From an uncultured Spirochaetales bacterium (lineage in GTDB: Bacteria; Spirochaetota; Spirochaetia; Sphaerochaetales; Sphaerochaetaceae), in NCBI GenBank assembly GCA_949282255.1, contig CASDPA010000008.1:1-64000 (forward strand): DNA of 64,000 nt. The letters are read 5' to 3'. Shown piece after piece: positions 1 through 64,000 of this stretch; the first letter of the stretch is position 1, and each line of letters opens with the position of its first letter. The translations under genes and the position numbers were made by a program. Below the pieces are notes generated by a model. The model had not been told where the DNA came from and ran no database searches. It worked only from the letters and a program-made list of their open reading frames with translations.

Positions 1-120
1 GAAGCCTTCCAGCTTGCCAGTTGAGATCGGATGGGAGGCGTGGGCGATGAGGCCATCAATCCGCTTCTCTTTAAGTTCGGCGAATCTCATCAATGCAGGT
101 CTACCTGAAGCAGAAGTCCA
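1..120 (-). pseudogene. ISL3-type transposase fragment, cut by the window edge
   Basis: The minus strand, read into the left edge, encodes SGRPALMRFAELKEKRIDGL followed by IAHASHPISTGKLEGF. This matches the C-terminal third of ISL3-family transposases, where a 'PALxxFA', 'GLxxHAxHxIST' and 'LEGxNNKIK' block precedes the end of the protein. Going upstream, the frame stays open only to a stop at 160-162, and the residues before about position 120 do not resemble a transposase, so the N-terminal part is missing. The element continues off the left edge, so its terminal repeats cannot be seen. It supports reading 1-7.2 kb as a mobile or decayed region. Confidence 0.62.
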
Positions 121-204
121 ACGGGAAGATGCTCCCGGATCCATATCTTTATCCTCATGTCATGACGATCGGAACGATAAGGAAGGTTTCTAAGGGAGGT
201 CCGG

Positions 205-381
205 ATGCCTAGAGTAAAACGAACGGATGAATGGAAGGCTCTTAACGTCCAGATATCAAAGACGCTATATGACCTTCTGAAGGAACGCTCGGAGATCAAG
301 GGCTAGACGATGACCATGACGCTGGAACGTATATTGACTTTGTTCTTCAAGGAACATCCGAATGAGGAAATCAAGGAATAA
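205..381 (+). pseudogene. Ribbon-helix-helix-like antitoxin or regulator with an in-frame stop
   Basis: A strong ribosome binding site (AAGGGAGG, 192-199) sits 5 bases before ATG 205. The frame encodes MPRVKRTDEWKALNVQISKT, then LYDLLKERSEIKG, then TAG at 304-306, then TMTMTLERILTLFFKEH and a final stop at 379-381. The beta-strand-like start (LNVQIS) followed by two helices is the layout of CopG/Arc ribbon-helix-helix DNA-binding proteins, as found in antitoxins. One base change (AAG or CAG to TAG) explains the break. The 33-residue product that remains would lack the second helix. Stop readthrough cannot be excluded but nothing suggests it. No toxin gene follows. Confidence 0.45.
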
Positions 382-410
382 GGGTTAATATAGATTCGAG
401 AGGGCAAAAT

Positions 411-443
411 AAAAAAGCCCCCTCGAGTTTTACGTCGGGAGGG
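411..443 (-). terminator. Rho-independent terminator after the TOTE-type gene
   Basis: On the minus strand a 9-bp stem (CCCTCCCGA with TCGAGGGGG, one mismatch and one G-T pair) closes an 8-base loop and is followed by CTTTTTT. It lies about 150 bases past the stop of the gene ending at 591 and fits the end of that single-gene transcript. A weaker hairpin (AAGCC/GGCTT) lies near 459-475. The rest of 382-590 shows nothing else. Confidence 0.55.
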
Positions 444-590
444 ATTCTGTCAGAATAAGCCTGAAACGGGCTTAACTACATGACATTTGCGGCAATGCCC
501 CCTATTCTATTGATTTAAGAAATATACACAAAAGCAATAAGTAAACTTACCTGTCTTATAATCTCTCTTTACATATTATCCGATGAGACA

Positions 591-3587
591 TCAGTGTATG
601 TCAGATAGCAAATCATCCTGTAAAAGACTTTCAGAAGCGAATTTATCCTCAATTCTGAGAATGCTTTTCCTCTTTTCGCCTTTTAACGTGTTCTTGCTGA
701 TAAACAACGTGTTAAGTTCTCCATACCAACATATAAGTCCATCTATGATAATATAATTTCTATGCGCTGTCGATTTCTCTAAGACAAGAGATCTCTCTTT
801 CAAAACCATGGCTACAGAAGTTGTAATGTTCATATTCTGATTTAAAAAACTACCTTTTAAGAGTGTATTCAATCCCCTCTTTTTCGCATTATTCATCTCA
901 TCAAGAATCTTGCGCGTGATTTCAGAAGGTAGAATATTAGTTATCGATATCACTATGGCCTTATTTGCATTCTTCATATCATTAAGGAGAGCTGGCAAAA
1001 ATGAGGTATCGTCATATACCATTTTCGCATATGGTTCCATATCATTCGATATTGAAGAAAATCCGAGCTTCTTATACACAGCTATCCTCTTAGAAAACAT
1101 GTGGCTGCATATGGGAATTCTATAATCCACATAATCGTAAATTAACGTAGAATGCTTACCATCTGCTTCTCTTGATATCCTCCCGGCAGCCTGTTGCAAT
1201 ACTCCCTCCTGCATATATGGAGAGGCAAGGAAAAGGGTATCCAGAGACGGGATATCCACACCCTCTCCTAAAAGTTTATCAGTTGCAATTAGAACGAATG
1301 AGCCTTCAGAGTATTTTAAATCAGCAAGAACAGATGATATCGACTTTGAAGACATGCTACCATCAAGGGTTATACATGGAATTGAAAGCTCTGACAGTTT
1401 TTCTTCTATGTTCTTATTTTGCTGAACTCTTCGGGTAAGAACCAGACTTTTCTTACCCTGAAAATATACCCTTGAAATATCCCCGGCAATAATTGTATTT
1501 CGCTTCTCATCGGAAGAAATCAAATCAAGGATATCGGAGAACTTCATTGTACGATATCCCGGAGGGACAACAGTATCTGAAAACCTCGTAGCATATTGTT
1601 GGGTTATCCCCCTCTCATATGCAAGCCGGGATGGTTCATAGTCAAACCTGACAGGTCCACACTCGGAGAAGACAATCCGCTCAAGCCCATCGGTTCTCTT
1701 AACTGTCGCAGATAGTCCATACACGTACTTTGCGCTAAGATCTTTCACAACGCTATGAAAACTTTCTGCTGCGATATGGTGGCATTCGTCAACTATAACA
1801 AGGCCATACTTATCAAAATCTTCCAATCCACCCTTATCTGCAATGGAAGAAAGGCTTTGTAACGTCACTATGTCAATAACTGCTGTAACTCTTTTCCTAC
1901 CACTGTGGTATACCCCAACAGAAGGAGATAGGCCTTTGCTTCTTATTTTCCTTTCAGGTAATGTTTTTACATCCAGATATTTTGCTAACATCTCCTCCCA
2001 TTGGTTTGCCAAAGCCTGCTTTTCAACAACTATGAGTGTCCGTTCCTTTAAACGTGAAATTAAAGAAATGGCAACTACCGTCTTTCCAAAACCAGTGGCA
2101 GAACACAGTATTCCGATATCAAAAGCTAAGAGCTGCTTTATCGCCTTCTCTTGATTATCTTTGAGCGTGCCTTTAAAAGTCGAATCAAGATTAGTACTGG
2201 AAATCCTATGGTCTTCTATACTGTATTTCACACCTATCCCACCTAGCAAGACTTTTACAGAGTCAAGCAAACCGCGTGGAAGTTTTAGTACCCTTTCGTT
2301 TTCTTCGTAAAGGACAATCCTTGAAGGTTCACCTCCCAGGTATCCGCCATTTCTAGAGAGATTCTTGTAATAACTGGGATTTGATATCGTAGCCATCCGT
2401 CTAAAGGCTTCCTGGGCCTTTGCAGATAGTGCACTTTTGTCAAAGCTTACCCCAGAAGAGAGATATAGTATGAGTTCTCCTTTCACATCATCCTTGCTAA
2501 TTTTAGGAATCCTTCTTATCCATCCAGGATTAATATCATCATCCTTCAAAGCAAACTCAGCCCCATTCAGATACGAACTATTAAGCATAGATAAATATGT
2601 CTGTACTTCTACCTTTGAATGCCTATGCACCGCAGAGAGATACTCAAACTGCTTTTTCAAAGGGTATGGTTTTCCCTCATCATCAAGAAAAACAGTACAA
2701 CCTCTTTCTGCTGCGGATAAAACGAAGGGAAGAAGTATAAGATTTCCTATTCCGGTCTTACCCAGGGTATCCTGGGAGGGAAATGTCCTATCATAAGAAC
2801 GCATGCTTACATCATCCATTTCCCTTGCCTTGTCAACAAAAGACAGGGCCAACCTCCTTGCATCCTTCGCATCTATATCCTCGCTAAAGAACAGCCAAAG
2901 ATGACAGCCATCCCCACTAAAACTTCTCTCCCACAGCAAAGAAAAACCAGCATTTCTAGCAGAACGCAGAATGCAGATAGCATCATGTTTCCATGTTGAC
3001 TCATCAAGGTCAATCGCAACAAACCTTGTAGTATTGTCATCCCTCAAAGGATATATCCCCACCGCATTGATTCCATCCTCATTTGGATTTTTAAAATTTC
3101 TAGCAATGATTTCTAAAGGTGTAAGTTTCCGATAATCCTTGGATTTACACTCCTTACATACATCCTTTCCTTTTTGTGTCATCTTTAGGCAACCCGCTTG
3201 CCAGTAGTTATTGCAAACTGGATAATATGTCGTCTTGTCTGAGCCCTTATTCTTACTTCTTTTAGCAAAAACATCGAGCCTCGGAGAAAACAAAGACAGA
3301 AGGAATTCCGCCTTTTCTTCTGTAGAATCCGAGGAAAAAGTTGCCCTTTCAAATTTAAGCGGAGGAACCTTGCTTTTGTCACAATACTTTTCAAGAGAAG
3401 CCAATACTGCTGCCTTTTCTTTCTGCAGCTCATTAAGTTTGCATGAAAGGGTCAGGATATCAGAATCAAGGTCTGAAAGTTTTTTCCTAAGTTCAACTTC
3501 GCTTTCAATCTTATATTTATCCCCTAAGAGTGTCATGCTATCAACAAACAATGATTGCCGTATTTTCGCCATAGCTAATGATAACAC
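591..3587 (-). CDS. TOTE-type protein: primase-like AEP domain, superfamily 2 helicase, PLD-type nuclease
   Basis: A 998-residue protein (GTG start at 3587; the ATG at 3572 would give 993 residues, and neither has a strong ribosome binding site). Visible domains in order: a coiled coil (about 28-70); a four-cysteine knuckle (C125, C133, C144, C147); an archaeo-eukaryotic primase fold with the DxD metal motif VAIDLDE (D193, D195), the sGxH motif SGDGCHLW (H229) and GIGNLILLPF; a DEAD/DEAH-type helicase with Walker A ATGFGKT (497-503), motif II DECHH (600-604) and motif III SAT; and a C-terminal phospholipase-D-like domain with AHRNYIIIDGLICWYGELN. This order is the one known as the TOTE conflict-system primase-helicase, thought to act against invading DNA or in transposons. 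The nuclease motif is HxN(x4)D, not HxK(x4)D, so cleavage may be altered. It is intact and stands alone, next to hipBA. Confidence 0.85.
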   Translation of the reverse strand: MLSLAMAKIRQSLFVDSMTLLGDKYKIESEVELRKKLSDLDSDILTLSCKLNELQKEKAAVLASLEKYCDKSKVPPLKFERATFSSDSTEEKAEFLLSLFSPRLDVFAKRSKNKGSDKTTYYPVCNNYWQAGCLKMTQKGKDVCKECKSKDYRKLTPLEIIARNFKNPNEDGINAVGIYPLRDDNTTRFVAIDLDESTWKHDAICILRSARNAGFSLLWERSFSGDGCHLWLFFSEDIDAKDARRLALSFVDKAREMDDVSMRSYDRTFPSQDTLGKTGIGNLILLPFVLSAAERGCTVFLDDEGKPYPLKKQFEYLSAVHRHSKVEVQTYLSMLNSSYLNGAEFALKDDDINPGWIRRIPKISKDDVKGELILYLSSGVSFDKSALSAKAQEAFRRMATISNPSYYKNLSRNGGYLGGEPSRIVLYEENERVLKLPRGLLDSVKVLLGGIGVKYSIEDHRISSTNLDSTFKGTLKDNQEKAIKQLLAFDIGILCSATGFGKTVVAISLISRLKERTLIVVEKQALANQWEEMLAKYLDVKTLPERKIRSKGLSPSVGVYHSGRKRVTAVIDIVTLQSLSSIADKGGLEDFDKYGLVIVDECHHIAAESFHSVVKDLSAKYVYGLSATVKRTDGLERIVFSECGPVRFDYEPSRLAYERGITQQYATRFSDTVVPPGYRTMKFSDILDLISSDEKRNTIIAGDISRVYFQGKKSLVLTRRVQQNKNIEEKLSELSIPCITLDGSMSSKSISSVLADLKYSEGSFVLIATDKLLGEGVDIPSLDTLFLASPYMQEGVLQQAAGRISREADGKHSTLIYDYVDYRIPICSHMFSKRIAVYKKLGFSSISNDMEPYAKMVYDDTSFLPALLNDMKNANKAIVISITNILPSEITRKILDEMNNAKKRGLNTLLKGSFLNQNMNITTSVAMVLKERSLVLEKSTAHRNYIIIDGLICWYGELNTLFISKNTLKGEKRKSILRIEDKFASESLLQDDLLSDIH

Positions 3588-3699
3588 ATTTAACTGCCAT
3601 TCCGTTTTCTCTCTAAAAACATCTCAATCTTTATCGAATTTTAATTTCTGACAAAGCCTTTCCTATGGACTTAAATTATTGGAAGAATAAAATCCATTA

Positions 3700-3750
3700 A
3701 TGTACCTTATATTGAATAAAATTAATAAATTTGTTATTTTTATGGTACAT
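3700..3750 (+). promoter_or_regulatory. hipBA promoter inside an inverted repeat (candidate HipB operator)
   Basis: TTGAAT (3712-3717), a 17-base spacer and TATTTT (3735-3740) form a sigma-70-like promoter reading into hipB. ATGTACC (3700-3706) and GGTACAT (3744-3750) form a perfect inverted 7-mer flanking it, with further matching A/T bases inward. The second arm overlaps the hipB start codon. HipB-type proteins bind paired half-sites over their own promoter, so autoregulation is a reasonable inference. The predicted transcription start falls within a few bases of the ATG at 3749 and no ribosome binding site is seen, so the hipB message may be leaderless. Confidence 0.45.
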
Positions 3751-4039
3751 GAAGAAGCAAACTTTACTATATCCGAAAGAACAAAGACTGTTATGCGAAA
3801 CAGGAAAACAGATTAAACTAGCAAGGAAACGCAGACGTATGACAATTACAGAGACCGCAACAAGGGCAAAATTGTCACGTCAGACTGTTAACAGAATTGA
3901 AAAAGGAGACCCAAGCGTTTCAATGGGAGCTTACCTTTCAGTACTGTTTGCTTTGAGATTGGAAGAAGACATACTCTGCCTGGCAAAAGATGATATTCTC
4001 GGACGAAGGATGCAGGATGAGGACCTGTTATTCAGGTGA
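3749..4039 (+). CDS. hipB: HipB-like Xre-family antitoxin and autorepressor
   Basis: A 96-residue protein, MKKQTLLYPKEQRLLC onward, with one helix-turn-helix of the Xre/Cro type in the middle (ITETATRAKLSRQTVNRIEK). The residue run GKQIKLARKRRRMTITE before it is the usual first helix of HipB-like proteins. It would repress the hipBA promoter and neutralise the kinase made by the next gene, which begins 4 bases past its stop. An in-frame TTG at 3731 lies inside the predicted -10 region, so ATG 3749 is preferred. The HipB label rests on the fold and the partner gene; nothing indicates loss of function. Confidence 0.8.
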   Translation: MKKQTLLYPKEQRLLCETGKQIKLARKRRRMTITETATRAKLSRQTVNRIEKGDPSVSMGAYLSVLFALRLEEDILCLAKDDILGRRMQDEDLLFR

Positions 4040-4043
4040 AGCT

Positions 4044-5285
4044 ATGAAAGATGTTTCCTTTTACTGTTATTTTGACTCTCCAATCTTCTCTGAAACTCCT
4101 ATCCTGATTGGGACAATCAGAGCCATATCTCTTGAAGGAAGAGGCATGCGTTACCGATTCCACTATGATTCTTCATGGAGCGACAGCAAAATTCAACTGA
4201 CACTTCATCCTGATTCTGAAGACGTATATAGCGACACTCACATTCCCACCTCTTTTTTGAATGACAATCTTCCTGATAGATGGGGAAGGACACTGATAGA
4301 AAGAAAAATGGCTAGAATGAGGAAACAACCCAATTCCCTATCTCCATTTTGCAGCGAATTGGATTATTTGATTTCAAGTGATGACTTTACACGCAAGGGG
4401 GCTATAAGAATCGCTGATACAGATGGAAACTGGATAGCCCAATCAGAGCCCCAAGTACCTCCAATCTCCTCCCTTGTTGATTACACATACGTAATTGAAG
4501 ACTACGAGAAAAACGGTGTAAGGAGTCAACTGTTTGAGGCTTTCTATTCTTCATCTTCTTCTTTGGGAGGGGCCCGTCCAAAATTGAATGTCAAAGATAG
4601 CAATGGGAATCTCTGGATTGCAAAAGTTCCATCTGTGAAAGACGACTACGATGTCGGAGCATGGGAGAATCTGATTTTGACTCTTGCGAGCAAAGCGGGC
4701 ATATCGGTCTCAGAGAATATGGTAGTAGAACATCCGAATGGGAAGCACAGCCTACTCTCAAAACGCTTTGACCGACAAGGGGAAGAAAGAATACATACAG
4801 CCTCAATGGCAAGTTTTATCAGAACTAAAAGCGATGATTCTTCGTTTATTGATATCGCTGAGGTAATCAGCCAAATCTCAGCGGATCTGAAAGAGGATTT
4901 GAAAGAACTATATAGGCGTGTAGTATTCAGTGCGGCTGTCAACAACACGGACAACCACTTGCACAACCACTCTATGATACTTACGAAAAGCGGATGGAGA
5001 CTATCACCTACATATGATATCAATCCGTGTTTTTCAAGTGACATGTCCGTTCTTGCTGTCGATTTCGGAGTGAAGACATTATCCCCCAGCGTTATCTTTG
5101 AAACCGCCCCTTGGTATGAAATTACAAAAAGAGAGGCAAAACAGATTTTCAAAGATGTTTTCGATTCTGTCGTTTCGTGGAAAAATGAAGCAGGAAGTCT
5201 TGGAATGAGCAAGGAAATACCATTGCTAGAGCCTGCATTCTTCCATCTTGGAGAGATAGAAGAAATCATAAGAAAAACAATTTAA
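4044..5285 (+). CDS. hipA: HipA-like serine/threonine kinase toxin
   Basis: A 413-residue HipA-family kinase. HipA of E. coli phosphorylates glutamyl-tRNA synthetase and stops growth; the target here is unknown. The N-terminal HipA subdomain carries the conserved LNDNLPDRWGRTLI. Kinase features follow: the glycine-rich loop SSSSLGGARPKL, the ATP-contacting lysine in NLWIAKVP, the catalytic-loop match NNTDNHLHNHSMI (Asp and Asn at the expected positions) and the metal-binding aspartate in LSPTYDINP. Length is slightly below the usual 420-440. AGGTGA (4034-4039), which includes the hipB stop, serves as ribosome binding site for ATG 4044, so the two genes are translated together. All core residues are present, so the pair looks functional. 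Confidence 0.87.
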   Translation: MKDVSFYCYFDSPIFSETPILIGTIRAISLEGRGMRYRFHYDSSWSDSKIQLTLHPDSEDVYSDTHIPTSFLNDNLPDRWGRTLIERKMARMRKQPNSLSPFCSELDYLISSDDFTRKGAIRIADTDGNWIAQSEPQVPPISSLVDYTYVIEDYEKNGVRSQLFEAFYSSSSSLGGARPKLNVKDSNGNLWIAKVPSVKDDYDVGAWENLILTLASKAGISVSENMVVEHPNGKHSLLSKRFDRQGEERIHTASMASFIRTKSDDSSFIDIAEVISQISADLKEDLKELYRRVVFSAAVNNTDNHLHNHSMILTKSGWRLSPTYDINPCFSSDMSVLAVDFGVKTLSPSVIFETAPWYEITKREAKQIFKDVFDSVVSWKNEAGSLGMSKEIPLLEPAFFHLGEIEEIIRKTI

Positions 5286-5384
5286 AAGCGGCTAATATCG
5301 TTGCCATTCCTCACTTCGTTTTGATTAGAACCTCAAAGCGTTATCCAATGCGGTATGATATCCTCATTAGGAGGGGCTGTTTTA

Positions 5385-6060
5385 TCAATAGTTTTTTTTC
5401 AAAACATGGGGGATTTTCATGGCGGACAGGAATACGTACGCAACCATGTGGCCATCCTTAGTCATTGCATTGATCGGCGTCTCAGACAACTTCTCATAAA
5501 GTTCAGGGAGTGTTTCCGGTTCGCAATACCTGATGCCGTCCTCTCTTCATGAACGGCGCCATTCCGCTATCGGAGCATATCGTCTTAAAGAAATCATGCA
5601 TCGACAGCATATCACCCCGGAAACTGATTCGGCAGTCATCGATTTCGTCATATCTCTCCGCCTCGCTGCATCCGCGGATGTGCTTACACCTTTTCTTGGC
5701 GCTGAGCCTGAAGTAGTTATGACCGTCATCACCTTTGTAAAGCTCCATCTAAGCGTTGCAGTACTTTGAATACCTGCTGCTTTCCACACAAAATAACCGG
5801 ACAACCTCGCCCTTGGATTTTCTTGAATAATACAATTCCAGAGCTTCATTCGAGGTATAGAAACGGGACATGCCTACAACTTTCGGATTCCCTTCCTTAT
5901 TTACGCGGACAACACGTTCGTCGCGCCTCAACTCACGATTTCTCACCTGCCCCTTCCGACGAGCAATCTTAAAAACCTTAAAACAGTTTTCCGGGCGCTG
6001 GTATCGCCGAAGTCGTCACAAATTATATGAATGCAATGCCGTCCCTTGTCTTCTACGAGA
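5385..6060 (-). pseudogene. Broken gene of unknown family, split over several frames
   Basis: On the minus strand, protein-like stretches follow each other in different frames with almost no gap. They are: RHCIHIICDDFGDTSARKTV (about 6040-5980); then FKIARRKGQVRNRELRRDER continuing through VVGMSRFYTSNEALELYYSR to a TAG at 5749-5751; then MELYKGDDGHNYFRLSAKKR onward in the same frame; then, after a shift near 5540, DGIRYCEPETLPELYEKLSE to SAMKIPHVLKKNY and a stop at 5385-5387. Joined together they would make about 210 residues with consistent codon use. I do not recognise the family, and no transposase or toxin motif is evident. It lies tail-to-tail with hipA and just downstream of the broken fic gene. 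Confidence 0.4.
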
Positions 6061-6086
6061 TGCCCGTATTAAAAATGTAAGGCTGC

Positions 6087-7116
6087 TTATTGCTTTAATT
6101 TGTATGCCCAATGTCCGCCTTCATAGTATTTTACGAGCTTGTCTTCTTCTGAAAAGCCTGAAAGAATCCGGTTTGCCGTGGCAGCTGATACATTACACAA
6201 CAATCGGACGTCTGCATTCATAATAAAATCATGCGTTTCCATAAACCGTTCAATCTGCCTCCATCGCAAAGCCTCCTTATCCATCTTACCATCGCTCATT
6301 CCATCACTCGCATTAATTGCATCAATGAGCGATGCTTTGATAGCCGAGAGCATGAACTCGATGAATACCGTCGACTCCCCTTCATCGTTGGAAGCATTTA
6401 TGGCTTTATAGTACTCCTGCTGCCGATCATGGATGATGGATTCCACCGGAAGCCAGGCGAAGTTCGGATTCCATTTAGAGAGCAGCAACGTATGCCACAG
6501 CCCCCCATACGCCCGTTACCATCGGCAAAGGGATGGATCAATTCCAGTTCATAATGGAATACAGAGCTACGGATAAGCATATGCACATCGCTGGTCCCTG
6601 ACCAGTCCAGCAATTCCATGACCAAATCAGGTACATACTGTGGAAACGCACCAAAATGCAGGATATTCCCTTCTCTGTCCGCCACGCCCAAGGACCGGGT
6701 GCGGAACATACCGGATTCTTACACCAAACCCCGAGTCATTATGCCATGGGCAGTCAGCAGGTCATCCACCGAATAAGGATCAAGTTCATCAAGCCGCTCA
6801 TAAATTTCATAGGCGTTCTTGACCTCGACAATATCCTAGGAAGAGCCAGCACATGTCTGCCATTCAACACAGCAGTCACCTGTTCCAAGGAAAGGGTATT
6901 TTGCTCGATGGCAAGAGAACCATGGATGGTTCTGATACGATTACTGCGCCGAAGCATCGGATTGGCAGAAAGAGATGCCGTAGCAGATATTTTACCCACC
7001 AGTTCCGCGATTTCCGCCACATAGTCGATCATTCGATTGGTGATTTCAAAAGGAGGCTTCTGGTTTCTCATATAACATCTAACCGGGTCTATCGTTGTTT
7101 TCATCATATCCTGCAT
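6087..7116 (-). pseudogene. Fic-family AMP-transferase gene with three lesions
   Basis: The three frames joined give a Fic protein of about 340 residues. The N-terminal Fic domain (MQDMMKTTIDPVRCYMRNQK onward) includes the inhibitory helix motif HGSLAIEQN. The catalytic motif HPFADGNGRMG (6500s) follows, then a C-terminal winged-helix-like part ending at 6087. Lesions: a frameshift near 6835 (NGRHVLALPRI should continue as DIVEVKNAYEIYERLDEL); a TAA stop at 6719-6721 (in ...MTRGLV*ESGMFRTR); and a one-base loss in a run of six G/C at 6501-6506, after GRMG, restored by reading LWHTLLLSKWNPN. Fic enzymes attach AMP to target proteins; the chromosomal forms with an internal inhibitory helix resemble toxin-antitoxin modules. 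Three separate breaks make a sequencing error unlikely as the whole explanation. Confidence 0.8.
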
Positions 7117-7255
7117 CGCTCATTTCATCAATCAAAACACTCTTGAATTTGAGCGATGCTTTCCTTTCTGAAGTGCACTGTGATTATTTTAAGCATCCTA
7201 AAACCTGATTTCGTATCTGCATTGCTTGCACTGGCACATAAATTTAACAACTTGT

Positions 7256-7283
7256 TTGCATTCCGAAAAAAATGTGTTATATT
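7256..7283 (+). promoter_or_regulatory. greA promoter
   Basis: TTGCAT (7256-7261), a 16-base spacer and TATATT (7278-7283) form a sigma-70-like promoter. The expected start near 7290 would give a leader of about 90 bases before greA, and that leader contains the terminator-like hairpin at 7310-7347. The stretch 7117-7255 between the broken fic gene and this promoter shows no other feature. Confidence 0.5.
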
Positions 7284-7309
7284 TTTCTGTAGAGAATATC
7301 TAGTACGTT

Positions 7310-7347
7310 CCGAGCAGATTGTATGATTCTGCCCGGTTTTCTTTTTC
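7310..7347 (+). promoter_or_regulatory. Terminator-like attenuator hairpin in the greA leader
   Basis: CCGAGCAGA (7310-7318) pairs with TCTGCCCGG (7328-7336), with one A-C mismatch, around a 9-base loop. TTTTCTTTTTCT follows directly. This is a canonical intrinsic terminator shape, lying between the greA promoter and its ribosome binding site (TGGAGGTG, 7366-7373). E. coli greA also has a leader terminator that limits readthrough and releases short RNAs. A similar autoregulation is inferred here. Confidence 0.55.
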
Positions 7348-7379
7348 TCTGAACTTTGTAAATTATGGAGGTGTTTTTC

Positions 7380-10115
7380 ATGGATCTCAAATCCCTTGTT
7401 CAGGAAGAAAAGGCTCTTGGTAAGAACCCGTGCATGCAATATAAGGTTTCTTCTTTTGAAGAAATTGACAAGTCATTATTTTCAAAGAAAAAGACAGACG
7501 AGGAACTCTTGGAGATCAGGCAGGAGGCCATACAGCTTTTCCAGGGTGATGAGCAGGGCGCGAACATAATGCTCCATTACATTGCCGGAAGAATCAAGCT
7601 TGAGCTCAGACCCCATGAGTTCAACATGGACCTCAATAACACGCTTTTAAGCTTCTACGATGCCAGGAACTGGGATGTCGTCAGACATTTGGGCGAACTC
7701 ATTGTTTCCAGATCCTCAAATCCCCTTGCCTTCAGGATTCTCGGTGACGTTGCCCACGAAAACGGGGACGATGCTAAAATGTGGAAATATTATGAGCGCT
7801 ACGTTTCCATTGATAACAGGGATAAGGACATAATAATACAGGTTGCAAAGCATTATGACGAAATCGGAGAAAAGAAGCTTGCCGCTAAATTCTATCAGAG
7901 GGGCATATTGCGCCTTGATCCGCTTGACGATCAGACCAAGATCGCTTCCGTCTTTTCTTTGATGATCTCAAACGGCAAAACAGATTTCCCATTCTTCTTC
8001 TCCTTTGCTTCCCGCATTCAGGAAAGCGATGGACGTTTTGCACTATCTCTTTACAAACAGATGCTTGAGGCCTTGGACAAGGAAAAGCAGGAACTGGAAA
8101 AGGATAAGGAAACAAAGGTCAGCGAATCCAGAAAGAATCTTGACAATATCATCCTTGTATTGAAGAACATCCTTTTTATCAAAGCGGACGAGGAAGGAAT
8201 GAGGGATGCCCTTGTCTCCTGCCTCCGCCAGAAATATAAGAACTATTCCAGGCTCAACGAATGCCTGAAAAAGTATAATTTCAGAAAGTGTCCTGATGTC
8301 ATTTCATGCCTTGATGAATTTGAGAAGGAGATCGCATATTCAAAGGGAACCTATGTATATCAGAAGGCCACCAGGCGTGTCGGACTTATCATCGCGATAG
8401 ACAATGACAACGTGACTGTACGCTACTCGGGCTCCGAGGATCCTCAGGTCATATGGCTTGAAAGTGCGTTCAATGCCCTTGTTCCCCTTTCAAACCAAAA
8501 TATCAAGGCGATTAAAAAAGGTGTTCCCGCAGCAAAAATCAAGGCAAAGATCGAGGCAGACGGTGGTATTGCCTGGCTTGTCAGGACCCTCTTATATTCC
8601 GCAGACAACAACAGATGCTGCTTGAAGGACATGAAGAATGAGGTCGTGCCCCAGATCATGACAGAAGATGATTGGAAGAAAATTGTCGAGCAGGTCAAGC
8701 TTGAACTCAGAAACAACGAGTATGTCCGAACCATTCCCGGTCCTACAGAATACTATGAGCTTACAGCCTACCCCAGCACTCCGGAGGAGAAACTTTTGTA
8801 TTTCTTCAAGACAGCTCACAATTTTTACGACAGATGCTCATGTCTTTTGGAGGGCTATAAGAGCAAAGAGATCAACCGGGATTCTGACAGCATGCTTGAG
8901 ATGGCAGAATATTTTTCATCGATACTTGAAAAGAATACCGCCTCGAATGATGAGATACTCTCTTCCTGCATCGTGCTTGAAATCGTCACCGACAACGGGG
9001 ATATAAATGTACAGGTCGTAAAGAGCTTCGAGGAAGAGTATAAAAAGCTTTCCATCGAGGAAAGGGTCGAGGCCTTTTCCCATATGCAGGGTGTGCTTCT
9101 GAGAAAGACGTTCATAGATAGGATTGTGAAGATTGACAGGTTTGCCGCTGACACTCTTGTCGAGCTCGTCCCCTATTACATCACATACGTTCCTGAAAAG
9201 CTCAAGAAATTGAACAAGGGGCGCGATTACTATGATTACTTGAAGAAAGTGTTCGAGTTCTATAGGGAGAATCTTTCAGAATTCGTTTTCTTCATGGTGG
9301 AAGTGGAGCCAGAGGATCTGAAAAAGATTGGAATGAGCGTTTCCGATTTGACAAAAACAGAACTCATGGCCCTGTCGTATGCGTCCAAGCTTCCTGATGT
9401 CGCAGAAAACAGAAAGATAGTCAAAGCACTTAAAAAGGAGCTTTTGGAACTCAAAAAAGCTTATACCTTGATTGCCTCTGCAAGCGATGAGGAAAAGAAC
9501 GAACTAAAGGCGGTGATCCTTTTCAATGAAGGCTTGGACACGGAAGAAAAGAATATACTGAAGAAGATGCTTATCAACAAGTGGCCGGATCTTGCGGAAG
9601 AGAAGAAAACAGATGGGGAGAAGGTTGTAAAGACTATTTCCGGTTTCCTCTGCCTTTCTTCCAGCTACGACAGGAAGCAGGCGGAGCTGAAGCAGATCAA
9701 CACTGTCGACATGCCAAACATCCTCAAGGAAATCAATTCCGCCCGTGAACTCGGGGATCTGAGAGAAAACAGCGAGTACCAGTATGCAAAGGAGCATAAG
9801 AGGGAGCTTGAAAGACGTGTTGCGGAGCTCAACAGGGATCTCAACACTGTCAGGATCGTCACAAAGGAAGATGTCATTGAAGACATGATAGGCTTTGGAA
9901 CAAAGGTTCTTCTTCATGACAACACATCCGGGGAGGATGTCAGCTATACATTCTTTGGAAGATGGGAAAGCAATCCAGAAGAGGGTATCATCGATTTCAA
10001 TGCCCCCTTGGGACAGCAGCTCGTCAACAAGAAAGTTGGTGACAGGGTTGTTTTCAACATAAACAACCGTTACTACGATTATCTTGTAAAAAAGATAGAG
10101 GTGGTCGGTTTCTAA
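7380..10115 (+). CDS. greA: Spirochaete-type long GreA: large N-terminal helical region fused to a transcript cleavage factor domain
   Basis: A 911-residue protein, against about 158 for an ordinary GreA. The last 160 or so residues are a complete GreA: a coiled coil with acidic tip ARELGDLRENSEYQYAKEH (the Asp and Glu that act in the RNA polymerase channel) and a C-terminal FKBP-like domain (VLLHDNTSGED to VVGF). The preceding 750 residues are helical and repeat-like, with tetratricopeptide-style stretches around residues 80-190 (SNPLAFRILGDVAHENGDDA). GreA rescues backtracked RNA polymerase by stimulating cleavage of the transcript 3' end. The role of the N-terminal part is unknown. ATG 7380 is chosen because TGGAGGTG sits 6 bases before it; the upstream in-frame ATG 7365 lies inside that site. 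Confidence 0.9.
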   Translation: MDLKSLVQEEKALGKNPCMQYKVSSFEEIDKSLFSKKKTDEELLEIRQEAIQLFQGDEQGANIMLHYIAGRIKLELRPHEFNMDLNNTLLSFYDARNWDVVRHLGELIVSRSSNPLAFRILGDVAHENGDDAKMWKYYERYVSIDNRDKDIIIQVAKHYDEIGEKKLAAKFYQRGILRLDPLDDQTKIASVFSLMISNGKTDFPFFFSFASRIQESDGRFALSLYKQMLEALDKEKQELEKDKETKVSESRKNLDNIILVLKNILFIKADEEGMRDALVSCLRQKYKNYSRLNECLKKYNFRKCPDVISCLDEFEKEIAYSKGTYVYQKATRRVGLIIAIDNDNVTVRYSGSEDPQVIWLESAFNALVPLSNQNIKAIKKGVPAAKIKAKIEADGGIAWLVRTLLYSADNNRCCLKDMKNEVVPQIMTEDDWKKIVEQVKLELRNNEYVRTIPGPTEYYELTAYPSTPEEKLLYFFKTAHNFYDRCSCLLEGYKSKEINRDSDSMLEMAEYFSSILEKNTASNDEILSSCIVLEIVTDNGDINVQVVKSFEEEYKKLSIEERVEAFSHMQGVLLRKTFIDRIVKIDRFAADTLVELVPYYITYVPEKLKKLNKGRDYYDYLKKVFEFYRENLSEFVFFMVEVEPEDLKKIGMSVSDLTKTELMALSYASKLPDVAENRKIVKALKKELLELKKAYTLIASASDEEKNELKAVILFNEGLDTEEKNILKKMLINKWPDLAEEKKTDGEKVVKTISGFLCLSSSYDRKQAELKQINTVDMPNILKEINSARELGDLRENSEYQYAKEHKRELERRVAELNRDLNTVRIVTKEDVIEDMIGFGTKVLLHDNTSGEDVSYTFFGRWESNPEEGIIDFNAPLGQQLVNKKVGDRVVFNINNRYYDYLVKKIEVVGF

Positions 10116-11572
10116 TTCTCGGGCCTTGCTACGGCAGGGCCTTTTTCTTTAATGTTGATAATCTTCCAAATAAGCATGGAAAGAAGGAAAACCAGTAAAT
10201 AGATCAGGATGCAAATGGGAGCTACCTGGAAGCGAGATGGGAAGTAATCAAACATATTCATCCCGTTGGCCCTGTAAATTATTGAAAAAATAATCTCAGG
10301 TAAAGCCATAAGCACAGCTTTGAAAAAGGCTTTAGACATGACTTTATCCTTGTTTCTGTATGTAAGAAGCACGAACAAAAAACAGAGAAGATTCGAAAAC
10401 GAGTATATGAGAGCTCCTGAATATATGCTCTTTTTGAAAAATAAAATCATCAGATATGAGAACACAAGCTGCAGGATAAGCGCACATTTTACCTTACCAT
10501 CCTTCCCCTCAAGAAACATCAAGCGCTCGAAATATGAAAAAAGAAGAAGGAAGAAAGCACCCGGAATCATTATTTTTAGAAACCTGGCAGTCATCAACGC
10601 ATCCTCAGTATCATATTTTCCATAGGCAAAGAGAAACTGGCAGATTTCATTTGCGAACGCAAAAAACGCAGCTGAGCTTATTAGCATGAAAAATATTGAA
10701 AAGCTGAAAGATGAGTAAAGCTCCTTCTTCCTCTTTTCCCCTTCCAGCCTGGCAAGACGGGGAAAGGAGAAACTGTTTATCAGCGCAAGAAGAAAGCCAT
10801 ACGGAAGGATTATAAGCATATATGCATTCGAAAAAAACGTAGTGCTCTTTTGATGCATGCTAGAGGATAAAAAATATGGAAAGCTTATAAGCACCGATAA
10901 CGCTAGAACGGAGAGATTGGATAAATAAGGCTTCACAAACTTGCCTTCAAGGCGGAAGACAGGCGTTATTCTCTTTTTTTCCGTCATGAGAAATAAGAGG
11001 GTGCCTAAAAAAAACGCAATGGAAGAAAGTGCCATCGCAAGGGGAAACGAAATGACATCCAGCTTTTTTATGAACGCATATAAAAAAAGAACGGAAAGCA
11101 CCGATTGTATCAATGGCAATACATTTGCACACACTGCCCTTCCCTCAGCCTGAAGAAATCCGGAAATCGAAGTAGATAAGGAATAAAAAAACAGAAAAAT
11201 CAGAAAAAGGAAGAACATCAGGATCCCTTTTGAAAAAAGAAAAGAATCAAAAGAGGAAAAAGATAATACCAGGTATGACAATGGTAGTCCGAATATGATT
11301 ATGAAAAGCAAAAAAAACAGATGTATTGAGAATATGTTTCCCAGCACAATCTCTTTTCCAACTCTTTTGCAGCAGCTTATTATCGATAGATTCCCCGTTC
11401 CTTCCTCCAAGCATTTTCTTGCCTGGTTGGGAATTCCGAATGTGTAATTCAAAAGATCGGCATTTGCCGATGTTCCGAAGAAAAAGGCGCATAAGAGGCT
11501 TCTGGCCACCCCTAGAAGCCTGCTTGCCACCGTTAAAATGGCCACAAACGCCTTTTTTCTCTTATTTTCCAT
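10112..11572 (-). CDS. murJ: MurJ/MviN-type lipid II flippase
   Basis: A 486-residue polytopic membrane protein with about 13-14 hydrophobic segments. The start (TVASRLLGVARSLLCAFFFG, then SANADLLNYTFGIPNQARK and EEGTGN) matches the first helices of MurJ/MviN, which moves lipid II across the inner membrane for peptidoglycan synthesis. The conserved basic residues of the cavity-facing first helix are partly kept (SRLLGVAR). It is the last gene of the long minus-strand operon. ATG 11572 is preferred: AAAGG precedes it, and it overlaps the tgt stop codon by 11 bases; a longer start at 11617 would run deep into tgt. Confidence 0.85.
   Translation of the reverse strand: MENKRKKAFVAILTVASRLLGVARSLLCAFFFGTSANADLLNYTFGIPNQARKCLEEGTGNLSIISCCKRVGKEIVLGNIFSIHLFFLLFIIIFGLPLSYLVLSFSSFDSFLFSKGILMFFLFLIFLFFYSLSTSISGFLQAEGRAVCANVLPLIQSVLSVLFLYAFIKKLDVISFPLAMALSSIAFFLGTLLFLMTEKKRITPVFRLEGKFVKPYLSNLSVLALSVLISFPYFLSSSMHQKSTTFFSNAYMLIILPYGFLLALINSFSFPRLARLEGEKRKKELYSSFSFSIFFMLISSAAFFAFANEICQFLFAYGKYDTEDALMTARFLKIMIPGAFFLLLFSYFERLMFLEGKDGKVKCALILQLVFSYLMILFFKKSIYSGALIYSFSNLLCFLFVLLTYRNKDKVMSKAFFKAVLMALPEIIFSIIYRANGMNMFDYFPSRFQVAPICILIYLLVFLLSMLIWKIINIKEKGPAVARPEN
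10121..10150 (+). terminator. Terminator of greA with a UACG tetraloop
   Basis: GGCCTTGC (10122-10129), a TACG tetraloop closed by C-G, and GCAGGGCC (10134-10141) are followed by TTTTTCTTT. The loop is of the very stable UNCG type. The hairpin lies inside the last codons of murJ on the other strand, and the two stop codons overlap by two bases. There is no U-run on the minus side, so this acts for greA only. Confidence 0.85.
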
Positions 11573-12686
11573 AATACCTTTCAAGATAGCTTTTCTTAAA
11601 GCTTTTGAAACTGCCATCTTCGATGCTTTTACGTATACGGCACATCAAATCGAAAAGGTATGTAAGGTTATGCTCGGTACAAAGCATGCCTCCAAGCATC
11701 TCATTGCATTTTATGAGATGATGCATGTACGCCCTGCTGTATTTTCTGCACGCAGTGCATCTGCATCCTTCCTGCAAAGGCGATGGATCGAATTTATGCA
11801 CCGCTTTTTTCAACACAAGCGGTCCATCGTCTGTAAAGACCGTACCGTTTCTTGCCATGCGGGTAGCCAAAACGCAGTCAAAAAGGTCGATGCCATTCTC
11901 CACCGCTTCAAAGATGTAATCAGGACTGCCTATTCCCATGACATATCTTGGCTTATCGTATGTGGTGTACTCTGCTGTATAGGCAAGAAAGTGATTGAAT
12001 CTGCTCTTTTCTTCCCCAACAGAAAGTCCTCCAATAGCAATTCCTGGAAAATCCATTTCGCTTAATGTTTGCGCACTCTCCTTTCTGAGGTCCTCATAAA
12101 AATTACCTTGGATGATTCCAAAAAGATTTCCAGGAAACGAATCCTCCAATCGGTTTCTCTCCTCTATGGATCTGATTGCCCAATTTTTTGTTATCTCCCA
12201 AGCCTTTTTTGCTTCTCTGTAGCCGATATCCGGAGGTGTGCATACATCAAGGCACATGGCAATATCAGAACCGATCACAGCTTGGATATCGACAACCTTT
12301 TCAGGAGTGAAGATATGCTTTGAGCCATCAATATGGCTTTGGAAAGAAACCCCTTTCTCACTTATTTTTCTCAAGCCTGAGAGACTGAACACCTGAAAGC
12401 CTCCGCTGTCGGTCAGAATATTCCTATCCCAGGATGAAAAATTATGCACACCCTTGAACTTGCCAAGCACTTCCATGCCGGGCCTGAGATAAAGGTGGTA
12501 AGTGTTTGCCAAGATGATTTCATATCCTATCTCCCTTATCTTATCGTGGTATATTCCCTTGACTGTCGCATTGGTGCCCACAGGCATGAATGCAGGCGTC
12601 CTGACATCCCCGTGTGCCAAATGGACGATACCAAGCCTTGCTTTCGTTTCAGCATCTTTCTTAATAAGTGTAAATATTCCGCTCAT
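11562..12686 (-). CDS. tgt: Queuine tRNA-ribosyltransferase (tRNA-guanine transglycosylase)
   Basis: A 374-residue enzyme that exchanges guanine 34 of GUN-anticodon tRNAs for preQ1. Visible motifs: LTDSGGFQVFSL with the substrate-binding Asp near residue 93; FGIIQGN and GGLSVGE of the binding pocket; FDCVLATRMARNGT, which carries the catalytic Asp; and the zinc site CRCTACRKYSRAYMHHL. Length matches the family. The next enzyme of the queuosine pathway, QueA, is encoded at 36433-37473. Its ATG overlaps the lptG stop (ATGA), so it is translated from the same message. Confidence 0.97.
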   Translation of the reverse strand: MSGIFTLIKKDAETKARLGIVHLAHGDVRTPAFMPVGTNATVKGIYHDKIREIGYEIILANTYHLYLRPGMEVLGKFKGVHNFSSWDRNILTDSGGFQVFSLSGLRKISEKGVSFQSHIDGSKHIFTPEKVVDIQAVIGSDIAMCLDVCTPPDIGYREAKKAWEITKNWAIRSIEERNRLEDSFPGNLFGIIQGNFYEDLRKESAQTLSEMDFPGIAIGGLSVGEEKSRFNHFLAYTAEYTTYDKPRYVMGIGSPDYIFEAVENGIDLFDCVLATRMARNGTVFTDDGPLVLKKAVHKFDPSPLQEGCRCTACRKYSRAYMHHLIKCNEMLGGMLCTEHNLTYLFDLMCRIRKSIEDGSFKSFKKSYLERYYGK

Positions 12687-13762
12687 ATCCTTTTACCAAT
12701 CTTCGAGATCACAAGGCTCAAAAGCACTGTCAGCAAAAAAGGAAACACCGCCACAGAATATGCCGGCACCATGCCCTGCCTCGAGATAATTGAGAATACC
12801 ATATCCGAAACATAGTATACAACAGCAATGATGAGGGACTGTACGATGGAAAAAAGAAGAATGTTCTTTTTAAACGTATAATTCATCATCAAAGCGATCA
12901 CGATCATGATCAGGATGGACAGCGGTTCGAAGAATCTCGATAGAAAATCTGTCATCTTTTCCTGATAAGCCGTTGGATTGACCTTCTCAAGCTTCTTCAA
13001 ATAATCATATGCGCTTGATGCATCCATCGTTTCCATCCGCATGTTCTGGCTCTCAAAAAGGGACGGCTCCATCAAAAAATCCGTTTTCTCATAGCTGTCA
13101 TGAAAGACTGTCGAAAATCCTTCATCTCCTTTTTGTATGACACGGGCATCGTATATGACCCATTTAAACTTATCATAATCGGCATATCTTGCCTCTATAC
13201 GTTTTTCTATGCTTCCATCGGAACATTTTACAATTACCGGAGAATAGAGCCGCATACTGTCTTTATTGTAACTTGCGGCATGCACAAGATATCCCGTACT
13301 CTCATCATAAAGGCTTATGTTTCTCGGATCGCTTGTGCCGCTTTGTCCGAAATATTCCGCACTCAGCCTTATGTTGTAATCCTTCCATTCAAGGCCAAGG
13401 GTTTCGTTGAAGGCAAAGAAAAAAACAGTCAGGATGCATGCTGAGATGAAAATAGGCGCAATAAGCCTTCTCCTGCTTATTCCCGCACAATAGATGCTTA
13501 TCAGCTCGTTGTTTGCACTCATGTTTGAAAGAAAATAGCTTACGGAAAAAAGGAAGGAAACGGAAAGCAGAAGAAGATAGTAATTTGAAAGCGATGAGAA
13601 CGCATAGCGTACCATCATCACAAAATCCGTGTTCTCGCTGGAGATGTACGAATCGAGATGCATGAAGGTCTCAACAGCCATCACTAAAAAACAGAATATC
13701 AAAAATGTTGCCACGGCTGTTGAAAAAACCCTTTTCAAGGTATACCTAACAAGTATCCTCAT
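12683..13762 (-). CDS. lptG: LptG/YjgQ-type permease of the lipopolysaccharide transporter
   Basis: A 359-residue inner-membrane protein beginning MRILVRYTLKRVFSTAVATF. It has three hydrophobic segments near the N-terminus, a periplasmic beta-jellyroll region (about 125-270) and three segments at the C-terminus, the YjgP/YjgQ layout. With LptF it forms the permease that lifts lipopolysaccharide or a related lipid from the inner membrane, powered by LptB, which is not in this window. The start overlaps the lptF stop as ATGA (13759-13762), which fixes it; the open frame extends 78 codons further upstream without merit. F and G are assigned by order only; the two proteins are alike. Confidence 0.85.
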   Translation of the reverse strand: MRILVRYTLKRVFSTAVATFLIFCFLVMAVETFMHLDSYISSENTDFVMMVRYAFSSLSNYYLLLLSVSFLFSVSYFLSNMSANNELISIYCAGISRRRLIAPIFISACILTVFFFAFNETLGLEWKDYNIRLSAEYFGQSGTSDPRNISLYDESTGYLVHAASYNKDSMRLYSPVIVKCSDGSIEKRIEARYADYDKFKWVIYDARVIQKGDEGFSTVFHDSYEKTDFLMEPSLFESQNMRMETMDASSAYDYLKKLEKVNPTAYQEKMTDFLSRFFEPLSILIMIVIALMMNYTFKKNILLFSIVQSLIIAVVYYVSDMVFSIISRQGMVPAYSVAVFPFLLTVLLSLVISKIGKRI

Positions 13763-15015
13763 CTTGCTTTCCTCAAAAGAAACATGAAAAACAGCGAGAG
13801 GAGCGAAACAATGATGTCCGCACTGTAAATCAGTATGTACGGGCTGAAGGATATGTCGAATATCTTCAGCTGTGAAAAGAACAGGATATACCAATAGGCA
13901 ACAGCGACAAGAAGGGATATCGCAAAGCCTGTGAGCCTTCCATATTTCAACTTCAAAAGCGAGAATGGAAGTGCTACAAACGTCAGGCAAAGGCAAGCCA
14001 GGGCAAGCGCAGATTTCTTTGCAAGCTCAGCCTTGTAATACTGTGAATAAAAGTCGACAGGCTTTGCTGAAGTGATGTCAAGAAGATTCAAAGCCGAGCT
14101 TATTTCCTCACTAAAGCTTTTTTTATATTTGAGTTCATTCTTGACAGACGAGGCAATATCAAGCATATAGCCTTCCCTGCTTTCCCTCCATGTCTTTCTT
14201 TCCTCATCCTCCACCACCTTTCTTTGCTTGATCGATAAAGAAAGCTCCTTCGAAGAAAGATTTGCCGGGCTTGTGCTTGTAAGGACCGGAACCTGATTGG
14301 AAAAGTCCAGATACAAAATCGCCTTACTGCTTTTTGAAATCAGATTTGTCTTACTGTCATTAGGATCGGTCAGGAGAATTTCAGGATCATCCAGTTCGAT
14401 CCTGTACAAAAAGGATGAGACATCTGCCATTCCGACTTTACCCTCAGATGCTGCTATTGTCTTATTCTTATCATTTTTTGCCATATCGATCATGACTATG
14501 TCATGTATGATCTCATCCTCGACCCTGCCGTTGCTCAAGACTATATCGCCTATCGTATTTATGCTGTTGCTCTCTATTTCAAAGGTTGGCAGATCGACCA
14601 TAAGCTCGGTAAGCCGCTGCCGGTATATGATATTGGACCAAGGAAGAAGAAAATCACTCACGAAATATGTCACAAGTGAAAAAACAAGGGCCCAGAAGAT
14701 TATCGGGCGGAAAATCCTGGAAAGGGAAATCCCACTGCTTCTGAATGCAAGAAGCTCGTTGGAGGAATTCAGATCCCCCAAGACCATGGAGGTGCCTGAA
14801 AGAGTTGCAAATGGTATTGTATAAATCAAGAACTGAGGCATGGAAAGCATCACCATGACCATCATTGTGGCAAAGGTTATATTCTTTAGCATGATCTTCT
14901 GTACAAGAAGAAGAATGGAATTTACGAAGAATATCAGGAAAAAAAACGTGAAGGAGACAAGGAAGTTCAAAAGGAACTCTTTGGACACGTATCTGAATAA
15001 CAGTCCTCTCGTCAA
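13759..15015 (-). CDS. lptF: LptF/YjgP-type permease of the lipopolysaccharide transporter
   Basis: A 418-residue partner of the next gene, with the same layout: FRYVSKEFLLNFLVSFTFFF and two more membrane segments, then a periplasmic domain (about 130-300) and three C-terminal segments. The motif NELLAFRSSGISLSRI after the third segment is typical of YjgP/YjgQ proteins. The start codon is TTG at 15015, directly behind the dut stop, with AGGGGTG six bases before it inside dut. No ATG lies nearby that would keep the N-terminal membrane segment. Its presence implies some lipopolysaccharide-like outer-leaflet lipid, or a reuse of the system for another glycolipid. Confidence 0.85.
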   Translation of the reverse strand: MTRGLLFRYVSKEFLLNFLVSFTFFFLIFFVNSILLLVQKIMLKNITFATMMVMVMLSMPQFLIYTIPFATLSGTSMVLGDLNSSNELLAFRSSGISLSRIFRPIIFWALVFSLVTYFVSDFLLPWSNIIYRQRLTELMVDLPTFEIESNSINTIGDIVLSNGRVEDEIIHDIVMIDMAKNDKNKTIAASEGKVGMADVSSFLYRIELDDPEILLTDPNDSKTNLISKSSKAILYLDFSNQVPVLTSTSPANLSSKELSLSIKQRKVVEDEERKTWRESREGYMLDIASSVKNELKYKKSFSEEISSALNLLDITSAKPVDFYSQYYKAELAKKSALALACLCLTFVALPFSLLKLKYGRLTGFAISLLVAVAYWYILFFSQLKIFDISFSPYILIYSADIIVSLLSLFFMFLLRKAR

Positions 15016-15016
15016 T

Positions 15017-15451
15017 TTACACCCCTGTGGATCCGAAGCCTCCGGTCATCCTGTCCGTACTGCTCAAAGCATCTTTTTCAACAAATCTGCACCTTGTAAC
15101 GGCGCAAGGAACAATCTGGGCGATCCTGTCGCCATTTTTTATTGTAAAAGGTTCTTTTGAAAAATTGATCAAAATGACCCTGACTTCCCCTCTGTAGTCG
15201 GAATCGATCGTGCCGGGGGAATTAAGAACGGTCACGCCGTTTTTAAGTGCAAGTCCGCTTCTTGGACGGACCTGCACCTCATAAGAATCGGGAATCTCTA
15301 AAAAAAGTCCCGTAGGAACACAAACAATTCCACCGGCTTCAAGAACGATATCCTCATCTATGAAGGCACGTATGTCCATGCCTGCACTGAACGAGGTCTC
15401 ATAACGTGGCAATATCACACCTTGCTTTGCCTTGAAGCCGATTTCAATCAT
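15017..15451 (-). CDS. dut: Deoxyuridine 5'-triphosphate nucleotidohydrolase (trimeric dUTPase)
   Basis: A 144-residue trimeric dUTPase that hydrolyses dUTP to dUMP and pyrophosphate. It keeps uracil out of DNA and supplies dUMP for thymidylate. All five family motifs are present in order: [27 protein letters not shown] (with the catalytic Asp), GDRIAQIV and the C-terminal arm GGFGSTG. The ATG overlaps the pnp stop by one base (TAATG), so translation is coupled. Thymidylate kinase, later in the same pathway, is encoded at 35838-36446. Confidence 0.97.
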
Positions 15452-17580
15452 TATTTTTCCTCTTTCTTCTCTTCACTCTCGGGCTGGGCATCGATGTATG
15501 AGAGGTTGAGACGCCCCATCCTGTCGATCTCAATGAGCTTTACATCGACTTCCTGTCCCTGCTGCAGGACATCTGTCACATTCTTAACCCTCTTCTTGCT
15601 GAGTTTTGAGATGTGGCAAAGACCTTCCTTGCCAGGAAGAATTTCGATAAACGCACCAAAATCAACGATTCTCTTTACAGTTCCATGATAGATGTGCCCG
15701 ACTTCAGGCTCCTCGATGATGGACATGATCAGGCGCTTTGCCTCCTGGGCAGAAGCATTGTTCCTTCCATAGATCATGACTTCCCCATCATCGTTGATGT
15801 TCACCTCGGCACCGCTTTGTGCGCTGATACCCTTTATTGTCTTTCCACCGGTTCCGATGATGGCACCAATCTTATCATCCTCAACATGGAAGCTGAGAAT
15901 CTTAGGAGCAAGCTCGCTTATCTCGCTTCTCGGCCCTTCAAGAGTCTGAGCCATTATCGAAAGGATATGCATCCTTCCCTCTTTTGCCTGATTGAGGGCC
16001 TTGCTCATGATTTCAGGAGTAACTCCAGCAATCTTGATATCCATCTGGAAAGCGGTGATTCCGTCCTTTGTTCCTGCAACCTTGAAATCCATATCACCAA
16101 GATGATCCTCCTCTCCAAGGATATCGGAAAGTACAACATACTTGGAGTAATCGGCACCTTCTGTGATGAGTCCCATGGCAATGCCTGCAACCGGCTTGGT
16201 GATGGGAACGCCGGCATCCATCAAGCTGAGACATCCCCCACAAACGGATGCCATGGATGATGAGCCGTTGGATTCCATTATCTCAGAGACAACACGTACT
16301 GTGTAAGGGAACTTGTCCTTCTTTGGCACAACAGCCTCAAGAGCTCTCTGGGCAAGATGACCATGACCGATTTCCCTCCTGCCTGTCGTAAGTCTTCCAC
16401 ATTCACCGACGCTGTATGGAGGGAAGTTGTAATGGAGCATGAAATTGGAATACGTCTTTTCACCATCGATATTGTCAAAAAGCTGCTCATCCTGGACTGT
16501 TCCAAGAGTGGTTACAGCAAGAGACTGTGTCTCTCCACGTGTGAAGAGTGCGGAACCATGTGTTGACGGAAGAACACCGACCTCACATGTGATGGGCCTG
16601 ATTTCAGTAACCTTTCTCCCATCCGTTCTGATTCCGTCGTTTAAAATCGATGAGCGGAGGATGTTGTATTCCATATCCTCAAAGAGCTTTGCAAGCTGAT
16701 CAGGTCTCTTCTCATCCTCTGCAATAAGAATGGCAAAATGTTCCTTGACATCCTCATGAGCTTTTTCCAAGGCTGCATACCTGTTCTGCTTTCCCTTTAC
16801 AAACGAAGCTTCCTTTATAAGTGGATAAGCATATTTCTCAACCTCTTCAAGCCAAGCGGTATCTTCCTGCTTGATATCCATGAGAGGCAGTTTTTCCTTT
16901 CCTGCAATCTCCCTCATCTGCATCTGAGCCTCACAGATTTTTGTGATCACAGGCTGAGCGGCGGCAATTGCCTGAAGCATATCATCCTCGCTCACCTCTT
17001 TTGCACCACCCTCAACCATGGTGATACCATCATGGGTTCCGGCAACAACGATATCGAGGCTGGCATTCGGAATCTGCTGGAAGGTCGGGTTGATAACATA
17101 TTTTCCATCAATCAAAGCGACCCTGACCGCTGCAATCGGTCCGTAGAATGGAATATCGGAAATTGTTACAGCACAGCTTGCCGCATTGATTGCGATGATG
17201 TCCGGAGTATTGACCATGTCAGAAGAGACAACAGTCGGAACAATCTGGATCTCACGACCAAAAGCCTTGTCAAAAAGAGGTCTCATCGGACGGTCTATAA
17301 GGCGAGAGACCAGGATCTCCTTATCTTTGGGCTTGGATTCCCTTTTGAGAAAACCTCCTGGAATCTTACCAGCCGCATAATATTTTTCATTGTATTCAAC
17401 AGAAACCGGTACATAGTCGATCGGCTCGGATGGCTGCTCTCCGCAGCAGACGGTTGCAATTACTGCAGAACCTTTGTAATAGGCATAAACAGCACCATTG
17501 GCCTGTTTAGCGATTTTGCCGGTTTCAAAAACCAGCTCCCCATCCCCTATTTGGACGGAAACTTTTTTTACATCAAACAT
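15451..17580 (-). CDS. pnp: Polynucleotide phosphorylase
   Basis: A 709-residue 3'-5' exoribonuclease that phosphorolyses RNA. The order is standard: a first RNase PH domain (1-220, with [20 protein letters not shown]), an alpha-helical linker, a second RNase PH domain (about 310-550, with [16 protein letters not shown] and the catalytic [10 protein letters not shown]), a KH domain ([12 protein letters not shown]) and an S1 domain ([20 protein letters not shown]). AAGGA lies 8 bases before the ATG. The gene follows rpsO after 91 bases that hold a hairpin; in many bacteria PNPase controls its own message at such a site. Confidence 0.97.
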
Positions 17581-17612
17581 TCTCTGATTCCTTCTTTAAG
17601 TTCTTTTATTGT

Positions 17613-17656
17613 TCTTTTATAGAAAATGCGGAAAGCGCAATGCCGGCCTTCCGCAT
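17613..17656 (-). terminator. Hairpin between rpsO and pnp (partial terminator or processing site)
   Basis: On the minus strand ATGCGGAA (17656-17649) pairs with TTCCGCAT (17633-17626), enclosing a GC-rich inner part (GGCCGGCATTGCGC), and is followed by TTTTCTAT. It sits between the rpsO stop (17672) and the pnp start (17580). In E. coli the same interval carries an attenuator and an RNase III site through which PNPase regulates itself. The shape here suits either role. Confidence 0.55.
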
Positions 17657-17671
17657 CCATATCCGCTTGGG

Positions 17672-17938
17672 TTATTTTCTGAGTCCGAGTTCGGCGATAA
17701 GCTGCCTGTACTCGTTGATGTCCCTGTTCTTGATGTACTTGAGAAGTCTTCTTCTCTGTCCAACAAGCTTGAGAAGTCCTCTCCTTGAAGCGTGATCCTT
17801 GGGATTAGCTTTGAAGTGGGCCTGAAGATCATTGATCCTCGCTGTCAAAAGAGCAACCTGGACCTTGCTGTCTCCTGTATTCTTCTCATCTCCACCGAAC
17901 TTAACGATGACATCCTTCTTCATTTCTCCGGTTACCAT
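17672..17938 (-). CDS. rpsO: Ribosomal protein S15
   Basis: An 88-residue small-subunit protein that binds 16S rRNA early in assembly. The core VQVALLTARINDLQAHFK, then DHASRRGLLKLVGQRRRLLK, is near-invariant in S15, and the end LIAELGLRK is standard. ATG 17938 gives the normal family length and has GGAG six bases before it; an ATG four codons upstream lies inside that site. The first 38 bases overlap the ribF 3' end in another frame. This overlap suggests the two genes are closely coupled in translation. Confidence 0.97.
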   Translation of the reverse strand: MVTGEMKKDVIVKFGGDEKNTGDSKVQVALLTARINDLQAHFKANPKDHASRRGLLKLVGQRRRLLKYIKNRDINEYRQLIAELGLRK

Positions 17939-18764
17939 AAACCTCTCCATAAATAGTTATTGAATCTACAAGCCCGAACCCCGGGTCATCTCCCATATTG
18001 GGAAAAACATCCTTTTCCTGAATCCTGACATGATAGTCATCAATATGCAGGATGCAGCGGACAATCCTCCCAACTGAAAGCATCAACTCGGCATCATAAG
18101 CCCCCGGTGGCGGCAGGAGCTGCTGAATAAGATCCGTGCAATAAACCAAGCATCCACATTCGGATCTGTAAGGGATAGTCATCAGATCCACCCTGTAGCC
18201 TTGGCCGGAGTATTCCAAGTAAGACTTGAAATCCCCCTCTTTTATCATCCTTCTCAATGAGGACGAAGATATCTTTTCCCCATCCTCCATCAAGACATGA
18301 TCAACTTGGATAAGTTCCGTATCCTGGCCCTCCGCTCTTAAGAGAAAACCAAGTCCGGGACCGTCGGTGCTTCTTGAAGGGCTTCCACATCTGAAGTCAT
18401 TTCCCAGCACCAGATATCTGACCTTGCCGACAGATGCAAGCATATGTGCAAAGCCACTAGCAGAAATTCTACTGAATATTTCAGAAAAGTCAATAACGCA
18501 GAAAGAATTGATTGAAAATCCAGCAACATATTCCTTTCTTAAGCGAAGCGTATCGAGATTGCCGTTTTTTCCAGGCTTGGGATTGGAGGAAAAGGTTATG
18601 ACCATGCTCTCGATGTTTGGTTTTTTTTTCTGGATTTCGGCAAGTGTGCCGAATATCTTCCTATGCCCTTTATGCACTCCATCAAACACCCCGATGGCAA
18701 CAGCGAGATTGCAATCTTTTTTTTCACCGCTTTCCACCAGGCTGAGGAAATCATACTCCTTCAT
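17901..18764 (-). CDS. ribF: RibF-type FMN adenylyltransferase with a degenerate flavokinase half
   Basis: A 287-residue protein, against about 305-315 for bifunctional RibF. The N-terminal half is a sound FMN adenylyltransferase: AIGVFDGVHKGHRKIF (the HxGH-type nucleotide motif), LVLGNDFRCG and EKISSSSLRRMIKEGDF. The C-terminal half should hold riboflavin kinase with a GxPTAN motif. At that point the sequence reads YSGQGYRVDLMTIPYRSECG, without PTAN, although later pieces (LLPPPGAYDAEL) still look like a kinase remnant. The protein may therefore only convert FMN to FAD. ATG 18764 has GAGG 8 bases upstream and overlaps the truB end by 14 bases. Confidence 0.82.
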   Translation of the reverse strand: MKEYDFLSLVESGEKKDCNLAVAIGVFDGVHKGHRKIFGTLAEIQKKKPNIESMVITFSSNPKPGKNGNLDTLRLRKEYVAGFSINSFCVIDFSEIFSRISASGFAHMLASVGKVRYLVLGNDFRCGSPSRSTDGPGLGFLLRAEGQDTELIQVDHVLMEDGEKISSSSLRRMIKEGDFKSYLEYSGQGYRVDLMTIPYRSECGCLVYCTDLIQQLLPPPGAYDAELMLSVGRIVRCILHIDDYHVRIQEKDVFPNMGDDPGFGLVDSITIYGEVYGNRRNEEGCHR

Positions 18765-19608
18765 CGCCAAACCTCGCCAAAACCTTCATTTTTCCATCTA
18801 TGCGCTCGCAAATTGCATATTTCCTATCTTCCAAATACATGTAAAAGTATTTCGAATCAGGTTTTTCGATATCAATGAGAAAGTCATTCCGGATTATGCC
18901 GTTTATTATCTGCTTTTCAAATTTCTTTGAATAGACCGCAGTACCGAAGAGCCCTGTTTCATCCAAAATCCGTTTTGTATCATAGGAAAGGCATTCATCG
19001 AGATGATATGGTCCGATCGAAAGCCTCCTGAGCTTCTCCAGATGTGCCGCACTTGAACACTTCTCTCCAATATCCCTTGCAAGGCTTCTTATGTACGTGC
19101 CTTTTGAAACATGCACCCTGATAATCAGATCACCTGAATCATATGAGAGCTTTTCAAGGGAAAATATCTCAACCTGGCGAAAAGGCATTTCAAACTCCAG
19201 TCCTTTTACCGCATTCTTATATGCACGCTTTCCATCCACATGCACAGCAGAATACTTTGGAGGACGCTGCATGATTTTTCCTTTGAAAGAAGAGAGCACC
19301 TCATCAATGACGGATTCAGCCGGAACAGGCGCAGTTTTTACTATCCTGCCATCCGGATCCAATGTATCTGTTTCCGTTCCAAAACGTATCAAAGCCTCAT
19401 AGCTCTTGTCCATCGAAGAGAAAACAGGATTAAGCCTGGTTGCATTGCCGACAAGAACGATCATCAACCCGGAAGCGAACCTGTCGAGCGTCCCCGCATG
19501 CCCTATCTTGGTTGATTTTGGATAAGCCTTTTTTACTGTATCAAGAAAACGGAAGGATGTGACTCCCTCCGTCTTATCCATCAAAAGGATTTCAGTCCTC
19601 GCATCCAT
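18751..19608 (-). CDS. truB: tRNA pseudouridine-55 synthase
   Basis: A 285-residue enzyme that makes pseudouridine 55 in the T-arm of tRNAs. It opens with LLMDKTEGVTSFRFLDTVKK. The catalytic Asp sits in IGHAGTLDRFASGLMIVLVG (family form GTLDxxAxG). Later motifs KYSAVHVDGKRAYKNA and HVSKGTYIRSLARDIGE are also typical. The C-terminal PUA-like part is present but diverged. The start lies inside the 3' end of rbfA (17-base overlap), as in many nusA-infB operons. Confidence 0.95.
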   Translation of the reverse strand: MDARTEILLMDKTEGVTSFRFLDTVKKAYPKSTKIGHAGTLDRFASGLMIVLVGNATRLNPVFSSMDKSYEALIRFGTETDTLDPDGRIVKTAPVPAESVIDEVLSSFKGKIMQRPPKYSAVHVDGKRAYKNAVKGLEFEMPFRQVEIFSLEKLSYDSGDLIIRVHVSKGTYIRSLARDIGEKCSSAAHLEKLRRLSIGPYHLDECLSYDTKRILDETGLFGTAVYSKKFEKQIINGIIRNDFLIDIEKPDSKYFYMYLEDRKYAICERIDGKMKVLARFGDEGV

Positions 19609-19966
19609 CGTCCTTGATATCCTTCATCGCTTCGGAAATAAGACCATTTATCCGCTCTCCTTCCCTGAATGACCTGTCTGTCTTGAAAACGAGAACCGGA
19701 GTGTTACGCGTCTTAAGATTCTGAGCTATCCTCGATTGAATGAAAGCCGAGGCACTTTGCAGGGCCTTGACAGATTTTTCAAGCGAGGCATCGCCAAGCA
19801 CGGATGAAACATACACAGTGGCGTGCGAATTGTCACTGCTCAGCTCGACATCGGTTATCGAGGTAAGAGTGCTCAGATTGGGATTCTTTATCTGGCCCTG
19901 CAGGATAAGAGTCGAAATAATCTCAATTATCCTGTTTTCAAGCCTTTTTTTTGAAAACTCACTCAT
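19592..19966 (-). CDS. rbfA: Ribosome-binding factor A
   Basis: A 124-residue 30S maturation factor with a KH-like fold: SKKRLENRIIEIISTLILQG, then DVELSSDNSHATVYVSSV and the C-terminal TPVLVFKTDRSFREGERINGL. ATG 19966 overlaps the infB stop by 8 bases (ATGAGTGA); a TTG three codons earlier is the only alternative. The infB-rbfA-truB order is widely conserved, and coupling by overlap keeps expression in step. Confidence 0.93.
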   Translation of the reverse strand: MSEFSKKRLENRIIEIISTLILQGQIKNPNLSTLTSITDVELSSDNSHATVYVSSVLGDASLEKSVKALQSASAFIQSRIAQNLKTRNTPVLVFKTDRSFREGERINGLISEAMKDIKDDGCED

Positions 19967-22607
19967 TGGTCTCAAGCGTCCTTCTTATCTCTTCTGTTTC
20001 CACAATCTCAAGCAGGTCTCCAATCTGCAGATCCTGCCAGTTGTCAAGACCGATTCCACACTCGTATCCTTCGTTGACCTCTTTGGCATCATCCTTGAAT
20101 CTCTTGAGGCTGCTGATTCTGATGAGATCCTTGTTAAGCTGTATGGAATCCCTTATCACGCGCACAAGGCTGTTTCTTTTGACCTTGCCTTCTGTGACAT
20201 ATGCTCCGGCGATGACACCGACCTTGGGCACCTTGAACAGATCCCTGACCTCGACCTTGCCGATATCAACTTCCCTGATTTCAGGAGAAAGCATGCCCTC
20301 CATCGCGCTCTTGATATCGTCCACCACATCATAGATGATGTTGTATTTCTTGATTTCAACCTTCTCTTTTTCAGCCAGGGCCTGAGCCTTTGGTGTCGGA
20401 CGAACATTGAAACCGATGACGATCGCATCGGATGCGCTTGCAAGAGTGATATCGCTTTCGATGATCGCACCTGCAGATGCCCTGAGGACATGAAGCTTGA
20501 TCTCATCAGTACTGAGCTTTTCAAGTGCTCCCTGAAGAGCCTCGACAGAGCCCTGCACATCACCTTTGATGATGACGTTGAAATCGGTGACCTCACCCTC
20601 CTTGATCTTCTCATTGAGATTTTCAAGAGTGATCTTGTTACGGCCGTCTCCAGCTCCAAGCCTTTCGAGCTCCTGACGTTTTGCTCCGACCATCCTCGCC
20701 TGCTTCTCGTCTTCCGTAACCTGGAAAGGATCGCCTGCTGAGGGAATGTTTGATAATCCTATGATCTCCACAGGATCGGAAGGACCGGCTTCCTGTATTT
20801 TCTTACCCTTGTCGTCAAACATTGCCCTGACTCTTCCAGGATAGATGCCTGCAACATAATAGTCTCCCTGATGCAGGGTTCCCTTTTCGATTATGACGGT
20901 AGCTACGGTTCCCCTTCCCTGGTCGATACGGGATTCTAGCACCTTTCCTACAGCCCTGCAGTTCGGGTTTGCGGTAAGCTCAAGCATTTCCGCCTGCAAA
21001 AGAATCGTATCAAGAAGGTCGTTTATACCTTCCTTTTTAAGTGCGGAAATCTTGCAATAAAGGGTCTGACCACCCCATTCCTCAGGCGTAAGACCAAGAT
21101 CTGAAAGCTGCTGCATGACCCTTTCCGGATTTGCTTCAGGCAGATCGCATTTGTTGATTGCAACAATAATTGGAACCTTTGCAGCCTTCGCATGGTCGAT
21201 TGCTTCTCTTGTCTGTGGCATGACACCATCATTTGCCGCAACGACAAGAACAACAATATCCGTCACCTGGGCACCGCGGGCCCTCATCATCGAGAATGCC
21301 GCATGTCCCGGAGTGTCAAGGAAAACAACATTGCCTTTTCCCGGCACAGATACCTTGTATGCCCCGATATGCTGTGTTATTCCGCCGAACTCTCCTGAGG
21401 CAACGTCGCTGCTTCTGATCGCATCGAGCAGCTTGGTCTTACCATGGTCGACATGACCCATGATTGTGACAATCGGCGCCCGTGGACACATATCCTCCGG
21501 CCTGTCCTCCTCACTTTCGATTATCGTTTCATCATACAGGGATACAAGATGAACCTCACAGCCATATTCACTTGCTATGATTTCAGCAGTATCATGGTCT
21601 ATCATCTGGTTGATGGTCACCATCATACCCATCTTGAAGAGTTTTGAGATGATATCGCTTGCTTTGAGATTCATCTTCTTGGCAAGATCGGCAACAGTGA
21701 TATTCTCCATGATATCGATCTTTGAAGGAACGGAGGAGAGTCTGCTATCTTCCCTTTTCTTCTTCTGGAACTGAAAATCGATCTCTTCTTCCTGACGGAC
21801 GTTCTTATCGTAATCCTTCTTCTTATTTGCTCCTGGATTACGCTTATTCTTCTGGTTGAGATCCATTGCCGGAACATTTGCGTTACCTGGCTTGCTGGCA
21901 AATGACCTCTGTCCGCCACTGAAACCAGGCCGTCCCTGATGATCTCTCTGGAAAGGCTGTCGGCCATCCTTATTAGGGGTATAGGATTGTCCCGGCCTCA
22001 TCTGATGATTAGTATCCCTCGACTGCCCTGGACGGGAATCATGACGTGAGTCGCGGTTTCGGTTGAAACCACCCTGACGTCCACCTGCCGGTTTTCCACC
22101 AACGATGCCGGCAACACGCGGCCTTGATGGGGTTTGTGCAGATGAATCCGTCTTCTGCCCTGGAACAGGAGGTAGATTGGTACTTTTAATGATTACAGGA
22201 CCATTATGGAGCGGAGAAGAGATGCGGGATGACGGCATCCTGTTCTCAGGCTTGGGTTCAATCTTCCTTACACCTATCACAGCACCGTAATTCTTTTTCT
22301 CATCACTTCTTGCACCACTGTGGATATTTGGTGATGATGCAATCACATTCCCGGTCTTCTGTACGGATTTTTCCTTCAAAGCCTCCTTTTCCTGGGGCTT
22401 GGAAATGCTTTCAGGTGCTGCCTCCTGCTCAATTGCAGTTTTAGCCTCATCCTTTTCTTCCTTGATTTTGACCTTCACCATCGGCTTCTTTTTGATCACT
22501 ACCTTTTTCTTGATGATCTCTTCCGCCTTCTGGCTTGGGGCCTGGCTTTCTTCCCTGACCTGGGCTTTTTTGATTACCTGAGCCTTCTTTTCTTCAATTT
22601 TCTCCAT
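19959..22607 (-). CDS. infB: Translation initiation factor IF-2
   Basis: An 882-residue GTPase that places initiator tRNA on the 30S subunit. The first 300 residues are a low-complexity, charged N-terminal region rich in Lys/Glu and then Arg/Gly/Gln. An IF2 N-domain follows ([20 protein letters not shown]), then the G domain with [31 protein letters not shown] and [11 protein letters not shown], and then domains II-IV ([16 protein letters not shown]). ATG 22607 has AAGGA six bases upstream; a GTG at 22625 would also be in frame. The nusA stop is 14 bases before this ATG. Confidence 0.96.
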
Positions 22608-22621
22608 ATGATTCCTTATTA

Positions 22622-24088
22622 TCACTCAAATTCGAATTCTACGCCACAATTCGGGCACACAGTGGTTCCAGCAGCAAGGATGCTGTGGCAATTAGGACAC
22701 TCGAAGGAATATTCTTCCTCCTCCTCGATGACAACATTGGATTTGACTTCCTGGATTTCCTCTGAGCTGAAGCCGAGATCGACGAGCTCCTCTTCCGTAT
22801 AATCGAAGAATTCCTCAACCGACCAGATATCCCTTGCATGAAGCTTTTCAACCAATTTCGCATCAAGTCCGATATCAGCAATGGGAGTGTCATCCGGAGC
22901 AATGCCGATCTGGTCGTTGCTGATGGCTTCCTCCCCTTCCTCTTCTTCTGAAGAAGCAAAGAGGTCCTCGACATTCTCATATATCTTCTGAGTCTCTTCC
23001 ATTTCTGCAAACTGACTCGGGGTTTTGACCTCGATATTCCAGTCACAAAGCATTTTTGCAAGCTTGACATTTACTCCGGCCTGTCCGATAGCAATTCCAA
23101 GCTGATTATCATCAACTATTGCAACGATATGCTTGCTTGCAGGATCGATTGTGACAACACGCTGTACCTGAGCAGGAATAAGGGCGTTGGCAACGAATAC
23201 AAGCGGATCGGAAGAGTAGCGGACAACATCGATCTTCTCACCCTCACACTCCGTCATCACTGTCTGTATGCGCGACCCCTTGGCTCCGACAACGGCTCCT
23301 ACAGGATCCACATCGCTCTTATGGGTATCAACTGCGATCTTGGTCCTGACTCCAGCCTGCCTTGCAATGCTCTTGATCTCCACATCTCCAGAAGAAATCT
23401 CAGGAACCTCGTTTTCAACAAGTGCTTTCACAAAATCCTTGCTGCCTCTTGTCAGATATATCCTGACGCCCTTTGCGCCTTTTCCCTTCCTCTGATTGTC
23501 ATTCTGACTGTCCGCCTTGTCAACACGCTCGACAAGGAACTTATATTTCTGCTGGATCGAATAGGTTTCCCTCGGACTCTGGCTGCGTACGGGGAAGGTA
23601 GCCTCGACATCCAGGTTGAGATTCACCCCATAATCACCATTATCCCTTCTTCTTTTTATCTCACCGTATATGAGCTTGCCTTCCTTTCTCTTGGCATCCG
23701 CATAGAGCTTATCATTATAATACTCTTTTACAATCTGCTGGCTGCGCTGTTTTGCACTCTGGACGCTGGAGGCCTCGAATGTCTTGGGATCCATCTCGAT
23801 CTTAAGCTCGTCGCCGATTTCAACATCATCCACAAGCTCCAAAGCCTCATCAAGAGGAATCTCCATCGATTCGGAATACCAGTTCTCTTCCGCCACAACC
23901 TTCTTTATCTGATAGACACTCATCACCCTGTTCGTATCGTCAAACTCGATCAAACAATTCTCATCAGTGCCGTATTTCCTCTTGTAAGCGCTTTTGATCA
24001 TATCGTTGATCAGAGAAAGCACCTGCTCCTCGCTCATGTTTCGTTCGTTAATCATCGAGTCGATCTCAACTCTCAAATCCAGACTCAT
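22622..24088 (-). CDS. nusA: Transcription factor NusA with an extra C-terminal zinc ribbon
   Basis: A 488-residue elongation and termination factor. Domains in order: the N-terminal RNA polymerase-binding domain (about 1-125), an S1 domain (about 135-205), two KH domains (RTKIAVDTHKSDVDPVGAVV and VDDNQLGIAIGQAGVNVKLA) and a helix-hairpin-helix repeat (DAKLVEKLHARDIWSVEEFF to LGFSSEEIQEVK). The last 30 residues carry two CxxC knuckles, ECPNCHSILAAGTTVCPNCG. That is a rubredoxin-like zinc ribbon not found in ordinary NusA. The ATG overlaps the rimP stop (ATGA). Confidence 0.95.
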   Translation of the reverse strand: MSLDLRVEIDSMINERNMSEEQVLSLINDMIKSAYKRKYGTDENCLIEFDDTNRVMSVYQIKKVVAEENWYSESMEIPLDEALELVDDVEIGDELKIEMDPKTFEASSVQSAKQRSQQIVKEYYNDKLYADAKRKEGKLIYGEIKRRRDNGDYGVNLNLDVEATFPVRSQSPRETYSIQQKYKFLVERVDKADSQNDNQRKGKGAKGVRIYLTRGSKDFVKALVENEVPEISSGDVEIKSIARQAGVRTKIAVDTHKSDVDPVGAVVGAKGSRIQTVMTECEGEKIDVVRYSSDPLVFVANALIPAQVQRVVTIDPASKHIVAIVDDNQLGIAIGQAGVNVKLAKMLCDWNIEVKTPSQFAEMEETQKIYENVEDLFASSEEEEGEEAISNDQIGIAPDDTPIADIGLDAKLVEKLHARDIWSVEEFFDYTEEELVDLGFSSEEIQEVKSNVVIEEEEEYSFECPNCHSILAAGTTVCPNCGVEFEFE

Positions 24089-24573
24089 CGCTTAGCCTCC
24101 CAGTCATATTCAAGTTTCGCCTTGCTTATATCGGCAACGGGGATATCGATACAATCCCCCTTCTCCATCTTATCCTCGATAAGATAATCGGAAAGGATGA
24201 CACGCTCAAAATCCGCATCTTTTATCCTTCCTATAATATAAGAAGAATTCTTAACGGAATAAACCCTGACGACAGATCCCGTAAATATCCCGAATTCAAG
24301 CACATCCTTGAAGGCTCTCTGGATACCCGGGGAGGAAACCTCGAGCTCGAGATCCCTTGAAAGGCTTACCTGATATCTCGGATATATGATGTTGTAAACC
24401 ATCTCAAGATCGTCCGTCGTAATCTCCTGTCCATCCTTTTTTATCAGGACACGGAGAGAGGCCGTTCCTGAATATTCGGTTTTGGACACTTCCACAAGCC
24501 TAAAACCCATTGGGGCAATCAAGGAAGAAATTTCCTTATAAAGCTCCTTGTCTTTAGCATCCTTGGTGAGCAT
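24085..24573 (-). CDS. rimP: Ribosome maturation factor RimP
   Basis: A 162-residue 30S maturation factor, first gene of the operon. The N-terminal domain reads LYKEISSLIAPMGFRLVEVS, and the conserved YQVSLSRDLELEVSSPGIQR joins it to the Sm-like C-terminal domain. RimP upstream of nusA-infB is the common bacterial order. ATG 24573 is directly served by AGGAGG; a TTG five codons upstream overlaps that site. The leader of about 60 bases contains a perfect 9-bp hairpin. Confidence 0.94.
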   Translation of the reverse strand: MLTKDAKDKELYKEISSLIAPMGFRLVEVSKTEYSGTASLRVLIKKDGQEITTDDLEMVYNIIYPRYQVSLSRDLELEVSSPGIQRAFKDVLEFGIFTGSVVRVYSVKNSSYIIGRIKDADFERVILSDYLIEDKMEKGDCIDIPVADISKAKLEYDWEAKR

Positions 24574-24593
24574 AATCCTCCTGACCAATAATA

Positions 24594-24616
24594 AAGGGAC
24601 CTTGCTCAGGTCCCTT
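24594..24616 (-). promoter_or_regulatory. Leader hairpin of the rimP operon
   Basis: AAGGGACCT (minus strand 24616-24608) pairs perfectly with AGGTCCCTT (24602-24594) around a 5-base loop, GAGCA. TTTATTATT follows, then the rimP ribosome binding site. The U-tract is weak for a terminator. It could be an attenuator, an RNase site or a 5' stabiliser for the 14-kb transcript. Confidence 0.45.
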
Positions 24617-24641
24617 AAATCACTTTAATGAAACTAAATGT

Positions 24642-24670
24642 AATCTAACAGCATATTTTTTTTCTGTCAA
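24642..24670 (-). promoter_or_regulatory. Promoter of the rimP-to-murJ operon
   Basis: On the minus strand a consensus TTGACA (24670-24665), a 17-base spacer and TAGATT (24647-24642) predict a start near 24635, about 60 bases before rimP. It is the strongest promoter match found in the window. It would serve the 13 genes down to 10112, as no other clear start site lies between them. Confidence 0.7.
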
Positions 24671-24732
24671 GCATAAAAATATAAAAACATAATCTATGGA
24701 TATTCGCAACGTTTTGGCATATAACCAATAAC

Positions 24733-26073
24733 ATGGCCAAAATGGATATGACGAGGGGAAATCCCACAAAACTTCTCATAAACTATTCAATCCCCCTAGT
24801 GCTTGGAAATCTTTTCCAACTTTTTTATAACGCAGCCGACAGCATCATCGCTGGACGTTTCATCGGAAAAGATGCCCTTGCAGCAATAGGAATGGCAGCT
24901 CCGATAAACAACATCATCATCCTCTCCATATCAGGAATATGCATCGGGGCGGGAGTGCTCATGAGCAGGCAATTTGGTGCAAGCAGATACGAGGAGTTGA
25001 AAAAAGAACTGTCTACCACACTTGCTCTCGGACTCATCCTCTCCTTGTTTGTGGTTGTTGTGGGAATAATCCTTACTCCCGTCATCTTAAAGCTCCTAAA
25101 TACTCCAAAGGAGCTTTTTCTTGCCACGCAAAGCTATCTGAGGATCATTTTCCTCGGAGTACCATTCACATTCGTATTCAATGCGCTCTCATCCGGATTG
25201 AAAAGTGTCGGAGATTCCAAGACATCCCTTAAATTTCTTATCTTCTCATCCGCTCTCAACCTGATCCTCGACATTGTCTTTATTGGCATTTTAGGATTCA
25301 AGATACGTTGTTCCGCAATTACAACCGTAACAGCGGAAGCAGTTAGCGCCATACTATCCGCAATTTACATCCGGAAAAAGATTCCAGAGCTCAGACTTGA
25401 CAGCCTTTGGCTGAAGATGGATCCAGGACTTCTGAGAACAACATTGTCATATGGAAGCGCCACAGCTTTGCAGCAAACCATACAGCCGATCTGCAAGCTG
25501 CTTATACAAAGTGCAGTAAATACCCTGGGAGTCGATGCTATTGCGGCCTTCAATGCGGTTTCAAGAATCGATGATTTTGCTTTCATACCTGAGCAGAATA
25601 TTGCAGTTGGCATCACCACCTACATTGCCCAAAACGATGGAGCTGATAAAAAGGACAGGATCAAAAGCGGTATAAGACGAGGGCTTCTCCTAGAAATTTT
25701 CTATGGAATACTGATAGGCCTTGCTGTTTTCCTATCAAGGAAAATAATCCCAACCTTGTTTGTCTCAGCATCTGAAACAGAAACAATCCGCGAAGCTGTG
25801 AAATATTTGTCAATCATGTCTTTTTTCTATATCCTTCCTTCGCTGACAAATGGAATACAAGGGATGTTCCGTGCAATAGGACAGATGAAGATAACAGTAG
25901 CGGCAACTGCAATTCAGGCCGGGCTCAGGGTGGTCTTCACTTATCTTCTGATTTCAAGGCTTCAGATCATAGCCGTCCCATTCGCCTGTGCCTTAGGCTG
26001 GATTGCGATGCTGCTGTTTGAGATTCCGCTGGCAATATGGCATTTTGGAAAAACTAGTCGAGCTCCTTCTTAA
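24733..26073 (+). CDS. MATE-family multidrug/sodium or proton antiporter
   Basis: A 446-residue protein with twelve hydrophobic segments in two similar halves. The opening GNPTKLLINYSIPLVLGNLF, then YNAADSIIAGRFIGKDALAA, is a standard MATE signature. The second half repeats it (LSYGSATALQQTIQPICKLL). MATE proteins export cationic drugs or metabolites in exchange for Na+ or H+; the substrate here cannot be told. The gene runs away from the rimP promoter. Its ATG has no clear ribosome binding site. Its 3' end overlaps that of mutS, on the other strand, by 20 bases. Confidence 0.88.
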   Translation: MAKMDMTRGNPTKLLINYSIPLVLGNLFQLFYNAADSIIAGRFIGKDALAAIGMAAPINNIIILSISGICIGAGVLMSRQFGASRYEELKKELSTTLALGLILSLFVVVVGIILTPVILKLLNTPKELFLATQSYLRIIFLGVPFTFVFNALSSGLKSVGDSKTSLKFLIFSSALNLILDIVFIGILGFKIRCSAITTVTAEAVSAILSAIYIRKKIPELRLDSLWLKMDPGLLRTTLSYGSATALQQTIQPICKLLIQSAVNTLGVDAIAAFNAVSRIDDFAFIPEQNIAVGITTYIAQNDGADKKDRIKSGIRRGLLLEIFYGILIGLAVFLSRKIIPTLFVSASETETIREAVKYLSIMSFFYILPSLTNGIQGMFRAIGQMKITVAATAIQAGLRVVFTYLLISRLQIIAVPFACALGWIAMLLFEIPLAIWHFGKTSRAPS

Positions 26074-28624
26074 TTTCCGATAAGAACAGCAATGCCTCAA
26101 GAGGAGATGAGTTTTCTATATCGAAATCCCGTATCTTCTCCAAAATTTCTCCTCCATCTTCTTCGGGCAACTTTTCATCTGTTGTAAAAAGGCTTTGCTG
26201 GCTCGAAGAATAATCATCGAAATGCCTTTTTTGGAAAGCAACAGCATTTTTGACAATCTCTCTCGGTACACCTGCGAGTTTTGCCACATGGATGCCATAG
26301 CTAGAAGTTGCCACTCCCTTTACGGCCTTTCTCAAAAAAACGATCGAGTTCTTTTCTTCCGCAACTTCAAGTGTCAACAGCTGCATGCCATAGGTATCGA
26401 AAGATGTCAGTTCATGATAATGGGTTGCGAATAATGTGATTGATCCCAGTGTTTTCAGATATTGCATTATGGAATAAGCTATGGCCATGCCGTCCTCGGT
26501 TGAGGTGCCGCGGCCTATTTCATCCATTATGACAAGACTGCGTCTGCTTGCGCTTCTCAAGATCTGTGCACTTTCAATCATCTCCACAAGAAACGTCGAC
26601 TCGCCTCTTGCAAGATTATCGCTTGCGCCCACACGGCAAAAAAGCTTATCCATAATGGGTATTACTGCCTTTTTGGCAGGAACGAAGGATCCCATATGGG
26701 CCAGAATGGAAATAAGGGCGATTTCTCTGAGGTAAGTGGATTTTCCTGCCATGTTCGGTCCTGTAACCAAGGCAAACCGTCCGTCCAAGGAACAGAAGGA
26801 GTTTTCAACATAGCTGTTTCTATCCATCTGGTCCTCAACCACAGGATGCCGGCCATCAATTATCTCCATCTCACCCTCTTCAATCATCTTTGGCCTGACA
26901 TATCCCTTCTCCTGGCTCAAAACAGACAGGGAGGAAAAGAAATCGAGCTTGCTTATTATTTTCCCGATGTTCTCCACATCCATATAAAGCTCTTTTGCTT
27001 TTTTTACAAAACGCTTGTAAATTCCTATTTCAAGCTTCGCCGCATCCTCTTTTGCGTTATATATTTTGGACTGTATATCTTCAAGCTCGGCTGTTGTGAA
27101 CCTTTCCCCTCCGACAAGGGTCTGCCGTCTGATAAAATAATCGGGAACACGTGAAAGCTGTCCCTTAGGAACCTCAAGATAATATCCGATTATACGGTTT
27201 TCCCCTGCTTTGAGAATTGTTATCCCCGTCTCGCTCTTTACCTTTTCAAGATACTCATTCAAAACGGACGAGCTGTTGGAAATGAGGTTGCGCATCTCAT
27301 CAAGCTTTGAATCATAGCCATCCTTGATAATGGTCTGCTCGTTCGCTATGTTTGTACATTCGGGATTGATCCCTTTTTCTATGTCGATGGAAAACTCGAG
27401 TATCTTATCAAAGGCAATCTGCTCACCGCTTGCAATCAAGGCAAGATAATCCTTTCTGCCTGCAATTAAATCCATTACAGAACTTACTGTGGATGAAAGT
27501 GCGGCAAGATCCCTGGGAAGAGTCTTTTCCATGCTCATCTTGATTGCAAGCCTGCTTAAATCCGAACTGGCTGAAAGAGCCTTTCTAACGCTTTCGAGCT
27601 CATCCTTGTCATTATTGAAACGCTCTATCCAATCCAGGCGTTCATTTATCAAAGAAATATCGGACAAAGGGTTCAAAAGCTCCTCTTTCAGATATCTGGC
27701 ACCAGAGCTTGTGAGTGTCCTGTTTATTGTCGAGAAAAGCGTAAGGTCTTTCTTTCCATCCCTTATATTGGAAACAAGTTCCAAGCTCTTTATCGTCGCA
27801 GCGTTCAGTACAAGATGCCTTTCATCACTTAGCCACTCTATGCTCCTGAATTGCGGCAATTCTGAGTGGCTCATGTCCTGCATGTATTTAAGCAAAGCAC
27901 CAACAGGCTTAAGCACAAGATCCTTCTCATCGATATTGAACATTGCCAAAGCACCCGGCCCAAACTGGAGCTCCACGAGGGTCCTGGCCGTTTTGATCGA
28001 AAAATACCAGGAAGGAAGTTTAGTGACAAAGACCCCGCTGCTGTCTAGAAGCCCCTTGAGCTTACGATCCTGGAAATAAATGTCGTCCGCTAGAATTATC
28101 TCCTTTGGATAGACCGAATAAAGGATATCCTCGATTTTCTGTATCATATCCTTCGTATCGAATCTTCTGATATAGAAAGATCCCGTGGTAACGTCTGCGT
28201 AAGCAATCCCCAGGCCTTGTTTTCCAATATCTATGCAAAGCAGATAAGATGAATTCTGGCTGTCAAGATACTCGTCCTCGATTACAGTCGCGGGAGTATA
28301 TACTTTGATAACCTCTCTTTTGGCAATCTCTTTAGGGTTGTCGCTCAGCTCGAGCTGTTCACATATCGCAATCTTCTTTCCCAGCTCAAGCAGTCTTTTT
28401 ATATAGTTTTTTGCAGCATGGTATGGAATGCCGCACATTGGAGAAGGCCCCCTATGGGTCAATGTAAGATTGAGAAGATGGGAAACCTCTACCGCATCTT
28501 CAAAAAACATTTCATAAAAGTCACCCAAACGGAAGAAGAGCACCTTGTCCTGGTGCTCTTTCTTTATTTCCAGATATTGGCGCATCATGGGCGTCAATTC
28601 ATCTTTTTTCTGCTTTTCTTCCAT
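26054..28624 (-). CDS. mutS: DNA mismatch repair protein MutS
   Basis: An 856-residue mismatch-recognition ATPase. The mismatch-wedging Phe-X-Glu is present near the N-terminus (RLGDFYEMFFEDA, F36 and E38). The ATPase has Walker A GPNMAGKSTYLREI, Walker B VIMDEIGRGTST and the following FATHYHEL. The helix-turn-helix dimer tail (KLAGVPREIVKNA) is near the end. MutL is not in this window. It follows bamA after 12 bases with no strong ribosome binding site, so coupling to the upstream gene is likely. Confidence 0.97.
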   Translation of the reverse strand: MEEKQKKDELTPMMRQYLEIKKEHQDKVLFFRLGDFYEMFFEDAVEVSHLLNLTLTHRGPSPMCGIPYHAAKNYIKRLLELGKKIAICEQLELSDNPKEIAKREVIKVYTPATVIEDEYLDSQNSSYLLCIDIGKQGLGIAYADVTTGSFYIRRFDTKDMIQKIEDILYSVYPKEIILADDIYFQDRKLKGLLDSSGVFVTKLPSWYFSIKTARTLVELQFGPGALAMFNIDEKDLVLKPVGALLKYMQDMSHSELPQFRSIEWLSDERHLVLNAATIKSLELVSNIRDGKKDLTLFSTINRTLTSSGARYLKEELLNPLSDISLINERLDWIERFNNDKDELESVRKALSASSDLSRLAIKMSMEKTLPRDLAALSSTVSSVMDLIAGRKDYLALIASGEQIAFDKILEFSIDIEKGINPECTNIANEQTIIKDGYDSKLDEMRNLISNSSSVLNEYLEKVKSETGITILKAGENRIIGYYLEVPKGQLSRVPDYFIRRQTLVGGERFTTAELEDIQSKIYNAKEDAAKLEIGIYKRFVKKAKELYMDVENIGKIISKLDFFSSLSVLSQEKGYVRPKMIEEGEMEIIDGRHPVVEDQMDRNSYVENSFCSLDGRFALVTGPNMAGKSTYLREIALISILAHMGSFVPAKKAVIPIMDKLFCRVGASDNLARGESTFLVEMIESAQILRSASRRSLVIMDEIGRGTSTEDGMAIAYSIMQYLKTLGSITLFATHYHELTSFDTYGMQLLTLEVAEEKNSIVFLRKAVKGVATSSYGIHVAKLAGVPREIVKNAVAFQKRHFDDYSSSQQSLFTTDEKLPEEDGGEILEKIRDFDIENSSPLEALLFLSEIKKELD

Positions 28625-28636
28625 AATAACAAATCA

Positions 28637-31153
28637 TCAATAAATCGATGTGCTTATCGCGAGCACAAGCTTAAGACCTCCAGGAATATAACCGGAACTC
28701 CATGCGAACTCACCATCGAGCACTGTGGCATTCTTGACTATGTACAAGCCAAGCGGGAAGCCTGGTATTCTCATCTTGATTCCTGCACCGGCTGCAAAAT
28801 ACCAGTCGATATTGGAAAATGAGGAAAGCTCCCTGAGTGTGGTCGTAACACCCGTGGCACTGATGAAAGCTTCCGCATTAAGTACGTCCAATACCAAGGG
28901 ATAGCTTAATTCAAGCTGATTATGCCATAGGAAGGACAAATCGGTCTCGGGATCGAAACCTCGCCCGGTATTCATTCCGTCTATGTACAGCATCTCATAA
29001 ATTGTAGCCCCATATCTTGCATCATACCAATCCCAAACTCCATCCTTCTTCCAGAACTGGTCGAGCATGAAGCTGACATTTGACGAGAAACTCAATACAA
29101 GATGTTTTTCCCTCTCATCCGAATCAAGATGGTGGAAAATGGAATGATAGGCTGCGCCGGAGAAACTGATCCTGTTGTAATTGGAAAGACCGCCAAGGAT
29201 TCCTCCTGCATATGTATATCCGGCTGAAAGGACATATCCCTTGGTTGTATTGTTTTTCAAATCCCTGCCATCCCATGTCAAGGAAAGAGAGAACTTATTT
29301 GAGAACTGCCATCTTTCGTGATACTTGGTTATCAATTCCTCATAAGGAACATAGTGGGAATCATAAATCGCTCTGTTAACGCCAAGCGAAATGCCTCCTC
29401 CTACTGTGAGCGATCCAGCGTCGAAGGTAAAAGTGTATCCTGTGTTGTAGCCAAGAGCAATACGATAATAATCATAGCTCATAAGCTTCGACGAATCAGG
29501 AAGTTCCTGACCTGAGCCATACCAGGACTCAGCAGAATCATAGCCCCATGGATAAGTGACATGGTCCACATCCCTTCCATCATAATAATCGCTGTCAGGG
29601 TGCTTCTGGAGTGCCTTGTCCTTCACAGAACGTTCCACTGAAAGTGAAATTCCATTAGACCAGCGTTTTGAGCCTACCCAGTCATCTGAAAGGCTTATGG
29701 ACACAGACTGCGTATCCGGACTGAGTGTTGTGCTGAGGGCAAGATCCCTTCCTGTTCCAGCAAGGTTCTTATCCGACCACTGCAAAAAGCCTGAAATCGG
29801 AAATCCATCCACAGTTCCGCCAAAAGTGGCTCCAAACTGAAGCTCCATCTGGTTTCCTTCCTCTATCTCGAAGACAACCACAACTCCGTTTTCTGTTTCC
29901 CCCTGCAGAAGATTCATGCGGATGTTCTTTACGAGAGAAGTATTATAGATGTTCTGCTGGCTCCTGATAACGGCATCACGGCTGAACACATCTCCGACCT
30001 TGAATGTCAGCTCCCTCTCAAAGACATAAGGCTTTGTCTTTGTAAGTCCCTCAAATCTTATTTCTTCTATGACAGACTGCGTCCCCTCCTCGATCGAAAT
30101 CGAATAGTCCACGGTGTGAGCGCTCTCATTGTACGTGGGCACAGGAATGATCTGGGCGGAGATGTATCCGTTATTATAATAAAGCGAAGAGAGATTATCG
30201 AACATCGTCTGAAGACTTATTACGTCATGCACTCCGCCTTTAGAAGCAGAGAGGATCTCATCGATCTGCTCGTTTGAAAACACATTATTTCCAGAATAGG
30301 ATATATCACCGAAGAACCACTGATCCCCCTCAGTCACATGGAAAACCACCTCCAGGAATTTTGATTTATCCTCGTCTGTGGTCACATCATTGATCTCAGG
30401 AGCGTCAACCTTGGCATTGATATATCCGTTTTCAAGATAATGCTGCCCAAGCGCCACCCTATCGGCATCTATGTCCGACTGTACGAAATTACCGCTGTTG
30501 AAGAAGCTCTTTTCCCTGCTTGTCAAAAGCTTTTTGAGCTCTTTTGCACTAAAGACAGAAACCCCGTCAAAAAGTATGCTCCGGATCTTATACTGATCTC
30601 CTTCGGTTATCTCATAGACAATGGATTCTGTGTTTGCCTGCTGATCGAAGGTGCTTACAGGCACAACCAAAACATCCTTGTAACCCTTTGATTTGTAATG
30701 GTCGGCAATAAGGGAAGCATTGGCCTCAAGGTCGTTTGCACTCAAGAAATCGCCCTTTTCATAATTCTGTGCATCAAGAAGCGTGCGGGAACTTATGTTG
30801 TCATTGCCTTCCACTGTGACAGATGAGACCATGGGATTTTCCAAAAAGGTGAAACGGACAATAAGATCCCTACCTTCAGGCCCGCCCTCAAGAGCCTCTG
30901 CAGAAATATATTCAACCCATTCCTGCGCATATAGATTATTATATATTTCATTGAAAAGGTCGTTTGTAAAATCTTGGCCAATATAGCCGGAAAGGACGTC
31001 ATCAACCGTTTTTACTTTGACATTTTGCAATCCGTCATATTCAAAAGCTGAAATCTGCTTACCTATCCACCACTGGTCGTCTGCTGCAAAAACACCGGTG
31101 AGGATAAAGCAGATAACCAAAAAGAATACTGCAGTTTTTTTGAAAATGTTCAT
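28637..31153 (-). CDS. bamA: BamA/Omp85 outer-membrane protein assembly factor
   Basis: An 838-residue outer-membrane protein that folds and inserts beta-barrels. A signal peptide (MNIFKKTAVFFLVICFILTG, cut after VFA) precedes five POTRA domains (about 30-420), recognisable by repeats such as GDFLSANDLEANASLIADHY and VFERELTFKVGDVFSRDAVI. The C-terminal 16-strand barrel includes GMNTGRGFDPETD, which holds the conserved RGF motif of strand-12 loop L6. The chain ends in an aromatic residue (STSIY). GGAG lies 6-7 bases before the ATG. The tamB gene upstream encodes its usual partner. Confidence 0.95.
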   Translation of the reverse strand: MNIFKKTAVFFLVICFILTGVFAADDQWWIGKQISAFEYDGLQNVKVKTVDDVLSGYIGQDFTNDLFNEIYNNLYAQEWVEYISAEALEGGPEGRDLIVRFTFLENPMVSSVTVEGNDNISSRTLLDAQNYEKGDFLSANDLEANASLIADHYKSKGYKDVLVVPVSTFDQQANTESIVYEITEGDQYKIRSILFDGVSVFSAKELKKLLTSREKSFFNSGNFVQSDIDADRVALGQHYLENGYINAKVDAPEINDVTTDEDKSKFLEVVFHVTEGDQWFFGDISYSGNNVFSNEQIDEILSASKGGVHDVISLQTMFDNLSSLYYNNGYISAQIIPVPTYNESAHTVDYSISIEEGTQSVIEEIRFEGLTKTKPYVFERELTFKVGDVFSRDAVIRSQQNIYNTSLVKNIRMNLLQGETENGVVVVFEIEEGNQMELQFGATFGGTVDGFPISGFLQWSDKNLAGTGRDLALSTTLSPDTQSVSISLSDDWVGSKRWSNGISLSVERSVKDKALQKHPDSDYYDGRDVDHVTYPWGYDSAESWYGSGQELPDSSKLMSYDYYRIALGYNTGYTFTFDAGSLTVGGGISLGVNRAIYDSHYVPYEELITKYHERWQFSNKFSLSLTWDGRDLKNNTTKGYVLSAGYTYAGGILGGLSNYNRISFSGAAYHSIFHHLDSDEREKHLVLSFSSNVSFMLDQFWKKDGVWDWYDARYGATIYEMLYIDGMNTGRGFDPETDLSFLWHNQLELSYPLVLDVLNAEAFISATGVTTTLRELSSFSNIDWYFAAGAGIKMRIPGFPLGLYIVKNATVLDGEFAWSSGYIPGGLKLVLAISTSIY

Positions 31154-31187
31154 TATAGCTCCTTACGCTAGCATAGCAGAATAGAAA

Positions 31188-34100
31188 TTAAAAGACAAAC
31201 CTTTTACTCAAAGTGAATCCAATGTTATCAAACACCTCATAGAAGTTAAGGTTATCCGGTTGTGTGAAGAAGGTTACCGTGCATAGTGGATTCTCCCATT
31301 CAAGAGAAACCTCGACATCCAATGTGAGATCGTCCGTAAGGAAGCTGTTATCATCTTCGGTGTCATTTCTCCGTGCGGCAAAATGGGCCAGAGCTTCAAG
31401 ATAAAGGTCAGGAGTAAGGTACTTTCCCACATAAAGTGTCGTTCCATCAAGATATCTTGCGAGAGGGCTCACATCCGCTCTTGAATTGTTTGAAGAGAAC
31501 ACAACTGCATCGTATACCAGGTTTTCAATTATATTGGTATGAAGGCTGAAAGTATCAAGATTGAGTGAATTTCTTATGGATTTTTGGAGGCTGTCGTCAC
31601 TGGTGGTTATATATCCGATACGGCTGAGCACATCGACACCTGTGCTAACGAGGGATACGACACTGCCAAGATTCGATTGTCCGTTCTCGCTGCTGATGAT
31701 GGATTGCCCAAGTATGCTCATTATCTCATTAAGATCCTTTGCCGGCGATGATTCGAAAGACGGGTTAAAATTATCAAGACGTGCCTCACGAAGAACAAGA
31801 TATATGTCAACCTTGTCTCCAGATGAGTCAAAATCCCTAAGCTGTGCCCGCAGATTAACAGTCGGCTCGAAACCAAAGCCTTCAGTATCCCTGAATGTTA
31901 TATCCCCTTCCCTAATGAAGAAGGATTTCTGGAAATAATAGATTTCTCCAGCCCTCAGCTCCAAGCTTCCGGAAGCGGAGAAGCCTCCGTTATTTGTTGA
32001 ATAGAATCTTATCTGCTGGTTTTCTGCAAGATACGCGGTAAGTATCGGATTCGGTCCAAGCGGATAAACGACGGAAGCGTTTTTCCTCAGATTAAGATTG
32101 AAATCAAAGGAAGCGGCAGTCCCTGGCCGCATCCATTCAGGAAGCGGGTACATGCCCACGGACAATTGGAGATTATACGCATCAAGCTCGCCGTACATAT
32201 CCGCTTTCTTCCCTTCACCATAGATCCGGAAATAACCGTTTATGTCACCGAATATGTCAATGTTCTGCGTCATCATGGGAAGACGGAATGTCAGCTCATT
32301 GCCTTGCTCCACATACGCATCCACCCTGTAATTTTCAAAGCCCAGGGTTGGAGAAAGATTGAATTCGACCTTGACCTTGCCTTCTTTTCTCTTTTGCGTA
32401 TCGATGTTGACCGAGGTTACCGCAGTGATCATGCTCTTGATGTTGTTGTCCCAGACGGTGAAATAGGCATTATGGGCAATAAGATGATCCTTCGGCAACC
32501 AGAAAATATCCAAATCAAGCCTGTCAGTCCATAAGGAACCATATAGGTGCATGTCACCTATCTCGCCTATAAGCTTCAAATCCCCACCTGCAAGGGTGTT
32601 GCTGCCGAATACAAGAATTGGAGAACCGAATACAAAATTAATAGAACTGAAATTGAAATCTCTTATTGAGATATCCATCTCCAATCCATCCTTATATCGG
32701 CCTGAAACGCCAAGACGCACCAAAGGATCAAGATTGATCAGCAGATCGGAAACTCCGTCAAAAAGCTCCAATTTCCCGGAAAGCAGGGATCCGGAGAATA
32801 CCAAAGATCCGTCATCATAATAGAAATTCGATGATTTGAATCCTGTATCAAGACTGTCATCCATGGCCAGTCGATCAAGTTTCAAGGAACCGGTCATATT
32901 TTCAAAACCGGAAAGATACAGATCTCTCAAGAACAAATAGATGTTGTCACGCTGCTCCGCTTTGATCGAAATTGAGAAATCTGCATTGAAAGGATATGGT
33001 CTGTCGGCATTTTCGAAAACATATTCAAATGAAAGTGGAAGCTCAAACACCCCATCGGTGCTTGAGATACGGAATGAAGGAATAGAAAGGCTTGTGTTCG
33101 GAACCTTGTATACCAGATCGTCTATTTCAAGCTCTTTAGTATTTATCAAAATTGATCCTGACATCTCCACAGGATGGTTGATAGTATCAGAAGAGGTTAC
33201 TTCAAAACCACCGCTGAATGAAAGATCCTCGAGATTGCGTCCTCTGCCGGTTAAGGAAACATCGAGTAGTCCATATCCAAGATTGAGCCTGGAGAGATTG
33301 AAGCCTTCAAGCTTCAAAAGTCCGCTGTAGAAATTCTCATAACCTGTGAGGCTCAAAAGCACCTTCTCGCTTGGGCTTTCAAGAGCAAGCGCAAAATCCT
33401 TCGTCCTAACATTGGCTGAAAAACTTCCAACCATCGTCTGGAAAAGCGGGCTCTCAAGCTTGATATCCTCAATGAGTATTTTCTCATTTTCAAGCTCAAA
33501 TCTGAAGCTGAGGTCTGGTGCTCCGGGCAGATGCCTCATATTGAATATGTTGAGATCCTCCGTCCATGCGTTTATATTCTGGCTCTCATAGTCAAATGTG
33601 AAATTGAAAATCCCATCCAAAACACATGGCTCTATCGAAAGGGACGGAGTTGGAAGGGCAAACCCGTCGAATTCAAGCCTTGCTTCAAAATTGTCAGCCC
33701 AATCGATGATCAGTCCAGCCCTTTCATTGATCACCTCCACATTGGACGAGGTGAAGTCGATATCGATATCAAAATCATAATCCGTAGTTCCGGCATCAAG
33801 CTCCGCAAGGCTTGTAAGGTGACTTATATCCTCAAAATTGAAATTTCCATGCAGCCTTACGGAAGGAACGGGAGGAATGGTGAGGTTAAAATGATATTCG
33901 CTCTCATTTTCCAGATCCAAATCGATTGATACAAGCTTCTTACCATCCGAGGTTTTTTCCACAAAAAGCGTTCCAACAGGAAGAAAAGAGGCAAGATCGA
34001 TGTCTCCGAAATAACTGAATCTTATAAGATCTGAAGTCAAATTGAACGAAAGGACTTCCAGCCTATCCTGTCCCAGATGGGAACTGACCGACGAGCCGAA

Positions 34101-35768
34101 ATTGAGATCAAAACCGAGCAGGTTGACATTTCCAAGGGCAAATGCGTAATCGATACTTCCCGTATACTCCAAGACCGCATCATCGGTTTTGACCAGACTT
34201 GCAGAGAGGTTTCCATTCAACAGGGTATCCTCGGAAACATAAGAAACCAAGGATGGCATGTAGGAGCCGATAAAAGGAAGGAAATCCGAGACCTTCAGGT
34301 CAGAGAGATTGATCGAGATATCGGCCTCTTCGCCTATCTCGGCTTTCAAAGACAGCATATCGCCATATCCAGCCTGAAGATAAACCCCATCCTCGCCATA
34401 GCTGGCACGAATAAGAAAATCCCTGCTCAAAGAAGGCAAAACAACATTCGATATCTCAAGATCAAGTGAAGAAATCTTTTCAAGACTCCCCTCCGCTTTC
34501 GCATCAAGGTCGAATGTCATGCCATCGAGCTGCTCAAATCGGCTTGACAAGCCTACGTTGGATTCCATGGAAATATCAAATCCGTCCTTGACGCGTCCAG
34601 ATAGGTCAAAATCGCTGATATCCACTTTCTTATAGATATCTTTCGTATACATGCCTATCTTTGAACTGGAAATATTGTTTCCATGCAAAATGAATGTGCC
34701 GTCTGTTATGCTGGACGCAAGGCTTACCGCAGAAAAAGAAGCGATCTGCTCGGTCTTTAGGAAAAGCAGACCGGAAACAAATTCAAGCCATACCTCGTTT
34801 TCTGCAAGACTGTAAGATGCACTGAGTTCGGATAAACTGAGCGTATATTCGCTATATGAGCTGATCATCATTGAAAGGGAAAGATTTATATTTTCCCCAT
34901 CGCTTTCAAAATAAGCTGGATAAAGGCGTGTGAAGAATTCATCACCCCAGCCTGCCTCAAGCTGCATGAAAGAAAGGCTGAATGCGTTTTTTTCGATATT
35001 CTCTAAGGAAAAATCCGATAAAGGTGCCCAAAAAGCCAAATCACTCACATTTAACGAATAATCATCCTTTTTGATGTTGAGATCAGAAATGGAAAACCTG
35101 GCAACGTAGGATGGGCCGTCAGATGCAAGTTCTGCATTAAGATTTGAAATTGATGCATATGCACCTTCGTATCCGATTGAAAAATCAGGCATCCTGGCTT
35201 CAAGCCTGTTCAAGCCTTTTACAGTGGAAATGGAAATAAAGAATTCGACATCCTGAAAACCCGCAAGGCCTCCGATGCTTGCATTAAAATCGTAAACATG
35301 TATGTTCAGATTGTAATCTTCAATATTTTGAGCGTCATTTTCTGGAAAAGAGGAATTTCCCGGATCCAAGAAATCCCCTGCAATCTCTTTTATGACATCA
35401 AGATCCGTATCCACATCAACTCCGGTTATTTCGATGTTGAATGTTGAGTTTCCCTTTACAATACCGGTTATGATGTCAATAAGCCCCTTTTCCACCTTCA
35501 GATTGGCAATATGGACCATCCTGCTCCCGTCCCTTTCAAAAACAAGATCATTTAAAGATACAGAACCCAAAAGACGCCTGTCCATGGATGAAAAAGAAAC
35601 CGAATAACGTCCGTCTGCGTCAGACAGTTCAGAAAGCATCCTTTCAACAAATAAGGATGATGGGGACGGGATGTCGAAGAAAACGACAGAAGACAATGCG
35701 ATAAAGGCAAAAATAATAAAAACTATAAATGAGATCAAAATTATTCTTATCGGTGAATGGTATTTCAT
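31188..35768 (-). CDS. tamB: TamB/YtfN family inter-membrane bridge protein
   Basis: A 1526-residue protein: one N-terminal membrane helix (MKYHSPIRIILISFIVFIIF), a very long beta-rich periplasmic stretch with many repeats of the form 'xFxLxxLxxxDGSL', and a C-terminal DUF490 domain (about 1250-1500, with LELRAGEIYYFQKSFFIREG). Such AsmA-like proteins span the periplasm as a hydrophobic groove and move phospholipids or aid barrel assembly. The C-terminus is aromatic (SKRFVF). ATG 35768 has GAGG six bases upstream. It is immediately upstream of bamA, as expected in spirochaetes. Confidence 0.92.
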   Translation of the reverse strand: MKYHSPIRIILISFIVFIIFAFIALSSVVFFDIPSPSSLFVERMLSELSDADGRYSVSFSSMDRRLLGSVSLNDLVFERDGSRMVHIANLKVEKGLIDIITGIVKGNSTFNIEITGVDVDTDLDVIKEIAGDFLDPGNSSFPENDAQNIEDYNLNIHVYDFNASIGGLAGFQDVEFFISISTVKGLNRLEARMPDFSIGYEGAYASISNLNAELASDGPSYVARFSISDLNIKKDDYSLNVSDLAFWAPLSDFSLENIEKNAFSLSFMQLEAGWGDEFFTRLYPAYFESDGENINLSLSMMISSYSEYTLSLSELSASYSLAENEVWLEFVSGLLFLKTEQIASFSAVSLASSITDGTFILHGNNISSSKIGMYTKDIYKKVDISDFDLSGRVKDGFDISMESNVGLSSRFEQLDGMTFDLDAKAEGSLEKISSLDLEISNVVLPSLSRDFLIRASYGEDGVYLQAGYGDMLSLKAEIGEEADISINLSDLKVSDFLPFIGSYMPSLVSYVSEDTLLNGNLSASLVKTDDAVLEYTGSIDYAFALGNVNLLGFDLNFGSSVSSHLGQDRLEVLSFNLTSDLIRFSYFGDIDLASFLPVGTLFVEKTSDGKKLVSIDLDLENESEYHFNLTIPPVPSVRLHGNFNFEDISHLTSLAELDAGTTDYDFDIDIDFTSSNVEVINERAGLIIDWADNFEARLEFDGFALPTPSLSIEPCVLDGIFNFTFDYESQNINAWTEDLNIFNMRHLPGAPDLSFRFELENEKILIEDIKLESPLFQTMVGSFSANVRTKDFALALESPSEKVLLSLTGYENFYSGLLKLEGFNLSRLNLGYGLLDVSLTGRGRNLEDLSFSGGFEVTSSDTINHPVEMSGSILINTKELEIDDLVYKVPNTSLSIPSFRISSTDGVFELPLSFEYVFENADRPYPFNADFSISIKAEQRDNIYLFLRDLYLSGFENMTGSLKLDRLAMDDSLDTGFKSSNFYYDDGSLVFSGSLLSGKLELFDGVSDLLINLDPLVRLGVSGRYKDGLEMDISIRDFNFSSINFVFGSPILVFGSNTLAGGDLKLIGEIGDMHLYGSLWTDRLDLDIFWLPKDHLIAHNAYFTVWDNNIKSMITAVTSVNIDTQKRKEGKVKVEFNLSPTLGFENYRVDAYVEQGNELTFRLPMMTQNIDIFGDINGYFRIYGEGKKADMYGELDAYNLQLSVGMYPLPEWMRPGTAASFDFNLNLRKNASVVYPLGPNPILTAYLAENQQIRFYSTNNGGFSASGSLELRAGEIYYFQKSFFIREGDITFRDTEGFGFEPTVNLRAQLRDFDSSGDKVDIYLVLREARLDNFNPSFESSPAKDLNEIMSILGQSIISSENGQSNLGSVVSLVSTGVDVLSRIGYITTSDDSLQKSIRNSLNLDTFSLHTNIIENLVYDAVVFSSNNSRADVSPLARYLDGTTLYVGKYLTPDLYLEALAHFAARRNDTEDDNSFLTDDLTLDVEVSLEWENPLCTVTFFTQPDNLNFYEVFDNIGFTLSKRFVF

Positions 35769-35783
35769 TTTTGCCTCGACCCA

Positions 35784-35791
35784 ATTATAAT
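35784..35791. promoter_or_regulatory. Possible shared -10 element between tamB and tmk
   Basis: The palindrome AATTATAATT in the 69-base divergent interval gives a perfect TATAAT on both strands (35784-35789 for tamB, 35786-35791 for tmk). No good -35 hexamer is visible for either, and the tamB start would be close to its ribosome binding site. This is a candidate only. Confidence 0.3.
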
Positions 35792-35837
35792 TCAAATGAA
35801 TCATATTTTCATCAGTTTAAAGAAAAATGGAGCTGCA

Positions 35838-36446
35838 ATGGGACGGATATTGAAAGATTTCATAGTAATTGAGGGGCTTGACGGAGCCGGGACCACGACC
35901 CAGCTTAAGATTCTTTCTGAAAAGCTTGTCAAAAATGGAAAAAATGTTTTCAGCACCTTCGAGCCTACGGATGGCGAGATAGGACGTCTTATCAGAAGAG
36001 TTCTGCGTCATGAGGTTGAAATCGACAAAAAAAGTCTTGCCATATTGTATTCAGCCGACAGAAACGAACATATTTTTGGAAAAAATGGAATACTGGAAAG
36101 ACTTGAAGCAGGACAGGTTGTTGTCAGCGACAGGTATTTTTATTCATCATACGCCTATCAGCTTCTCGATGCAGACTATGCTTTCATCAGGAGTCTAAAC
36201 GACTATCCAAGTCCGGAATACCTGATCTTCATCGACCCTCCTGTTGACACCTGTCTTGAAAGAATAATAAAGAGAGCCGATGAGGCAGAGCTCTTTGAGA
36301 AAAAAGAGCTCTTGATAAAAGTCAGGGAAAACTATCAAAAATGCTTTGAAATGATGGATAAGGAGACAAAGCTCGTCCATATTGAAGGGATCTTGAATAT
36401 CGAGGAAACCTCTCAAAGGATATTCCAGGGCCTCAACCTTTTATGA
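35838..36446 (+). CDS. tmk: Thymidylate kinase with a variant P-loop
   Basis: A 202-residue kinase that converts dTMP to dTDP. The N-terminal motif is FIVIEGLDGAGTTTQLKIL; the usual P-loop lysine (GxxGxGKS/T) is replaced by threonine. The second family motif, VSDRYFYSSYAYQ, and the thymidine-binding FEPTDGEIGRLIRR are present. The LID region has RADEAELFEKKELL. ATG 35838 is preferred because GGAG lies five bases before it and the protein then begins right before the first strand; two earlier ATGs give an unlikely extension. It converges on queA with a 14-base overlap. Confidence 0.9.
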   Translation: MGRILKDFIVIEGLDGAGTTTQLKILSEKLVKNGKNVFSTFEPTDGEIGRLIRRVLRHEVEIDKKSLAILYSADRNEHIFGKNGILERLEAGQVVVSDRYFYSSYAYQLLDADYAFIRSLNDYPSPEYLIFIDPPVDTCLERIIKRADEAELFEKKELLIKVRENYQKCFEMMDKETKLVHIEGILNIEETSQRIFQGLNLL

Positions 36447-37473
36447 GCATCGCATCCCCATAGCTGAAAAACCTGTACTTCTCTTCAACCGCATGCTTAT
36501 AGGCGGCAAAAATATTATCTTTTCCCGCCAGTGCCGAGACAAGCATCAAAAGCGTCGACTCAGGGGTGTGGAAATTGGTAAGCAGGTCGTCAACAAAACG
36601 GAAATGATAGCCGGGATGGATGAAGATATCCGTTTCTCCAATCTTCTTTTCAAGCAGTCCATCCACTCCAGCAGCGCTTTCCAATGTACGGACGCTGGTC
36701 GTGCCGACAGAAAGTATTCTCTTTCCTTCTCTTTTGGCTTTATTCAGGGCATTGAACACCTCATCGGAGATTTCAAAATGCTCTGTATGCATATGGTGGT
36801 CTTCGATTCTCTCGCTTCTGACAGGAAGGAATGTTCCAAGCCCGACATGCAATGTGACCTCGCAAATGTCGATGCCGCGGTTTTTAACAGCCTCCATCAA
36901 ATCTGGAGTAAAGTGCAGACCGGCTGTCGGAGATGCGACAGAGCCCTCCTTCTTGGCATATACGGTCTGATACCGACTCTCATCAGAAAACTCATCTTCC
37001 CTTTTTATGTAAGGAGGAAGAGGAACATGCCCGACAAGAGAAAAGAATTGCTCAGAAATCGGAGTGGAGAAAACAACCCTCTTATTTCCATCACCCAAAT
37101 CCTCGGCAATGATGCATGTCGCAATCTCTTTGCCATCCTTGTCATAGAAGGAATACCTCTTGCCGATCTTCTGTCTTTTGGATTTAGAGACAAGAGCCAT
37201 CCAGCTGTGATCCTCATACTCTTTTAAGAACAAGAACTCGACAAGGCCGCCTGTATCACTTGTGCCAAAACATCTTGCCTTTCTTACCTTGCTGTTGTTT
37301 ACGACAATAACAGTATTGGGATCTATTAAAGAAGGAAGATCAGAAATCATCTTGTCCAGGTATTTTCCCGTATTCTTATCCAACACCAGGAGTCTGTCAT
37401 TTCCTCTCTGTGCAGAAGGATATTGAGCTATAAGCTCTTGCGGAAGATCAAAATAATAATCCTTGGTCAGCAT
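36433..37473 (-). CDS. queA: S-adenosylmethionine:tRNA ribosyltransferase-isomerase
   Basis: A 346-residue enzyme that makes epoxyqueuosine from preQ1-tRNA by transferring the ribose of S-adenosylmethionine. It starts [20 protein letters not shown]. Typical motifs are [32 protein letters not shown] and [11 protein letters not shown]. With tgt it covers two steps of queuosine synthesis. The ATG lies inside the ruvB 3' end (26-base overlap) behind a GGGGAG site. The ruvA-ruvB-queA order is common across bacteria. Confidence 0.96.
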
Positions 37474-38515
37474 TGCTCCCCACCTTGATGTTCAATAATT
37501 CATAGGCCTTATTAGTCACGCACCGTCCACGCGGAGTCCTTTTAAGATACCCCTGCTGTATGAGATAAGGCTCATAGTAATCTTCCAGGCTCTCAACCGC
37601 TTCTCCGACGGATATGCTGAGCGTATCTGCGCCAACCGGCCCTCCCCCATAAAAATCGATTATCGTCTTAAGTATCTGCCTGTCCATCCTCTCCAGCCCA
37701 TGGGAATCTATGCCCAGCTTGTCCAATCCAAGACGTACTGTTTTTTCAGTAATCACCCCATCGGACATGAAGTAGGCAAAATCGCGCAGCCTGCGCAGAA
37801 GCCTGTTTGCAATTCTAGGAGTTCCTCTCGAGCAACAGGCAAGGGCATATACGGCCTCATCGTCGATTTTAGTATCAAGTATCTTAGCACTACGGACAAT
37901 TATAGAAGAAAGCTCATCCGGATTGTAATAGTCGATATGCAGATTGATGCCAAAACGGGAGGCAAGAGGACTGGATACAGACCCGGCCTTGGTGGTTGCT
38001 CCGATGAGAGTGAACTTAGGAAGCGGAATCCTCATGGTCCTTGCTGCAGGGCCCTGCCCGATCACCCAGTCTATCTCATAATCCTCCATGGCAATATACA
38101 GCATCTCTTCTATGGCAGGCTTTAGCCTATGGATTTCATCAATGAAAAAGACGGTGCCCTCGTTCAAATTGGTAAGTATTCCTGCCAGATCCTTCGGCTT
38201 ATCCAATGCGGGAGCGCTGGTCATGCGTATTTCAGAATGCATCTCGTTTGCAATGATGCTTGCAAGCGTAGTCTTTCCAAGCCCGGGTGGACCTACTATG
38301 AAGGTATGATCCAGCACTTCCTCCCTGGCCCTTGCCGCTTTTATGAATACAGAAAGGTTTTCCTTTATGGTTTTCTGCCCTTGGAAATCCTCGAGCATCT
38401 GAGGTCTGAGGAGATTTTCCTGATGATCCTGGGTCTCGGAATACTCCCTCCTCATAAGACCATTGTTCTCAAGCTGTTCAAGCTCCTTGATATCGGATTC
38501 GTAATCGACTACCAT
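37448..38515 (-). CDS. ruvB: Holliday junction branch migration helicase RuvB
   Basis: A 355-residue AAA+ motor that drives branch migration with RuvA. Walker [12 protein letters not shown], Walker [10 protein letters not shown], sensor 1 [11 protein letters not shown] and the C-terminal winged helix ([17 protein letters not shown]) are all present. The N-terminal tail before [13 protein letters not shown] is longer than usual (about 35 residues). The ATG overlaps the ruvA stop by one base (TGATG), with AGGGGG upstream. Confidence 0.97.
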
Positions 38516-39150
38516 CAAACCCCCTTGATGAGCGTGGAGAAGAGAAAAGTCTCTTTCTCCTCATGGCTTTTACCATACAAAAGAAGCTGATTATCGGCAA
38601 GAAGGCGGTCGATCCTTTCTTTAACGCGCTTTTTATCATGGCCCATTTCAACAAAGGCCTGGATGATGTCGGAAAATTCATCTGAAGGATGGATAGAATT
38701 CCTTACTTCCGATGATCCTGCATCCTCTTCAATGACAAGCACATTCCTCAGCTGCAAAATAAGCTTCTGCCCTGTTTTTGCGCCTATTCCAGGGATTTTC
38801 GACAGTTTCTTGACATCTTGGGAATCCAAAGCCTTTATGAAATCCTCTACTGTAATCGCACTTAATATTTTTATCGCCTGTCGCGGACCGATTCCGTTTA
38901 CAGTTATCAATTCGGAAAAACAGGTCCTCTCTTTTTCATCGTAAAAACCGTAGAGGCAGACCGAATCTTCCCTATGGATCAGAACACACAAAATCCTGAT
39001 TTCCCCATCTTGGCTCTGATTAAAGAGCTTTTTCAACCCAAGAACTGAATTGGTGCTGCACTCCAGATGGAATTCAACTCCTCCGGAGGTGAGCACATCC
39101 ACATGATTGATTCCAGAAGATACGATTTTTCCTTGTATGGCGTTGATCAT
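38515..39150 (-). CDS. ruvA: Holliday junction DNA-binding protein RuvA
   Basis: A 211-residue protein whose tetramer grips four-way DNA junctions. Domain I is an OB-fold ([20 protein letters not shown]). Domain II has two helix-hairpin-helix motifs, [17 protein letters not shown] and [17 protein letters not shown]. Domain III contacts RuvB ([20 protein letters not shown]). The ATG overlaps the ruvC stop (ATGA). Confidence 0.96.
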
Positions 39151-39644
39151 TTTTTAATATTCAACCTCTCATCTGTAGAACTGTAATTACAGTAGCATAT
39201 GCAATCTGCAAGTGCATCGGCTGCATGATCCGGACGAGGTATGCTTTTAAGCCCGAGCTGCAGGCGTACCATTTCCTGCACCTGATGCTTATCCGCTGTT
39301 CCTGTACCTGTTACTGCAAGCTTGATCTGGAGCGGAGAAAAATACTCAACCCTGATGCCCATATCCATTAATTTGAAAGTCAACGCCCCTATCACTTTTG
39401 CAACAGGAACCGCACTTGAAATGTTCTTTGCAAAGTATATATCCTCCATCGAACAAATCCCGACCTTGTATTTTATAGCGATCGATGCAACATCTTCGGC
39501 AAGCGTGTGGATCCTGTCTGCAAGCTTTTCCTTGGCATTGGTTTTTACAATGCCAAAAGAAATAGGCCGGATGCATCGCGAGGTATACTCGACAACGCCC
39601 CAGCCCGTCATTGCAAGCCCTGGATCAATTCCCAGGACAATCAT
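39147..39644 (-). CDS. ruvC: Holliday junction resolvase RuvC
   Basis: A 165-residue endonuclease that cuts Holliday junctions. The acidic active-site residues are in place: Asp in MIVLGIDPGLAMTGWGVVEY, Glu in CSMEDIYFAKN and the last aspartates in RPDHAADALADCICY. It follows yebC after three bases, so the yebC-ruvC-ruvA-ruvB-queA series reads as one operon. Confidence 0.96.
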   Translation of the reverse strand: MIVLGIDPGLAMTGWGVVEYTSRCIRPISFGIVKTNAKEKLADRIHTLAEDVASIAIKYKVGICSMEDIYFAKNISSAVPVAKVIGALTFKLMDMGIRVEYFSPLQIKLAVTGTGTADKHQVQEMVRLQLGLKSIPRPDHAADALADCICYCNYSSTDERLNIKK

Positions 39645-39647
39645 GAA

Positions 39648-40388
39648 TCACTCCTCCTGGAAGTCATCTGGAAGATCAAGGTTGGTGGATACCTGTTGTA
39701 CGTCGTCAAGATCCTCCAAGCGTTCCACAATCTTCAAAACCTTGTTCGCCTTTTCATTGTCAAGGGTGACCGTCTGGTCCGCAACCTTGTTGATATCGGC
39801 ACTGTCCTGCTCGAATCCGGCAGCCTGCATGGCTTCAAGAACCGATGCAAAATCTGCAGCGGTGGTTGTCACCTCGATTATACCATCTTCTGTGGAAACA
39901 TCCTCTGCACCATTTTCAAGAGCTGCTTCGAAAATCTGCTCCTCTGTATACTTTGAGGCATCATAAGTGATGATACCTTTCGTCTGGAACATGTAACTGA
40001 CGCATCCGGTTGCACCTAAAGATCCGCCAAGCTTGGTGAGAGTGCTTCTCACATCTGCTGCGGTCCTGTTCTTGTTATCGGTAAGGGTGTCGATGATGAT
40101 TGCAACTCCGCCCGGAGCATATCCCTCGTATGTCAATTCATAAAATGATGTCGCACCTAATTCACCGCTGCCTTTCTTGATGGCCCTGTCGATATTATCC
40201 TTTGGCATGTTCTCAGCCCTTGCCTTGAGGATAGCTGTTCTAAGTCTTGCATTTGAATCAGGGTCAGGGCCACCCATCTTGGCTGCTACTGAAATTTCCT
40301 TGATGAGTTTCGTGAACTTCTGACCGCGCTTTGCGTCCAATGCGCCCTTCTTGTGCTTGATGGTTGCCCATTTGCTGTGGCCTGACAT
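39648..40388 (-). CDS. yebC: YebC/PmpR-family protein
   Basis: A 246-residue YebC-family member; the start MSGHSKWATIKHKKGALDAK is diagnostic. YebC proteins were long described as DNA-binding regulators; some have more recently been linked to translation of proline-rich stretches. They often lie upstream of ruvC, as here. The conserved centre, TSFYELTYEGYAPGGVAIII, then TLTDNKNRTAADVR, is intact. AGAGG precedes the ATG. Confidence 0.94.
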   Translation of the reverse strand: MSGHSKWATIKHKKGALDAKRGQKFTKLIKEISVAAKMGGPDPDSNARLRTAILKARAENMPKDNIDRAIKKGSGELGATSFYELTYEGYAPGGVAIIIDTLTDNKNRTAADVRSTLTKLGGSLGATGCVSYMFQTKGIITYDASKYTEEQIFEAALENGAEDVSTEDGIIEVTTTAADFASVLEAMQAAGFEQDSADINKVADQTVTLDNEKANKVLKIVERLEDLDDVQQVSTNLDLPDDFQEE

Positions 40389-40410
40389 ATTTACCTCTTT
40401 GCTAATTGAA

Positions 40411-40437
40411 TTTATAACGCTGTAAAATTTATCACAA
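40411..40437 (-). promoter_or_regulatory. Possible promoter of the yebC-ruv-queA operon
   Basis: On the minus strand TTGTGA (40437-40432) and TATAAA (40416-40411) are 15 bases apart in the 59-base interval after hemW. The spacing is short but the -10 is good and yebC has its own ribosome binding site. No terminator is seen after hemW, so readthrough from lepB-hemW is also possible. Confidence 0.35.
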
Positions 40438-40447
40438 GCCCTCTTTT

Positions 40448-41578
40448 TCAGTCAATAAGACAGTCAAAAAGCTTTAACACAATCCTATCTGAAAACAGAA
40501 AACCTTCCTCGGTGAGATGAAATGATTTTTCATCGCTTTGAAAAAGGCTTTCATCTAGACTATTGATGGCTGATGAGAACTTTTGATCAAAAGAGTAAGA
40601 AAACCTTTTCTCATATTCCTTTTTATCGATACCCCATTTCGTCCTCAAAGCAACCATCAAAAACTCCTCTTCCGTCTCTTTTGGGCTGAGAAACTCGAAA
40701 TCAGGATCCGGCGATGAGATATAAGAAAAGACATCCTGATCATAACGCATGCTGACAGCCCTTTCATATCCAAAGCTGCTTTCAGCACTCGGGCCGAAGC
40801 CAACGTACTGCCCGAGCTGCCAATAATTGAGATTATGAAGGCAATAAGCCTTTTTTCTTGCAAAATTGGAAATCTCATAATGCTCGTATCCCAAGCTTCC
40901 AAGAAGGTCCCATCCATGACGAAGGCAAGATGTTTCCACCTCCTCGTCAGCCAGATTGCGCTTATTCCACATTTTTGTACCTTCTTCATAGCTTAAGCAG
41001 TAAAAAGAGATATGGGAGGGATTGAATGATGAAACGAGCTTGATATCCGAAAGCGTCTTATCAACCGGAAAACCTGGGACTCCGGTGATGATATCCGCAT
41101 TAAAAGGCACAGCATTGTCACATAGAATTTCTAAAGCATCCAAATTCTCTTTTCTGGTGCTGTTTCTTCCCAAAAAGGAGAGCATGGAACTGTCCATGCT
41201 CTGGATACCTATGCTGATCCTGGTAACATACGGCTTGATGAATCCAATCACATTTGGAATCTGTTCCGGGTTCACCTCAAGGCTGCATTCCATTGCCCTT
41301 CCATAAGTAAAAGCGCTTTCAAAAATCTTCAAAAGCCTTTTTGTACCGAGAACCCCGGGATTTCCACCGCCGATAAAAACAGTATCAAAAGGTTTTTTAT
41401 AGTTTTCAAGAAAAGAGGAAATCTGTTTTGAAACCAGATCAGTATACTTATTAAGAATGTCTTCGTTCCAATGTAAAGAGGAAACTGAATAGAATGCACA
41501 ATATGAACATTTGCTCACACAAAACGGAATGTGGACATATAAGGAGAGCGGTTTGGATAAATCTATGAAATTGATCAT
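40448..41578 (-). CDS. hemW: HemW-like radical SAM protein
   Basis: A 376-residue radical S-adenosylmethionine protein. The cluster motif is HIPFCVSKCSYCAF (C20, C24, C27), with the extra Cys-x-Phe seen in the HemN/HemW group. The HemW-typical HNLNYWQLGQYVGFGPSAES is present, which separates it from the true oxygen-independent coproporphyrinogen oxidase HemN. HemW is thought to be a heme chaperone. The usual GGGTP motif reads GGGNP here. The ATG overlaps the lepB stop (ATGA). Confidence 0.88.
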   Translation of the reverse strand: MINFIDLSKPLSLYVHIPFCVSKCSYCAFYSVSSLHWNEDILNKYTDLVSKQISSFLENYKKPFDTVFIGGGNPGVLGTKRLLKIFESAFTYGRAMECSLEVNPEQIPNVIGFIKPYVTRISIGIQSMDSSMLSFLGRNSTRKENLDALEILCDNAVPFNADIITGVPGFPVDKTLSDIKLVSSFNPSHISFYCLSYEEGTKMWNKRNLADEEVETSCLRHGWDLLGSLGYEHYEISNFARKKAYCLHNLNYWQLGQYVGFGPSAESSFGYERAVSMRYDQDVFSYISSPDPDFEFLSPKETEEEFLMVALRTKWGIDKKEYEKRFSYSFDQKFSSAINSLDESLFQSDEKSFHLTEEGFLFSDRIVLKLFDCLID

Positions 41579-42573
41579 TTTCCGGTGAGGACAGACATAT
41601 TGTTAAGCGGCCAAAAACGGAAGACGACCTTGCCGTTTATCTTGTTTTCCCCAACAGGTCCGAAATATCGCCCATCCCTGCTGTTGTCCCTGTTGTCGCC
41701 AAGTGGCAGAATAAAGCCTTCGGGAACAAAGATACCGTTTTCTGCAGCATTGTGCAGGCTACGGACAGACATATCGGTCGGATCGATAAGGCTGCTCATT
41801 CTTGCCTTTTCCTTTTCAACTGCATACATGTCAAAAACATTCATGGATTTGTCCAGGCTTTCATATCTCGAGATGATTTCGGCAGGGGCCTGAGTTATAA
41901 TCCCATACTGCTGATAAGCCAGAAGGTCGGCATAGGCATCAAGCCCGGGATAGAGGGACATATCCACGGACCTGTGGGGATCTGATGAGAGGTCGTTTTC
42001 AACCCTGAATTCATCCTCGGGAATGAAAGACTGCTCGCCAGCAGGTTTTATATACACATCTCCATGCTCGAATCTGACAGTATCTCCGGACATTCCCACT
42101 GCTCTTTTCACATAAAGACGCTCGGCGATACTTCCATCTGGATTCCTGTCTATATTGACCAAAGAAAGAGTACCCATGAATACAACCTGGCTCAACAGGT
42201 CGAATACCGGACCCTTGGATTCATATTCCGGATTATAAAAGGTGATTATATCGTCCCGTTCAACCTTTCTTGATGATGTCGATATCTTCCTACCCCCAGG
42301 ATATAGTTCAGTGCCATATGCGTTCTTGATTACGGCAACCCTGTCATTAACATTAAGCGTAGAGACCATGCTTGGAGTCGGTATCAAAAAGAACTGGAAA
42401 AGGAACTGATTGATTATTATGACCCAGAAAACAGCAAAAATAAGGGCATCAACCCACGACCAGATTTCCCAAAGAATCGTTCTTGGTCTGCTCTTGTTAT
42501 ATGCCTTCACCCTTTTTCTGTGTGTCAGATATCTGCTGGCAAGGCTCTCTATTCCGGTCAAAAAAGCGTCCAT
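41575..42573 (-). CDS. lepB: Signal peptidase I
   Basis: A 332-residue membrane peptidase that removes signal peptides after Sec export. One membrane segment (WVDALIFAVFWVIIINQFLF) precedes the catalytic serine in IPTPSMVSTLNVNDRV. The catalytic lysine lies in ERLYVKRAVGMSGDTV, and box E reads LPLGDNRDNSRDGRYFGPV. An insertion of about 90 residues between the lysine region and box E makes it longer than the E. coli layout. Clients in this window include BamA, the solute-binding protein and the SurA-like chaperone. Confidence 0.94.
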   Translation of the reverse strand: MDAFLTGIESLASRYLTHRKRVKAYNKSRPRTILWEIWSWVDALIFAVFWVIIINQFLFQFFLIPTPSMVSTLNVNDRVAVIKNAYGTELYPGGRKISTSSRKVERDDIITFYNPEYESKGPVFDLLSQVVFMGTLSLVNIDRNPDGSIAERLYVKRAVGMSGDTVRFEHGDVYIKPAGEQSFIPEDEFRVENDLSSDPHRSVDMSLYPGLDAYADLLAYQQYGIITQAPAEIISRYESLDKSMNVFDMYAVEKEKARMSSLIDPTDMSVRSLHNAAENGIFVPEGFILPLGDNRDNSRDGRYFGPVGENKINGKVVFRFWPLNNMSVLTGK

Positions 42574-42612
42574 ATAGAGAAATTACACCAACTGCCGCAA
42601 GTTGACAAGTAA

Positions 42613-44058
42613 ATGGATGAATATTACTTTAGAAACATGATAAAGAAAAACAAGCTTCCGGAAGTGGATCCGGTCGTCATACCAGAGAAGATTTTCGGCA
42701 TCAGAAGCGGAATCGTCATCTTGATGGGCCTCATCATTGCCATATTGATATCATTTTTTCTACTTTTCATGCTGCCAGGGATAATCAAGGGCGGGGTATA
42801 CGTCGGATTTGACTGCGATCTGACGAACGTCGCAATCCATATGGACGGCAAATATCTTGGGTCTACGGAAGGAACGAGATATTTCATTGAAAGCGGAGAT
42901 CATGAATTTGCTTATACAAAAGCAGGCATCGAGCTTTATAAGGAAAAAATAAGAATTTCCCATCCGATCTTCTTTACAATGCTTTTTCATAGGACGGAGG
43001 ATATACAGATCAAAACAACCGCTTCTTTAGATCTTGAAAGCAAAATCAAGGAGGATTTCATATCTTCAATTGTCTCCTGGTCCAAGAACACGGATTACGA
43101 GGGAATATATTCCTTTCCTCCACTATTCTCCTCATTTGCAAAGGATATCAACGCACTTGAGATGGATGATTATTCCAGCGAGTTGTTTTATGCTTCCGCA
43201 CATATCAGTTCCCAAGCAATGCTAGATGATTATAGGACGGCAAAGACCATCTTGCAGGCAGAGGGAAGGGAAACTGGTTTTGACGATTCATTTTTGGATG
43301 ATCTGACTTTCACCTCAGACCCGGTTTCCTTCAATTTCACTTCAAAACCAGAAACAAAGGCATCAGCTTATAATGCCGGGTGGTTCACATACGAAGGAGG
43401 CCAGATGACCATGGGCTCCTATCAGGGATCCAGCTACCCTTTGACAAACGAAAAGGAAATCATGGTCCATATCCCGTCGTTTGCGATAATGCAATATCCG
43501 GTGAGCGAATATGAATATGCTCTTTTTATAAGCGAAAATCCATATTGGTCAAAAAACAATCTTTCCAATCTCATTGCAGATGGCATGGTGGATGAAAACT
43601 ATCTTTCTTCGATAATACTCTCAACATCGTTCAAATCAACAAAACCGATAAGGAACATAAGCTATAATGCTGCCCAGGCCTATGCATCATGGCTTTCCGA
43701 AAAGACAGGTAGAACTTACGCTCTTCCCACAGAAGCCATGTGGACCTATGCCTCCCTTTCAGTTTTGGATAAAAAGTATTCATCCAGCCTCAACATCATT
43801 TCTGACAGTGACAACCTTTCGCCTGAAATGATGTTTGGAGGTCTTTGGGAAATGACATGCTCGGCATACATTCCTCTGGCCAGGCTGACAGACTATCAGG
43901 GCTTGGAGAGTTTTGCAAAAGACACTGATGATGATATAATCATCAAAGGTGGCAGCTATATATCCGATCCTTCGTCAATAACTCCTGATACGGTTGGTTT
44001 AATGGCAAAGGATGCTACAAACCCGTATGCCGGCTTCCGCCTTGTGGAAATACTATGA
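42613..44058 (+). CDS. Membrane-anchored formylglycine-generating-enzyme-like (SUMF1) domain protein
   Basis: A 481-residue protein with a cytoplasmic start, one membrane helix (about 31-58, VILMGLIIAILISFFLLFML) and a C-terminal SUMF1/FGE fold (about 255-481). A PEGA-like beta segment lies between (VAIHMDGKYLGSTEG). FGE-fold landmarks are FTYEGGQMTMGSYQ, MQYPVSEYEYALFI, PIRNISYNAAQAYASWLSEK, TYALPTEAMWTYAS and the ending NPYAGFRLVEIL. The catalytic cysteine pair of true FGE is not evident, so this is likely a non-catalytic or binding relative, possibly in the cell envelope. The stop overlaps the smpB start (ATGA), an unexpected pairing. Confidence 0.75.
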   Translation: MDEYYFRNMIKKNKLPEVDPVVIPEKIFGIRSGIVILMGLIIAILISFFLLFMLPGIIKGGVYVGFDCDLTNVAIHMDGKYLGSTEGTRYFIESGDHEFAYTKAGIELYKEKIRISHPIFFTMLFHRTEDIQIKTTASLDLESKIKEDFISSIVSWSKNTDYEGIYSFPPLFSSFAKDINALEMDDYSSELFYASAHISSQAMLDDYRTAKTILQAEGRETGFDDSFLDDLTFTSDPVSFNFTSKPETKASAYNAGWFTYEGGQMTMGSYQGSSYPLTNEKEIMVHIPSFAIMQYPVSEYEYALFISENPYWSKNNLSNLIADGMVDENYLSSIILSTSFKSTKPIRNISYNAAQAYASWLSEKTGRTYALPTEAMWTYASLSVLDKKYSSSLNIISDSDNLSPEMMFGGLWEMTCSAYIPLARLTDYQGLESFAKDTDDDIIIKGGSYISDPSSITPDTVGLMAKDATNPYAGFRLVEIL

Positions 44059-44516
44059 AAGAAGAATTCAAACTTATACAGAAAAACAAAAAAGCCTATT
44101 TCAATTATGAAATCATAGAAGAATTGGAATGCGGAATCGAACTTGTGGGAACGGAAGTAAAAAGTGTCCGCGAAGGCCGTTGCTCTTTTTCCGACAGTTA
44201 TGTGCAAGCAAAAGACATGCAGCTGATGCTCATCGGGTTTCTTATCCAGCCATACAGCCATGGAAATATTTTCAATCACCAAAGCGATCGTCCCAGAAGA
44301 CTTTTGGCCCACAAGATGGAAATCAAGAAATTCCAAAGGAAAGTCAACGAAAAAGGCTTCACACTCGTTCCAACGGAAATATACATAAAAGGCAACCTTG
44401 TAAAAATGAAAATAGCCCTTGCAAGAGGCAAGAATGTAAGGGACAAGAAAGAGGCGATCAAGGAAAGAGATCTGAACATGGATGCAAGAAGGCAGCTGAG
44501 AGAACTCAACTATTAG
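44055..44516 (+). CDS. smpB: SsrA-binding protein SmpB
   Basis: A 153-residue partner of tmRNA that carries it to stalled ribosomes. The signature NKKAYFNYEIIEELECGIEL, then GTEVKSVREGRCSFSDSYV, is unmistakable, and the basic C-terminal tail (GKNVRDKKEAIKERDLN) that fits the mRNA channel is present. The tmRNA gene lies only about 600 bases away on the other strand, with a TetR gene between. Its 3' end overlaps that of the TetR gene by 11 bases. Confidence 0.97.
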   Translation: MKEEFKLIQKNKKAYFNYEIIEELECGIELVGTEVKSVREGRCSFSDSYVQAKDMQLMLIGFLIQPYSHGNIFNHQSDRPRRLLAHKMEIKKFQRKVNEKGFTLVPTEIYIKGNLVKMKIALARGKNVRDKKEAIKERDLNMDARRQLRELNY

Positions 44517-45081
44517 AAGCTACGGGCAGAAATGCGCTCTGCCCGTTTATTATCACCATATCCAAAAAATTCGCAATTTCCTCAACAGGCTCTTCGCAGC
44601 CCTTCTGTACCCACTGCTCTATTATGCTGATCGCACCACCGACAATGAAAGCATAGACACGGGCCGCCGTCTTCTGATCCAGATTGAAAAAATCTTTCCA
44701 CATTCCTGTTGCAGATGGAAGAATACGCTCGATTATCCTATTCAAGAATTCCTTATCTCCGTTTTTTGAGAAAAGAAGGACACACATCTCAGAATTTTCC
44801 CTGACAAGAAATAGAAGCTTTATCAGTAGATCTTTGACGCTTCTGGAAACCTCGATAGAGAATGATTTGTTGATTTCCTCAAACAACTCAGAAAGAAACT
44901 CATCCTCGATTTCTTTCATAAGCTGCCCTATTGACTGATAATGGGAATAAAATGTATTCCGGTTTATTCCAGCTGTAGAACAAATAAGTGAAATGGAAAT
45001 CCCATCCATTGGTCTTTCCTTTAAAAGTAACAACAAACTGGCTTTTAGCTTTTCCTTGGTAAGAACAACCCTTTTATCCAT
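44506..45081 (-). CDS. TetR/AcrR-family transcriptional regulator
   Basis: A 191-residue regulator. The N-terminal helix-turn-helix reads GISISLICSTAGINRNTFYS then HYQSIGQLM, a standard TetR DNA-binding domain. The C-terminal helical region (residues 60-190) should bind a ligand; its identity is unknown. ATG 45081 follows AGGAT and gives a normal length; the frame runs 34 codons upstream into the tmRNA gene, which is ignored. The ribosome binding site abuts the U-tract of the ssrA terminator, so transcription probably comes from terminator readthrough or from a promoter inside ssrA. Confidence 0.85.
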   Translation of the reverse strand: MDKRVVLTKEKLKASLLLLLKERPMDGISISLICSTAGINRNTFYSHYQSIGQLMKEIEDEFLSELFEEINKSFSIEVSRSVKDLLIKLLFLVRENSEMCVLLFSKNGDKEFLNRIIERILPSATGMWKDFFNLDQKTAARVYAFIVGGAISIIEQWVQKGCEEPVEEIANFLDMVIINGQSAFLPVASNS

Positions 45082-45090
45082 ATCAATCCT

Positions 45091-45120
45091 AAAAAACAGG
45101 AGGACACCAAGTGTCCCCCT
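45091..45120 (-). terminator. Terminator of ssrA
   Basis: On the minus strand GGGGGACAC (45119-45111) pairs with GTGTCCTCC (45107-45099) with one G-T pair and a three-base loop, then TGTTTTTT. It begins about 5 bases past the tmRNA 3' end and ends 10 bases before the TetR ATG. Confidence 0.85.
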
Positions 45121-45123
45121 TTT

Positions 45124-45485
45124 TGGAGGTGGGGAGATTCGAACTCCCGTCCTGACAATCCATCCGAAAACGTCTACGGACATAGCCGTCTTTTTAGTCT
45201 CTCATCCAGCTAGGCAAAACGGCAGGCGTTGCAGGATGACAGGATCCTTAAAGTCCCAAAGTGCCGGATCCGAACACTTCAGCAAGTCCCTGTTTTTGAT
45301 GGATCTGCCGTCCTAGGAACAGCGTACGGCTTCTCCATGCCGCTTTAATTAAGCAGCAAATGCAAGAGTTTCGACGACTTCGTCTTCTTTCTTCTTTGCA
45401 GTTATTTTTTTGTGCCGGTTTTACAAGTCAGCTCTTGGCCCGCAGTCTCCGACCTGGCAGAGCCAGTCGAAACCGGAACACCCCC
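45124..45485 (-). ncRNA. ssrA: Transfer-messenger RNA (tmRNA)
   Basis: A 362-base tmRNA that frees stalled ribosomes and adds a degradation tag. The 5' end GGGGGTGTTCCGGTTTCGAC is typical. The T-arm GGGAGTTCGAATCTCCC and the acceptor strand CACCTCCA at the 3' end pair with GGGGGTG (one G-T). The terminal CCA is not encoded after the discriminator A. The tag frame starts at GCA (45399-45397) and reads AKKKEDEVVETLAFAA then TAA (45351-45349). The 16-residue tag ends in -LAFAA where -ALAA is more usual, and keeps the final -AA needed by ClpXP. The partner gene smpB is close by. Confidence 0.96.
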
Positions 45486-45501
45486 GTTTTCCGACAGTCT
45501 A

Positions 45502-45530
45502 AATATAATAAAACGATGGAAAAACAGCAA
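45502..45530 (-). promoter_or_regulatory. Promoter of ssrA
   Basis: On the minus strand TTGCTG (45530-45525), a 17-base spacer and TATATT (45507-45502) predict a start about 10 bases upstream of the mature 5' end at 45485, as expected for an RNase P-processed tmRNA precursor. Confidence 0.7.
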
Positions 45531-45553
45531 TAGATTTGTTAGATGAGAAAGGC

Positions 45554-46303
45554 TCAAATCCTTGAATCGACTCCAGAAAAGAATTTTTCAAGATCATCAA
45601 AATGCATCAATGCATATTTATCCAACCAGGTATCGCTTTTATTCACGATGACGATATCCGTCCCCTTCTGCACGGAAAGATAAGGAAGGCTTGCTGCTGG
45701 ATTGACTATTAGGCTTGTGCCGAGGACAAGCACCAGATCAGCATTTGAAAAAGCGTTTTCCGCCCTCTGCAGAAGGCTCATGTCAAGGTTTTCCCCATAA
45801 AAAACAATATCCGGTTTGATCACAGAGCCACAATGTCTGCATTTTGGGACTTCCCCTTTTCTTACAATCGGAGAAATCTCCTGATAAGAATAAAACGCAT
45901 GACAATTTGTACAGTAGGCCCTTTCCAAAGTACCATGCAAAGGAAATACCTTTTTCGTCCCGGCCCTCTCATGAAGATAATCCACATTCTGTGTGAAAAT
46001 CCCCATAGATAGCTTTCCCCTATCCTCCATCTTTTTTAATGTATCATGCACAATATTAGGTTTGTATGACTCCATATTGAACCAATACGGGATCGCCCAG
46101 GAATAAAACACATCCGGATGAAGGCGGAAAAACTCAATGGAAACTATCGTCTCCACATCCAATTTGCCATACTTTTTGCTGTAAAGCCCATCACTGCTCC
46201 TGAAATCAGGAATTCCACTCATAGTGGATACCCCTGCCCCTGTCAGAGCGACAATCTTTTTCTTACCAGAAAGAAGTTTTAGAAAATCATCTACTTCAGA
46301 CAT
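45554..46303 (-). CDS. cobB: Sirtuin-type NAD-dependent protein deacylase
   Basis: A 249-residue sirtuin. NAD-binding motifs are ALTGAGVSTMSGIPDFRSSD and TQNVDYLHERAG. The catalytic histidine lies in FPLHGTLERAYC. Four zinc cysteines appear as CTNC and CRHC, and VLGTSLIVNPAASLP closes the Rossmann fold. Sirtuins remove acetyl or other acyl groups from lysines and use up NAD. The start is 8 bases inside the miaB 3' end, behind GGGGGAG. Confidence 0.93.
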   Translation of the reverse strand: MSEVDDFLKLLSGKKKIVALTGAGVSTMSGIPDFRSSDGLYSKKYGKLDVETIVSIEFFRLHPDVFYSWAIPYWFNMESYKPNIVHDTLKKMEDRGKLSMGIFTQNVDYLHERAGTKKVFPLHGTLERAYCTNCHAFYSYQEISPIVRKGEVPKCRHCGSVIKPDIVFYGENLDMSLLQRAENAFSNADLVLVLGTSLIVNPAASLPYLSVQKGTDIVIVNKSDTWLDKYALMHFDDLEKFFSGVDSRI

Positions 46304-47591
46304 TATGGCTCCCCCGGTATGTATTACCGCTTAAATCGGAGAAAGACACTCTGACATAATCCCCTTCCTCTAAAGGAACAGAAGAGGAAAAAGAAACCAT
46401 ATCGTTATGTGCATTCCTTCCAAGATACCTGTCCTTTTCATCCCGGGTCATACCAAGCACGATCACATCGGAGGAAAATGGAAGCCTCTCCTTCTTTATC
46501 TTCTGCGCTCTTTCAAGCTGCTCTGAAATAAGTCTTTCAAGCCTGGCAATCTTGATTTCATCCTCAAGCTGCCCGTCCATTTCCGCAGCCTTTGTCCCCT
46601 CTCTTGGATTGAAGTAATACATGAATGCTTCGGTGCATCCCATGATATCCATCATCGACAATGTCTGTTCATATTCCTCTTCCGTTTCCGTCGGGAACCC
46701 TACCATGACATCGGTCGCCAAAGTCAAATCAGGAATATTTTTTCTCATCTTCTCAACAAGAGCTATGAAATTCTCCCTTGTTGTCTTCCTGTTCATGAGT
46801 TCAAGAATCCTGGTGCTGCCCGCCTGCATCGGAAGATGTATATGCGAGCAGATCTTCTCATTTTGGGCAATAACATTGATAAGATGATCCGAGAAATCCT
46901 TTGGATGTGGTGATTCGAAACGGACAAATTTTATATTGTCCATGTAGTGAAGAATTATTTCCAGCAAAGTTGGAAAATCCACCTCCTTTCCGTTATAGGA
47001 AGCTTTGTAGCTGTTGACATTCTGTCCCAGCAGCGTGATTTCCCGCACATTCTTGCTGTCAAGAAGCCTTATCTCATCAATGATCGAAGGCACATCCCTC
47101 GAAATCTCTCTTCCCCTCACATAAGGGACTATGCAATAAGAACAGAAGTTGTTGCAGCCGTTCATGATGGGAACATAGCTCGACCACGACCCTTGCTTGA
47201 AATACGAAGGCAGGAAAGAATATTTTTCTTCCTCTTCATAGCCATTTCCAAGGATAATGTCCGGTATATCGTTTTTGCTGTTCGTCCCAACCACCTCATC
47301 AACAAAAGGAGCATCATCCTTGAGCTCTTCATGCAGACGCTCAGCCATGCATCCGGTGACAATTATCTTAAGTGCTCCTTTTCTTTTTCTCTTGAGCGCT
47401 CCAAAATATCCCAAACGGCCCCATACACGATTTTCAGCCGTTTTTCTGACCGAGCAGGTGTTTATAATCACGACATCGGCTTCATACGCCTTTTCTGTCT
47501 TTTCCAGTCCTCGTCCGAGGAGGATCACCTCCAACGCGGAGCTTTCAGCCACATTCAGCTGACAGCCATAAGTCTCAATAAGAAATTTCAT
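46296..47591 (-). CDS. miaB: tRNA-2-methylthio-N6-dimethylallyladenosine synthase
   Basis: A 431-residue radical SAM methylthiotransferase acting at A37 of tRNAs. The N-terminal domain has the three cysteines of the second cluster (C10, C46 in INTCSVRK, C81 in VTGCMAERL). The radical SAM motif is NGCNNFCSYCIVPYVRGREI. A C-terminal TRAM domain (VPLEEGDYVRVSFSDLSGNT) completes the family layout. The close relatives RimO and MtaB are less likely given the start KFLIETYGCQLNVAES. The ATG overlaps the folD stop (ATGA). Confidence 0.95.
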   Translation of the reverse strand: MKFLIETYGCQLNVAESSALEVILLGRGLEKTEKAYEADVVIINTCSVRKTAENRVWGRLGYFGALKRKRKGALKIIVTGCMAERLHEELKDDAPFVDEVVGTNSKNDIPDIILGNGYEEEEKYSFLPSYFKQGSWSSYVPIMNGCNNFCSYCIVPYVRGREISRDVPSIIDEIRLLDSKNVREITLLGQNVNSYKASYNGKEVDFPTLLEIILHYMDNIKFVRFESPHPKDFSDHLINVIAQNEKICSHIHLPMQAGSTRILELMNRKTTRENFIALVEKMRKNIPDLTLATDVMVGFPTETEEEYEQTLSMMDIMGCTEAFMYYFNPREGTKAAEMDGQLEDEIKIARLERLISEQLERAQKIKKERLPFSSDVIVLGMTRDEKDRYLGRNAHNDMVSFSSSVPLEEGDYVRVSFSDLSGNTYRGSHNV

Positions 47592-48460
47592 CCCCTTCTC
47601 CTAATTGCTGCCATAAGAGTATTTTCCATAAGCATGACAACTGTCATCAGCCCCACACCCCCCGGAACCGGAGTTACTTTGCATCCTGTGTCCGAAAATG
47701 AATCGTAATCGACATCGCCCACCACTTTATATCCCTTGTCACTTGAAGGATCTGCAATCCTGTTGACTCCGACATCTATCACGACCGCCCCATCTTTCAC
47801 CATGGATGAATCCAAAGTACCAGGCCGTCCTGCGGCAACGATAATGACATCGGAAGCCAAAGTATGCGCCCTGAGATCCGCAGTTTTTGTATTGCATACG
47901 GTCACGGTTGCATCCACACCCTTTTGCATGCACATCATGCTTACAGGCTTGCCAACTATGTTGCTTCTACCGATCACGGTGACATTCTTTCCTGAAAGTG
48001 GAATATCATAATACCTGAAAATCTCCATGATCCCCTTTGGAGTACACGGCTCGAAGCATTCTTGTCCAAGCATGAGGCGGCCTAGATTATATGGAGAAAA
48101 GCCATCCACATCCTTTTCTTTTGCAATGCGGTTTATTATCTTATCGGCATCGATATGCTTTGGAAGCGGAAGCTGAACCAAAATACCATCCACATCATCA
48201 TCAAGATTCAGCCTGTCGATAAGCTCCAACAGCTCATCCTCCTTAAAATCTTCACTAAACCTATAATCAAAATGTACAAAGCCCAGAAGCGATGCCATTT
48301 TGCATTTTGTAGCAACATAACTCTGGCTCGCACCATCATCACCGACAAGAACCACGGCCAAAGAAGGCGCTTTATTTCCTTTATTCACAAACTTTTGCGT
48401 CCTCTCTTTCAGATCTGCAAGCAGATTGTCCTTTATTTTTTTGCAACCCAATCTTTCCAT
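47588..48460 (-). CDS. folD: Bifunctional methylenetetrahydrofolate dehydrogenase/cyclohydrolase
   Basis: A 290-residue enzyme linking 5,10-methylene- and 10-formyl-tetrahydrofolate, the source of one-carbon units for purines and fMet. Catalytic features: SQSYVATKCKMASLLGF (Tyr and Lys), GILVQLPLPKH (Gln and Asp nearby) and the NADP region VIGRSNIVGKPVSMM. The C-terminal VTPVPGGVGLMTVVMLMENT is diagnostic. It is the first gene of folD-miaB-cobB. No clear ribosome binding site lies before the ATG and the promoter is uncertain. Confidence 0.96.
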   Translation of the reverse strand: MERLGCKKIKDNLLADLKERTQKFVNKGNKAPSLAVVLVGDDGASQSYVATKCKMASLLGFVHFDYRFSEDFKEDELLELIDRLNLDDDVDGILVQLPLPKHIDADKIINRIAKEKDVDGFSPYNLGRLMLGQECFEPCTPKGIMEIFRYYDIPLSGKNVTVIGRSNIVGKPVSMMCMQKGVDATVTVCNTKTADLRAHTLASDVIIVAAGRPGTLDSSMVKDGAVVIDVGVNRIADPSSDKGYKVVGDVDYDSFSDTGCKVTPVPGGVGLMTVVMLMENTLMAAIRRRG

Positions 48461-48502
48461 AAGTCTTATTTTTACTTCATTTCAGCCGTTAAAACAATCT
48501 AT

Positions 48503-48531
48503 TTGAATAATAACGGTTAATTGGGTATCAT
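48503..48531 (+). promoter_or_regulatory. Promoter of the outer-membrane protein/lipoprotein pair
   Basis: TTGAAT (48503-48508), a 17-base spacer and TATCAT (48526-48531) are followed by AAAGGAG (48536-48542) and ATG 48548. The start would leave a very short leader. It is divergent from folD across an 87-base interval. Confidence 0.55.
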
Positions 48532-48547
48532 CTAAAAAGGAGTAAAG

Positions 48548-49129
48548 ATGAAAAAGTTTTTATGCATTTTTTCTGCGCTGGTGCTTTTTTCTTCCTTAGC
48601 ATTCAGTGCCCCCTATTATGATACTGGAAGCCAGATATTCACAATCAACGCCGGACCCGTGCTTCCAACATCCCTGACCGGACTTGGAAACGGCGACGAT
48701 ACTATAAGCGGATTTGAAAGACAGAGCGTCGGCGGCTATGGTTCGATATGCTATCAGGTTTTTGCAAATCCTTATTTCGCTCTGGGCGGGGAACTCGGAT
48801 ATCTGTTCAATTTCGTAATCTCAGATGAGGTTTTCACAAGCGTACCGATCCAGTTCAAGGTCACGGCTTTCCCTGTGCAGGGAAATTTCGAGCTGCCTAT
48901 TTCTCTTGGCGTCGGACTCAACTACATCTCATACAACGAAAGCAGCAAGCTCACTGTAAGCGCACAGTTCGATATCGGAGCAAGATACTATTTTTCTGAG
49001 GAATGGGGCGTCGGTCTTCATGTTGGCCTGCAAGTGATCCCCGAATTCTATTTCGGAGACGAAAAAGCGAATTCGAACTTCCTTGCCACCTATCTTCTAA
49101 TCACGCTCTCAGTGGCATACAGGCACTAA
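48548..49129 (+). CDS. Small outer-membrane beta-barrel protein, function unknown
   Basis: A 193-residue exported protein. The signal peptide MKKFLCIFSALVLFSSLAFS is cut before APYYD. The mature part is a run of amphipathic strands with alternating hydrophobic and Gly/Tyr residues (LGGELGYLFNFVIS, LPISLGVGLNYISYNE, VSAQFDIGARYYFSEEWGVG) and ends in a last strand LITLSVAYRH. This suits an eight-stranded barrel of the OmpW/OmpX size. No enzymatic motif is seen. It shares a promoter with the lipoprotein 11 bases downstream. Confidence 0.72.
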   Translation: MKKFLCIFSALVLFSSLAFSAPYYDTGSQIFTINAGPVLPTSLTGLGNGDDTISGFERQSVGGYGSICYQVFANPYFALGGELGYLFNFVISDEVFTSVPIQFKVTAFPVQGNFELPISLGVGLNYISYNESSKLTVSAQFDIGARYYFSEEWGVGLHVGLQVIPEFYFGDEKANSNFLATYLLITLSVAYRH

Positions 49130-49140
49130 GGAGGAATTGA

Positions 49141-50136
49141 ATGAAAAGACTTCTTTTATCTGCATTTGCATTATTGCTGATTCTTGTATCTTGCAATCTC
49201 GATTCAAGCACAGGCATTTTTGAGCAAATATACAACGAAACAGAAAAAAACAATGTCACAGTAAGTTATATGATCGGAAAAGAGAGCGACTCATATTATT
49301 TTTCCACAAAAGAAAACGGCTTAGCAAAAGCATCATCTCCTTTTGAACGCTACAATAAAGTGGAGTTTGTCGATAATCTTGTAGCCAGATTCATCGCGTC
49401 AAACGGTTATGTAATCTGTTCTGACAGAGAAAATGGAAAATATTATGCATTGGCTTTTGTCGGCTCCAGCAAAGAAGAAATTAAGATTACGGCTACAGCA
49501 AATAACATTCCTTCAATTATTGAGGGGGCTTATTTCAATGGCAACCCGGGGACAGGCAAAATGCTGACAGTGATACTTAAATCAACTGATGGAGACTATT
49601 TCTTTTACACCGGCGATCAACCCACGTACAATGCGGAGACGAAATCAGTAGATTTCTCTTCTGCAACACAAATTGAAGGTATTCCCGATTCTTCTGCGCC
49701 TCAGATAATCGGTCCAGGAAAATATACATTCATGACATATATCGAGGACGTCGATCAAACTAAATGGATAATCAATGATATTACATCGGTTGAGTTTTCA
49801 AGCCGGCCGATCCTATGCATCGATGGTCTTGTAATCCTTGAAAACGGCAATACCTACGTTCCTGACAGCTATTCAAATTTCGTAGACGATATAGGGGATT
49901 ATTCGAATTTCACAGGAAACAGAGTTATTGCATCAGGGGTCGATCAAACAGGTAAAATTTATGGAATAACGGATGAATGCTCGTTCAGCTATAATCCTAG
50001 TGCAACTGAAAACGCATTCAAGTACAATCCAGCTACAACAAACTCAATCCATGTCGGCCTTATATTTGACTCAGATAAGATCAAAGTAGCAACAACAGAA
50101 AACGGAATCAAAGAATTCAATACAAGCAGCTTGTAA
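49141..50136 (+). CDS. Lipoprotein of unknown function
   Basis: A 331-residue protein with a lipoprotein signal (MKRLLLSAFALLLILVSCNL, lipobox LVSC). The rest is beta-rich, with SYMIGKESDSYYFSTKENGL and VTFIASNGYVICSDRENGKY-like repeats suggesting a propeller or jelly-roll. I recognise no domain. TAAGGAGG precedes the ATG. A strong terminator follows at 50153-50190, closing a two-gene unit with the barrel protein. The lipoprotein may be lodged in the outer membrane beside that barrel. Confidence 0.7.
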   Translation: MKRLLLSAFALLLILVSCNLDSSTGIFEQIYNETEKNNVTVSYMIGKESDSYYFSTKENGLAKASSPFERYNKVEFVDNLVARFIASNGYVICSDRENGKYYALAFVGSSKEEIKITATANNIPSIIEGAYFNGNPGTGKMLTVILKSTDGDYFFYTGDQPTYNAETKSVDFSSATQIEGIPDSSAPQIIGPGKYTFMTYIEDVDQTKWIINDITSVEFSSRPILCIDGLVILENGNTYVPDSYSNFVDDIGDYSNFTGNRVIASGVDQTGKIYGITDECSFSYNPSATENAFKYNPATTNSIHVGLIFDSDKIKVATTENGIKEFNTSSL

Positions 50137-50152
50137 GGAACAGTAAAAATCA

Positions 50153-50190
50153 AAAAAAGGCTATTGATCTTTAAATCGATAGCCTTTTTT
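50153..50190 (+). terminator. Terminator after the lipoprotein gene
   Basis: AAAAAAGGCTATTGAT (50153-50168) pairs with ATCGATAGCCTTTTTT (50175-50190), 16 base pairs with one G-T, around a 6-base loop. The stem itself ends in U residues on one side and A on the other, so it can act in both directions; on the minus side it would also stop the sugar-permease operon. The remaining 50191-50297 holds no gene. Confidence 0.85.
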
Positions 50191-50297
50191 ACTATATGAT
50201 GCTGTCTACTAAGAACGTTTTATCTGAAAGGATTCTATAATTCTAGCAATTCAGCGGCAGAACACTCTCTCATTGTCCAGTAATAATGCAAAAGAAA

Positions 50298-51167
50298 TCA
50301 CTCTTTCACTCCACCCAGCATCAGTCCAGAAACAAAATGCTTCTGGATGAAGGGATAGATAATTAGTACAGGAAGCATGCCCAAGACCATTACTGCCATC
50401 TTGGTGTTGTTATAAACATAATTCCCTCCGCCCAGCGATTCATCTGATTCAAACATCAAAGATCTGAGGACGACCTGGAGCGTATATTTCCTGCTGTCGT
50501 TTATGAACATGATAACCTCAAAATACCGGTTCCAATAACTTACAAAATAAAACAGTATTACTGCTGCAATGATAGAAACTGAAAGTGGAACGACTATACG
50601 TGTAAGAATTATAAAATCATTACAACCATCAAGTCTTGCTGACTCGATAAGTGATTCTGGTATGCTAGTCATATAGTTCTTAATGATTATTACATTAAAA
50701 GTTGATACAGCGACAGGAATGATTATAGCGGACATCGTATTTATCATCCCTAGTGACCTAACAACAATATAAAAAGGCATTATCCCAACATCAAAAACAA
50801 GGGTGAAGGTCAGAATTTTCATGATGAAATTTCTAGCAATAAGATTTTTCCTTGAAAGAGCAAATCCCATGGGAATCGAGATAGCCATCGACAAAGCAGT
50901 GCCTACCACAGCAACAAAAAGAGAATTCTTAAAGGCTTGCATATAACCACTGTGCAGAACCCGATTATAATTTTGCAATGTAAAAGAATGGGGAATCAAA
51001 AGATATTGGTTTCCCATGACATCAATATCCTCAGCAACAGAAGTGATCAAAACATTCCATATTGGGATTATCACCGACAGGCATACAAGCGCAAGGATGA
51101 TCTTATTGATCACATTGAAAACCTTTCTTCCCGTTGTCTCACGAATGGCCTGATGTTTATTTTTCAT
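50298..51167 (-). CDS. Sugar ABC transporter permease, LplC-like
   Basis: A 289-residue inner-membrane permease of the CUT1 carbohydrate group. Six hydrophobic segments are visible. The cytoplasmic coupling loop for the ATPase (EAA motif) reads ESLIESARLDGCNDFIILTR. The end (PFIQKHFVSGLMLGGVKE) is typical of LplC/YtcP-like permeases. It follows its partner permease by 12 bases. No ATPase gene is adjacent, so it must use one encoded elsewhere. Confidence 0.9.
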   Translation of the reverse strand: MKNKHQAIRETTGRKVFNVINKIILALVCLSVIIPIWNVLITSVAEDIDVMGNQYLLIPHSFTLQNYNRVLHSGYMQAFKNSLFVAVVGTALSMAISIPMGFALSRKNLIARNFIMKILTFTLVFDVGIMPFYIVVRSLGMINTMSAIIIPVAVSTFNVIIIKNYMTSIPESLIESARLDGCNDFIILTRIVVPLSVSIIAAVILFYFVSYWNRYFEVIMFINDSRKYTLQVVLRSLMFESDESLGGGNYVYNNTKMAVMVLGMLPVLIIYPFIQKHFVSGLMLGGVKE

Positions 51168-51179
51168 CTCATAATCCTC

Positions 51180-52094
51180 CTAAAGAATAGGCTCTTCCAG
51201 GAATTTTGCGCTTATCTTGTTTGTTGAGAGAACCAAAATCAAACTGATGATAGACGTAAACATCCCTACAGCAATCGAATATCCAATATCCCCGGCCAAA
51301 ACACCTTCCCTATAAACATATGTTTGCAATACATCAGCTACGTCATATACTGCTGCGTTATACATTACAAGAACCTGCTCAAAAATCATTAAAACATGTG
51401 CAAGATTCAACAGGAGCATGGTGACAATTGTGGATCTCATACTTGGAAGTGTGATGTGATAAAGCCTCTGCCAATGCCCCGCACCATCAATGGTTGCAGC
51501 CTCATAAAGCTGGGGATCAATAGTTGTGAGTGCAGCAATATATATAACGGCACCATACCCCATCTGCCTCCATATATAAGATCCAACTATAATCGAACGG
51601 AAATGATCAGGAGATGCCATAAAATATACAGGATCCTTTCCTAATGCTTTTATCAACATGTTCACAGGTCCATATGATGGAGACAGAAGATTAACAAAAA
51701 TACTTCCAACAACAACCCATGAAAAGAAATAAGGTATATAAATCAGGAACTGGATCGCCTTTTTCGCCCTGAAATTTTTCAATTCGTTAATCATCAATGC
51801 AATGATTAAAGGAACAGGAAAATAGAATACGATGTTCGCAAGGCTGATGATAAGTGTGTTTCTGAAAGCATTCCAGAAAATCACCGATGTGAACAGCCTT
51901 TTGAAATTATCAAAGCCTATGAAGGAAACCTTAGCACGAAAACCATAATCGGTGAATGCCAATCCCAAACTGATCATAGGAAGGTATTTAAATATCAAAT
52001 ACCATAATAATCCGGGAACAAGCATTATAATCAGCAATTTTTGCCGTTTTATTACAACACTTAACGGCTTACTATCCTTTCTTTTTTTATCCAT
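51180..52094 (-). CDS. Sugar ABC transporter permease, LplB-like
   Basis: A 304-residue partner permease. It starts with the LplB-typical LLIIMLVPGLLWYLIFKYLP and carries the coupling-loop motif LYEAATIDGAGHWQRLYHIT. The pattern of two unlike permeases with one binding protein is the Lpl/YtcP branch of CUT1 systems, often used for oligosaccharides. The gap to the GH3 gene upstream is only four bases. Confidence 0.9.
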   Translation of the reverse strand: MDKKRKDSKPLSVVIKRQKLLIIMLVPGLLWYLIFKYLPMISLGLAFTDYGFRAKVSFIGFDNFKRLFTSVIFWNAFRNTLIISLANIVFYFPVPLIIALMINELKNFRAKKAIQFLIYIPYFFSWVVVGSIFVNLLSPSYGPVNMLIKALGKDPVYFMASPDHFRSIIVGSYIWRQMGYGAVIYIAALTTIDPQLYEAATIDGAGHWQRLYHITLPSMRSTIVTMLLLNLAHVLMIFEQVLVMYNAAVYDVADVLQTYVYREGVLAGDIGYSIAVGMFTSIISLILVLSTNKISAKFLEEPIL

Positions 52095-52098
52095 CCAC

Positions 52099-54186
52099 TC
52101 ACTCCTTGTTTATCTTAATCATTGCAACATCTGTTTTTGCAAGGCTGCAGCTGAGGGCATCTTTCTGATGTCCGCCGACAAACAATTCCCATTCGCCTTT
52201 ACGTTCATACCTCTCGCCATCATCGTTGACTAGCGAAAAAAGATCCTCGTCAAGCTTAATGGTCACCCATTTGGATTCACCCACTTCAAGATAGGTTCTT
52301 GTAAAACCACAAAGCCTTGGATTTAAGGGAGCATCATGATCACTGCACCCGATGAAGCAAAACGATATTTCCTCGCCATCCATACCGCCTTTATTTGACA
52401 ACATAAAACTCACGCTCTTGTCGAAATAGGAAGCACAGGAATATTCGAAACGTGTATAACTCAATCCAAAAGCAAAAGGATAAAGAGGTGTACCTTCAAA
52501 ATACCTGTATGTACGCCCTTTCATCGAATATGAGTCATAATCAGGTAACACCGTATCACCTTTATAAAAAGTGACAGGAAGCTTACCTGAAGGGTTGTTT
52601 AAGCCAAAAATAGTTTCGCATAACGCCTTACCTCCAAACTCTCCTGGATACCAAGCCTGAAGCAATGCCTTGACTTGTGGATAGGTATCAACAGCTGGAT
52701 CTAACGCCCCGCCGGAAAGAAGGACGAGGATTATAGGTTTTCCTACCTTTGCAACTGAATCCAAAAGTTTTCTTTGAGGTTTGGGCAAAAAAAGATCCTT
52801 CTTGTCGCCTGCAATCCCTCCGTTTCCATCGTCATGCATCTCACCCTCTACCGTCTCATCGAGACCAAGACACAAAACAACAGCATCGGATAATTCTGCA
52901 ACGGTTACAGCTTCGGCGATACGGTCATCTTCCAAAGCAAGACGCTCAACCTTATCCTTAATCAGGGCACACCCTTGGGAATAATAAACATATTCATCAC
53001 CCAATATGCTTCTGAACCCTTCAAGGATCGTGCAATACCGGGCGGATGTACCATGATAATTTCCATGCAAAGCGGCAATCGAATCCGCATTCGGTCCTAT
53101 TATTCCGATTTTAGGCCGCTTCTCTAATGAAAGAGGAAGAAGCCCGTCATTCTTCAACAAGACGATCGACTTTCTTGACGCAGATAAAGAGGCGTTTTCA
53201 TGCTCTTTGGAAAAGATTGCAGAAAAATCAATATCGTCATATTCATTTTTACCATCAAAGAGTCCAAGCTCGAAGCGCGTTGTAAATACGCGTTCGCATG
53301 CCTTTTTTACGGTTTGTTTGCTTATAAGCCCCTTTTGCACCGCCTTTTCAAGAAAATTATACGTGCATCCGCAATTTAAATCACATCCACAATTGATGGC
53401 AAGAGCGGCAGACTCCTCAGGTGTTTTTGTAATTTTATGCTGTTCATGAAAATCACGTATAGCCCAGCAGTCCGAGATGAACATGCCCTTGAACCCCCAT
53501 TTTCCCCTTATAAGGCTCTCGATCAGGCTTGTACCGCAGCATGGCTGTCCGTTAAGCATGCTGTAGGCTCCCATAACTGCATTGACATCTGCCTTTTCAA
53601 TTGCGGCTTTAAATGCAGGAAAATAGGTTTCTTCCAAATCCTTGCATGACACTTCGGCGTTGAAATGGTGTCTTTCCGGCTCCGGACCACTATGGGCTGC
53701 AAAATGCTTCACGCAGGCTGCGGTCTTCAATACGCCGCCTTCCCCTTGAAGCCCTTTTATATATGCCGTGGCCAACACGGAGGAAAGATACGGATCCTCA
53801 CCATAAGTTTCCTGCCCCCTTCCCCATCTCGGGTCACGGAAAATATTGACATTGGGCGACCACACAGTCAGCCCCTTGTAGATTCCTCTGTCGCCTTTTG
53901 AAGAATGGGCATTGTATTTTGCACGCTGCTCACTAGCGACGACAGAGCCTATGTATTTCAAAAAAGAAGGGTCGAACATGGCGGCAAGACCAATCGCTTG
54001 TGGAAAGACCGTTGCAGTACCGGATCTTGCGGCACCGTGCAACGCCTCATTCCACCAGTTATATGCCGGTATGTTCAACCTGCTTATGGCAGGGCTGTCA
54101 TATAAAAGCTGGGAACACATTTCCTTAAGGCTCATCTTCGCAACAAGCTCTTTGGCCTTTTTTACACAATCATCATGATCAGCCAT
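52099..54186 (-). CDS. Glycoside hydrolase family 3 enzyme (beta-xylosidase or beta-glucosidase type)
   Basis: A 695-residue GH3 hydrolase. The N-terminal barrel has YNWWNEALHGAARSGTATVF, VWSPNVNIFRDPRWGRGQET, YGEDPYL and KHFAAHSGPEPERHHF. The nucleophile Asp lies in MFISDCWAIRDFHEQH. The alpha/beta sandwich (ISLIV-like RKSIVLLKNDGLLPL, IGIIGPNADS) and a C-terminal fibronectin-III-like domain follow. The WWNEALHG and GRGQETYGEDP motifs are those of the xylosidase/arabinosidase branch. There is no signal peptide, so it probably cleaves imported oligosaccharides in the cytoplasm. It lies between the binding-protein and permease genes. Confidence 0.93.
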   Translation of the reverse strand: MADHDDCVKKAKELVAKMSLKEMCSQLLYDSPAISRLNIPAYNWWNEALHGAARSGTATVFPQAIGLAAMFDPSFLKYIGSVVASEQRAKYNAHSSKGDRGIYKGLTVWSPNVNIFRDPRWGRGQETYGEDPYLSSVLATAYIKGLQGEGGVLKTAACVKHFAAHSGPEPERHHFNAEVSCKDLEETYFPAFKAAIEKADVNAVMGAYSMLNGQPCCGTSLIESLIRGKWGFKGMFISDCWAIRDFHEQHKITKTPEESAALAINCGCDLNCGCTYNFLEKAVQKGLISKQTVKKACERVFTTRFELGLFDGKNEYDDIDFSAIFSKEHENASLSASRKSIVLLKNDGLLPLSLEKRPKIGIIGPNADSIAALHGNYHGTSARYCTILEGFRSILGDEYVYYSQGCALIKDKVERLALEDDRIAEAVTVAELSDAVVLCLGLDETVEGEMHDDGNGGIAGDKKDLFLPKPQRKLLDSVAKVGKPIILVLLSGGALDPAVDTYPQVKALLQAWYPGEFGGKALCETIFGLNNPSGKLPVTFYKGDTVLPDYDSYSMKGRTYRYFEGTPLYPFAFGLSYTRFEYSCASYFDKSVSFMLSNKGGMDGEEISFCFIGCSDHDAPLNPRLCGFTRTYLEVGESKWVTIKLDEDLFSLVNDDGERYERKGEWELFVGGHQKDALSCSLAKTDVAMIKINKE

Positions 54187-54200
54187 GCCAAAACCTCAAA

Positions 54201-55679
54201 CTATTTCAAAGAAGCATTTAGTTCCTCAAGAATCTTTGGTCCATTTATGCTGTTCCAGAAATTCTTGTACTCCGCCATACCTTCTTCTATCGACACCGAA
54301 CCGAGAACTATCTTTGCAGCAATCGACTCCCTTGTAGATTTGATCGAAGGAGAAACCCTGTCATATGCATCGGAAACCCCGACAGGAACATCTGCCGAAT
54401 GGTTTGGACCAAGGTGGTCTGCAACTGCATTGATGTGCTGCCTCTGTACCTTGATTCCGTTGATCATATCGACATCAAGAGCAAAAGGAAGATTATTAAC
54501 ATCGATATTCAAGAAAGAGTCGGAAAGATAGTTGAGGGTATAGTTGTAACCGCTGTTGGCCGCTTTTGCAGTCGGAACAATCGATTTGTTCTCATCAAGT
54601 GTGTAATGATATCCCTCAAGTCCGATTCCATAGAATGCAGGATAAAGCTCGGGATCGGTTACAATTGTTTCTATGACCTTGAATGCCTCGTCAGGATATT
54701 TTGTCTTCGCCGAGACAACCCATGCAGTCTGAGTAGCTTCGTTCAAAGCGCCCCCTTCTCCATTCGGTCCGATCAATTCATAGATTACAAACATCTCTGT
54801 CGGCACACCTGCAGTAGCTGTATTCTGAATGTAGTTGATATAGTTTGTGACATAATCGATGTCGGCAGCGGATTTGCCGGTGTATACAGCTTCCCTCATC
54901 TGAGAGTTTTCAGTTGTTATGAATTCCGAGTTAAGGATTCCTTCCTCATAAAGCCTGTGTATATATTCAAGAGCCTCGTACATCTCTGGTTCCTGGAAGC
55001 CATCAATAAACTTCCCATCCTTGAGATAAACACCACCCCATGCGCCGAAGGAATTATAGAAGAACTGGAAGTTGTCGATCCATTTTGGGAATGTGAAAGG
55101 TACGATGTCTGTTCCTTCAAGCTTTTTCATTTCTGTGATGAACTCTTCCGTTGTAGGAGCAGAAGATAAGTTAATGCCATATTTTTCCATCACGTCCTTG
55201 CGGAGCATTATTCCCTTTGATTTCGGATTGTTGTAAGGGACGAAATAAAGATTTCCATCGATATAAGGGGTTTCCAAAATCGATTTGTTGATTACAGACA
55301 GTTTTTCCGAATTCTCAATATAGTCTGTCAAATCAAGCAACTGTCCACGGGAAACCATCTGTGGGAGCTTCACCATAGCCTGGGCAATAGTGAAAACATC
55401 TGGAACATCACCGCTATTGACCAATGTTGCAAGTTTATCGGAATAGCTGGCTAAAGGAGGAATGATCGGAGAAATATTCACACCTGTTTTCTCTTTGATC
55501 ATGTCTGTAATAGCCTGCTGCAAGTCAGGATCCGTGCTTAGGCCGTAGGTATTATCGGCCGTTGCCAGTTCCAGAGTTACCTCTCCGCTGTTTTCCTTCG
55601 AGCCGTTTGCAAACAACATAAACGAGCAAAGCAAAACAATAAGGATAACCCAAAAGCATTTCTTCAAGTTCTGCATCAT
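54201..55679 (-). CDS. Extracellular solute-binding protein for the sugar transporter
   Basis: A 492-residue periplasmic binding protein of the LplA/family-1 type. The signal peptide (CFWVILIVLLCSFMLF) is followed by ANGSKENSGEVTLELATADN, the kind of 'GSKE' start common in spirochaete binding proteins. No proper lipobox cysteine is seen (VLLC is a poor fit). The mature protein has DVFTIAQAMVKLPQMVSRGQ, LLDLTDYIENSEKLS and other family motifs. It is the first gene of the minus arm; GGAG precedes the ATG pair (55679 or 55676). Confidence 0.9.
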   Translation of the reverse strand: MMQNLKKCFWVILIVLLCSFMLFANGSKENSGEVTLELATADNTYGLSTDPDLQQAITDMIKEKTGVNISPIIPPLASYSDKLATLVNSGDVPDVFTIAQAMVKLPQMVSRGQLLDLTDYIENSEKLSVINKSILETPYIDGNLYFVPYNNPKSKGIMLRKDVMEKYGINLSSAPTTEEFITEMKKLEGTDIVPFTFPKWIDNFQFFYNSFGAWGGVYLKDGKFIDGFQEPEMYEALEYIHRLYEEGILNSEFITTENSQMREAVYTGKSAADIDYVTNYINYIQNTATAGVPTEMFVIYELIGPNGEGGALNEATQTAWVVSAKTKYPDEAFKVIETIVTDPELYPAFYGIGLEGYHYTLDENKSIVPTAKAANSGYNYTLNYLSDSFLNIDVNNLPFALDVDMINGIKVQRQHINAVADHLGPNHSADVPVGVSDAYDRVSPSIKSTRESIAAKIVLGSVSIEEGMAEYKNFWNSINGPKILEELNASLK

Positions 55680-55775
55680 ACGAAATCTCCTTTTCTACTA
55701 CCATTCTTAATGCGTTATTTATTGTCAGTATATGGCTTGTTTTTTAAATCCTTGTTACAGAAAATTGCGAAAATA

Positions 55776-55818
55776 TTTGTATTTTTTCGGTTGATACATA
55801 TTGAAAAAAATACAAATT
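55776..55818. promoter_or_regulatory. Perfect 13-base inverted repeat between the two arms of the sugar locus
   Basis: ATTTGTATTTTTT (55776-55788) and AAAAAATACAAAT (55806-55818) are exact reverse complements, 17 bases apart. They sit in the 172-base divergent interval between the binding-protein gene and the AraC-type regulator gene. A TATACT -10-like element on the minus strand (about 55733-55738) has no fitting -35, so activation may be needed. The repeat is a candidate operator for the regulator. Confidence 0.5.
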
Positions 55819-55851
55819 CATTCAGAATTTATATAAGCTTGGAGTATTTTT

Positions 55852-56685
55852 ATGAAAACAGACTACAAACTTACATTTTCAGGTAGATTCCATTATAAAA
55901 AAGGTGGTGGATTGTCCCCGCATGGACATCCGGAGGATTTTCAGGTACAGCTGATATATCAAGGCAAAGCAATTGTTGGTGTTAATAATGTCAAGTTTAC
56001 TGCCAATGCCGGGGACATTGTATTCATACCTCAGGGCTCGGAGCACTATTTCACAGTAATTTCTGAAGATGGGATGAAAACCTTGGAAATCAAATTCACC
56101 TGCTCAGATTCTGAACTTTTATATCTCATCGGCACCCTAAAAACACTGTTCAGAGATAAGAACAACCTGGTCTTTAACCGGTTCTCAGCAATTGTCATGG
56201 AAGGATATAAGAAATTATCTTCTTATAAAATAAAGAATAATGCCATGCTTGTTGAAACTCTCGTCGATCTTTCACGACTATGCATGGAAGCTCAAGAATC
56301 AGAAGTACAAAGCACTGAACCGCAATCGTCTGCTGTTGCAACTGATTCCGCCGTTTTAGATGCAATTACCGAGTACATATACAGCAACCTAAACAAGAAT
56401 TTTCAGATCGGAGATTTGGCCGCCGCCTGCGGGTATAAGCAGGACTACATTTATAGGACTGTACACAAAAAGATGCAAATGTCGGTAATACAATATATAA
56501 ATAAGATCAGATTTGAACAGGCAAAGAAGCTGATCCAGCATTCAGAATTATCGATGACGGAAATTGCATGGAACCTTGGCTTTGAAAGTCTGCAGTACTT
56601 TTCAAAGTTTTTTAAGCAGCATGCTCTTATGTCCCCATCGGAATACAGCAAGAGAACAAGAAACCTCATCAGAACAGATTATTAG
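55852..56685 (+). CDS. AraC-family transcriptional regulator with an N-terminal cupin
   Basis: A 277-residue regulator. The N-terminal cupin (about 1-100) has GLSPHGHPEDFQVQLIYQG and GDIVFIPQGSEHYF and would sense a sugar or related ligand. The C-terminal AraC DNA-binding pair of helix-turn-helices covers about 175-270 (DLAAACGYKQDYIYRTVHKK and MTEIAWNLGFESLQYFSKFF). It probably controls both arms of the sugar locus through the repeats at 55776-55818 and 56694-56759. The promoter and ribosome binding site are weak (TTGGAG, about 15 bases before the ATG). Confidence 0.9.
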   Translation: MKTDYKLTFSGRFHYKKGGGLSPHGHPEDFQVQLIYQGKAIVGVNNVKFTANAGDIVFIPQGSEHYFTVISEDGMKTLEIKFTCSDSELLYLIGTLKTLFRDKNNLVFNRFSAIVMEGYKKLSSYKIKNNAMLVETLVDLSRLCMEAQESEVQSTEPQSSAVATDSAVLDAITEYIYSNLNKNFQIGDLAAACGYKQDYIYRTVHKKMQMSVIQYINKIRFEQAKKLIQHSELSMTEIAWNLGFESLQYFSKFFKQHALMSPSEYSKRTRNLIRTDY

Positions 56686-56693
56686 CCTTTTTC

Positions 56694-56759
56694 GAAAAAG
56701 TACAAAAAATCTATTAAATTTTTACAATGGTATATTTTGATATAGGTTTATACTTTTTC
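56694..56759. promoter_or_regulatory. Second pair of AAAAAGTA half-sites upstream of the oxidoreductase gene
   Basis: GAAAAAGTA (56694-56702) and TACTTTTTC (56751-56759) are exact reverse complements. The wider forms AAAAAGTACAAA and AAAAAGTATAAA resemble AAAAAATACAAA in the repeat at 55776-55818. A TATATT (56731-56736) between them may be the -10 of the oxidoreductase promoter. Regulation by the AraC-type protein is inferred. Confidence 0.4.
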
Positions 56760-56776
56760 ATAACAAGGAGAATAAT

Positions 56777-58063
56777 ATGAGTATCAAACGGTACGCCCAG
56801 GTCGGCACAGGCGGACGGGCAAGGATGTATTATGAAGCCATTGTATCCACATATAAGGACAGTGCGGTGCTTACGGCATTCTGCGATCAATCCAAAACAA
56901 GAATGGATTATGCCAATTCCGTAATCGAGAGCAAAGGAAGTGCCCGGGTTCCGGAATATTTGCCAGACGAGTTTGATAAGATGATCGATGAGACAAAGCC
57001 CGATACGATCATTGTTACATCAATAGATAGGACCCATGACCAGTATATCGTAAGGGCACTGGAAAAAGGATGCGATGTCATAACCGAAAAGCCTATAACA
57101 ATTGATGAGAAAAAAGCACAAAGAATAATTGATGCTCAAAAAAGGACCGGTAAGAAAATAAGGGTTGCATTCAATTACAGGTATGCACCCCATCATACAA
57201 AGATGAAGGAGCTGATATCGGAAGGTGTTATAGGAAAGCCGTTTTCCGTTCATTTTGAATGGAATTTGAACACAGTCCATGGTGCTGACTATTATCGCCG
57301 TTGGCACCGCAATAAGATAAACAGCGGCGGTCTTCTTGTACATAAGTCCACACATCACTTTGATCTTGTGGATTTCTGGCTGGATACAGAACCGGAGACG
57401 GTCTTTGCCTTCGGAAGCCTCAATTTCTACGGGCGTGCTGCTGCTGAAGAGAGAGGGGTCAAGGATTTCTATTACCGCAGCTATGGCTCTGATATTGCTA
57501 AAAACGATCCGTTTTCGATAGATATTGCAAATAATCCCACCATGAAAGCACTTTATCTCGATGCGGAAAAAGACAGCGGCTACATCCGAGACAGAAGCGT
57601 ATTTTCTGATGACATATCTATCGAAGATACGATGAATGTTCTTGTAAAATATAAAAACGGTGCACAGATGTCCTACTCTTTAAACACATATCTTCCATGG
57701 GAAGGTTTCAATGTTGCAATCAATGGCTCAAAAGGAAGAATAGAGTTTACCGCACTCGAGAAGCCGTACATTAATGCAGGAGGAGACAAAAATGATGAGG
57801 GCGCAGCAGTTTTCCACAAAATCCGGGTATGTCCCCTTTTTGCACCTGCTTACGAAGTGGAAATCGAAAAGAAGGAAGGAGGCCATGGAGGTGGAGATCC
57901 AGCGCTGCTTGATGATATCTTTCTGGAAAATCCACCATACGACAGATTTCATCGCGCAGCAGATTATGTTGATGGCATAAAATCTGCATTGACTGGAATT
58001 GCTGCCAACAAATCCATAGCATCCAATCTTCCTGTGGACGTATCATCACTTGTCAGATGGTAA
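56777..58063 (+). CDS. Gfo/Idh/MocA-family oxidoreductase
   Basis: A 428-residue NAD(P)-dependent sugar dehydrogenase or epimerase-type enzyme. The N-terminal Rossmann fold has YAQVGTGGRARMYYEAI and FCDQSKTRMDYAN; the active-site motif EKP is in DVITEKPITIDEKKA. The C-terminal sheet domain carries GGLLVHKSTHHFDLVDFWLD. Family members oxidise hydroxyl groups of sugars, inositols or uronic acids. The substrate here is unknown, but gene context points to the imported glycoside. AAGGAG precedes the ATG. Confidence 0.9.
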   Translation: MSIKRYAQVGTGGRARMYYEAIVSTYKDSAVLTAFCDQSKTRMDYANSVIESKGSARVPEYLPDEFDKMIDETKPDTIIVTSIDRTHDQYIVRALEKGCDVITEKPITIDEKKAQRIIDAQKRTGKKIRVAFNYRYAPHHTKMKELISEGVIGKPFSVHFEWNLNTVHGADYYRRWHRNKINSGGLLVHKSTHHFDLVDFWLDTEPETVFAFGSLNFYGRAAAEERGVKDFYYRSYGSDIAKNDPFSIDIANNPTMKALYLDAEKDSGYIRDRSVFSDDISIEDTMNVLVKYKNGAQMSYSLNTYLPWEGFNVAINGSKGRIEFTALEKPYINAGGDKNDEGAAVFHKIRVCPLFAPAYEVEIEKKEGGHGGGDPALLDDIFLENPPYDRFHRAADYVDGIKSALTGIAANKSIASNLPVDVSSLVRW

Positions 58064-58076
58064 AAGGAAAATATCT

Positions 58077-60086
58077 ATGCATCTTTTATTAAATGAAGAC
58101 TTTAAGGATTTTTCCCTGGGCCCATTCCCTTATGACCATGAACACTCTGCCATGGGGGAATACCATTTCTATCCAGAAAAAGGATATAAAGGAGTCTGGT
58201 TCGATCCTATCTCAAACTGGAATTACAAAGGTCCAAGTTGGCTTATTACCTCCCCTAACCTTGATGGAACCCACTTTATGGAGCAGATGCGCTTAGCTGA
58301 TTCCCAAAAAAAAGGTGATGTGCCTTGCTTGAGAGCTGGAGATGTGGACTGGACAGATTATAAGGCGGTATTTGTATTTCGACCGCTGGTCAAAGGCGAA
58401 ATCTCAGGTATGCTTTTCAGATATCAGACATCCATGATGCATTATGGCTTCTACCTTTCAAAAGACGGTGCTGAAATCATAAAGACTGAAATGCTTGAGA
58501 AAACTGTTTTGGCAAAAACTCCACTTGATTGGGATCCTGATTTTTTCTATGAAGTTGAAATCGATGTTTCAAAAGATAATTTCACCTGCTTTTTGAACGG
58601 TAGAAAAATTTTATCAGCAACAGATAACAGCTTTAAAAACGGCTGCATAGCGCTTTCTGCCTGTGTTCCAACACAGTATAAATCCGTCATTGTATCCATG
58701 AACAAAATCCAATGGGATGGATATATGAAAGAGAAAGCTGAAAAAGATAAAAAGATTGAAGGAAAAAGAAATAGTCTTCCAAAAGCAAAGCTGGTAAAAA
58801 AGATAGACCTAAAAAACTTTGGGGCAGGCAGACAAATCAGGTTCGGACATCTGTTGGGGACAAAGGAGCTTTTCTTTGTGATCGCACAACATCAGAGAAG
58901 AACTTATAAAGACCGCTATCCCTTTATCAGTTGTCTTACAGCAGTTTCTCTTGAAACAGGAGATGTACTGTGGCAGATCGGAGAACCGAATGACGATGAG
59001 GATGTGGTAGAACTTACCACAGACCTCCCTTTCCAGATATATGATATAAACGGTGATGGAATCGATGAAGTTATTGCATCCTGGGATTTCAAAATCTTCA
59101 TTTTGGATGGCCGTACTGGAAATATCATCAAATCTGCCCCTACCCCTGAAAACACGCAAGATCCTGCCACAGTGACAGGACTTGAGTTTGGACAATATGC
59201 CTTTAAAAGACTGAATGTGGATGCAATACGCATAGTAAATGTTTCTGGGTATGAAAAGCCTAGAGAGATTATGATCAAAGATCGTTACTCAAGGCTTTGG
59301 ATCCTTGATAGTGATTTGAATGTCAAATGGTTTTTTTCAAAATACAATACAGGTCATTTCCCATATTCGTACGATTTTGACGGCGATGGAAAAGATGAGA
59401 TATTCAGTTGCTACAACATGATCGATGATGATGGAAGACTCATGTGGTCCCTACCCGTTCATACAGATCATACCGATGAAATAATTGCAGGAAAAATGGA
59501 TCCGGACAATGATGAATTTCTTGCAATAGTGTCGGGATGGGAAGGAGTAATGTTTATCAAAAAGGATGGAACCATCTTTTTTAAAAAGATAAATGGACAT
59601 GGCCAAAGGATAAGTACAGGAAGCTACTGTAAAAACATTCCTGGATTGCAAATATGCACCACAACCTATTGGGGCAATAATGGCATAATATACATGTACG
59701 ATTGCAAAGGCAACGAACTGTGGCATAAGGAGGCATTATGCAACGGTAACATAATAGCTCCTGTGAACTGGAATGGTTCAGGACAAGATCTGATCCTACT
59801 AAACGGAGATGCGGAAAAAGGTGGGCTAATCGACGGAGACGGAGACGTGGTTGTTACATTCCCAAATGACGGACACCCTTGCCTTTCTGCTGAAGTCTTG
59901 GATATCGATTCAGACCATCTTGACGAGATAATCCTATGGGACAGGAAAAGCCTTTGGATATATTCACAAGAAGAAAAGAAAAACTGTAAAATGAAAAGGA
60001 TTTATGCTCCCAGAAAGTATGAAATGTTCAATGCTTCAAATTACCGAGGAGAATACTCCTTCCCGAATTGGATAGAAAACAGTTAA
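58077..60086 (+). CDS. Lectin-like domain plus FG-GAP/PL11-like propeller protein, cytoplasmic
   Basis: A 669-residue protein. Residues 1-220 look like a laminin-G/jelly-roll domain (LLLNEDFKDFSLGPFPYD to CIALSACVPTQYKS). The rest is a propeller with calcium-type loops YDINGDGIDEVIAS and YDFDGDGKDEIFSC and further repeats LNGDAEKGG and IDGDGDV, as in FG-GAP repeats and rhamnogalacturonan lyases of family PL11. No catalytic assignment is possible from the sequence alone. There is no signal peptide, so it acts in the cytoplasm or is exported by another route. ATG 58077 follows AAAGGA. It lies 13 bases after the oxidoreductase stop and ends the plus arm. Confidence 0.72.
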   Translation: MHLLLNEDFKDFSLGPFPYDHEHSAMGEYHFYPEKGYKGVWFDPISNWNYKGPSWLITSPNLDGTHFMEQMRLADSQKKGDVPCLRAGDVDWTDYKAVFVFRPLVKGEISGMLFRYQTSMMHYGFYLSKDGAEIIKTEMLEKTVLAKTPLDWDPDFFYEVEIDVSKDNFTCFLNGRKILSATDNSFKNGCIALSACVPTQYKSVIVSMNKIQWDGYMKEKAEKDKKIEGKRNSLPKAKLVKKIDLKNFGAGRQIRFGHLLGTKELFFVIAQHQRRTYKDRYPFISCLTAVSLETGDVLWQIGEPNDDEDVVELTTDLPFQIYDINGDGIDEVIASWDFKIFILDGRTGNIIKSAPTPENTQDPATVTGLEFGQYAFKRLNVDAIRIVNVSGYEKPREIMIKDRYSRLWILDSDLNVKWFFSKYNTGHFPYSYDFDGDGKDEIFSCYNMIDDDGRLMWSLPVHTDHTDEIIAGKMDPDNDEFLAIVSGWEGVMFIKKDGTIFFKKINGHGQRISTGSYCKNIPGLQICTTTYWGNNGIIYMYDCKGNELWHKEALCNGNIIAPVNWNGSGQDLILLNGDAEKGGLIDGDGDVVVTFPNDGHPCLSAEVLDIDSDHLDEIILWDRKSLWIYSQEEKKNCKMKRIYAPRKYEMFNASNYRGEYSFPNWIENS

Positions 60087-60093
60087 TAAAACA

Positions 60094-60131
60094 GGGCTGT
60101 TATGGGTTATCCCATTCCAGCCCTTTTATCT
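60094..60131. terminator. Bidirectional terminator between the sugar locus and the phosphoribosyltransferase gene
   Basis: GGGCTG (60094-60099) pairs with CAGCCC (60118-60123), with an inner ATGGG/CCCAT stem, and TTTTATCTTT follows on the plus strand. On the minus strand the same hairpin is followed by TGTTTTATT, so it also ends the operon that stops at 60132. Confidence 0.85.
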
Positions 60132-60749
60132 TTACTCAAGTATTTCGTGAAGGATCTTGCACACTTCAGGATCGCTGAAGACCTCATCAATCTCAGCATG
60201 TGTCAGACCTATGAATTCATGACAGGTGTAATGAATCCATCTTGAGTCTTCTGGACGCTTCAAAACATGCTTACGGCACCAGTAATCCGGTTGGATAGGA
60301 AGCTTCTCATCCTCGCCTTTATACAAAGGAACCTTGTAATCGTATACAGCCACCTTTATATCCTCACGTGGGATTCCAGCTTTCATCACCGTCTCAACAA
60401 GCGCGTTCACAGTCATTCCGGTATCGAATATGTCATCTACAATCAAGACTTTCATTCCCGGCTTCAAAGCAGAAGGGCTTACCGTCCATCCATCGATGTC
60501 GACATGATTTGAATGCTCTCTGAGCTCCCCATAGCTCCTTGCAACCACGGCAGCATAGAATACCGGGGCCTTATCAGCCTTCATCGCCATGAGTTTGTAA
60601 TACTCGCTCATGACATTTGCCATATAAGCGCCTCCCCTAAGGCTGTCATAGATGATATCAGGAACAAACCCATCTTCAATATGCATTTTTCTGACAAGCT
60701 TCAAAGCTGCATCGCGTATCATGTCACAAGTAATGAATTCCTTACTCAC
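60132..60749 (-). CDS. Purine-type phosphoribosyltransferase
   Basis: A 205-residue phosphoribosyltransferase. The PRPP-binding motif is VLIVDDIFDTGMTVNAL, with the pyrophosphate loop SLRGGAYMANVM. The C-terminal half (PDYWCRKHVLKRPEDSRWIH) resembles the hypoxanthine/xanthine-guanine enzymes, so it probably salvages hypoxanthine or guanine. Uracil or adenine enzymes are less likely. It follows map after 9 bases and ends the minus-strand run. Confidence 0.85.
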   Translation of the reverse strand: MSKEFITCDMIRDAALKLVRKMHIEDGFVPDIIYDSLRGGAYMANVMSEYYKLMAMKADKAPVFYAAVVARSYGELREHSNHVDIDGWTVSPSALKPGMKVLIVDDIFDTGMTVNALVETVMKAGIPREDIKVAVYDYKVPLYKGEDEKLPIQPDYWCRKHVLKRPEDSRWIHYTCHEFIGLTHAEIDEVFSDPEVCKILHEILE

Positions 60750-60758
60750 ACAACCTCC

Positions 60759-61517
60759 TCACGTCATTATCTCGGCGCCGTTCTCGGTAATGGCGACCGT
60801 ATGTTCCCAGTGGCAAGCGGGTTTCCCATCCGCAGTCTTCACAGTCCATCCATCATCAAGCGTGATGATCTTATATGTCCCCATGTTGATCATGGGCTCA
60901 ATTGCGATAACCATACCTTCCCTGAGTTTCGGATTGGGGTTCCTCAGTGAAACATAATTATAGACAAGCGGATCCTCATGGATCTCAAAACCAACCCCAT
61001 GCCCACAATAATCCCTTACAATGCCGTAACCAAAAGGTTTTATGTATCCTTCGACTGCAGCAGCAATGTCATGCACCCTAGCACCAGGTTTGCCGGCAGC
61101 CTCGATTGCAAGGTAAAGCGCCTTGTTTGTGGCCACATTGAGTTTATGTACATCATCGGACACCTTGCCTATTTCGTATGTATGGGTACTGTCCGAAACA
61201 TAACCATCTTTATCGAGAGTTATATCCACGCTTACTATGTCCCCATCCTTTAAAATGATTTTCTTAGATGGAATTCCATGAATCACAGTATCATTGACAC
61301 TTACGCAAGTTGCGGCAGGATAACCGCAATATCCGAGACAAGGTGCTCCTGCATGGTGTCGTTTTATGAAATCATGACAGACCTTATCCACATCATAGGT
61401 GCTCATACCGCTTGAGATCTTTTCATCAAGCTCATCAAACAGCTCATGCAAAAGCTGGCCGCTTGACCTGATCATCTCGATTTCATGCCTGTTCTTCAGC
61501 TGTATCACGTCTACCAT
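60759..61517 (-). CDS. map: Methionine aminopeptidase type I
   Basis: A 252-residue metalloprotease that removes the starting methionine. Metal ligands and neighbours are SVDITLDKDGYVSDSTHTY (two Asp), CGHGVGFEIHEDP (His), IEPMINMG (Glu) and HTVAITENG with the last Glu in WEHTV. It overlaps the nusB 3' end by 35 bases. ATG 61517 has AAGG directly against it; a GTG at 61508 has AGGA eight bases upstream and gives MIQLKNRHEIEMIRSS, so either could be the true start. Confidence 0.94.
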   Translation of the reverse strand: MVDVIQLKNRHEIEMIRSSGQLLHELFDELDEKISSGMSTYDVDKVCHDFIKRHHAGAPCLGYCGYPAATCVSVNDTVIHGIPSKKIILKDGDIVSVDITLDKDGYVSDSTHTYEIGKVSDDVHKLNVATNKALYLAIEAAGKPGARVHDIAAAVEGYIKPFGYGIVRDYCGHGVGFEIHEDPLVYNYVSLRNPNPKLREGMVIAIEPMINMGTYKIITLDDGWTVKTADGKPACHWEHTVAITENGAEIMT

Positions 61518-61935
61518 CCTTTACAAAAGCATCCAAGATCCCATTTATGAAACGATATGAAACATCGTTTGAAAGGCTTTGTGAAAGCTTGACCGCCTGG
61601 TCTATGATTATTGTCGGATGAGTGTCCTTAAGATTCTCGATCTGGAAAAAAGAGATCCTAAGGATATTCCTGTCAACATAATCAATCTTCTCGAGAGGAC
61701 GGTTTATGGCATATTTCGCAATAAGAGCATCGATATGCTTCCTGTTTTCAAGCGTACCCAAGACAAGATAGCGGGCAAAGAGGACAACCTCATCATCAAG
61801 GGATGCCATCTCCTCCTCACTCATCCCGGGAAAAACCGATAGATCCACAGCATCATCAAGCTGATTGTTGAAATCGAAGCTGTAAAGTGTTGATACGGCT
61901 ATCTGCCTTGCCTGTGTTCTAAAACCCGTATTCAT
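61483..61935 (-). CDS. nusB: Transcription antitermination factor NusB
   Basis: A 150-residue all-helical RNA-binding protein for rRNA antitermination. It begins RTQARQIAVSTLYSFDF; later YVDRNILRISFFQIENL and DVSYRFINGILDAFVK are family signatures. It acts with NusA (22622-24088). The ATG overlaps the stop of the SurA-like gene by one base (TGATG). Confidence 0.92.
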   Translation of the reverse strand: MNTGFRTQARQIAVSTLYSFDFNNQLDDAVDLSVFPGMSEEEMASLDDEVVLFARYLVLGTLENRKHIDALIAKYAINRPLEKIDYVDRNILRISFFQIENLKDTHPTIIIDQAVKLSQSLSNDVSYRFINGILDAFVKDGRRDTAEEQA

Positions 61936-62963
61936 CAGTAAATCCTGATCCTTGCCTGACCTCTCAGCTCGTTGATCAGACTGTTTAGTGCATTGTTGGT
62001 GGCTGTCTGCATTTTCTGATTTGCAAGAAGAGCCGTAATATAATCACGCACAGTTGTGGTATCAACAGGGCTGACAGGATCGTCTATGTCCAAAAGCTTT
62101 CCATCGTTGTGCACGCTTATTTTAACTATGTGATAGCCTACATTGCTTTCCAACATTGGCGAAATCTCACCAGCTTTCATAGAAACCACAGTATCGACGA
62201 ACTCTTCACCGAATCCGGCACGGGCAGTCTGATTGTCGATTGTGAGCCAACCGATATCCCCTCCGACACTCTTGCTGTCGGCATCATCAGTATAATCGAC
62301 AACAGCCTGTTCAAATGTTGTCTTTCCACTCTTTATGTCCGAAGCCAGCTCAACCATAAAAGCCGCATTCTTTTCATCTACAGCCTCATCTCCGGTCTTC
62401 TGCTTGAAAACATGAGCAAGCTTAACATTCTCCGGAGAATAAAAGCTCTGCTTGTTCTTCCTGTAGTAGTTCTCAACCTCGGTCTTTGATGGCGTGAAAT
62501 CCATCGCCTCAAGTTCAGCACCCTTTTTGAGCATGAGATACTGGTTGACAATCAGCTGTTCCTTGAGAGCCTGCTTATAGCTATCAATATCCATACCGGT
62601 CTGTTCAAGGATGATCTGCGCAAACTGCTCGTCTGTAAGACTCTGCCCTATCTGCTGCTCGAAGGAGGCTCTTGTCTGCTTCACAGCCGACTCCACCTGA
62701 GCATCGGTGATGTTGATCCCATCCCTCTCGGCTCCCTGAAGAAAGACCTCGTCGTTGATCAGCACGTCAAGCCCCTGTGTCCTGTCAATATTCATTCCCG
62801 CATTCTGATACTGCTTGAGAGCCTCATCAACTTCTGTATTTGAAATAGCCTTGTTTCTTATCAGATTTACGGTGGCTGCCGGAGCTCCAACAAGCTGGGC
62901 CGCAAAAGCCTCTGAAAGAATCAAGGCAAGAACTGTGGTCAAAATCAAAACTTTTTTCTTCAT
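61935..62963 (-). CDS. SurA/PpiC-like periplasmic peptidyl-prolyl isomerase and chaperone
   Basis: A 342-residue exported protein. The signal peptide (MKKKVLILTTVLALILSEAF) is cut near AFA. A SurA-like N-terminal helical domain (about 25-170) is followed by one parvulin domain (KLAHVFKQKTG to GYHIVKISVHNDG, about 180-290) with the usual GGDIGWL. It likely escorts outer-membrane proteins to BamA. Only one of SurA's two parvulin domains is present. It starts five bases after the flavodoxin-like gene. Confidence 0.85.
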   Translation of the reverse strand: MKKKVLILTTVLALILSEAFAAQLVGAPAATVNLIRNKAISNTEVDEALKQYQNAGMNIDRTQGLDVLINDEVFLQGAERDGINITDAQVESAVKQTRASFEQQIGQSLTDEQFAQIILEQTGMDIDSYKQALKEQLIVNQYLMLKKGAELEAMDFTPSKTEVENYYRKNKQSFYSPENVKLAHVFKQKTGDEAVDEKNAAFMVELASDIKSGKTTFEQAVVDYTDDADSKSVGGDIGWLTIDNQTARAGFGEEFVDTVVSMKAGEISPMLESNVGYHIVKISVHNDGKLLDIDDPVSPVDTTTVRDYITALLANQKMQTATNNALNSLINELRGQARIRIY

Positions 62964-62968
62964 AAAAC

Positions 62969-63388
62969 TTATTTCCTTTCCACAATCAGATGTTTTCCGA
63001 TCGCTTCCGCTTCATTTGCATTCTTAATGACTTGTGAGACAGAAAGCATCATCCCTTCAGCTTCCATAATCTTCATCAAATTCAAAAGTGTCCTATTTCC
63101 ACGCAATGCAGGTGTGACAAAGGCAAAGCTTCTTTTTCCAGAAGCGCCGGGACATTCCCTGAGGAACTTCTTCAGCTGATCATTTATCTTTGCAGAAAAG
63201 AATCCTGCCGAACAACTTCCGACGACTACAAAATCAAAATAAGTCAAACGTGCATCGGTATCCGTCCATGCATTTAAAATGCTGACTACATGCCCTTGCG
63301 CACCAAGTCCCTTTGAAAGGCTTTTGGAAATCTCAAGAAGTTTTTTATCTTCCCTGGAGTTGCCTGCGTAGACAATTGCAATGTTCAT
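62969..63388 (-). CDS. Flavodoxin-like protein of unknown role
   Basis: A 139-residue protein beginning MNIAIVYAGNSREDKKLLEI. This is the first strand and loop of a flavodoxin-like fold, but with GNSRED in place of the usual FMN-binding T/S-x-T-G-x-T loop. DFVVVGSCSAGFFSAKI matches the second loop. FMN binding is therefore uncertain. ATG 63388 has GGGGGA six bases before it; the open frame upstream runs into secG and its terminator and is ignored. It is co-transcribed with the SurA-like gene. Confidence 0.68.
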   Translation of the reverse strand: MNIAIVYAGNSREDKKLLEISKSLSKGLGAQGHVVSILNAWTDTDARLTYFDFVVVGSCSAGFFSAKINDQLKKFLRECPGASGKRSFAFVTPALRGNRTLLNLMKIMEAEGMMLSVSQVIKNANEAEAIGKHLIVERK

Positions 63389-63402
63389 CGCTATCCCCCT
63401 TT

Positions 63403-63444
63403 TATAAAAGATAAGCCGACCCTGGATTATCGGCAAGGTCGGCT
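63403..63444 (-). terminator. Terminator after secG
   Basis: On the minus strand AGCCGACC (63444-63437) pairs with GGTCGGCT (63421-63414) around a 15-base loop and is followed by TATCTTTTATA. It ends just before the ribosome binding site of the flavodoxin-like gene, so some readthrough is probably needed to express that gene. Confidence 0.65.
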
Positions 63445-63461
63445 CATGAAACAAATAGGAC

Positions 63462-63782
63462 TTACTCTGTAACCGCTTCCTCGGATTCAAGCCAGTTGGT
63501 TCCGGCTTCGGTCTGGACAACACCGGCTTTTGCCGTGAGGTCTTCGCCTGTTCCCTTATTCAAGAGAGCAACACCGAGAGCCAGCACCATGAATGCAATG
63601 GCAAGAATCGTAGTAGCCTTCGTAAGGAAGCTTGATGAGTTGCTGCCAAAAGCAGAATCGCTCGAGCCTCCGAAGATACCGCCAAGTCCAACACTGTTCT
63701 CATCCTGTATCGCAACAAGAAAAATCAGAAGAAGCGATACAATGATGAACAGCACCATAAGGATGATACTCAAAATTCCCAT
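63462..63782 (-). CDS. secG: Protein translocase subunit SecG
   Basis: A 106-residue SecYEG subunit with two membrane helices, IILMVLFIIVSLLLIFLVAI and ATTILAIAFMVLALGVALLN. They are joined by the Gly/Ser-rich DENSVGLGGIFGGSSDSAFG, which is the SecG signature. It assists SecA-driven export. It starts 17 bases after tpiA, a common pairing (tpiA-secG). Confidence 0.92.
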   Translation of the reverse strand: MGILSIILMVLFIIVSLLLIFLVAIQDENSVGLGGIFGGSSDSAFGSNSSSFLTKATTILAIAFMVLALGVALLNKGTGEDLTAKAGVVQTEAGTNWLESEEAVTE

Positions 63783-63799
63783 TCTCTTAACTCCGAAAG

Positions 63800-64000
63800 T
63801 TATTTGTTATAGGTTATTATGGGCAGGAACTGTTCCACTGAAAGGGAAGCTCCACCGACAAGAGCACCATCTATGTTCTCTTTAGCCATCAAAGCCTTAA
63901 CATTGCCTGCCTTAACAGAACCACCATACTGTATAATCAGTTTTTCTGCAATATCTTTTGAGTATAAAGACGCCACAGTTTTTCTGATAAAGCAATGCGC
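63800..64000 (-). CDS. tpiA: Triosephosphate isomerase, C-terminal part only
   Basis: The last 66 codons of a gene running off the right edge. [18 protein letters not shown] and [17 protein letters not shown] are the strand-7 and strand-8 phosphate-binding motifs of triosephosphate isomerase, which interconverts dihydroxyacetone phosphate and glyceraldehyde 3-phosphate. The stop is at 63800-63802. The catalytic Glu and His lie outside the window. Confidence 0.93.

Follow-up and report, generated by a model that had tools for sequence, protein, structure and literature searches.

A PL11-related propeller protein with a CBM66-like jelly roll, probably cytoplasmic, at a spirochaete sugar locus

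The locus and its reading frame

The window (viz. the entire stretch of 64,000 nucleotides that was analysed) contains a gene for a protein of 669 amino acids, which begins with an ATG, is free of internal stops and is preceded on the same strand by the genes for a Gfo/Idh/MocA oxidoreductase and an AraC-type regulator (Table 1). The genes for an ABC solute-binding protein, a GH3 enzyme and two ABC permeases (50298-55679) are located on the opposite strand and are divergent from these three. The first-pass annotation had placed the protein in a sugar operon with the GH3 enzyme and an oxidoreductase; this is correct for the oxidoreductase, but not for the GH3 enzyme, nor does the same-strand arrangement extend to the binding protein and the permeases. 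The NCBIfam model nearest to the GH3 enzyme is that of the xylan 1,4-beta-xylosidase Xyl3A, at 695 bits and under the cut-off of 1250. Beside the end of the permease genes (49141-50136) a putative lipoprotein of 331 amino acids was recognised by eye, and it is kept in the closest relative (L031).

Table 1. Positions in the window of the genes at the locus and of the features within the 669-residue protein
Feature	Position	Strand	Basis
ABC permease 2	50298..51167	-	Pfam
ABC permease 1	51180..52094	-	Pfam
GH3 enzyme	52099..54186	-	Pfam, NCBIfam; no hydrophobic N-terminus
ABC solute-binding (sugar-binding) protein	54201..55679	-	Pfam; strong N-terminal hydrophobic stretch
AraC-type regulator	55852..56685	+	Pfam
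Gfo/Idh/MocA oxidoreductase, 13 nt upstream, conserved partner	56777..58063	+	Pfam
669-residue protein: N-terminal jelly roll, helix, PL11-type beta-propeller	58077..60086	+	ORF, model, profiles
N-terminal jelly roll, CBM66-like (residues 1-209)	58077..58703	+	model, Foldseek, VIA, profile
Loop PYDHEHSAMGEYHFYPEKG (residues 18-36), pLDDT <50	58128..58184	+	conservation; low confidence in two models
Linker helix (residues 210-233)	58704..58775	+	structure models
Beta-propeller, about 33 strands (8 blades by count), PL11-homologous	58776..60005	+	models, Foldseek, hhalign, Pfam
Calcium blade loop DINGDGIDE (residues 323-331)	59043..59069	+	aligns with DLDGDGRSE of PL11 L158
His427, PL11 calcium-site His	59355..59357	+	H in 18/18 rows
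Calcium blade loop DFDGDGKDE (residues 433-441)	59373..59399	+	aligns with DVDGDGKDE of PL11 L158
His465-Thr-Asp467, PL11 calcium-site HxD (GHGD)	59469..59477	+	H, D in 18/18 rows
Glu489, PL11 calcium-site Glu	59541..59543	+	E in 16/18 rows
Arg511 (GHGQR), at the PL11 carboxylate-binding Arg	59607..59609	+	MAFFT rows

A chance reading frame is rejected by the clear homologues in 41 of 139 genomes of the order, by the 72 named loci that were found and by the conservation of the family. The frame measures 688 amino acids from stop to stop, and the at most 19 codons 5' of the ATG fall mostly within the 3' end of the preceding gene and include no hydrophobic stretch. As the frame is of this length only and the short extension is hydrophilic, there is no room in it for a signal peptide, which agrees with the first-pass annotation. 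A missed signal peptide is likewise rejected by a hydropathy scan of 73 loci (the 72 named ones and that of the window), which ran in segments of 11 residues from the stop codon before each frame as far as 40 residues into its match. A mean of at least 2.0 was reached in only three of these loci (L101, L098 and L074), and in at least L098 and L101 the hydrophobic stretches are read as lying upstream of the likely start. By the same measure, the neighbouring solute-binding protein reaches 3.2, and the GH3 enzyme and the Gfo oxidoreductase 0.7 each. Judged from its sequence, the 669-residue protein is thus probably cytoplasmic, as had been proposed earlier. The two FG-GAP loops of the calcium type, which had been noted as usual for secreted proteins, are both present, and the remark agrees with PMC3123361, according to which the motif is biased towards extracellular locations, although some calcium blades are intracellular exceptions.

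Domain structure and PL11-type residues

The earlier description of a lectin-type domain joined to a propeller is borne out by structure models (pLDDT 84.3 and pTM 0.86 for the full-length protein; pLDDT 88.2 for the N-terminal domain modelled alone) and by structure comparison. For the jelly roll, the best PDB match by Foldseek is the CBM66 of the B. subtilis levanase (4b1m, E 1.4e-7), a module of the terminal-fructose-binding kind. By VIA this match has a Z of 21.1 (rmsd 1.8, 152 aligned residues), with galactocerebrosidase next at 20.6, and a sequence profile of the jelly roll matches the levanase CBM66 in the PDB at E 1.6e-8. Based on these three comparisons, the protein is predicted to contain a CBM66 jelly-roll fold. 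However, although the fold is common to it and the levanase module (4b1m, 4azz), the identity is 15-16%, and the window's domain belongs to a protein that lacks a signal peptide and carries an extra conserved loop. This loop (residues 18-36; PYDxEHSAMGEYH) and residues 652-659 (NxSNYRGE) rank with the most strongly conserved stretches of 38 family members, and the pLDDT of the loop is under 50 both in the full-length model and in that of the N-terminal domain; we suppose that it may be an active-site lid.

For the propeller, the top four Foldseek matches in the PDB are all PL11 proteins, ranging from E 1.3e-14 (4cag) to 4.1e-13 (YesX) and including YesW. An hhalign comparison of 38 family members with six PL11 proteins gives a probability of 99.3 and E 4.3e-20 over 369 columns, and the Pfam PL11 model (RGL11_C, PF21348) is matched by 38 of 38 scanned members at E<=0.1, the window's protein having a modest 32.9 bits against a cut-off of 27. 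In the VIA comparison of the full model, YesX (Z 23.9) is aligned over 396 residues, more than any other match listed, but BamB (Z 24.1) is tied with it and other unrelated propellers are similar; because BamB-type propellers reach the same Z, the VIA fold match alone does not single out PL11. Based on Pfam, hhalign and Foldseek together, a homologous PL11 propeller is present in the 669-residue protein.

Structure prediction and a comparison with PL11 active sites had been proposed as a check of the earlier reading, and the outcome is divided, as the calcium-site residues and the Arg are kept but the substrate Lys is not. The reference for this comparison is the PL11 enzyme Bo3128, for which PMC8787155 gives His376, His412, Asp414 and Glu435 as calcium ligands and Arg467, Lys549 and Tyr610 as substrate residues. 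Motifs and their spacing served to locate these residues in the PL11 frame of L136, and the assignment was then tested in two alignments, viz. MAFFT L-INS-i (12 family rows and 6 PL11 rows) and hhalign. Both His and the Asp fall in the same columns in the two alignments. The column of Glu489 has Asp in L112 and Gln in L118, and hhalign is three columns off here; with Glu489 taken as the Glu, the PL11 calcium-site residues His, His, Asp and Glu are all present in the window's protein. The column of Bo3128 Arg467 has Arg in 12 of 12 family rows and in 3 of 6 PL11 rows (hhalign being one column off). However, Lys549 is not kept in either MAFFT or hhalign, its place being taken by Asp598 or a neighbour (Asp598-Gly-His600-Pro), and in the region of the stacking Tyr610, where the C-terminal alignment is loose, the window's protein has Phe651 and the others mostly Tyr. 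Two of the PL11 calcium-blade loops are kept, and at the position of the third (DLDGDG) the family has GHLxGT (hhalign); in PMC3123361, YesW is described as having three such loops and a further calcium site required for activity. Throughout 38 diverse members, the metal-site His/His/Asp, GHxQR and the terminal SNYRGE motif are very strongly conserved. Three divergent PL11-like propellers (L160, L161 and L163) have the His/His/Asp/Glu set but a His (THxH) at the position of the classical PL11 Arg, and therefore this Arg is not universal in the superfamily. In L136 (11-2272) the PL11-type frame appears by eye to run on into an SGNH-type esterase-like part, and a small separate jelly-roll-like gene lies directly behind it.

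The protein thus has in common with the PL11 lyases (YesW 2z8r, YesX 2zuy and 4cag) a propeller homologous over the 369 columns, the calcium-site residues, the Arg and two calcium-blade loops. It differs from them in the lack of a signal peptide, in the missing Lys and in the CBM66-like domain that replaces the PL11 N-terminal part, and its identity to the solved PL11 enzymes is 13-14%. The Pfam scan of the 669-residue protein found no PL11-type N-terminal model, the jelly roll holding this position. Since it lacks both the Lys and the canonical N-terminal domain, the protein is not filed straight under PL11, and we refer to it as PL11-related. RG-I lyases of the PL11 kind are reportedly, from work on B. 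subtilis, secreted and act before uptake. Of the two findings named in the first-pass annotation as contrary to its reading, there is no missed signal peptide, whereas the protein does have clear homologues in a family that is known for secreted enzymes.

Distribution and gene neighbourhood

A match occurs in 43 of the order's 139 genomes; in 41 of these, inclusive of that of the window, it is a clear copy, 51-93% identical to the window's protein. The 72 loci from the scan of named genomes belong to Spirochaetota, Clostridia and a few other Bacillota, with identities of 42-93% except for one partial match at 32%. One of the carriers, Breznakiella homolactica (L082), can be cultured. The family is patchy, since in the phylum, represented by 296 genomes, a match that extends past the N-terminal domain or past a short stretch of PL11 type is seen in G000, the distant G191 and the divergent G017 only. 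When 66 of the 73 sequences are placed in a tree, the phylum label has to change twice, and the position of the spirochaete loci L099, L101 and L108 inside the Bacillota part of the tree suggests transfer between phyla. NCBIfam contains no family matching the window's protein at E<=0.01 (there is one stray match in 38 members), so that the family is without a name there, and its Pfam match is generic only. A search of open-access literature found nothing relevant for an intracellular or cytoplasmic rhamnogalacturonan lyase or PL11. The homologues in L011 (G005, also L072) and L029 (G129, also L086) each contain one in-frame TGA, which may reflect a frameshift, an error of assembly or decay of the gene.

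Neighbouring genes were counted by searching Pfam-checked representatives against the 73 loci. A Gfo gene is present in 27 of them, in all cases within 300 nt and in both subfamilies, and GH88/105 in 16, ten of which have it at this distance too. GH28, altronate dehydratase and a DHDPS-type aldolase, the last of which we read as KDG-aldolase-like, occur in 9 loci each, GH3 in 14 and an ABC permease in 37, and GH106 (L112) and GH4 (L118) in single loci. Gfo or at least one of the four pectin-type genes is found in 41 of the 73 loci and neither in 32, in some cases because the contigs end. The Gfo partner presumably resembles YteT of the B. subtilis RG-I cluster, on which a search of the literature gave nothing of use. 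Near the gene in the window, the GH3 and Gfo genes are present but no pectin gene; elsewhere in the same genome there are matches to GH88/105 (three), GH28 (one) and altronate dehydratase (two), with one GH88/105 within 2.4 kb of the GH28. GH88/105 is present in all 41 genomes of the order with a clear copy and in 76 of the 98 others (Fisher p 2.5e-4, uncorrected for kinship); however, as 117 of the 139 genomes have GH88/105, this co-occurrence is weak evidence within close kin.

Proposed function and its alternatives

With moderate confidence, we interpret the 669-residue protein as a lyase from the PL11 lineage that is cytoplasmic and depends on a metal, and that would act on imported galacturonate-containing oligosaccharides. 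Its fold and metal site are well supported, and to this extent the earlier suggestion of a polysaccharide-acting enzyme gains from the homology to PL11 and the retained calcium-site residues, whereas we infer the binding of a metal, the lyase chemistry, the substrate, the role of the lectin-type domain and the location in the cytoplasm. The ABC importer would bring short oligosaccharides of plant cell walls, most likely of the pectin/rhamnogalacturonan type, into the cell, where the CBM66-like domain may help to hold the sugar chain. The chain would then be cut by beta-elimination at the propeller's metal site (H427/H465/D467/E489), with R511 near the uronate carboxylate, and the resulting unsaturated ends may be removed by GH88/105 enzymes. 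Action of such a lyase after ABC import is proposed on account of the metal site, the PL11 homology and the recurring uronate genes. PL22 oligogalacturonate lyase, which is a propeller enzyme of the cytoplasm and cleaves pectin oligomers, offers a possible model for how the protein works, although it has seven blades and a different metal site. PL22 is absent among the best 50 structure matches listed (Foldseek, VIA), and PL42 among the structure matches listed, neither of which excludes anything. Several observations speak against this interpretation, viz. the loss of the Lys549 equivalent, the Gln or Asp of some members at Glu489, the lack of a pectin gene at the protein's own locus, the 32 loci with neither Gfo nor pectin-type genes, the VIA tie with BamB and the modest Pfam score. 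With the Lys missing and a Gfo partner recurring, the substrate may have changed, or oxidation may precede elimination. If the lyase interpretation is true, the PL11 metal site has moved to the cytoplasm in a widespread family, in which it is combined with a domain of a sugar-binding type and paired with an oxidoreductase. Spirochaetes of the gut and rumen, as well as Clostridia, would then take up pectin fragments that are longer or decorated and cut them intracellularly, beyond the reach of competitors. As the family is unnamed, a single assay would provide annotation across two phyla.

Three other explanations are each considered unlikely. The substrate of a cytoplasmic lyase or hydrolase could be a sugar other than pectin, e.g. 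rhamnosyl-glucuronate from arabinogalactan, or a chain with xylose that suits the GH3 enzyme, whose nearest models are beta-xylosidases and which recurs in other loci. Propeller lyases acting on Rha-GlcA are indeed known (PL42, PMC8377490). However, the recurrence of GH88/105, GH28, altronate dehydratase and the KDG-aldolase-like gene in other lineages argues against this, and the explanation is an improbable one. It is similarly doubtful that the protein is a non-catalytic cytoplasmic sugar-binding protein (e.g. a sensor or scaffold for GH3 or Gfo) descended from a PL11-like lyase. The lost Lys, the CBM-type domain and a Glu489 that is not strictly kept would fit such a descent, but the strong conservation of the metal-site residues, GHxQR and SNYRGE in the 38 members is what is expected of an enzyme.

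According to the third explanation, which we hold to be about equally unlikely, the neighbouring Gfo/Idh/MocA enzyme acts first, oxidising a glycoside at C3, and the 669-residue protein eliminates or hydrolyses the resulting 3-keto-glycoside, at either the metal site or the jelly roll; 3-keto-glycoside systems are treated in PMC10628242 and PMC9007349. The proximity of Gfo in 27 loci would agree with this, and the absence of the uronate-binding Lys would be compatible with another substrate. The jelly roll has a weak likeness to 3-keto-disaccharide hydrolase (16 of 38 members at E<=0.1, best 2.5e-6) and aligns with the 3-keto-glycoside eliminase/hydratase 9fbe (Z 15.8), and the Gfo partner matches DgpA1 at E 3.5e-12. 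However, other Gfo-type enzymes match this partner as well as or better than DgpA1 does, and 46 of the 73 loci are without such a Gfo in the stretch covered, 10 having GH88/105 within 300 nt instead. Moreover, CBM66 fits the jelly roll better than the 3-keto-glycoside enzymes do, both in structure (Z 21.1 vs 15.8) and by profile, where 3imm, which we take to be a DUF1080 protein, has an E of 1.1 vs 1.6e-8. The window's protein has 15 bits against PF06439 (DUF1080, 3-keto-disaccharide hydrolase), below the gathering score of 26.8. Due to this and the better fit of CBM66, the jelly roll as a 3-keto-disaccharide hydrolase is not favoured and is kept as a rival only. In a more specific form, which is less probable again, Gfo and the PL11-derived propeller would constitute a two-part cytoplasmic machine, the former oxidising the sugar and the old PL11 metal site, devoid of its Lys, eliminating the glycosidic bond of the keto-sugar. 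If true, this would be a further structural solution to the cleavage of 3-keto-glycosides, beside the TIM-barrel and DUF1080-type enzymes.

Apart from the 669-residue protein and its homologues, spirochaetes have a second, shorter group of RGL11-like propellers (L138 1057-2457, L139 1000-2457 and L147 1045-2406). These match PF21348 and have, by eye, no evident signal peptide, but in contrast to the window's protein they are of about 453-485 amino acids and without a jelly roll. Two of them are located, as seen by eye, behind a PHP-domain-like gene and one between the genes for a histidine kinase and a response regulator.
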